Made by a program: the position numbers and the translations under genes | IMG/VR virus record: IMGVR_UViG_3300035698_003621 | Location: 1-20,169 of that record | Length of the DNA stretch: 20,169 nucleotides | Strand: one strand, 5' to 3' | Source of the DNA: a virus | Shown here: one piece after another, positions 1 through 20,169 of the stretch | Numbering within the stretch: the stretch's first letter is position 1 | Layout of the letters: every line of letters starts with the position of its first letter | Notes under the pieces: generated by a model | Databases searched by the model: none | What the model saw: only the letters and a program-made list of their open reading frames with translations | What the model was told of the DNA's origin: nothing

Positions 1-12
1 TAATTAATTTAT

Positions 13-37
13 CCAGTTCTTCGGGCAGGAGGACTGG
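13..37 (+). promoter_or_regulatory. RNA hairpin in the leader of the first gene
   Basis: CCAGTTC (13-19) can pair with GGACTGG (31-37), a 7-bp stem with one G-T wobble around an 11-nt loop. The loop and 3' arm hold a GGAGGA stretch that would otherwise look like a ribosome site. The true ribosome site is probably TTAGGAG, 5-6 nt before the ATG at 60. There is no T tract, so this is unlikely to be a terminator. It resembles the hairpin-plus-RBS leaders of the structural genes further on. Bases 1-12 hold no recognisable feature. Confidence 0.5.
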
Positions 38-59
38 ACTAAGTGAATTAGGAGAAATT

Positions 60-536
60 ATGAAAATACTACAAGTTAAATTTGATGGTCAGTGGAGGGA
101 AGTAATTTATGTTCGTGAAGGCAGAGTTGACATGTATAAGGGCGAAGATGGTATGTTTGCAGACTTTGAATTAGAGCCAAACGATGAACATGAGAGAGAA
201 AAAATAACTATTAGAAGTATTCAAGACATCCGCCTAGTGAAAGAATCAGAAGATGAGATAGAAACAATATATTTTGGGCTTAATAGGGAAGGTCAATTTA
301 TTATTGATGAAGATGATAAAAAAGGTAAATATACAACTGACGATAGATTCTCTCAGCTTATTTATAAAATCAATGAACTAGTCAATGCAGTAAACCAACG
401 CTTTGATGCTGAAGAACACGACAAAGCTTTACTAGAAGACTTAAGCAGATCTAAGCCAAGACCACTGGAAAAACCATGGTCAAACATGCAAAACTATATC
501 AACCAATGTAAACAATCAGAGGAGAATAATGTATGA
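60..536 (+). CDS. Unknown acidic phage protein, 158 aa
   Basis: I do not recognise this protein. The N-terminal ~85 residues look like a small beta-rich fold (QVKFDGQWREVIYV, then alternating short strands). The C-terminal half is helical and charged, with a lysine/proline patch (SRSKPRPLEKPW) near residues 130-140. There is no signal peptide, membrane segment or cysteine motif. The start at 60 is supported by TTAGGAGAAATT just upstream. The stop overlaps the next ATG (ATGA), so the two genes are probably translationally coupled. It heads the cluster of small genes and its leader carries a hairpin at 13-37. Confidence 0.8.
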   Translation: MKILQVKFDGQWREVIYVREGRVDMYKGEDGMFADFELEPNDEHEREKITIRSIQDIRLVKESEDEIETIYFGLNREGQFIIDEDDKKGKYTTDDRFSQLIYKINELVNAVNQRFDAEEHDKALLEDLSRSKPRPLEKPWSNMQNYINQCKQSEENNV

Positions 537-751
537 AAAACCCATTTATAAGAGAAGTAGAGGTAGATGTCATTGAGAAAATGATTAATGAGATTTTTAA
601 AGCTGGTTTTGAATTACATGTTTTTCATAACAAAATGTTTAATAATTGGGATATTTCCATTAGTAAAAAAACAAAGAACGTAACAATGGATTATTCAGAG
701 GAAGGTAAATCTCTGACCAAAGTAATTAAAAAACTCCATAACTATGTGTAA
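533..751 (+). CDS. Small unknown protein, 72 aa
   Basis: Starts inside the stop of the preceding gene (ATGA overlap), with GGAG about 8 nt upstream (TCAGAGGAGAATA), so the start is well supported. The protein is a charged alpha/beta mini-domain (VDVIEKMINEIFKAGFEL, then an aromatic stretch FHNKMFNNWDIS, ending KVIKKLHNYV). No motif identifies a function. It overlaps the next small gene by 8 nt. Confidence 0.7.
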   Translation: MKNPFIREVEVDVIEKMINEIFKAGFELHVFHNKMFNNWDISISKKTKNVTMDYSEEGKSLTKVIKKLHNYV

Positions 752-890
752 CTGCCACGATAAAGACAAAGATGGTAAGGACAGATGGGCTTGGGGCTGC
801 CAAAATTGCCAATCTAAACTCTCTAAAGAGAAACTAGAAGAAATGCACGGTAAATTAGGAGATACTAGTGAAAAACTAAGGAAAACATGA
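744..890 (+). CDS. Cys-rich miniprotein, 48 aa
   Basis: Reads ATG TGT AAC TGC CAC GAT and ends in a TGA that overlaps the next start. Likely metal ligands are C2, C4, H5 and the pair C19-x2-C22, which would fit a small zinc knuckle. The C-terminal half is a charged helix (LSKEKLEEM). It resembles the 49-aa protein at 2600-2749: both open with a [T/C]NCHD segment, then have a C-x2-C pair and a K-x-x-E-K-x-E-E-M helix, so they look like paralogs. The role is unknown. It overlaps the upstream gene by 8 nt in another frame, which is normal for this region. Confidence 0.6.
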   Translation: MCNCHDKDKDGKDRWAWGCQNCQSKLSKEKLEEMHGKLGDTSEKLRKT

Positions 891-1093
891 AACTAACAAC
901 AAAATTTGACAAAGGTGATGAAGTTTTTGTTCTATTTAACGGCAAGATAGAAAAGGCAAAAGTGGAACAAATAAATACATACGATTCTAAGATTTCTTAT
1001 GACTTAATATTCAAATCTGACGTGATGAATGATCGTATGTATGAAGAATCAAGATTAGCAAGTACGAAGCAAGAATTAATAGAAAGACTTTAG
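887..1093 (+). CDS. Small unknown protein, 68 aa, SH3/KOW-like
   Basis: ATG overlaps the preceding TGA and has AAGGA 6 nt upstream (CTAAGGAAAAC). The first 45 residues (KFDKGDEVFVLF-NGKIEKAKVEQI) follow the pattern of a small SH3- or KOW-like barrel: a 'kGDeV' strand, a turn, then 'G.i..a.V..I'. Similar small barrels are common in phage hypothetical proteins. Function unknown. A 22-nt gap separates it from the next gene. Confidence 0.75.
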   Translation: MKLTTKFDKGDEVFVLFNGKIEKAKVEQINTYDSKISYDLIFKSDVMNDRMYEESRLASTKQELIERL

Positions 1094-1115
1094 GAGATAC
1101 TAAGGAGAAATTAAG

Positions 1116-1373
1116 ATGAGGAAACTAATCAAAAAACTATTCAATCTATACGAGTACAGACCAGATCCAGATTATAGCGAACTTACTCTTGAAAATGTAA
1201 TTGCTTACATGAAGCTTCACAAAATGCTAACAGGCTACGATTTAGAAGAAGTTACCATGTCACCAATAAATTACTTAGAGTATGAGAAATTATTAGAATT
1301 TAGAACCGTTGCATTCAGAGGCTTCCCAATTATTTGTTCAAGAAAGATTAAAGTTAAAAAAGGTAAGAAATGA
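1116..1373 (+). CDS. Small unknown protein, 85 aa
   Basis: AAGGAG sits upstream (ACTAAGGAGAAATTAAG), with a second AGGAG 12 nt earlier, so the ribosome site is strong. The middle (IAYMKLHKMLTGYDLEEV) and end (GFPIICSRKIKVKKGKK) recall the 84-aa protein at 5122-5376, which has LILLHEKLTGEKPTELHV and ends LGVLIKKKVKIIK. The two may be distant paralogs. No function can be assigned. The stop overlaps the next ATG by 4 nt. Confidence 0.75.
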   Translation: MRKLIKKLFNLYEYRPDPDYSELTLENVIAYMKLHKMLTGYDLEEVTMSPINYLEYEKLLEFRTVAFRGFPIICSRKIKVKKGKK

Positions 1374-1801
1374 CTGGATATCATAAAACCTCACAACTAC
1401 TAAAGGCCAAGAAGAAACGCAAGAAGAAAGCTAGCGAGAGAAAGAAGTTAATCAGGCAGTTAGATCAAGTAGTTAGAGAGATCCTCAGAGAGAGGGACGA
1501 GATCTGCGGTGCTTGTGGCAAGCTCAATAGCAATATCTCACAGGTATCACACTTCATAGGAAGAAGGCACTATGCTCTAAGGTGGAACTTAAGAAACTGT
1601 CACCTTCAGCACGCTGGCTGCAACCTAGCCCACAATCACAATCCTCAACCATACTGTCAGTTTTTAATCAAAGAGTTCGGTGACAACATATTTGAAGAGT
1701 TTGAACAGACTTTAAGGAAGCATACCAAGTTTTCTACAGCACAATTGGAAGAGATACTCGAGGAGCTACGCACTCAATATTCATTGCATCCTACTAAATA
1801 A
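1370..1801 (+). CDS. NinG/Rap-like HNH-type recombination protein
   Basis: Resembles the lambda NinG (Rap) family, small phage proteins with an HNH-like zinc-binding core; lambda Rap is a junction-resolving recombination endonuclease. Seen here: a very basic N-terminus (residues 11-27, mostly K/R), C46-x2-C49, H61 in QVSHFIGRRH, an LRWNLRNCH block at 70-78, and C84-N85 in AGCNLAHN. The NinG pattern has C-x2-C, a GHY-like His, LRF..N..Q, then C-N. Length (143 aa) is slightly short for the family. A helical tail follows (residues 105-140). The start overlaps the preceding TGA. The likely role is processing of recombination or replication intermediates. The family is fairly sure; the activity is inferred. 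Confidence 0.75.
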   Translation: MTGYHKTSQLLKAKKKRKKKASERKKLIRQLDQVVREILRERDEICGACGKLNSNISQVSHFIGRRHYALRWNLRNCHLQHAGCNLAHNHNPQPYCQFLIKEFGDNIFEEFEQTLRKHTKFSTAQLEEILEELRTQYSLHPTK

Positions 1802-1806
1802 TCAGT

Positions 1807-1812
1807 CATAAT
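1807..1812 (+). promoter_or_regulatory. Possible leaderless promoter (-10 CATAAT)
   Basis: CATAAT lies right after the NinG-like gene and 6 nt before the ATG at 1819, the spacing seen at the clear leaderless sites later in the window. It lacks the TGN extension and the first T of the hexamer, so it is the weakest of the set. Confidence 0.3.
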
Positions 1813-1818
1813 AAACCT

Positions 1819-1983
1819 ATGAACAAACAAGAAATACTAATCCTCTTAAAAACTTATAAAGAAATGAAAGAAGACGCTGATAAATGGTTGAATAATTGTG
1901 AAGATTGCAACCGTAATACTAAAATCAGAGACAGAATGGAAATAGCAGAAGCAAAGTTAGAACTAAAACTAAATGCAAAATAA
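1819..1983 (+). CDS. Small helical protein with a CxxC pair, 54 aa
   Basis: Begins MNKQEILILL and ends in TAA. It is mostly helical and charged, with one C-x2-C pair (NNCEDCNRN, residues 27-30) that could bind a metal with a partner or as a dimer. No SD is visible upstream; a CATAAT hexamer 6 nt before the ATG suggests a leaderless start. It overlaps the next gene by 11 nt. Function unknown. Confidence 0.55.
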   Translation: MNKQEILILLKTYKEMKEDADKWLNNCEDCNRNTKIRDRMEIAEAKLELKLNAK

Positions 1984-2146
1984 ATGGCTAGAGACACTAC
2001 TAGAACTTTCAAATCAGGCTGATGAAGATGTTAGAGAAGTAACACTATCAGACAAACCACTAATAATGCCGTTGTCAGTCACTAAACTGATAGCTTTTAC
2101 ACAGAGTGTAGAAGTAATTATTAAGGTAAAACATGAATCTAATTAA
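1973..2146 (+). CDS. Small unknown protein, 57 aa
   Basis: ATG lies inside the last codons of the previous gene, in another frame (CTAAATGCAAAATAAATGG). It begins MQNKWLETLLEL and ends VIIKVKHESN, a plausible helix-strand mini-fold. No SD stands out, so expression would depend on coupling. No function can be assigned. Confidence 0.45.
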   Translation: MQNKWLETLLELSNQADEDVREVTLSDKPLIMPLSVTKLIAFTQSVEVIIKVKHESN

Positions 2147-2216
2147 ACACCGCCTACACAAACTAGAAATAGAACTCTATTGCTTTCTAGGTAGAGCAAC
2201 AAAAAGGAAATTATGA
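2133..2216 (+). CDS. Possible 27-aa peptide
   Basis: Starts within the last 14 nt of the preceding gene (AAGGTAAAACATG gives a weak SD) and stops in an ATGA overlap with the next gene. It reads MNLIKHRLHK, then LEIELYCFLGRATKRKL. It fills the only gap in a chain of overlapping genes, which is the main argument for it. It could equally be untranslated leader for the next gene. Confidence 0.35.
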   Translation: MNLIKHRLHKLEIELYCFLGRATKRKL

Positions 2217-2446
2217 AATGTACTAAATGCAGAGAGGACAGTGATCAGATAGCTATCTGTATTGAATCTGAGAAATATAAAATAGCGTACTGCATTGATT
2301 GCTGGGAGAAAGAACCCCATAGTGGTGTGGATTCAATAAAAACAGCTTACTTGCAAGCAGCACACAGGGCTGGTAAGGAAAAACTAAAAGGTGAAGAGAT
2401 AGGATTAGTTTGTGGTCTATATTTAGATTTAAAAGGATTAACTTAG
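2213..2446 (+). CDS. Zinc-ribbon-like small protein, 77 aa
   Basis: AAAGGAAATT precedes the ATG, a good ribosome site. Two knuckles, C3-x2-C6 and C27-x2-C30, about 20 residues apart, give a compact treble-clef or zinc-ribbon arrangement. A short helix follows (SIKTAYLQAAHRAG). Such proteins often bind nucleic acid or protein, but nothing here specifies a partner. The 3' end overlaps the next ORF by 37 nt. Confidence 0.7.
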   Translation: MKCTKCREDSDQIAICIESEKYKIAYCIDCWEKEPHSGVDSIKTAYLQAAHRAGKEKLKGEEIGLVCGLYLDLKGLT

Positions 2447-2613
2447 TATTATTACCAGCAGATAGATACTCTTATGAGTTATGGCCTTTTTTCCTAGCAC
2501 CATTCGTATTATTTTGGCAAATTCTAAGCATGTGCGGATGGTTAATTTGGAAAAGCTTAGTCGAATATACAAAAACTTTATACAATCTAACCCAAAACCA
2601 TGAAACACACTAA
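2410..2613 (+). CDS. Small membrane protein, GTG start, 67 aa
   Basis: The only workable in-frame start is GTG at 2410, with AGGA 6-7 nt upstream (ATAGGATTAGTTT). Residues ~24-48 (LWPFFLAPFVLFWQILSMCGWLIW) form one long or two short hydrophobic helices rich in aromatics, so it should be an inner-membrane protein. A short polar C-terminus follows. Small one- or two-helix phage proteins include holins and superinfection-exclusion factors, but neither can be claimed. It overlaps the previous gene by 37 nt and the next by 14. Confidence 0.5.
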   Translation: MWSIFRFKRINLVLLPADRYSYELWPFFLAPFVLFWQILSMCGWLIWKSLVEYTKTLYNLTQNHETH

Positions 2614-2749
2614 CTGCCACGATCCTAAAAATTGCATAGTCTGCTCTGGTAAAAAGGCTTATGAAAAAGTAGAAGAAATGTACGACGATTACCCATACTA
2701 TGCCAGTGAAATTTATAAAAAGGTAGAAGAATATGACCAAACACACTAA
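2600..2749 (+). CDS. Cys-rich miniprotein, 49 aa
   Basis: Likely metal ligands C6, H7, C12 and C15 (NCHDPKNCIVC) are followed by a charged, Tyr-rich helix (KKAYEKVEEMYDDYPYY). It is probably a paralog of the 48-aa protein at 744-890, sharing the NCHD opening and the KVEEM-type helix. It overlaps its neighbours by 14 and 17 nt. Function unknown; a zinc knuckle is the best structural guess. Confidence 0.6.
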   Translation: MKHTNCHDPKNCIVCSGKKAYEKVEEMYDDYPYYASEIYKKVEEYDQTH

Positions 2750-2921
2750 GGGAGAAATGAAAACAGTAAGTTTAAGAGACTTAGATAAATGGCTAATAAT
2801 CGTAATGTGCCTACTAGCACCGCATTATACTCGACATCAAGCCAATATTCTTATTTATATTACTTTGTCTGCATTCATAATAAAACAAATTTGGACTAAT
2901 GGGAGTGACTATGAAAAATAA
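2733..2921 (+). CDS. Small membrane protein, 62 aa
   Basis: A charged N-terminus (to about residue 20) is followed by WLIIVMCLLAP and NILIYITLSAFIIKQIW, two hydrophobic stretches separated by HYTRHQA. This suggests a two-helix hairpin membrane protein. The start at 2733 has AAGG about 10 nt upstream. An internal ATG at 2757 has GGGAG only 2-3 nt before it, too close. Two short helices with a polar turn fit a small holin or antiholin, but that remains speculation. Confidence 0.55.
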   Translation: MTKHTKGEMKTVSLRDLDKWLIIVMCLLAPHYTRHQANILIYITLSAFIIKQIWTNGSDYEK

Positions 2922-3198
2922 AGGATTAGCAGAACTACTAGTTGAGTTTAAAGACAGATATATTGAAATGGGTGATGGTGATTGGAATAGATTGAAGCCT
3001 GTAAGAGAACAAGAGCCACTGGAGTTTCTAGAAGAAATTTATACCGCTGGAGCTAAGGACATGGCTGATGCCTTGGAATTGGAGGATGAAAAAATACCAG
3101 GAGGATGGACAGCAACAGAATCTATTAAATTAATAATTAGAAACCAACTTAGACATGAACAACGTAAAATAGCTGACCAATTCTTAAAGGATTTATGA
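2911..3198 (+). CDS. Unknown helical acidic protein, 95 aa
   Basis: ATG 2911 is preferred over ATG 2899 because GGGAG lies 6 nt upstream of 2911. The sequence is helical and acidic (LLVEFKDRYIEMG, PLEFLEEIYTAG, MADALELEDE), then IKLIIRNQLRHEQRKIADQFL. There is no membrane segment or metal site. Overlap with the preceding gene is 11 nt and with the next 4 nt (ATGA). Not recognised. Confidence 0.7.
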   Translation: MKNKGLAELLVEFKDRYIEMGDGDWNRLKPVREQEPLEFLEEIYTAGAKDMADALELEDEKIPGGWTATESIKLIIRNQLRHEQRKIADQFLKDL

Positions 3199-3524
3199 CC
3201 AAACAACAATTTTTAGATCGAATGAGTAATGCTTACGATATGGGATTATGTAAGCCAATAACCTTAGCTTTGACAGAGAGTTGGTGCGATGCAGTAATGA
3301 GACTTGAGGGTGGGCAATTGAGATATTGGGTTAAGTTTCTAGAACAAGAAGAAGAAAGACTAGAAGGTTTTAGTTCTTACAAGACATTAGCAAACGATAA
3401 GATTGGATATCAAATAATTCAACTTCTAGCAATAATGACTCATCATTGTCAAAAATGCGCAGTAGATCCAGAGGCTTGGCATACTAGAGGTGGCTTTTGT
3501 AATCATAAAGAAAAGGAGGAATAG
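3195..3524 (+). CDS. Unknown protein with C-terminal Cys/His cluster, 109 aa
   Basis: Coupled to the preceding gene by an ATGA overlap, with AAAGGA 6 nt before the ATG. The first 80 residues are helical (LTESWCDAVMRLEGGQLRYW). The last 30 carry H-H-C-x2-C (residues 82-87) and GGFCNH (99-104), a plausible C3H-type zinc site. Function unknown. Ends in TAG one base before the next ATG. Confidence 0.7.
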   Translation: MTKQQFLDRMSNAYDMGLCKPITLALTESWCDAVMRLEGGQLRYWVKFLEQEEERLEGFSSYKTLANDKIGYQIIQLLAIMTHHCQKCAVDPEAWHTRGGFCNHKEKEE

Positions 3525-3525
3525 T

Positions 3526-3675
3526 ATGAAAAATAAACAAATGATAAAAGTAACTTTTCCCGAAGATGCTACTCCAGAAGAAATAGAGAAACACAAGCAG
3601 ACTTGGAAAGAGATTGTAGCTACACTTGAGAAACTTACTGGTGAAAAAGCTGAGATTATTGAAGTTGAGGAATAG
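3526..3675 (+). CDS. Small unknown protein, 49 aa
   Basis: The start at 3526 has one of the strongest ribosome sites in the window (AAAGGAGGAATAGT); a longer reading from 3490 would place this SD inside the gene. Reads MKNKQMIKVTFPEDATPEEI, then a charged helix (KHKQTWKEIVATLEKLTG) and a short acidic tail. The 'tPEEi..H...wk.i...LeklTG' form recalls small helical phage proteins. No function. Confidence 0.7.
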   Translation: MKNKQMIKVTFPEDATPEEIEKHKQTWKEIVATLEKLTGEKAEIIEVEE

Positions 3676-3676
3676 T

Positions 3677-4081
3677 ATGAAATCTAAATGCTGCAATGCT
3701 GAAATAAGAGTAGAAGGCGATGTAACTAAATATTACTCATGCTTAGGCTGTGGAAAAGCTTGCGATGTAGTAAGCCCAACTACTAACCAAGTGTCAGAAA
3801 ATAAGAAATTAGTAAGTAGTGCAAAAAATGCACCAGTTCAGGTAACACTGCCAGAAGGATTAGAAGATTTACTTAATCAAATTTATTGGCAAGGATGTAC
3901 TGATGAGGAATATATTAATGGTGTTATTAAACTCCTCCAATCCCAAGACACCAAGCTTAGGGAAAAGGTTTTAGGAGAAGTAGTTACTAAGATTAGAAAG
4001 TACATGGATAAACACGAAAAAGCTGACTCATCTTTTAGTACAGATAATTTAATAGGTCATTTAATGAAAGAGATATTATGA
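3677..4081 (+). CDS. Zinc-ribbon protein with helical tail, 134 aa
   Basis: ATG 3677 follows TTGAGGAATAGT and is placed exactly like the previous gene's start, so the upstream ATG at 3626 is rejected. The N-terminus has C5-C6 and C22-x2-C25 (plus C29) in the pattern KCCNAEIRV...YYSCLGCGKACD, a common phage zinc-ribbon head. A low-complexity linker (residues 33-52) leads to a helical domain containing LQSQDTKLRE. That segment is encoded by a 30-bp stretch repeated exactly in the next gene. It may bind nucleic acid; the role is unknown. Confidence 0.75.
   Translation: MKSKCCNAEIRVEGDVTKYYSCLGCGKACDVVSPTTNQVSENKKLVSSAKNAPVQVTLPEGLEDLLNQIYWQGCTDEEYINGVIKLLQSQDTKLREKVLGEVVTKIRKYMDKHEKADSSFSTDNLIGHLMKEIL
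3935..3964 (+). repeat. 30-bp direct repeat, copy 1
   Basis: An exact 30-bp match to 4195-4224. Both copies lie in coding DNA in the same frame and encode LQSQDTKLRE. The flanking sequence is not conserved. Confidence 0.9.
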
Positions 4082-4428
4082 AAAAACAAATTAAGACAAC
4101 ACTGCCAAAAGAGGTTAAAGAGGAATTAATTAAAAATATTAACTTATATGGTTGGAGAATAACTCCAAAGATGATTGAGTTTATAGCCCAGACTCTCCAA
4201 TCCCAAGACACCAAGCTTAGGGAAGAACTTGAAAGACAAGAAATACATATACGTGCTGCTGCTAATGGTGGTGCAGAGCAGGAGTTATTAAAGTGGAAAC
4301 ATAAGATGTGTGAGGGTGTGGATAAATTAAAGAAAATTAAAAACCCTGAAAAAGATGGAGCAGGTGTAGTCATAACTGGAGTTTATAATCAGGCACTTAA
4401 AGATGTTATTTCCCTACTAAAACAATGA
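4078..4428 (+). CDS. Helical protein, partial paralog of its neighbour, 116 aa
   Basis: ATGA overlap with the previous stop; AAAGAGA upstream is a weak SD. It opens KKQIKTTLPKEVKEELI, comparable with the VQVTLPEGLEDLLNQI segment of the previous protein. Both then reach the identical LQSQDTKLRE. The rest is helical and charged, with a likely coiled-coil around residues 45-90. It lacks the zinc ribbon. This suggests duplication of a helical module followed by divergence. Function unknown. Confidence 0.7.
   Translation: MKKQIKTTLPKEVKEELIKNINLYGWRITPKMIEFIAQTLQSQDTKLREELERQEIHIRAAANGGAEQELLKWKHKMCEGVDKLKKIKNPEKDGAGVVITGVYNQALKDVISLLKQ
4195..4224 (+). repeat. 30-bp direct repeat, copy 2
   Basis: Identical to 3935-3964, 260 bp away and in the same codon phase. 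The perfect identity inside otherwise diverged genes points to recent gene conversion or duplication. Confidence 0.9.
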
Positions 4429-4529
4429 AACAACTATTCTACGGTATCCTAGTATCTCTAATATCACTCTTTATAATCATATTAGCTATGTTTGTCTTTT
4501 ATATAATTACTTTTAGGAGTGGGATATGA
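4425..4529 (+). CDS. 34-aa single-helix membrane peptide
   Basis: Overlaps the preceding TGA (ATGA) and ends by overlapping the next ATG. After MKQLFYG the peptide is almost wholly hydrophobic (ILVSLISLFIIILAMF) up to FRSG, giving one transmembrane helix with the few charges at its ends. The tight overlaps on both sides and the clean hydrophobic pattern support a real gene. Possible roles are a pinholin-like or accessory lysis peptide; nothing proves either. Confidence 0.6.
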   Translation: MKQLFYGILVSLISLFIIILAMFVFYIITFRSGI

Positions 4530-4771
4530 CTGAAATATTAATCTTATTATCATGTGTAGCCTTCTTCTTCATTGGCAGATGGAGTGTTAAAGGTGAATCT
4601 CTAACCCAAGTAAAAGAGAACGTGAATAAGAAGATACGAGAGATCAGAGCTAATGACATGCCTGTAGAGATAGAGTATCCAACACGAGAAGAAACCGATT
4701 ACGCAGAGTCTCAACGTAAAGAAATAGACAAACAACAAGAAGAGAATATAAGAAGGGTAGGGATAGAATGA
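4526..4771 (+). CDS. N-terminally anchored coiled-coil protein, 81 aa
   Basis: AGGAG lies 9 nt before the ATG (TTTTAGGAGTGGGAT). Residues 3-18 (EILILLSCVAFFFIGR) are one membrane anchor. The remainder is a charged, probably helical tail (VKENVNKKIREIRAND, ESQRKEIDKQQEENIRR). This layout matches inner-membrane spanins (i-spanin) as well as many uncharacterised phage proteins. It directly follows a 34-aa membrane peptide, which makes a lysis role worth considering. No endolysin is seen nearby, so confidence in lysis is low. Confidence 0.7.
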   Translation: MTEILILLSCVAFFFIGRWSVKGESLTQVKENVNKKIREIRANDMPVEIEYPTREETDYAESQRKEIDKQQEENIRRVGIE

Positions 4772-5106
4772 AATGTGGCTTGTGTCCAATAGACCAGAAA
4801 CCAAAGACAGGTAAACGTAAACAATTTGGTGTGTGGGTATGTGATGATTGTCATAACAGAATAAACAATATTAGTGTTAAGTCATTAGCACCAAGTATTT
4901 CAAGAGATACTCGTACTGATGCAATGAAAGAGGATGGGGCTAAGAACTGGAGTAATACACTCCAACCCAGGAGACAAGGACAACCCAGCAGGGAGTTCAT
5001 TCAACACTATCCCGAAGAGTCTAAGAAGATATTTACTAAGAAAGAAATGCTCACAGCGAAGAATACCTGGTATGATGAAAAAGGAGCTAAGTCAAGCAAG
5101 GATTAA
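4768..5106 (+). CDS. Zinc-ribbon protein, 112 aa
   Basis: Coupled by ATGA overlap, with AAGGGTAGGGAT upstream. The N-terminus holds C3-x2-C6 and, after a basic loop (KPKTGKRKQ), C25-x2-C28, a typical small zinc ribbon. The rest is polar and basic, with a motif-like block SISRDTRTDAMKEDG and a C-terminal helix (KKIFTKKEMLTAKNTW). It may contact nucleic acid or polymerase, but no family is recognised. The TAA stop is immediately followed by an extended -10 promoter. Confidence 0.75.
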   Translation: MKCGLCPIDQKPKTGKRKQFGVWVCDDCHNRINNISVKSLAPSISRDTRTDAMKEDGAKNWSNTLQPRRQGQPSREFIQHYPEESKKIFTKKEMLTAKNTWYDEKGAKSSKD

Positions 5107-5115
5107 TGGTATAAT
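5107..5115 (+). promoter_or_regulatory. Extended -10 promoter TGGTATAAT, leaderless type
   Basis: TGGTATAAT begins on the base after the previous TAA (5104-5106). Six bases then lead to the ATG at 5122, so transcription starting about 7 nt past the hexamer would begin at the ATG itself. There is no SD for that gene and no convincing -35. Confidence 0.75.
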
Positions 5116-5121
5116 AAAACT

Positions 5122-5376
5122 ATGAACCAACCACAACCCCCACAACCAACTTACTTATACGAACAGCTAGCCTCACTAATACTCTTACATGAAAAGCTTA
5201 CAGGAGAGAAACCAACCGAACTGCATGTAGTACCTGAATTCTACACATGGTTTGTACAGGAGTCTGCAAGAAACCTAGAAGATTTAAAGAAGTATCAAGG
5301 TATTGAAGCAAAGCTTCCAGAACAATTGCAATACTTAGGTGTACTAATTAAGAAGAAGGTTAAGATAATTAAATGA
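5122..5376 (+). CDS. Small unknown protein, leaderless start, 84 aa
   Basis: Begins MNQPQPPQPTYLYEQLASL. The Pro/Gln-rich opening is followed by a helix with LLHEKLTGEKPTELHVVPEFY and a C-terminal LGVLIKKKVKIIK. It may be distantly related to the protein at 1116-1373, which has LHKMLTG and a similar basic end. There is no SD; the gene is placed 6 nt beyond a perfect TATAAT. It couples to the next gene by ATGA overlap. Function unknown. Confidence 0.75.
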   Translation: MNQPQPPQPTYLYEQLASLILLHEKLTGEKPTELHVVPEFYTWFVQESARNLEDLKKYQGIEAKLPEQLQYLGVLIKKKVKIIK

Positions 5377-5609
5377 AGATAAAACATAAAAAGAGAAACA
5401 AGAAGCTAGAGTTAGAGATGAGAGATAAGATATGTGATATTGTCAGAGATCCTAAGTATGCAGAATTACCGATGCTAGCAATGTCTCACTTAGTAGTAGA
5501 AGAAAATGATAGTGATGCTCTAATTGATATTAGTGAAGAAGATTATTGTTTCCTGTTTAGTGGGTGTTTGTTTAAAGGAGTAGAAGAACTAAAGAAAGAG
5601 GTTAAATGA
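5373..5609 (+). CDS. Small unknown protein, 78 aa
   Basis: Starts in the ATGA overlap of the previous stop. A strongly basic N-terminus (MKIKHKKRNKKLELEMRDK) is followed by an acidic helical region (VVEENDSDALIDISEEDYCFLF). No SD stands out (AAGATAATTAA), so translation probably depends on coupling. No motif; not recognised. Ends in ATGA overlap with the next gene. Confidence 0.7.
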   Translation: MKIKHKKRNKKLELEMRDKICDIVRDPKYAELPMLAMSHLVVEENDSDALIDISEEDYCFLFSGCLFKGVEELKKEVK

Positions 5610-5782
5610 AAAACGGAATATCAGCACCCAGAAAAGGTAAAGCACCAGTAAACGGACACCCAGTACCAGTAGTTATCCCTAAAGAAGAGATCATAGACTA
5701 CTTACTAGACGTTTTTAAGAACTCCCATAACGAACAGAATAAGGTTCTAGCAGGTACAGGTCTCCTAATTAGTTTGAAGTAG
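5606..5782 (+). CDS. Small unknown protein, 58 aa
   Basis: ATGA overlap with the preceding gene, with AAAGAGG 5-6 nt upstream. It opens with a basic, Pro/Gly-rich stretch (ISAPRKGKAPVNGHPVPVV), then an acidic helix (PKEEIIDYLLDVFKNS) and a short hydrophobic tail. No family recognised. Its TAG (5780-5782) directly abuts the TGATATAAT promoter. Confidence 0.65.
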   Translation: MKNGISAPRKGKAPVNGHPVPVVIPKEEIIDYLLDVFKNSHNEQNKVLAGTGLLISLK

Positions 5783-5791
5783 TGATATAAT
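5783..5791 (+). promoter_or_regulatory. Extended -10 promoter TGATATAAT
   Basis: A perfect extended -10 starting immediately after the TAG of the previous gene. The predicted start point is about 5798, just before the structured RNA and beside an ATG at 5799 that opens a 16-codon ORF. Confidence 0.75.
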
Positions 5792-5797
5792 AAATGT

Positions 5798-5910
5798 AAT
5801 GAAAGACACAGTGACAAAAAGTTTTTTACAAAATGTTAGAATAAATTAAGAGCTTTTAATTTAGCCGATTTGCTTTCCACGTCACTGTGCAAGTAAGTCG
5901 GCTATTTTAT
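5798..5910 (+). ncRNA. Candidate structured RNA with pseudoknot topology
   Basis: Two perfect helices interleave. Stem 1 is CACAGTGAC (5807-5815) with GTCACTGTG (5881-5889). Stem 2 is TAGCCGA (5862-5868) with TCGGCTA (5898-5904). Their order 5'S1-5'S2-3'S1-3'S2 is the topology of an H-type pseudoknot with a long first loop. TTTTATTAT follows stem 2, so stem 2 could also act as a weak terminator. A 16-aa ORF (5799-5849, MKDTVTKSFLQNVRIN) covers the 5' arm of stem 1, so a ribosome on it would break stem 1. A GTG (5887-5889) lies in the 3' arm. It may be a free small RNA or a cis switch for the genes at 5914 and 6107. It matches no RNA family I know. Confidence 0.5.
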
Positions 5911-5913
5911 TAT

Positions 5914-6105
5914 ATGGAAGAAAAGATACTTGAGGCAGCAAAACTAGCAGCCTGGTTAATGAGAGAAAAAGGCAAGAAAAGAAACATAGCAGTACTGATA
6001 GGCTGCTACAAACATAAAGTGCCGCTTCTCTTCAGATCTCTAGTGAGCAAAAAAGCCACAGAGCATAATAAAAGAATGACCACACCAGTATCTTTATTTG
6101 ACTAA
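5914..6105 (+). CDS. Small basic protein, 63 aa, structured leader
   Basis: Reads MEEKILEAAKLAAWLMREKG, then basic (KKRNIAVLIGCYKHK) with a polar tail. No SD precedes the ATG at 5914. In the same frame a GTG at 5887 would add nine residues, but it sits inside the 3' arm of the predicted stem 1, so its use would depend on RNA folding. The stop at 6103-6105 is one base from the replisome-organizer ATG, so coupled translation is likely. Function unknown. Confidence 0.55.
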   Translation: MEEKILEAAKLAAWLMREKGKKRNIAVLIGCYKHKVPLLFRSLVSKKATEHNKRMTTPVSLFD

Positions 6106-6106
6106 T

Positions 6107-6769
6107 ATGCAAGGATGGATAAAACTACACCGCCAACTTTTAGACTGGGAGTGGTATGACGACCACAATACCACCAGATTATTCATCCATTTACTTTTAA
6201 AAGCCTCTCATGTGTCTAAAAAATGGCGTGGCCAAACCATTAAGCCTGGACAACTAAGAACAACTATTGGTGAATTAGCAATAGAGACTGGTCTATCAAT
6301 TAAAAATACTAGGACATCATTAAATCACTTAAAATCGACAAACGAAGTGGCAAGCCAAACGACAAATAAAGGGACTGTTATATCAATCAATAACTGGGGT
6401 GAGTACCAGCAAGATGGCAAGTGGCCAGGCAAACAGGTGGCAAACAAAGGGCAAACGGGTGGCAAGCTGACCTCTGGGCTTAAGAATGTAAAGAATGTAA
6501 AGAATGTAAAGAAGAGAGAGATAGCCACTCCCTTAAAAGATAGATTAAATGAATCTGATTTTGAGGTAATAGCCGAGAGGTATAAAGTACCCACCAGCTT
6601 TGTTATCAGCAAATGGGATGATTTAATAAACTACTGTATCTCTAAAGGAAAAACATATAAAAATTATAAAGCAGCTCTTTCTTCATGGGTTAAGAAAGAT
6701 GCTATAAAAAGGATTGACGATGTCAAACAAAATAACAGCAAAACAGCAATCGACCTTAGTGGAGTTTGA
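6107..6769 (+). CDS. Phage replisome organizer / DnaD-like replication protein
   Basis: The opening (MQGWIKLHRQLLDWEWYDD, then NTTRLFIHLLLKASH) is the hallmark of the phage replisome-organizer N-terminal domain, which binds origin DNA and recruits the host helicase loading system. A winged-helix region spans about residues 45-100 (GELAIETGLSIKNTRTSLNHLKST, then INNWGEYQ). A basic linker (105-137) contains KNV repeats. The C-terminal segment ends YKNYKAALSSWVKKD (184-198), as in DnaD/DnaT-like C-terminal helices. ATG 6107 is preferred to an upstream TTG at 6098 because family members start at this Met. There is no SD; coupling to the preceding stop is likely. 220 aa. Confidence 0.8.
   Translation: MQGWIKLHRQLLDWEWYDDHNTTRLFIHLLLKASHVSKKWRGQTIKPGQLRTTIGELAIETGLSIKNTRTSLNHLKSTNEVASQTTNKGTVISINNWGEYQQDGKWPGKQVANKGQTGGKLTSGLKNVKNVKNVKKREIATPLKDRLNESDFEVIAERYKVPTSFVISKWDDLINYCISKGKTYKNYKAALSSWVKKDAIKRIDDVKQNNSKTAIDLSGV
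6482..6512 (+). repeat. 9-bp tandem repeat (AAGAATGTA) in the replisome-organizer linker
   Basis: Three head-to-tail copies of AAGAATGTA plus a partial copy, encoding repeated K-N-V (KNVKNVKNVKK, about residues 126-136). Unit changes keep the reading frame, so slippage would only lengthen or shorten the flexible basic linker. Confidence 0.85.
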
Positions 6770-6995
6770 ACCAGATGAGGTTTGGGAAGTTTCTACAGGT
6801 AAGGAAAAGTTTATTATGAATGGTAAACAGGCACACGCATTAAAACAAGCTACTGGATCAGGAAAGAGGGGACTGGTGTGGTTTGATGACTTTGCGGTTT
6901 CAATAGCCCACATTGTGAACATTAAGAGGACTAAACGAGGTCAAGTGACGATTGATAAGAAGTTAGAAGATTTTAGAGCAAAGTTGGCAAAATGA
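6720..6995 (+). CDS. Small unknown protein, 91 aa
   Basis: ATG 6720 has AAGGA 7 nt upstream and is preferred over TTG 6714. It overlaps the replisome-organizer gene by 50 nt. Reads MSNKITAKQQSTLVEF, then a compact beta-like region (EKFIMNGKQAHALKQATGSG, RGLVWFDDFAVSIAHIVNI) and a basic tail. The pattern resembles short phage proteins next to replication genes, but no family is certain. Ends in TGA just before a promoter. Confidence 0.7.
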   Translation: MSNKITAKQQSTLVEFEPDEVWEVSTGKEKFIMNGKQAHALKQATGSGKRGLVWFDDFAVSIAHIVNIKRTKRGQVTIDKKLEDFRAKLAK

Positions 6996-6998
6996 GTG

Positions 6999-7007
6999 TG
7001 TTATTAT
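6999..7007 (+). promoter_or_regulatory. Probable extended -10 promoter TGTTATTAT
   Basis: TGTTATTAT, 4 nt after the previous stop. Expected start near 7014, leaving a leader of about 9 nt before ATG 7023. AGGA (7010-7013) is about 10 nt from the ATG but would fall at or before the start point. The hexamer (TATTAT) is weaker than at other sites. Confidence 0.5.
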
Positions 7008-7022
7008 ATAGGACAATAACAG

Positions 7023-7355
7023 ATGCCATTCCCAAACCCACTAAAACCAGGAGAAACAAATAACCTCAATGGAGCACCAGATGGCGGTCATACCTGGAGT
7101 GGTGTATATAATAGGATTCTAGTTGCTAAACCAGATGATGAATTTCAACCATTAAATAAAAAGGAATTAATAGCATCTAATGATGTAGTTAAAGCTATTG
7201 ATGGTAAAGATGCAGCTATTAATAGGATTCAAGATAGAACAGAAGGTAAGCCAGTACAACAAACAGACATAACAACAGGTGGTGATAAACTACCAGGAGT
7301 AAACATAGACGAATGGTTAGCAAAATCTTATGGAGACAATCAAAATAAGAAATAG
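7023..7355 (+). CDS. Terminase small subunit-like protein
   Basis: Probable small terminase, which recognises phage DNA and brings it to the large subunit. The opening (LKPGETNNLNGAPDGG) and the end of the core (AAINRIQDRTEGKPVQQTDI) match the pattern of short small-terminase-like phage proteins: 'kPGetNpnGrP.G' at the start and 'ai..i.dr.eGKP.q' near the end. It sits directly before the large terminase and overlaps it by 26 nt. At 110 aa it is short, and the usual helix-turn-helix is not obvious. The N-terminal PGETNN/NGAP motif alone is not specific; context carries much of the call. Confidence 0.65.
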   Translation: MPFPNPLKPGETNNLNGAPDGGHTWSGVYNRILVAKPDDEFQPLNKKELIASNDVVKAIDGKDAAINRIQDRTEGKPVQQTDITTGGDKLPGVNIDEWLAKSYGDNQNKK

Positions 7356-8889
7356 GAGAGTCTGCATTGAGACTGCTAAAAAACACGGGTGTCCTAATGA
7401 CCAGATAGGACATTTTTTTAAGATAGGTTACGTTCCCCTCCCTTGGCAATGGGAGTTTCATTCAATAGCAAGACAAGCAGATAAAAGCGATGGACCTATT
7501 GATATTGGACTAGGTGGGGCTAGAGGACCAGGCAAATCACATGCTGTACTATCACAAGCTGCACTAGATGACTGTCAAAGAATACCAGGATTAAAGGGTT
7601 TATTCTTGAGACAAACTGGAGTAGCAGCACAAGAGTCATTCGATGACTTAATTGATAAGGTAGTAAGGGGTAAGGTTAATTACAAGAAGTCAGGACAAAC
7701 ACTTAGGCTAGGTGATTCAAGAATAGTAATGGGTGGATTCAAAGATGCTAAGGATATTGATAAGTACATTGGTATTGAGTATGACTTTATTATTGTTGAG
7801 GAACTTAACCAGCTTACCCTAGAGAAATACACTAAACTAAGAGGGTCACTTCGTACAAGTAAACCTAGCTGGCGACCTAGGATGTACACATCATTCAACC
7901 CTGGGGGATTAGGACATAAGTTCGTAAGAGATAGATACATCGTTCCCCATAGAAAGAAGGAAGAAATTAAAACGAGATTCGTAGGCTCGACATACAAAGA
8001 CAATCCTCATTTAAACGTAGAGTACACAGATTACTTAGAAGGACTAACTGGTGACTTAGGCAGAGCTTGGAGAGAGGGAGACTGGGACTTGTTTGCAGGT
8101 CAAGTCTTTCATGAGTTTAGACACGCACTACACGTAATGAAAACTGTAGTACCCAACGCTAACTTCGACCACTACTTGTCAAAGGACTGGGGTTATTCCC
8201 TAAAGTCTAAGTTTGCCTCATACGCTTCAGTAGTGTTGCAGATGAAAACAGATGATGGGCAGAAGTTTAACCGAGTAATTACATATAACGAGTGGGCAGG
8301 TAATCAGATCAATCCTGAAGGTTGGGCTGAGAAGATTTATAAAGACACAGTGAGGACTTATGATAATAAATTTAACTACGAGGCTGGGTATTGTGATGCT
8401 GCGATGTTTTCTCCTGGTGCTGATGGGTCGGTATCAATTGCACAAAGAATGATGACTAAATGGGACGATCTACATGGAGATAACTGGACAGTATTAAAAC
8501 CAGGTACTCGTAACAGATTAGCTAGAGTGGCTACTACACATGATTGGTTATCAATGGCTCCTGATGGTAGACCTTACTGGCTTATCACAGAGAACTGTAA
8601 GTATTTAATAGACTCACTACCCCTACTTATTTACAATGATGGTAAAGGAAAGAAAGACGACGTTGATACAGACAGTGACGATCATGGGTATGATTCTATC
8701 TCCTACTTCCTGACACAGATTAAGTTTATAGGAGTTAAAACAGGCTCATTTAACATGACTGGTAAGGTGAGTACCAAGGTAGTAGTACCAAGAGATAAGC
8801 AGGGTAATGAATTGGCTATGGACCTAGAGAAGTGGGGCGATGAGATGGAAGAAGACAGGGTGTACAATGAGTCATCATGGAAGTTCTAG
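7330..8889 (+). CDS. terL: Terminase large subunit
   Basis: The packaging motor ATPase and nuclease that fills the prohead and cuts concatemers. Walker A is GGARGPGKS (residues 62-70), Walker B with the catalytic Glu is FIIVEEL (153-159), and the coupling motif is TSFNP (187-191). The C-terminal RNase H-like nuclease has likely acidic metal ligands at D286 (SKDWGYS), D356 (GYCDAAM) and D455 (DHGYDSISYF). The length, 519 aa, is normal. ATG 7330 overlaps the small subunit; no good SD precedes it, so coupled translation is likely. An AGGAG lies about 25 nt inside but has no ATG, GTG or TTG after it. It acts with the portal encoded downstream. Confidence 0.95.
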   Translation: METIKIRNRRVCIETAKKHGCPNDQIGHFFKIGYVPLPWQWEFHSIARQADKSDGPIDIGLGGARGPGKSHAVLSQAALDDCQRIPGLKGLFLRQTGVAAQESFDDLIDKVVRGKVNYKKSGQTLRLGDSRIVMGGFKDAKDIDKYIGIEYDFIIVEELNQLTLEKYTKLRGSLRTSKPSWRPRMYTSFNPGGLGHKFVRDRYIVPHRKKEEIKTRFVGSTYKDNPHLNVEYTDYLEGLTGDLGRAWREGDWDLFAGQVFHEFRHALHVMKTVVPNANFDHYLSKDWGYSLKSKFASYASVVLQMKTDDGQKFNRVITYNEWAGNQINPEGWAEKIYKDTVRTYDNKFNYEAGYCDAAMFSPGADGSVSIAQRMMTKWDDLHGDNWTVLKPGTRNRLARVATTHDWLSMAPDGRPYWLITENCKYLIDSLPLLIYNDGKGKKDDVDTDSDDHGYDSISYFLTQIKFIGVKTGSFNMTGKVSTKVVVPRDKQGNELAMDLEKWGDEMEEDRVYNESSWKF

Positions 8890-9128
8890 AAGAAAAATTA
8901 AGAATTAATTGGCATACTAGAAGGCACATAGAGTTGTGGCTTGGTAGTGAAGAAGAAGACTATACTCAAATCTATTGTATAATTTGTAGAGGTAGGTTAG
9001 TTGGTGTGCATCAGAGGATAATAGCTATCATGCCTGTTGGAATGATGGATGTAGAGTTTCTTTCCCCTCCGATTCAGCACCTTTGCAAGAAATGTAATAC
9101 AACTTATCATATTAAAAACGTGATATAA
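8877..9128 (+). CDS. Zinc-ribbon-like protein, 83 aa
   Basis: ATG lies within the last codons of the large terminase, in another frame. Two Cys pairs, C34-x2-C37 (YCIICRGR) and C69-x2-C72 (LCKKCNTTYH), frame a hydrophobic middle (VHQRIIAIMPVGMMDVEFL) and suggest a zinc ribbon. Small Cys-pair proteins between terminase and portal are seen in some phages but their role is not known to me. The stop codon TAA (9126-9128) is embedded in the next promoter. Confidence 0.7.
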   Translation: MEVLEEKLRINWHTRRHIELWLGSEEEDYTQIYCIICRGRLVGVHQRIIAIMPVGMMDVEFLSPPIQHLCKKCNTTYHIKNVI

Positions 9129-9129
9129 T
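9121..9129 (+). promoter_or_regulatory. Extended -10 promoter TGATATAAT overlapping a stop codon
   Basis: TGATATAAT overlaps the last codons of the previous gene (GTG ATA TAA). Six bases separate it from ATG 9136, giving a predicted leaderless transcript. No SD is available in so short a gap. Confidence 0.75.
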
Positions 9130-9135
9130 TAGCCT

Positions 9136-9414
9136 ATGAAGCAACACATAACTGAAGAACAACACAATCAAATAAGTCAGGAATTGAGACAAAAACTAAG
9201 AGAGTGGATGACTAAAAAAAACTATCCATTATATAGAGACGACCAATCACTTTTAACAATCGGTCAAATGATTGAGTTTTTGGGAAATGATTGGCATTTT
9301 GCATTGCATTGTGGTGTTTATGATGGTGGAGATAGTATTCGTCCTGGGATTAAACATACTGAATTATGTAATGAGCTTTGGCAAGCAGTCAAAGAGGTAT
9401 TAGAGGCTAAGTAA
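9136..9414 (+). CDS. Small unknown protein, leaderless start, 92 aa
   Basis: Helical N-terminus (EEQHNQISQELRQKLREWM), then MIEFLGNDWHFALHCGVYDGG and a C-terminal helix (CNELWQAVKEVLEAK). This looks like a small soluble alpha-helical phage protein, but no motif gives a function. There is no SD; the start is set by the promoter 6 nt upstream. It ends 5 nt before the portal promoter. Confidence 0.75.
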   Translation: MKQHITEEQHNQISQELRQKLREWMTKKNYPLYRDDQSLLTIGQMIEFLGNDWHFALHCGVYDGGDSIRPGIKHTELCNELWQAVKEVLEAK

Positions 9415-9419
9415 GTTTG

Positions 9420-9428
9420 TGCTATAAT
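9420..9428 (+). promoter_or_regulatory. Extended -10 promoter TGCTATAAT for the portal operon
   Basis: TGCTATAAT, 5 nt after the previous stop codon. With the usual 6-7 nt spacing the transcript begins at or next to the AAGGACAT of the following hairpin element. Confidence 0.8.
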
Positions 9429-9433
9429 TTATT

Positions 9434-9464
9434 AAGGACATCTCCAAACAGAGGTGTTTTTTTT
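9434..9464 (+). promoter_or_regulatory. 5'-end module, copy 1: AAGGACAT, hairpin, T8, then portal ATG
   Basis: AAGGACAT (9434-9441) lies at the predicted 5' end of the RNA. CATCTC (9439-9444) pairs with GAGGTG (9451-9456), 6 bp with one wobble. Eight T (9457-9464) then run straight into ATG 9465. The stem could extend by A-U and G-U pairs between AAGGA and the U tract. Read as a terminator it would release a ~30-nt RNA. Read as a translation element it puts AAGGA about 8 nt from the ATG once the hairpin folds. Copies lie at 12345 and 18260. Confidence 0.7.
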
Positions 9465-11399
9465 ATGAGAGATAATTTACAAACCAATATCCACACAAGC
9501 AACAGTCAAGAGAGGTTAATCCAGGAGGCTGATCCGTTTAAACTAGATCTAAAGGATGAAGAGTTTATTGATGTTATAGATCGGAGAGTAGCAGACTGTA
9601 TTTCATACTACGAAGGTAAGGACTTGTACAATCGCCAGACTAAGATGCGGGAATACTACAAAGGCGACCAGGGTGATATTACAGATCCTAAGAAATTACC
9701 TAAGTACGCAACTCCATACTTAGAAAACATTGTTTATGGTGGTATTTCAAGACAGAAACCTATTGCACTTTCAAGACTTCCAGATATGGTTGTCAAAGCA
9801 GGTGATGGTGGTGAGGTGAGTAGAGATGCAGCTAATACTGTCACTGATTTACTCAACACTGATATCAAGAGTCGCAAGAGAAGAAAGGTTTTAGGTAGGG
9901 CGTTCAAAGAACAACCTCTTAACTTTTACGCAGTAGTTAAATGTATTTGGGATGAGGAATTGGGGTTTGATGGTGATTTTGACTTCGTAAATATACATCC
10001 TGACAATATATATTGGGATCATACCTGCAAAACAAGCAACGCTGATGATATGTGGTTTGTAGCTCACAAGATGGATATTACTGTTAAAGAAGTAGTAATG
10101 ATGTTCCCTGACTCTAAGGAAGATTTCTTAAAGGAAATAGGCTTAGAAGATCCAGATAAAAGAACCGAGAAGAAAATGGCTTCTACTTACGAGATATATG
10201 AAGTTCATTTCAAATGGTACAAAGAACAAACTGACGAGGTAAGTGGTGAGAAGAAGTGGGAGAAGATCGAGGCTATAGTCTGGAAGTATAAAAAGGTTGT
10301 TTTAGATAAGATGAGACAGCCATACTACGATTACGAAGGTAGAGTTAATTTGTTCTCTAAGGCTTTAAAAGAAAAGCGAGAACCAACAGAAGAAGAGATT
10401 TACGAAGCTATGTTCGGTGATGCTCAAGGACAGAAAACATACAACAACTATTTCAAACAAGCTAGAAAGCCGTTCTACTTCATGGTCTATGACAACATAG
10501 GTGAAGATCCAGTTGATGTGACTACTCGTATAGAACAGTCTCTACTATTTCAAGACCATATTAATTTAGAAGGTTTGCAAATAAGTGAAATGAACGCTCG
10601 TACAGTAGGTAAGCCTGTTATCTCTGCCCAGTACATAAAGAAAGAAGACGCTAAAAAGATAGATTGGAAGGATCACAATAAAGCAGTGATGGTGAATGCT
10701 GATGATATTCGTAAAGCTTTTGTACACATCCCTGGCATACCCGCACCACAACAACTTTATAAGAGCAAAGAAACTAATCGTAACTTCGCTTATGAAATGA
10801 TTGGTGTGAACGCTACTACTCGAGGTCTAAGAGAGACAGACAGTACACTAGGACAAGACCAGATGGCACGTGAGGCAGACTATGGATTAATTGATGACAT
10901 TGTAGAAGAAACTATAAACGATCTTGCAGAGTGGATGGGTGCGTGGAGTATGCAGATGATTAGAATGTTCTACACTAAACCTCATTTTAAGGATGTGGTA
11001 GGTAAGGACGGAGAATCACTTTATACCGCTATAACACAAGATCTTATAGAGGATGGAATGATTGTCGAAGTAGGCGCAAGTGGAGTAGATAAGGTTCAAC
11101 GTAAGAGGATGGCTATTCAAAATGTAGGTATGGCTCCCGACTTCCTTTCATACTATCAAGATACCGAACAGAGTAATCCTAAGGAGAGGGCTAGAATGGC
11201 TTTCTTATCAGTTAACGCTCCTCAAATATACTATCAAGAGTATTTAGTAGAAGAAATACAACCGCCTGCAACAATGGCAGGGGGACAACCACAGCCTCAG
11301 GAACAACAAATGCCAGGTGTTGGACAATTAGCTCCACAAGGGGGACAACCTCTTATCGGTGGTAGCCCAGATCAACCACCAGCACCACAACCAGTTTAA
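9465..11399 (+). CDS. Portal protein
   Basis: The dodecameric head-vertex ring through which DNA enters and leaves. Evidence is position (after the large terminase, before scaffold and capsid), length (644 aa) and portal-like content: an N-terminal region with YYEGKDLYNRQTKMREYYKG (about 48-67), PYLENIVYGGISRQKP (84-99), a long helical core, and a C-terminal helical segment (ETINDLAEWMGAWSMQMIRMF). The last ~45 residues are Pro/Gln/Gly-rich and probably disordered. ATG 9465 is preferred over a TTG at 9417 that would read through the promoter and hairpin. The TAA abuts the next promoter. Confidence 0.88.
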   Translation: MRDNLQTNIHTSNSQERLIQEADPFKLDLKDEEFIDVIDRRVADCISYYEGKDLYNRQTKMREYYKGDQGDITDPKKLPKYATPYLENIVYGGISRQKPIALSRLPDMVVKAGDGGEVSRDAANTVTDLLNTDIKSRKRRKVLGRAFKEQPLNFYAVVKCIWDEELGFDGDFDFVNIHPDNIYWDHTCKTSNADDMWFVAHKMDITVKEVVMMFPDSKEDFLKEIGLEDPDKRTEKKMASTYEIYEVHFKWYKEQTDEVSGEKKWEKIEAIVWKYKKVVLDKMRQPYYDYEGRVNLFSKALKEKREPTEEEIYEAMFGDAQGQKTYNNYFKQARKPFYFMVYDNIGEDPVDVTTRIEQSLLFQDHINLEGLQISEMNARTVGKPVISAQYIKKEDAKKIDWKDHNKAVMVNADDIRKAFVHIPGIPAPQQLYKSKETNRNFAYEMIGVNATTRGLRETDSTLGQDQMAREADYGLIDDIVEETINDLAEWMGAWSMQMIRMFYTKPHFKDVVGKDGESLYTAITQDLIEDGMIVEVGASGVDKVQRKRMAIQNVGMAPDFLSYYQDTEQSNPKERARMAFLSVNAPQIYYQEYLVEEIQPPATMAGGQPQPQEQQMPGVGQLAPQGGQPLIGGSPDQPPAPQPV

Positions 11400-11408
11400 T
11401 GTTATAAT
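11400..11408 (+). promoter_or_regulatory. Extended -10 promoter TGTTATAAT, leaderless type
   Basis: Starts on the base after the portal TAA; six bases then lead to ATG 11415. The whole 15-nt intergenic gap is promoter plus spacer, leaving no room for an SD. Confidence 0.8.
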
Positions 11409-11414
11409 TCATTA

Positions 11415-11624
11415 ATGAGAAAATTAAGTGATGAAGATTACACTATATTTAATGGACGCAAGTTTTTTTATGTTTCAGCTGATATGAGTATCCAGTGTGC
11501 TCATTGTTTGTTTGTTCAAGAAAGAACTTTTGTTAGAAATAAAGATGGTCTCATTATAGGAGTGATGCTTCTAGAAGAAAACGAACAGCATAGTGATGAC
11601 TGCAAGCAAAATGTGGTACAATAA
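11415..11624 (+). CDS. Small Cys-containing protein, leaderless start, 69 aa
   Basis: Reads MRKLSDEDYTIFNGRKFFYV, then C28-x2-C31 (IQCAHCLF), a beta-like middle, and HSDDC near the end (H59, C63). C-x2-C plus H and C could form a single zinc site. It lies between portal and scaffold; function unknown. Its last codons (GTA CAA TAA) form part of the next promoter. Confidence 0.75.
   Translation: MRKLSDEDYTIFNGRKFFYVSADMSIQCAHCLFVQERTFVRNKDGLIIGVMLLEENEQHSDDCKQNVVQ
11614..11622 (+). promoter_or_regulatory. Extended -10 promoter TGGTACAAT overlapping a stop codon
   Basis: TGGTACAAT is embedded in the end of the preceding gene; the TAA stop uses its final T. Seven bases separate it from ATG 11630, so the scaffold-like gene should have a leaderless mRNA. 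Confidence 0.75.
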
Positions 11625-11629
11625 AAAAC

Positions 11630-12319
11630 ATGGCATCCCAAACAGACGACAAAATCTTCGACGAATTAGATAAAGCTAAGATCGACGAACAAGTTAGATC
11701 TCAGGCTGAAGAAATAGCCACCTCCAAAGTTAAAGAACTCCAATCAAAAATAGGTGAAGCAGTAGGCGCAAAGCAAGATGACGATAAGTATGCTTCCATG
11801 AGTGATATGAAGGCTGATATTGATCGCAGGGCTGAGGAAAAGGCTAATGAAGCTGCTGATAGGATTAAAACAGAGATTCAAGAAGAAACAGAAACTAAAG
11901 TGAAGGCAGCTCAAGAAGTTGAGGACAGTAAGATTCAACAAATCAAAGAAGATCAAGACAAAGAATGGGCTAGATTAACAGATGAATGGAAAGAAGCGGT
12001 TGAAGATGGTGTAGTTCCCTCCCCTAGTGATGAAATAATGGACAAGTTAGTAAAAGGTACTGCTTTAACTCCAGAAGATAAAAAGGACAAAGGTATACAG
12101 TTTTACAGCAGTTCAGTTAAGCGACACGCTGAACTAAAGAGTCAAGGTAAGGCTAAATCATTTTACAGAACAATGACTCAGATGGACAAGAAACCCTCAA
12201 GTGCTACAGCTCCAGTATTCGGAGGTAGTGTAGCAACTCCACGTGATACAGAAGAATCAACAGACTCCCAAATAAACGAAGCTACTAACCGCGCGTTAGG
12301 CATGGGTCTCCCCACCTAA
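11630..12319 (+). CDS. Scaffold-like capsid assembly protein
   Basis: A 229-aa, very charged, helical protein immediately before the major capsid gene, the usual place for a scaffolding protein that guides procapsid assembly. Residues ~10-125 are rich in E, K, A and Q with long helices likely to form coiled coil (SQAEEIATSKVKELQSKIG, RAEEKANEAADRIK). A middle helical segment (SDEIMDKLVKGTALTPEDK) leads to a Ser/Thr/Pro-rich tail ending in GLPT. There is no enzymatic motif, so it is not a visible protease fusion. The start lies 7 nt after TACAAT with no SD. The call rests on context and composition. Confidence 0.7.
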   Translation: MASQTDDKIFDELDKAKIDEQVRSQAEEIATSKVKELQSKIGEAVGAKQDDDKYASMSDMKADIDRRAEEKANEAADRIKTEIQEETETKVKAAQEVEDSKIQQIKEDQDKEWARLTDEWKEAVEDGVVPSPSDEIMDKLVKGTALTPEDKKDKGIQFYSSSVKRHAELKSQGKAKSFYRTMTQMDKKPSSATAPVFGGSVATPRDTEESTDSQINEATNRALGMGLPT

Positions 12320-12327
12320 ATAAACTG

Positions 12328-12336
12328 TGGTACAAT
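12328..12336 (+). promoter_or_regulatory. Extended -10 promoter TGGTACAAT for the major capsid operon
   Basis: TGGTACAAT lies 8 nt after the scaffold stop. The predicted start is around 12343, just before AAGGACAT at 12345. Confidence 0.8.
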
Positions 12337-12344
12337 AATCTCAC

Positions 12345-12379
12345 AAGGACATATCCGCTCTAAAGAGGCGGATTTTTTT
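12345..12379 (+). promoter_or_regulatory. 5'-end module, copy 2: AAGGACAT, hairpin, T7, before major capsid
   Basis: AAGGACAT (12345-12352), then ATCCGC (12353-12358) pairing with GCGGAT (12368-12373). Two more pairs sit past a bulged G, with a TAAA loop; a T tract follows (12373-12379). Where the other copies have ATG, this one has GTG (12380), opening a four-codon ORF (GTG CTT ATT AAT TAA). The capsid gene then has its own SD and ATG 12407. Confidence 0.7.
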
Positions 12380-12406
12380 GTGCTTATTAATTAATAAAGG
12401 AAAACT

Positions 12407-13468
12407 ATGTCAGGACTTTCATACGGCAATAGAGTCGGTCACTTTTCGACCTCCAGGCCACAAGCGATAGTAACTAATGCGTTTTTAAACACCCCTACTC
12501 TAGCAGCTAGAGTTATTGGTAACGCCAAATCATTTAACAGAAAATCAATGCTTCACGACATTGAAGTAACTGCAAGAACTCAAGGACAATGGATTGCAGG
12601 TGGTGAGAGATTAAACAGTGCAGCTGAGGATGTAACCATCCAAATCGAATTTAGCAGAAGTATGTACACTTCACCAATTGTAGATCTATTGACTGAGGCA
12701 ATGCCAAGACAATACGACAACGATGTTGATTTCGATACATTTGACTACCAGAGTGCATATAACCAAGTATTGCAAGATATGTCCACAGCCGCTTACGGCT
12801 TTGGTGCAGGTAATATCATGCTCGGGTTAGGTGCAATCGTAGACGATGGTACAAACGTAGACAGCTACGGTGGACAATCACGTACAACTTACGATCAACT
12901 AGCAGCTACATACACTGACTGGGTAGCAGCTATGTCTCTATCGAAACTAGCTACTATGCACGACGCGGTATCTGATTCTGGAATAAACGAAATGCCTACA
13001 AGCATCTTCTCTGACTTCTCTAAATTCTCACTATATGAGAGTTTACTAACTCCAACTGTTTCTCACGAATACAGTGTAGAGCCAGTAAGAGGACGCAATG
13101 CAAAGACTTCCAGCAAAGAATTATCAATGGGTCAAGGTTTTACATCCCTAAGATACAGAGGTATCCCATGGATGAGAGACAAAGCTTGTACTGCAAACAC
13201 AGTATTTATGCTTAACGAGAACTACCTAGACTTCTACGGTGACACCAAAATGCCTAAACGCCATGCAGGTGCTTACGAGAAGATCAGTTTAGGAAAGAAA
13301 ACCATTGACGGCTTCGACCAGCCAAGTGAATTCAACGGATTCTTCTTCAGAAAAGAAATGCAATCTTACGATCAATTAGCTCTAACAGGCAGATTCGTAG
13401 TAAGTGGTCAGTTCTATTCAAAGAACCCACGCAGACATGGTCAAGCTTACAACGTAACGTCAGTATAA
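12407..13468 (+). CDS. Major capsid protein, HK97-fold type
   Basis: The main head shell protein. At 353 aa, placed after the scaffold gene and second after the portal, it fits the HK97-fold major capsid position. The sequence opens MSGLSYGNRVGHFSTSRP, followed by a domain with repeated aromatic/acidic turns (YDNDVDFDTFDYQSAYNQ). The C-terminal half has the RYRGIPWMRDKAC, VFMLNENYLDFYG and FFFRKEMQSYDQLALTGRF blocks typical of phage capsids of uncultured tailed phages. AAAGG lies 6 nt before the ATG, so this gene has a normal ribosome site, unlike its leaderless neighbours. It is followed by two hairpins. Confidence 0.88.
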   Translation: MSGLSYGNRVGHFSTSRPQAIVTNAFLNTPTLAARVIGNAKSFNRKSMLHDIEVTARTQGQWIAGGERLNSAAEDVTIQIEFSRSMYTSPIVDLLTEAMPRQYDNDVDFDTFDYQSAYNQVLQDMSTAAYGFGAGNIMLGLGAIVDDGTNVDSYGGQSRTTYDQLAATYTDWVAAMSLSKLATMHDAVSDSGINEMPTSIFSDFSKFSLYESLLTPTVSHEYSVEPVRGRNAKTSSKELSMGQGFTSLRYRGIPWMRDKACTANTVFMLNENYLDFYGDTKMPKRHAGAYEKISLGKKTIDGFDQPSEFNGFFFRKEMQSYDQLALTGRFVVSGQFYSKNPRRHGQAYNVTSV

Positions 13469-13480
13469 ATTTAATATAAC

Positions 13481-13523
13481 GCCTGGGGGGAGTACCTCCC
13501 AGGCATAACCCTGGAGTACCAGG
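13481..13523 (+). promoter_or_regulatory. Two tandem RNA hairpins with identical AGTA loops
   Basis: Hairpin 1: GCCTGGGGGG (13481-13490) with CCTCCCAGGC (13495-13504), 10 bp with one G-T wobble. Hairpin 2: CCTGG (13510-13514) with CCAGG (13519-13523), 5 bp. Both loops are AGTA. There is no T tract, so they are not classical terminators. They lie between the capsid stop and the SD of the next gene and may stabilise or process the capsid mRNA. Confidence 0.75.
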
Positions 13524-13535
13524 TAAAGGAAAAAT

Positions 13536-14252
13536 ATGTCAATGGTAGCATTCGGCAGAGTTGATAAAACCAGCTCAATAGCCGCACATCAATTAGGAGA
13601 TTTTTATCCAGATTCTTATGGAAGAAAATTTGTTTACTGTAAAGCAGGAGCAGCAGAATTAGCACGTGGATTACTCGCAGTAGCACCTACTGTAGTCGCA
13701 AATCACATTAATTTGAGTTATGCAACAATCCCAGCAGTGGGAGATAAGGTAATTTATGTCACTCTTGGTGCAACACTAGCTACAGCCGATCAATATAAAG
13801 ACGGTTGGCTAACTGTTCAAGATGGTACAGGTCAAGGCAGGTCTTATCCTATCGAGGGTAATTTAGCAGCAGACTCAGCTGGAACTTGTACGGTTTATCT
13901 TAAAGAAGCAGTCGATAGTGTAGGCGTGTTAGCAGAAGTAGGTGTAGATCTATTGGCAGGAAACTTTAACGGAACTGTTATCTCAGTCACCGATCAAGTC
14001 GATATGCCAGTCGGAGTACCTCTAGTTACTGTTCCAGCAGCTTATTATTACTGGAGTCAATATTGTGGACCATGTTCGGTCTTACAAGACAGCACTACCC
14101 CAGCAATTGGAACTGAAATTACTGTATCAGCAGCAACCGCAGGAGCGATTGGTGAAAGAGATGCAGCAGCTGAAGTAAAAGTTGGTGTCGTAGGACAGCA
14201 AACAAGTGTATCCACTGAATATCAGTTGGTTAACTTAAACATCGGACTTTAA
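13536..14252 (+). CDS. Probable head decoration/structural protein, 238 aa
   Basis: The gene directly after the major capsid. It is rich in V, A, G, T and S with a regular beta pattern: VANHINLSYATIPAVGDKV, VTLGATLATADQYKDGWLTV, a Gly-Gln-Gly turn (GTGQGRSYPI), then PVGVPLVTVPAAYYYWSQYCGP and a C-terminal VSTEYQLVNLNIGL. The strings 'A.ADQY..G.l.v.dg.G.G..y.I' and 'p.GV....v.agyY.W.Q..Gp..vl' are typical of virion proteins next to the capsid gene in uncultured marine and freshwater phages. AAAGGA precedes the ATG (spacing 6-7). No catalytic motif. A decoration role is inferred from position. Confidence 0.7.
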   Translation: MSMVAFGRVDKTSSIAAHQLGDFYPDSYGRKFVYCKAGAAELARGLLAVAPTVVANHINLSYATIPAVGDKVIYVTLGATLATADQYKDGWLTVQDGTGQGRSYPIEGNLAADSAGTCTVYLKEAVDSVGVLAEVGVDLLAGNFNGTVISVTDQVDMPVGVPLVTVPAAYYYWSQYCGPCSVLQDSTTPAIGTEITVSAATAGAIGERDAAAEVKVGVVGQQTSVSTEYQLVNLNIGL

Positions 14253-14255
14253 TTA

Positions 14256-14322
14256 GTACACTCAAGCTCTCGAGGGAGCTTGGGATGTGCAAATTAATTC
14301 CTCAATACGCACACTCGTGAGG
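14256..14322 (+). promoter_or_regulatory. Two RNA hairpins before the 14336 gene
   Basis: Hairpin 1 (14256-14290): CTCAAGCTCT with GGAGCTTGGG around a CGAG loop, extended past one bulged A by GTACA with TGTGC, about 15 pairs including wobbles. Hairpin 2 (14300-14322): CCTCA with TGAGG, plus two inner C-G pairs. No T tract follows. An AAAGGA SD then leads to ATG 14336. Placement mirrors 13481-13523 and 15490-15513. Confidence 0.7.
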
Positions 14323-14335
14323 AACAAAGGAACTT

Positions 14336-14494
14336 ATGGAAGAAAACAAAAAGGTCGAACCTAAAGCCAAGGCTTTGGAAGCCAGAGGCTATTACAAGAG
14401 TTACGACATTAAATGGCTCAGGGAATATCCTGAACATCCAGATTATAAATTAGTAGCAGAATACGATAAGGAGAATATATGTCAAAATGGTTAA
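14336..14494 (+). CDS. Small unknown protein in the head module, 52 aa
   Basis: AAAGGA lies 6 nt before the ATG. Lys/Glu-rich N-terminus (MEENKKVEPKAKALEARG), then YYKSYDIKWLREYPEHPDYKLV and a short tail. It overlaps the next gene by 16 nt. The position behind a strong double hairpin and a good SD suggests high expression with the virion genes. It may be a small virion or assembly protein; not recognised. Confidence 0.7.
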   Translation: MEENKKVEPKAKALEARGYYKSYDIKWLREYPEHPDYKLVAEYDKENICQNG

Positions 14495-15477
14495 GAGATG
14501 CACACTATGCAAATGCACTAAAACAAGGATATAAAATTGGTCCAGAAGATTTAGCTGGAATGATTGGTTTACCAAGTGTAGGCGACATCTGGTACGTTGA
14601 TCCAGGTGCTGGTAGTGATACTGGAAACGGTGGACAATCTAGAGACGATGCTTACGCTACTGTAGCAAAAGCTTACGATTCAGCTACCGCAGATCAAGAT
14701 GATGTGATTTTAATCACTCCATCTAGTTCAACAGGTCGTACTAGTGAGACAGCAGCTATCGTATGGGCAAAGAGACGAACCCACTTAATCGGTTCGACTG
14801 CACCAACGCAGTTTAACCCAAGAGCAGGAATGTCTTTCGGATCAGCAGTTGTGTCACCTTGTTTAACAATTTCAAATAGAAGTTGTATTTTCAAGAACAT
14901 CACAATTTCTAACATGCAAGATATAAATGTTACAGTTGAAATGACTAGTGACTACAACTATTTTGAAGGAGTTCACTTTGCAGGTATGGGAAATGCCACC
15001 GCAGGTGATGACACTTCAGCAAGAATTATCAGACTAAATGGTTCTGGTGAGAATACTTTCAACAGTTGTACATTCGGTATTGATACAGTTTTGCGAACCG
15101 CTTCCAACGCCTCAATAGAGTTTGTAACTGCAAAGAACAACGCCAACAACGTGTTCAATGGTTGCATCTTCACTATGGCTGGAGACGCAGACGCACCCAG
15201 ACATCTATTTATTGAAGACTCAGGTTGTAATAGGTTCGCCCTATTCGACAACTGTAAGTTCTTTGATAACTCAGACACTACGGGTATATCAGCTCAAACT
15301 GATGTAATTAAGGGTGGTGCAGGAACAGATCAGGGTGGAGTTGCAATATTCAAAGATTGTATAGCTGTAGGCACAGCAGGTTGGTCAAACGAAGTAACGG
15401 GAGTTAAGATCTTAGGATCTGACAACAACGCTACGACATTAACGAATTACTGTGTAGGCGTAAACCCAACAGCTTAA
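14479..15477 (+). CDS. Beta-helix virion protein, 332 aa
   Basis: A short N-terminal segment (to about residue 33) is followed by WYVDPGAGSDTGNGG (38-52), DDAYATVAKAYDSA and DDVILITPSS. This opening, 'wYVdp..GsD.nnG.s...a.aTi..A...a...d.i.i.p', is the start of right-handed parallel beta-helix (pectate-lyase-like) domains. Short Asn-rich rungs then repeat (NRSCIFKNITISNM, DYNYFEGVHFAGM, ENTFNSCTFG, NNVFNGCIF, FALFDNCKFF). Such folds occur in phage tailspikes and capsid-attached proteins; no catalytic residues can be named. Its place within the head genes, not the tail genes, favours a head-associated fibre or decoration. SD AAGGAG lies 6 nt upstream. Confidence 0.75.
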   Translation: MSKWLRDAHYANALKQGYKIGPEDLAGMIGLPSVGDIWYVDPGAGSDTGNGGQSRDDAYATVAKAYDSATADQDDVILITPSSSTGRTSETAAIVWAKRRTHLIGSTAPTQFNPRAGMSFGSAVVSPCLTISNRSCIFKNITISNMQDINVTVEMTSDYNYFEGVHFAGMGNATAGDDTSARIIRLNGSGENTFNSCTFGIDTVLRTASNASIEFVTAKNNANNVFNGCIFTMAGDADAPRHLFIEDSGCNRFALFDNCKFFDNSDTTGISAQTDVIKGGAGTDQGGVAIFKDCIAVGTAGWSNEVTGVKILGSDNNATTLTNYCVGVNPTA

Positions 15478-15489
15478 TATAAACTTATA

Positions 15490-15513
15490 GGGGTAGGTTT
15501 AACCGCCTACCCC
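15490..15513 (+). promoter_or_regulatory. RNA hairpin before the 15530 gene
   Basis: GGGGTAGG (15490-15497) pairs perfectly with CCTACCCC (15506-15513) around an 8-nt loop. No T tract follows. TTTAGGAGAAATT then leads to the ATG. It may be an mRNA stabiliser or processing site. Confidence 0.75.
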
Positions 15514-15529
15514 ATGTTTAGGAGAAATT

Positions 15530-15997
15530 ATGGCTAAATATGCAGATCAAGGTCTAGATATAGATGCAAACTTTAAAGCTATCACATCGAATGAGTCTTT
15601 TAAATTAGTCTCTAGATGGACGTTCGTTGAGAATTTAACAGGCGATCAAGCAGCTCATACCCTTTTTACAGTGACGGGTGATGTACTTGTTTCAATATGG
15701 GGTCAATGCAAGACTAATATTGTAGGTGCAGGCACACTAGAAGTCGGTATAGCAGGCAGCACAGCAGCTCTAATAGCTCAGATAGCAGATGCTACTGATC
15801 TAGATGCAGGTGAGAACTATGTTGATGCTACTCCTGAAACTGTCTCGGCACTACCAGGGACGTTTATTCTAAACAACGGAGCAGATATTATTGCTACTAT
15901 CGGTACTGCCGATCTAACAGCAGGAGTTGTAGATTTCTATATTACCTGGAGACCTCTATCAAGCGATGGGGCTGTCACAGTAACTACACCTGCTTAA
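15530..15997 (+). CDS. Probable virion protein, beta-rich, 155 aa
   Basis: SD AGGAG lies 7 nt before the ATG. After MAKYADQGLDIDAN the chain is a run of predicted beta strands (FKLVSRWTFVENL, AHTLFTVTGDVLVSIWG, GTLEVGIAGSTAALIAQI) with acidic turns, ending VDFYITWRPLSSDGAVT. It resembles small beta-sandwich virion proteins that follow decoration genes in uncultured phages. Function is not certain; a head fibre or decoration component is inferred. The TAA abuts the next promoter. Confidence 0.65.
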   Translation: MAKYADQGLDIDANFKAITSNESFKLVSRWTFVENLTGDQAAHTLFTVTGDVLVSIWGQCKTNIVGAGTLEVGIAGSTAALIAQIADATDLDAGENYVDATPETVSALPGTFILNNGADIIATIGTADLTAGVVDFYITWRPLSSDGAVTVTTPA

Positions 15998-16006
15998 TGT
16001 TATAAT
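15998..16006 (+). promoter_or_regulatory. Extended -10 promoter TGTTATAAT, leaderless type
   Basis: Begins on the base after the previous TAA; only five bases separate it from ATG 16012. The 14-nt intergenic gap consists of nothing else. Confidence 0.8.
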
Positions 16007-16011
16007 GCAGT

Positions 16012-16290
16012 ATGGATATTCGCATAATTCAAGAACGCAATGAGGAAAACTCTAAGCGTGAGGTTTACATTTTCAATCCCACAAGTAAAGAATTTTCAAT
16101 AACTAACAAAGGTAAGAAGCTTACTGTCTCCCCTAGTGCTGAGTTAAAGCTGTTCTATCCTCTAGCCGAACTATTCGTGAGAAAGATAGTTGACTACATG
16201 GTCAATAAGAAAGACAAGTTAATATCAGACTCAGATAGAGAAGAATTAGCCAAACGAGTGAGACTATATGACAAAGATCCAATTTCTTAA
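16012..16290 (+). CDS. Small unknown protein, leaderless start, 92 aa
   Basis: N-terminal half beta-like (REVYIFNPTSKEFSITNKGKK, LTVSPSAELKLF), C-terminal half helical and basic (YPLAELFVRKIVDYMVNKK, REELAKRVRLYD). No motif. Its place after the virion proteins might suggest a head-completion or connector role, but this is not shown. It overlaps the next gene by 23 nt. Confidence 0.75.
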   Translation: MDIRIIQERNEENSKREVYIFNPTSKEFSITNKGKKLTVSPSAELKLFYPLAELFVRKIVDYMVNKKDKLISDSDREELAKRVRLYDKDPIS

Positions 16291-16822
16291 CACCATCGAG
16301 AAACTAGAGAATACTTTTTCTTCACTGAGAAACTTAGTTAATGATGTTTATTCTGAAAGAGATAAACTAAGTCAGGATCAAGAAGAGAACGTGAGAGTAA
16401 GACATGGGATAATTAGCAGTCAAAAGACTGTACTGCTAGATATGAAGAAGACTAAGGAAGAGGGCGAAAAGATTGAGAAGAAGAGAGGGGCTTTAGATGT
16501 TGAGAGGGCTGACATAGACAGAATGATTGTCACTAGTAACGAGAAGAAAAAGGAAATAGAGAAAGAAATGGAGAAACTAGACGAAAAGATGGAGGTAGCC
16601 AAGAATCTTACAGCCTGGACGGAACGCTTAGAGGACACAGAGCAGGTCTTAAAATCAGGTCAAGCTAGGTTAGCATCTGAAAAGAGAGACTTTGATGCCG
16701 AGAAGACAGCAGTTAGACTAAAAGGCAAAGAAAACACTGATTATGAGATCTCACTAAAGCGTAGAGAGAAGAAACTCAAAGCACGTGAGGGTAGAGTAGA
16801 AAAGATTTTAGGAAATGTTTAG
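16268..16822 (+). CDS. Long coiled-coil protein, 184 aa
   Basis: Almost entirely charged heptad-like helix from about residue 5 to the end (IEKLENTFSSLRNLVNDVY, KEKKEIEKEMEKLDEKMEVAK, SLKRREKKLKAREGRVEKI). It has no cysteine, no membrane segment and no enzymatic motif. It is too short for a tape-measure protein of a long-tailed phage. It could be an assembly chaperone, a virion spacer or an internal scaffold. ATG 16268 overlaps the preceding gene; no SD stands out. Confidence 0.7.
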   Translation: MTKIQFLNTIEKLENTFSSLRNLVNDVYSERDKLSQDQEENVRVRHGIISSQKTVLLDMKKTKEEGEKIEKKRGALDVERADIDRMIVTSNEKKKEIEKEMEKLDEKMEVAKNLTAWTERLEDTEQVLKSGQARLASEKRDFDAEKTAVRLKGKENTDYEISLKRREKKLKAREGRVEKILGNV

Positions 16823-16824
16823 TG

Positions 16825-16833
16825 TGCTATAAT
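16825..16833 (+). promoter_or_regulatory. Extended -10 promoter TGCTATAAT, leaderless type
   Basis: TGCTATAAT, 2 nt after the previous TAG, with 7 nt between the hexamer and ATG 16841. No SD. Confidence 0.8.
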
Positions 16834-16840
16834 CAGAATT

Positions 16841-17119
16841 ATGAAAAAAGGTACATCTACCGCTAAAATTGAAAAACCCACACAAGAAACAATGGTATCA
16901 ATGGATGGATTTAAACCATCTGATAAACCTCACCCATTAACAAAAACATCTTTCCCAGAACAAGAACCTAACGAAAAACTCCTAAACTTCATCAAAGACA
17001 ACAATTTAAACTTCAAAGTAGGCGTATACAAGAAAAACTACGTATATGTAGACGGTGAAGGGTTTATCTTCTTTGACAAACCACAATTAATCTACAAAGC
17101 AGAGGTAAACAATGGCTAA
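16841..17119 (+). CDS. Small unknown protein, leaderless start, 92 aa
   Basis: The N-terminal 45 residues are low-complexity and basic with prolines (KKGTSTAKIEKPTQETM, SDKPHPLTKTSFPEQEP). The second half is more ordered (KLLNFIKDNNLNFKVGVYKK, YVYVDGEGFIFFDKPQLIYK), which looks like a small beta domain. Not recognised. It overlaps the next gene by 8 nt. Confidence 0.75.
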   Translation: MKKGTSTAKIEKPTQETMVSMDGFKPSDKPHPLTKTSFPEQEPNEKLLNFIKDNNLNFKVGVYKKNYVYVDGEGFIFFDKPQLIYKAEVNNG

Positions 17120-17354
17120 ATTACCCGCATTTGATTTTAAAGGATATAGGACTAGTTTTCCAGTTGGAGTGAAAACAGATATGATGGCTATTGTTTTAAC
17201 TCACGATGATGGGACTTGGGCAAATCACTTAATTTTTGAATTTAATGATGTTCCTTACGCTACATTACCAATTTGTGATAGAGACGGTCTAAAAAAGATA
17301 ATTAAAGCATTACGAGATATTGATAAAAATGCTTTCGGAGAAACTAATGATTAA
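17112..17354 (+). CDS. Small unknown protein, 80 aa
   Basis: AGAGGTAAACA precedes the ATG, a usable SD. The sequence is beta-like (FDFKGYRTSFPVGV, MMAIVLTHDDGTWANHLIFE), then a C-terminal helix (RDGLKKIIKALRDI). A single compact domain with no active-site motif. It overlaps the next gene by 8 nt. Function unknown. Confidence 0.75.
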   Translation: MAKLPAFDFKGYRTSFPVGVKTDMMAIVLTHDDGTWANHLIFEFNDVPYATLPICDRDGLKKIIKALRDIDKNAFGETND

Positions 17355-17943
17355 AGGCAAACACTCAGAAGAAATTAAAGCACAGATGTACAAGGAGGCT
17401 TTAGATACAGTCGAGGCTATAAATATTCTTGAATATGATTTTGTAATTCATAATGATAAAGTACGTCCCACACACACTAAATGGATTATCCCTAACAAGA
17501 ACAAGGATTTAGGCAAAGGTAAAGGTAAACAACACGTTCCAAGTTTTATTTTTAAAAGATATAAGGAGTTGGCTACAGACAGAATTATTACTGAGATATC
17601 TAGAAGAGATTGGAATGAACCAAGAATAGATCCAGATGATCCAAAGAAAACGTTGCCTGCTAAAAAAGATGAGTATAGAGATACTGAAAAAAGCATGTAT
17701 GAGGAAAAGCATGCTCTTAGAACTGATAGTAAAGAATTGAGAGAAAAAATCGCATTAAAACTAGGTGGTAAAGTTATTGAAAGATATGGTGGAGATGATA
17801 TTCTTGAGGATAAGAGTATTGTTAGAGATGATTCTAATAAATCAAGTCAGAGTGAAAAAATAGACGAATATCTAGAAGAGATTGGCATATCAAGTGATGA
17901 TGTAAAGCAGTCTCAAGACAATCTAATTAAGGAAATATCATAA
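17347..17943 (+). CDS. Unknown charged helical protein, 198 aa
   Basis: ATG 17347 is chosen because CGGAGAAACTA precedes it; an in-frame TTG (17320) and ATG (17329) upstream lack an SD. Residues 1-75 look folded (AINILEYDFVIHNDKVRP, a basic loop KNKDLGKGKGKQ, then VPSFIFKRYKELATDRI). The rest is charged helix and linker (RDTEKSMYEEKHALRTDSKE), ending in an acidic Ser-rich tail (SDDVKQSQDN). It may be a tail-assembly or packaging accessory; not recognised. The stop overlaps the next start by 1 nt (TAATG). Confidence 0.7.
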   Translation: MIKGKHSEEIKAQMYKEALDTVEAINILEYDFVIHNDKVRPTHTKWIIPNKNKDLGKGKGKQHVPSFIFKRYKELATDRIITEISRRDWNEPRIDPDDPKKTLPAKKDEYRDTEKSMYEEKHALRTDSKELREKIALKLGGKVIERYGGDDILEDKSIVRDDSNKSSQSEKIDEYLEEIGISSDDVKQSQDNLIKEIS

Positions 17944-18242
17944 TGCTAAAAACTTTAGAGAAACTATTCGGATTTAGAACTTATGAGAATACTGATGTAA
18001 GTCACTACATCAAGCGTATGGACGAAATGGGTAGAGTTGATGACAAAAAGCAAAACGAACTGATAGTAGCCATGATAAATAAGATAATGGTACTTGAGGA
18101 GAGAATAGACTCACTAGAACAGACTAATACTATTAAGAATGATGAACTGCAAGCTTTAGAGAATAAGATAGAAGAATTAAAACCCAAAGAAATTGTACAG
18201 ACTAGGATAGTCAAGAAACCAAGTCCCACTAAGAAAAAGTAG
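17943..18242 (+). CDS. Coiled-coil protein with basic tail, 99 aa
   Basis: TAATG overlap with the preceding stop; AAGGA lies about 9 nt before the ATG. After MLKTLEKLFGFRTYENTDVS there is a clear heptad helix (NELIVAMINKIMVLEERIDS, LEQTNTIKNDELQALENKIE). A Lys/Pro-rich end follows (KKPSPTKKK). It should form a parallel dimer or trimer. Role unknown; a short trimeric coil next to tail-fibre genes might be an assembly factor. The stop lies 2 nt before the next promoter. Confidence 0.75.
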   Translation: MLKTLEKLFGFRTYENTDVSHYIKRMDEMGRVDDKKQNELIVAMINKIMVLEERIDSLEQTNTIKNDELQALENKIEELKPKEIVQTRIVKKPSPTKKK

Positions 18243-18244
18243 CG

Positions 18245-18253
18245 TGCTATAAT
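18245..18253 (+). promoter_or_regulatory. Extended -10 promoter TGCTATAAT for the tail-fibre operon
   Basis: TGCTATAAT, 2 nt after a TAG stop. The hexamer ends 6 nt before AAGGACAT, so the transcript should begin at that motif. Confidence 0.8.
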
Positions 18254-18259
18254 AAAATC

Positions 18260-18295
18260 AAGGACATCTCCACTCGAATTGAGTGGAGTTTTTTT
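18260..18295 (+). promoter_or_regulatory. 5'-end module, copy 3: AAGGACAT, hairpin, T7, then ATG
   Basis: AAGGACAT (18260-18267); CTCCACTC (18268-18275) pairs perfectly with GAGTGGAG (18281-18288) around GAATT; seven T (18289-18295) run into ATG 18296. This is the strongest stem of the three copies. The stem sequences differ between copies while AAGGACAT and the T tract are conserved, so the structure is kept and not the stem bases. With the hairpin folded, AAGGA lies about 10 nt from the ATG. Confidence 0.75.
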
Positions 18296-18460
18296 ATGGG
18301 AACTAATTGGACTGAAACTACTACTAATCCTACGAATTACACTGATACGGAAACCAATGCTAGTAATTGGGAAGATGAGGACGCTTACACAGGAGATCAA
18401 TATATATTTGAAAACTCAGACACTTATACATTTGAAGATGATACTAAATTTATATTCTAA
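18296..18460 (+). CDS. Tiny acidic Thr/Asn-rich protein, 54 aa
   Basis: The ATG directly follows the T tract of the hairpin module and the frame is open to TAA 18458-18460, 2 nt before the next gene. The composition is unusual: Thr, Asn, Asp, Glu and aromatics, with few basic residues (MGTNWTETTTNPTNYTD, SNWEDEDAYTGDQYIF). The repeated N-W/D-E and Y-T-F-E-D pattern resembles short virion or fibre-tip segments. Another frame in this stretch is also open but starts inside the hairpin. It may be a virion peptide; unproven. Confidence 0.65.
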   Translation: MGTNWTETTTNPTNYTDTETNASNWEDEDAYTGDQYIFENSDTYTFEDDTKFIF

Positions 18461-18462
18461 TT

Positions 18463-19335
18463 ATGGCAAACGCAAAACTAACCTCCAAAACACAAATTAC
18501 TACACCAGCTGACGGTGATTGGCTTCACACTGTAGACGTTTCCGATACTACTGACGGATCAACAGGCACAAGCAAGAAGATTACTAGATCAGACTTCTTA
18601 GGGGCATTAGATGATATTACCGCATCTGCTGCGGAGATTAATGTACTCGATGGCATACCTGCCACTTTAACATCGACTGAACTAGGCTATGTTGACGGGG
18701 TAACGAGTGCAATACAGACTCAGTTAGCTGCTAAAGCTACTTTAGCTTCACCTACTTTTACGGGTACGGTTGTTATTCCTACCCCATTTACTATCGCAGC
18801 AGTTTCAATGACTGCTACAGGTACAGAACTAAATTATTTAGCAGGAGTTACAGCGGGAACATCACTTGCTAGTAAAGCATTAGTAGCTGATTCTGGCAAT
18901 GATTTTTATCTTACTGGTAATTTATCTTCTGTAAACTTTAGTACATTTGCAGCAACAGTTGAGAGTCTTTCAGCTTTGGCTGCTGATACTCCCATACTAA
19001 TTACTAATGGAACATATCAAGTACCAGCAACTTATACCCCTGTGGGGGCTGCTACAGCAACGCTAGACGTTTCTAATTCAAATATTCATTCAATAACAAT
19101 GCCAGCAGGAAATATTACGATAGCTGTTTCTAACGAGACAGTTGGACAAGTCTTTCTAGTTGAAATTACTCAAGATGGAGGTGGATCAAGAACAGTAACC
19201 TGGTTCAGCACTATACGTTGGGCAGGAGGTGCAGCACCAACATTAACAACAACAGGAAGTAAAAGAGATACATTTGGTTTCAGAGTCACAGGCACTGACA
19301 CTTATGATGGATATATAATAGGACAGGAAATCTAA
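18463..19335 (+). CDS. Tail fibre-like protein, 290 aa
   Basis: Repeats typical of phage tail-fibre shafts are visible: AEINVLDG (57-64), TELGYVDG (72-79) and TELNYLAG (121-128), with the linker LASPTFTGTV (94-103) common in fibre and collar-associated proteins. The C-terminal ~110 residues form a beta-rich domain (ATATLDVSNSNIHSITM, GQVFLVEITQDGGGSRTV) ending DTYDGYIIGQEI, resembling the head or tip domains of environmental phage fibres. No chaperone or protease tail is visible. No SD; it starts 2 nt after the previous stop. Likely a receptor-binding or fibre-shaft role. Confidence 0.75.
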   Translation: MANAKLTSKTQITTPADGDWLHTVDVSDTTDGSTGTSKKITRSDFLGALDDITASAAEINVLDGIPATLTSTELGYVDGVTSAIQTQLAAKATLASPTFTGTVVIPTPFTIAAVSMTATGTELNYLAGVTAGTSLASKALVADSGNDFYLTGNLSSVNFSTFAATVESLSALAADTPILITNGTYQVPATYTPVGAATATLDVSNSNIHSITMPAGNITIAVSNETVGQVFLVEITQDGGGSRTVTWFSTIRWAGGAAPTLTTTGSKRDTFGFRVTGTDTYDGYIIGQEI

Positions 19336-20093
19336 TGGCAAACGCAACAGGAGGAAATATAACCACATCTGGTGGATTTACCATTCACACTTTTACAAGT
19401 GATGATGATTTTGTTTCACCTGGAACTGGTACTGGAAAATACTTAATAGTCGGTGGAGGTGGAGGATCTGGTGGAGGAAAATCAGGAACATCATATTCAT
19501 CAGGTGGCGGAGGCGGAGAAATTCTCTCTAGTGAATCTTATTCTATAAGTGCAGGAACTTTACCTGTAGTAATTGGAACTGGAGGCACAGGAGATGCAGG
19601 TGACCAAGTAGTTGGACAAGACGGGGTAGCTAGTACTTTTGACTCTTTAAGTGCTGATGGAGGTCAGGGAGGTCAAAACACTGGAGATGGAACAGGTGGT
19701 GCTTCTGGAGATGGTCATATTGGAGGTACACAAAGCGGAGGCGGAGGTGGAGGCGGTGGAGACTCAGCAAATGGATCGAATGGAACTGATATAGATAACG
19801 GAGGTGCAGGAGGAAATGGAACAGCTAATACAATATCTGGAGGATCAGTAACTTACGCAGGCGGTGGAGGTGGAGGAGCTAACACTAACGGAGGTGCAGG
19901 AGGCACAGGTGGTGGAGGAGATGGAGGAGGTTTGGTAGCTGCTGGTCAAGATGGAGACGCTAACACAGGAGGCGGAGGTGGCGGAAAAGGACAAGCCGTT
20001 GGTCTTGGAGATGGTGGAACTGGAGTAGTTATTATTAGTTATTTAACAAACTCTCTTACACCAGGAGGTTCATTCTTACTAAACTTTATTTAA
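19335..20093 (+). CDS. Glycine-rich tail adhesin-like protein, 252 aa
   Basis: TAATG overlap with the fibre gene, AGGA about 7 nt upstream. After GGFTIHTFTSDDDFVSP and YLIVGGGGG the protein is dominated by Gly runs (up to eight Gly) separated by short polar loops, ending GGTGVVIISYLTNSLTP. This 'f.i.tFts.g.f...YLiVGGGG' form with a Gly-rich middle and 'GG.GvviI.y' end is found in many phage fibre tips, which can pack as polyglycine helices. The Gly/Asn/Ser loops are likely receptor-contact points. The DNA is locally richer in GGA/GGT repeats. A host-recognition role is inferred. Confidence 0.75.
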   Translation: MANATGGNITTSGGFTIHTFTSDDDFVSPGTGTGKYLIVGGGGGSGGGKSGTSYSSGGGGGEILSSESYSISAGTLPVVIGTGGTGDAGDQVVGQDGVASTFDSLSADGGQGGQNTGDGTGGASGDGHIGGTQSGGGGGGGGDSANGSNGTDIDNGGAGGNGTANTISGGSVTYAGGGGGGANTNGGAGGTGGGGDGGGLVAAGQDGDANTGGGGGGKGQAVGLGDGGTGVVIISYLTNSLTPGGSFLLNFI

Positions 20094-20099
20094 GGAACT

Positions 20100-20169
20100 A
20101 TGAAACTAACATTTGGACAATTATTACAAACAACTAAAGACTTTTGTGTAGATGACAAAACAAGTTCAA
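20100..20169 (+). CDS. Start of a further gene, cut by the window edge
   Basis: AAGGA lies 2-6 nt before ATG 20100, 6 nt after the previous stop. The 23 visible codons are open (MKLTFGQLLQTTKDFCVDDK). Too short to name; the GQLLQTTKDFC opening is not a motif I recognise. Confidence 0.6.
   Translation, partial: MKLTFGQLLQTTKDFCVDDKTSS

Follow-up and report, generated by a model that had tools for sequence, protein, structure and literature searches.

To our knowledge, RNA-based timing of the synthesis of a phage replication initiator is known for very few systems. In plasmid copy control of the pT181/ColE1 type, kissing loops form between the sense and antisense strands, and antirepressor genes of the ant type are the gene class under C4 RNA control in phage P1. 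The repZ/repY leader, in the outline given by PMC10724649, controls the replication initiator of IncI-alpha, IncB and IncL/M plasmids (Asano and Mizobuchi 1998, cited therein). In phage P4, according to the section of PMC4825925 concerned with it, the CI RNA ends transcription of the replication operon, and the processed RNA pairs with separate sites located up- and downstream. For IsrK of Gifsy-1, transcription from one promoter either terminates, yielding a small RNA, or reads through into an antirepressor-type gene; the target of the small RNA is its own mRNA, and action in trans was shown (PMC4825925).

Here we describe a locus within a 20,169-nt stretch of viral DNA (IMG/VR record IMGVR_UViG_3300035698_003621), referred to as the window, in which an earlier sequence-only reading had proposed a pseudoknot RNA with a tiny ORF upstream of a replication gene. 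The features of the locus are the following.

5783–5791, + strand: extended -10 promoter element TGATATAAT, recognised by sequence, with the start site expected at about 5798
5799–5849, + strand: 16-codon leader ORF MKDTVTKSFLQNVRIN, with its ATG 7 nt after TATAAT
5807–5815, + strand: 5′ arm of pseudoknot helix 1, CACAGTGAC, exact complement of 5881–5889
5862–5875, + strand: 5′ side of the 14-bp terminator-like hairpin (helix 2), from the fold
5876–5890, + strand: hairpin loop of 15 nt, from the fold, containing the 3′ arm of helix 1
5881–5889, + strand: 3′ arm of the pseudoknot helix, GTCACTGTG, within the hairpin loop, identified by its complementarity to 5807–5815
5891–5904, + strand: 3′ side of the 14-bp hairpin, from the fold
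5905–5913, + strand: T-rich run TTTTATTAT, a terminator-like tail 3′ of the hairpin, recognised by sequence
5914–6105, + strand: 63-aa ORF of unknown function, the first gene past the element
6107–6769, + strand: DnaD-like helicase loader (replisome organizer; phrog_2514, E 2e-24)

The extended -10 element, the 16-codon ORF running from ATG 5799 over the 5′ arm, and the replisome-organizer gene one gene downstream were all found as the sequence-only reading had described them, and helix 1 was borne out as 9 exact base pairs. Helix 2 had been put at 7 bp; this pairing is present (TAGCCGA at 5862–5868, complementary to TCGGCTA at 5898–5904), but the length was wrong, as the fold extends it to 14 bp, two of which are G-U. 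The segment 5855–5912 folds at -23.6 kcal/mol vs -7.1 ± 2.2 in shuffles (z -7.7), and the helix 1 duplex accounts for -13.3 kcal/mol. Since the 3′ arm of helix 1 lies inside the loop of helix 2, the two arms are predicted to form a pseudoknot or kissing complex. In the window folds, the arm-loop pairing was compatible with the hairpin and no competing antiterminator fold was evident. A promoter, a G+C-bearing hairpin and a T-run precede the first gene in the order of an intrinsic-terminator attenuator, with the T-run being interrupted and weaker than those of most relatives described below.

The motif TGNTATAAT occurs at 8 sites in the window, all on the + strand, where 1.3 were expected; it is therefore taken as a real promoter motif. 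At 5 of the 8 sites (5107, 9121, 11400, 15998 and 16825, + strand), the ATG of a larger ORF lies 5–7 nt beyond TATAAT, which suggests that leaderless mRNAs are a common habit of this phage. ATG 5799 sits at the expected start of such an mRNA, and the leader ORF is probably translated from it without an untranslated leader. Codons 3–6 of this ORF make up the 5′ arm of helix 1. The reading had also pointed to a GTG at 5887, which is indeed in frame with the ORF ending at 6105. As a start codon it was rejected, being part of the pairing arm and not kept in relatives, and ATG 5914, immediately 3′ of the T-run, is the likelier start of the 63-aa ORF. No relatives of this 63-aa ORF were found; the helicase loader had 124 relatives in viral contigs. 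As a side observation on the latter, the window gene (6495–6515) and its counterpart in contig L079 (4795–4870) share a linker made from a short tandem repeat (KNVKNVKN), the length of which may vary.

No nucleotide relatives of this stretch of the window were detected among phage records, and the search was therefore run through helicase-loader homologs. Contigs L002/L082 are near-identical to the window DNA but begin inside the next gene. The regions upstream of the helicase-loader relatives were scanned for a T-tailed hairpin with a loop complementary to a segment shortly before the hairpin; the scans that found relatives accepted a hairpin only if at least 4 or 5 of the 8 bases that follow it were T. 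Of 216 distinct loci upstream of DnaD-like genes, 77 showed the same design, namely a 5′ arm and then a T-tailed hairpin whose loop carries the complementary arm, and 139 did not; the 77 loci have 46 different arms among them. In control stretches it appeared in 1 of 227 downstream, 2 of 82 far upstream and 11 of 228 on the other strand, the last count being raised by hairpin symmetry. The link between the element and the replication gene, which the earlier reading had assumed, is supported by these upstream and control counts. Of the high-scoring matches, 48 of 52 fell within 700 nt upstream of the helicase-loader gene, a region making up 2.2% of the bases searched. With duplicates removed, 29 of the 37 T-tailed hairpins that precede the gene had the arm, vs 24 of 658 elsewhere; as the loci are related to each other, the p value of this comparison overstates their independence. 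When one small gene intervenes, the hairpin commonly starts about 236–246 nt before the helicase-loader gene; in the window the distance is 245 nt, and the arm, the T-tailed hairpin with the complementary loop and the DnaD-like gene are found there in the same order.

On the other hand, the design was not found upstream in the Vibrio, Listeria, Bacillus, Pseudomonas and other phages examined, and a covariance-model scan of 395 Bacteroidota genomes, with no more than ten candidates scored per genome, gave no match, which is a weak negative. The terminase relatives of the window (at most 57% identity) had no recognisable DnaD-like gene in their records. In four loci (L011, L027, L028 and L046), ORFs resembling endonucleases (HNH/NUMOD4 or GIY-YIG by eye) lie between the element and the helicase-loader gene.

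Could the window structure be just a plain 5′ leader hairpin that stabilises the mRNA or ends transcription, with an arm match by chance? Three other window promoters are followed by simple hairpin and T-run leaders (those of the portal, capsid and 18296 genes), as this explanation would lead one to expect. However, a 9-nt match between leader and loop was reached by only 5 of 5000 dinucleotide-shuffled leaders and had a probability of 0.0025 in a wider test (p about 0.001–0.0025), and the complementarity is repeated with different letters among the arm sequences of the relatives. We therefore consider a plain hairpin improbable; a chance arm match in particular is rejected on the shuffles together with the upstream counts.

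For covariation, we aligned 23 members with Bacteroidetes-type promoters, in which 93.7% of the structure cells were paired. Changes on both sides were seen in 24 of 27 pairs vs 18.6 ± 1.5 in shuffles, and in 6 of 8 pairs of the pseudoknot helix alone. The covariation score was 0.757 vs 0.243 ± 0.019 in shuffles and at most 0.113 with the partners slid; as the structure was drawn from the same 23 sequences, the slid control favours it. The size of the gap and an independent folding prediction, which gave the same stems, are unaffected by this origin of the structure. The earlier reading had named complementarity lost without compensation as evidence against itself; the relatives gave the opposite result, namely compensatory changes, and the two interleaved helices are supported by the window sequence, its fold and the relatives. 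Among the cells that were not Watson-Crick, G-U outnumbered A-C by 55 to 6, which points to an RNA of the transcribed strand rather than to DNA or to the opposite strand, in agreement with the strand originally proposed. A covariance model of these phages with Bacteroidetes-type promoters (R1) did not have the window copy among its matches up to E 10. The window copy, for which there is no alignable relative, accordingly joins the class by its architecture, statistics and position, and not by alignment.

It is common for phage replisome organizers to bind close to the gene that encodes them. A DNA-level role of the inverted arms could be supposed, in which the replisome organizer binds them as operator sites or as an origin structure; the arms are in fact inverted repeats, and their core (CAC-N-GTG) is partly palindromic. 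Against this, the G-U to A-C counts are expected only for RNA of the given strand, both hairpin stems covary along with the arms, a terminator-like tail is present, and copies also stand before ant and HNH genes. A DNA operator or origin is thus disfavoured by the mismatch counts and the stem covariation, and we regard it as highly improbable.

The relatives fall into two groups. In group 1, with Bacteroidetes-type promoters (TAnnTTTG), there are two hairpins, a small one on the 5′ side and a larger, T-tailed one, whose loops carry the two complementary arms; the element either immediately precedes the helicase-loader gene or is separated from it by one small gene. Group 2, which includes the window copy, is without this promoter type, and several of its members have a sigma70-like -10. 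An ATG-started ORF covers the 5′ arm in 13 of 19 members of group 2 (window included), where 3.8 were expected, and its ATG lies 0–13 nt before the arm; the scan that collected these members ignored ATGs, while the grouping itself was made by eye. In group 1, such an ORF was present in 6 of 31 members, with 4.9 expected by chance, and a hairpin takes the place of the ORF. The small ORF over the arm, as originally proposed, therefore holds for the group without the Bacteroidetes-type promoter but is not class-wide.

In six relatives the arm-covering ORF ends between -5 and +18 nt of the helicase-loader start, which has the appearance of a translational-coupling layout: it ends 18 nt into the helicase-loader gene in L079, L131 and L203, three nt into it in L239, and five nt before it in L134 and L212. 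In the window, 12 nt separate the end of the leader ORF from the hairpin, and 64 nt separate it from the next start at 5914. As it is short and ends before the hairpin, coupling of the L079 type is inapplicable there.

How does this locus compare with the described systems? Like the repZ/repY leader, it has a leader ORF, a pseudoknot and a replication initiator in the same order, and some relatives share the translational-coupling layout. In the window itself, a leader ORF overlapping the structure was found, but neither the coupling layout nor an opposite-strand antisense promoter; no promoter-like site lies on the minus strand opposite the element, the nearest in the window being at 5718–5690. 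Furthermore, in the phage element a terminator-like hairpin carries the distal arm in its loop, the proximal arm coincides with the beginning of the leader ORF, and many members are without a leader ORF. The likeness to repZ suggested by the sequence-only reading therefore holds for the order of ORF, pseudoknot and initiator, but a close likeness does not, since the wiring differs and no antisense-strand promoter was found over the element.

Like the P4 CI and P1 C4 RNAs, the element is a leader of replication genes (as in P4) or of ant (as in P1, for one copy in Tenacibaculum phage Gundel_1), with complementary segments in one transcript, and premature termination of the replication operon, as in P4, is proposed for it. 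Unlike in P4, both arms are carried by one RNA of about 110 nt. None of the Rfam 15 families matched the window element at gathering score, and the C4 antisense RNA model RF01695 gave no match at gathering score, nor up to E 5. The best sub-threshold score was that of P14, at 24.6 bits against a threshold of 45, and was rejected as a generic hairpin with an A/T-rich flank. In giving both a short terminated RNA and a longer readthrough mRNA from one promoter, as is proposed for it, the phage element would resemble IsrK, although the structure is different and trans action is a proposal here. As in pT181/ColE1-type control, loops pair and letters diversify while the design stays, but both phage arms are on the same strand. 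That the element differs from repZ and from C4/P4 on these points does not bear on whether it works like these systems. A search of the literature, limited to open-access papers, found no description of the element.

The class includes isolated phages. In Cellulophaga phage phi18:3, the element lies one gene before its DnaD-like gene, and in Tenacibaculum phage Gundel_1 it is directly before the primosomal protein, with a second copy before an AntA/KilAC antirepressor (L165 2510–2606; Gundel_1 33897–34003). The two Gundel_1 copies have different arms (GCTCTCAC and GTAGGATTC), as do the two copies in L047 (GAGTCTCA and GTTGCGG), one of which precedes a NUMOD4-HNH gene. Different arms within one genome argue against one shared trans regulator of both operons. 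Between L052 and L054, identity is 90% upstream, 98% downstream and 64% in the element, suggesting that the arm letters change faster than their surroundings, perhaps through selection on specificity or through allele exchange. In L095 (1390–1475), a hairpin with a 14-nt arm match (TCAATCCCCGCTTA) follows a TTGACA/TATAAT promoter and precedes an ORF resembling an HNH endonuclease (no Pfam match).

These copies also bear on whether the element is a stand-alone small RNA with other targets, consisting of a promoter, a compact pseudoknot with protected ends and a terminator, for which the position is merely convenient. The promoter, strong fold and T-run do make a complete small-RNA unit, and some loci have a further gene, such as one for a homing endonuclease, between the element and the helicase loader. 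Yet the location before the helicase loader is kept across many lineages despite sequence change, two copies with different arms per phage would be unexpected for one shared regulator, and the window has no other exact arm copies, with one-mismatch copies at chance level. We find this explanation rather unlikely. The free small RNA that the earlier reading had set apart as an alternative is not exclusive of a leader, as the terminated small RNA and the leader may be one transcript.

It is moderately probable, in our judgement, that 5798–5913 is a leader RNA, belonging to the class by design and position, which acts as an attenuator of the replication operon and yields a small RNA on termination. 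The RNA structure and its association with replication genes are well supported by the comparisons above, attenuation of the replication operon is likely, and trans feedback by the terminated RNA is offered as a hypothesis. Transcription would start at the extended -10 promoter, and the RNA would fold into the terminator-like hairpin, the loop of which pairs with the 9-nt arm near the 5′ end and closes the pseudoknot. With the arm free, ribosomes would start on the overlying leader ORF, and transcription or translation would enter the operon; with the arm paired to the loop, the leader ORF would be shut and most transcripts would stop at the hairpin, at a length of about 110 nt. These short RNAs, with both arms aboard, could on accumulating pair with the arms of other copies, and perhaps such pairing damps further expression of the helicase loader. 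Taken as a whole, the element is very probably an undescribed RNA switch that times phage DNA replication.

A more tentative possibility, which we hold to be doubtful, is that the arms are specificity tags, through which the terminated leader RNA shuts the replication operons of same-arm phages in trans. If so, they would amount to a system of RNA-based exclusion or copy control acting among co-infecting phages, in which phages that are nearly identical elsewhere would swap arm alleles. With its compensated arms, a leader RNA this widespread in front of the helicase loader provides a control point that can be tested in many phages, among them isolates whose hosts are named (Cellulophaga phi18:3 and Tenacibaculum Gundel_1).

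Two further observations concern other parts of the window. A NinG-like recombination protein is encoded at 1370–1801 (Pfam PF05766, E 1.8e-14). At 9420–9455, 12328–12380 and 18245–18296 (+ strand), a promoter leads into AGGACATnTCC, a short hairpin and 7–8 consecutive T, just before the portal ORF, an ORF at 12407 (capsid-like position) and ORF 18296, respectively. Similar leaders (AGGATTAAATATATCC, hairpin, T-run) occur in contig L086, and they are possibly a second leader class, belonging to late genes.
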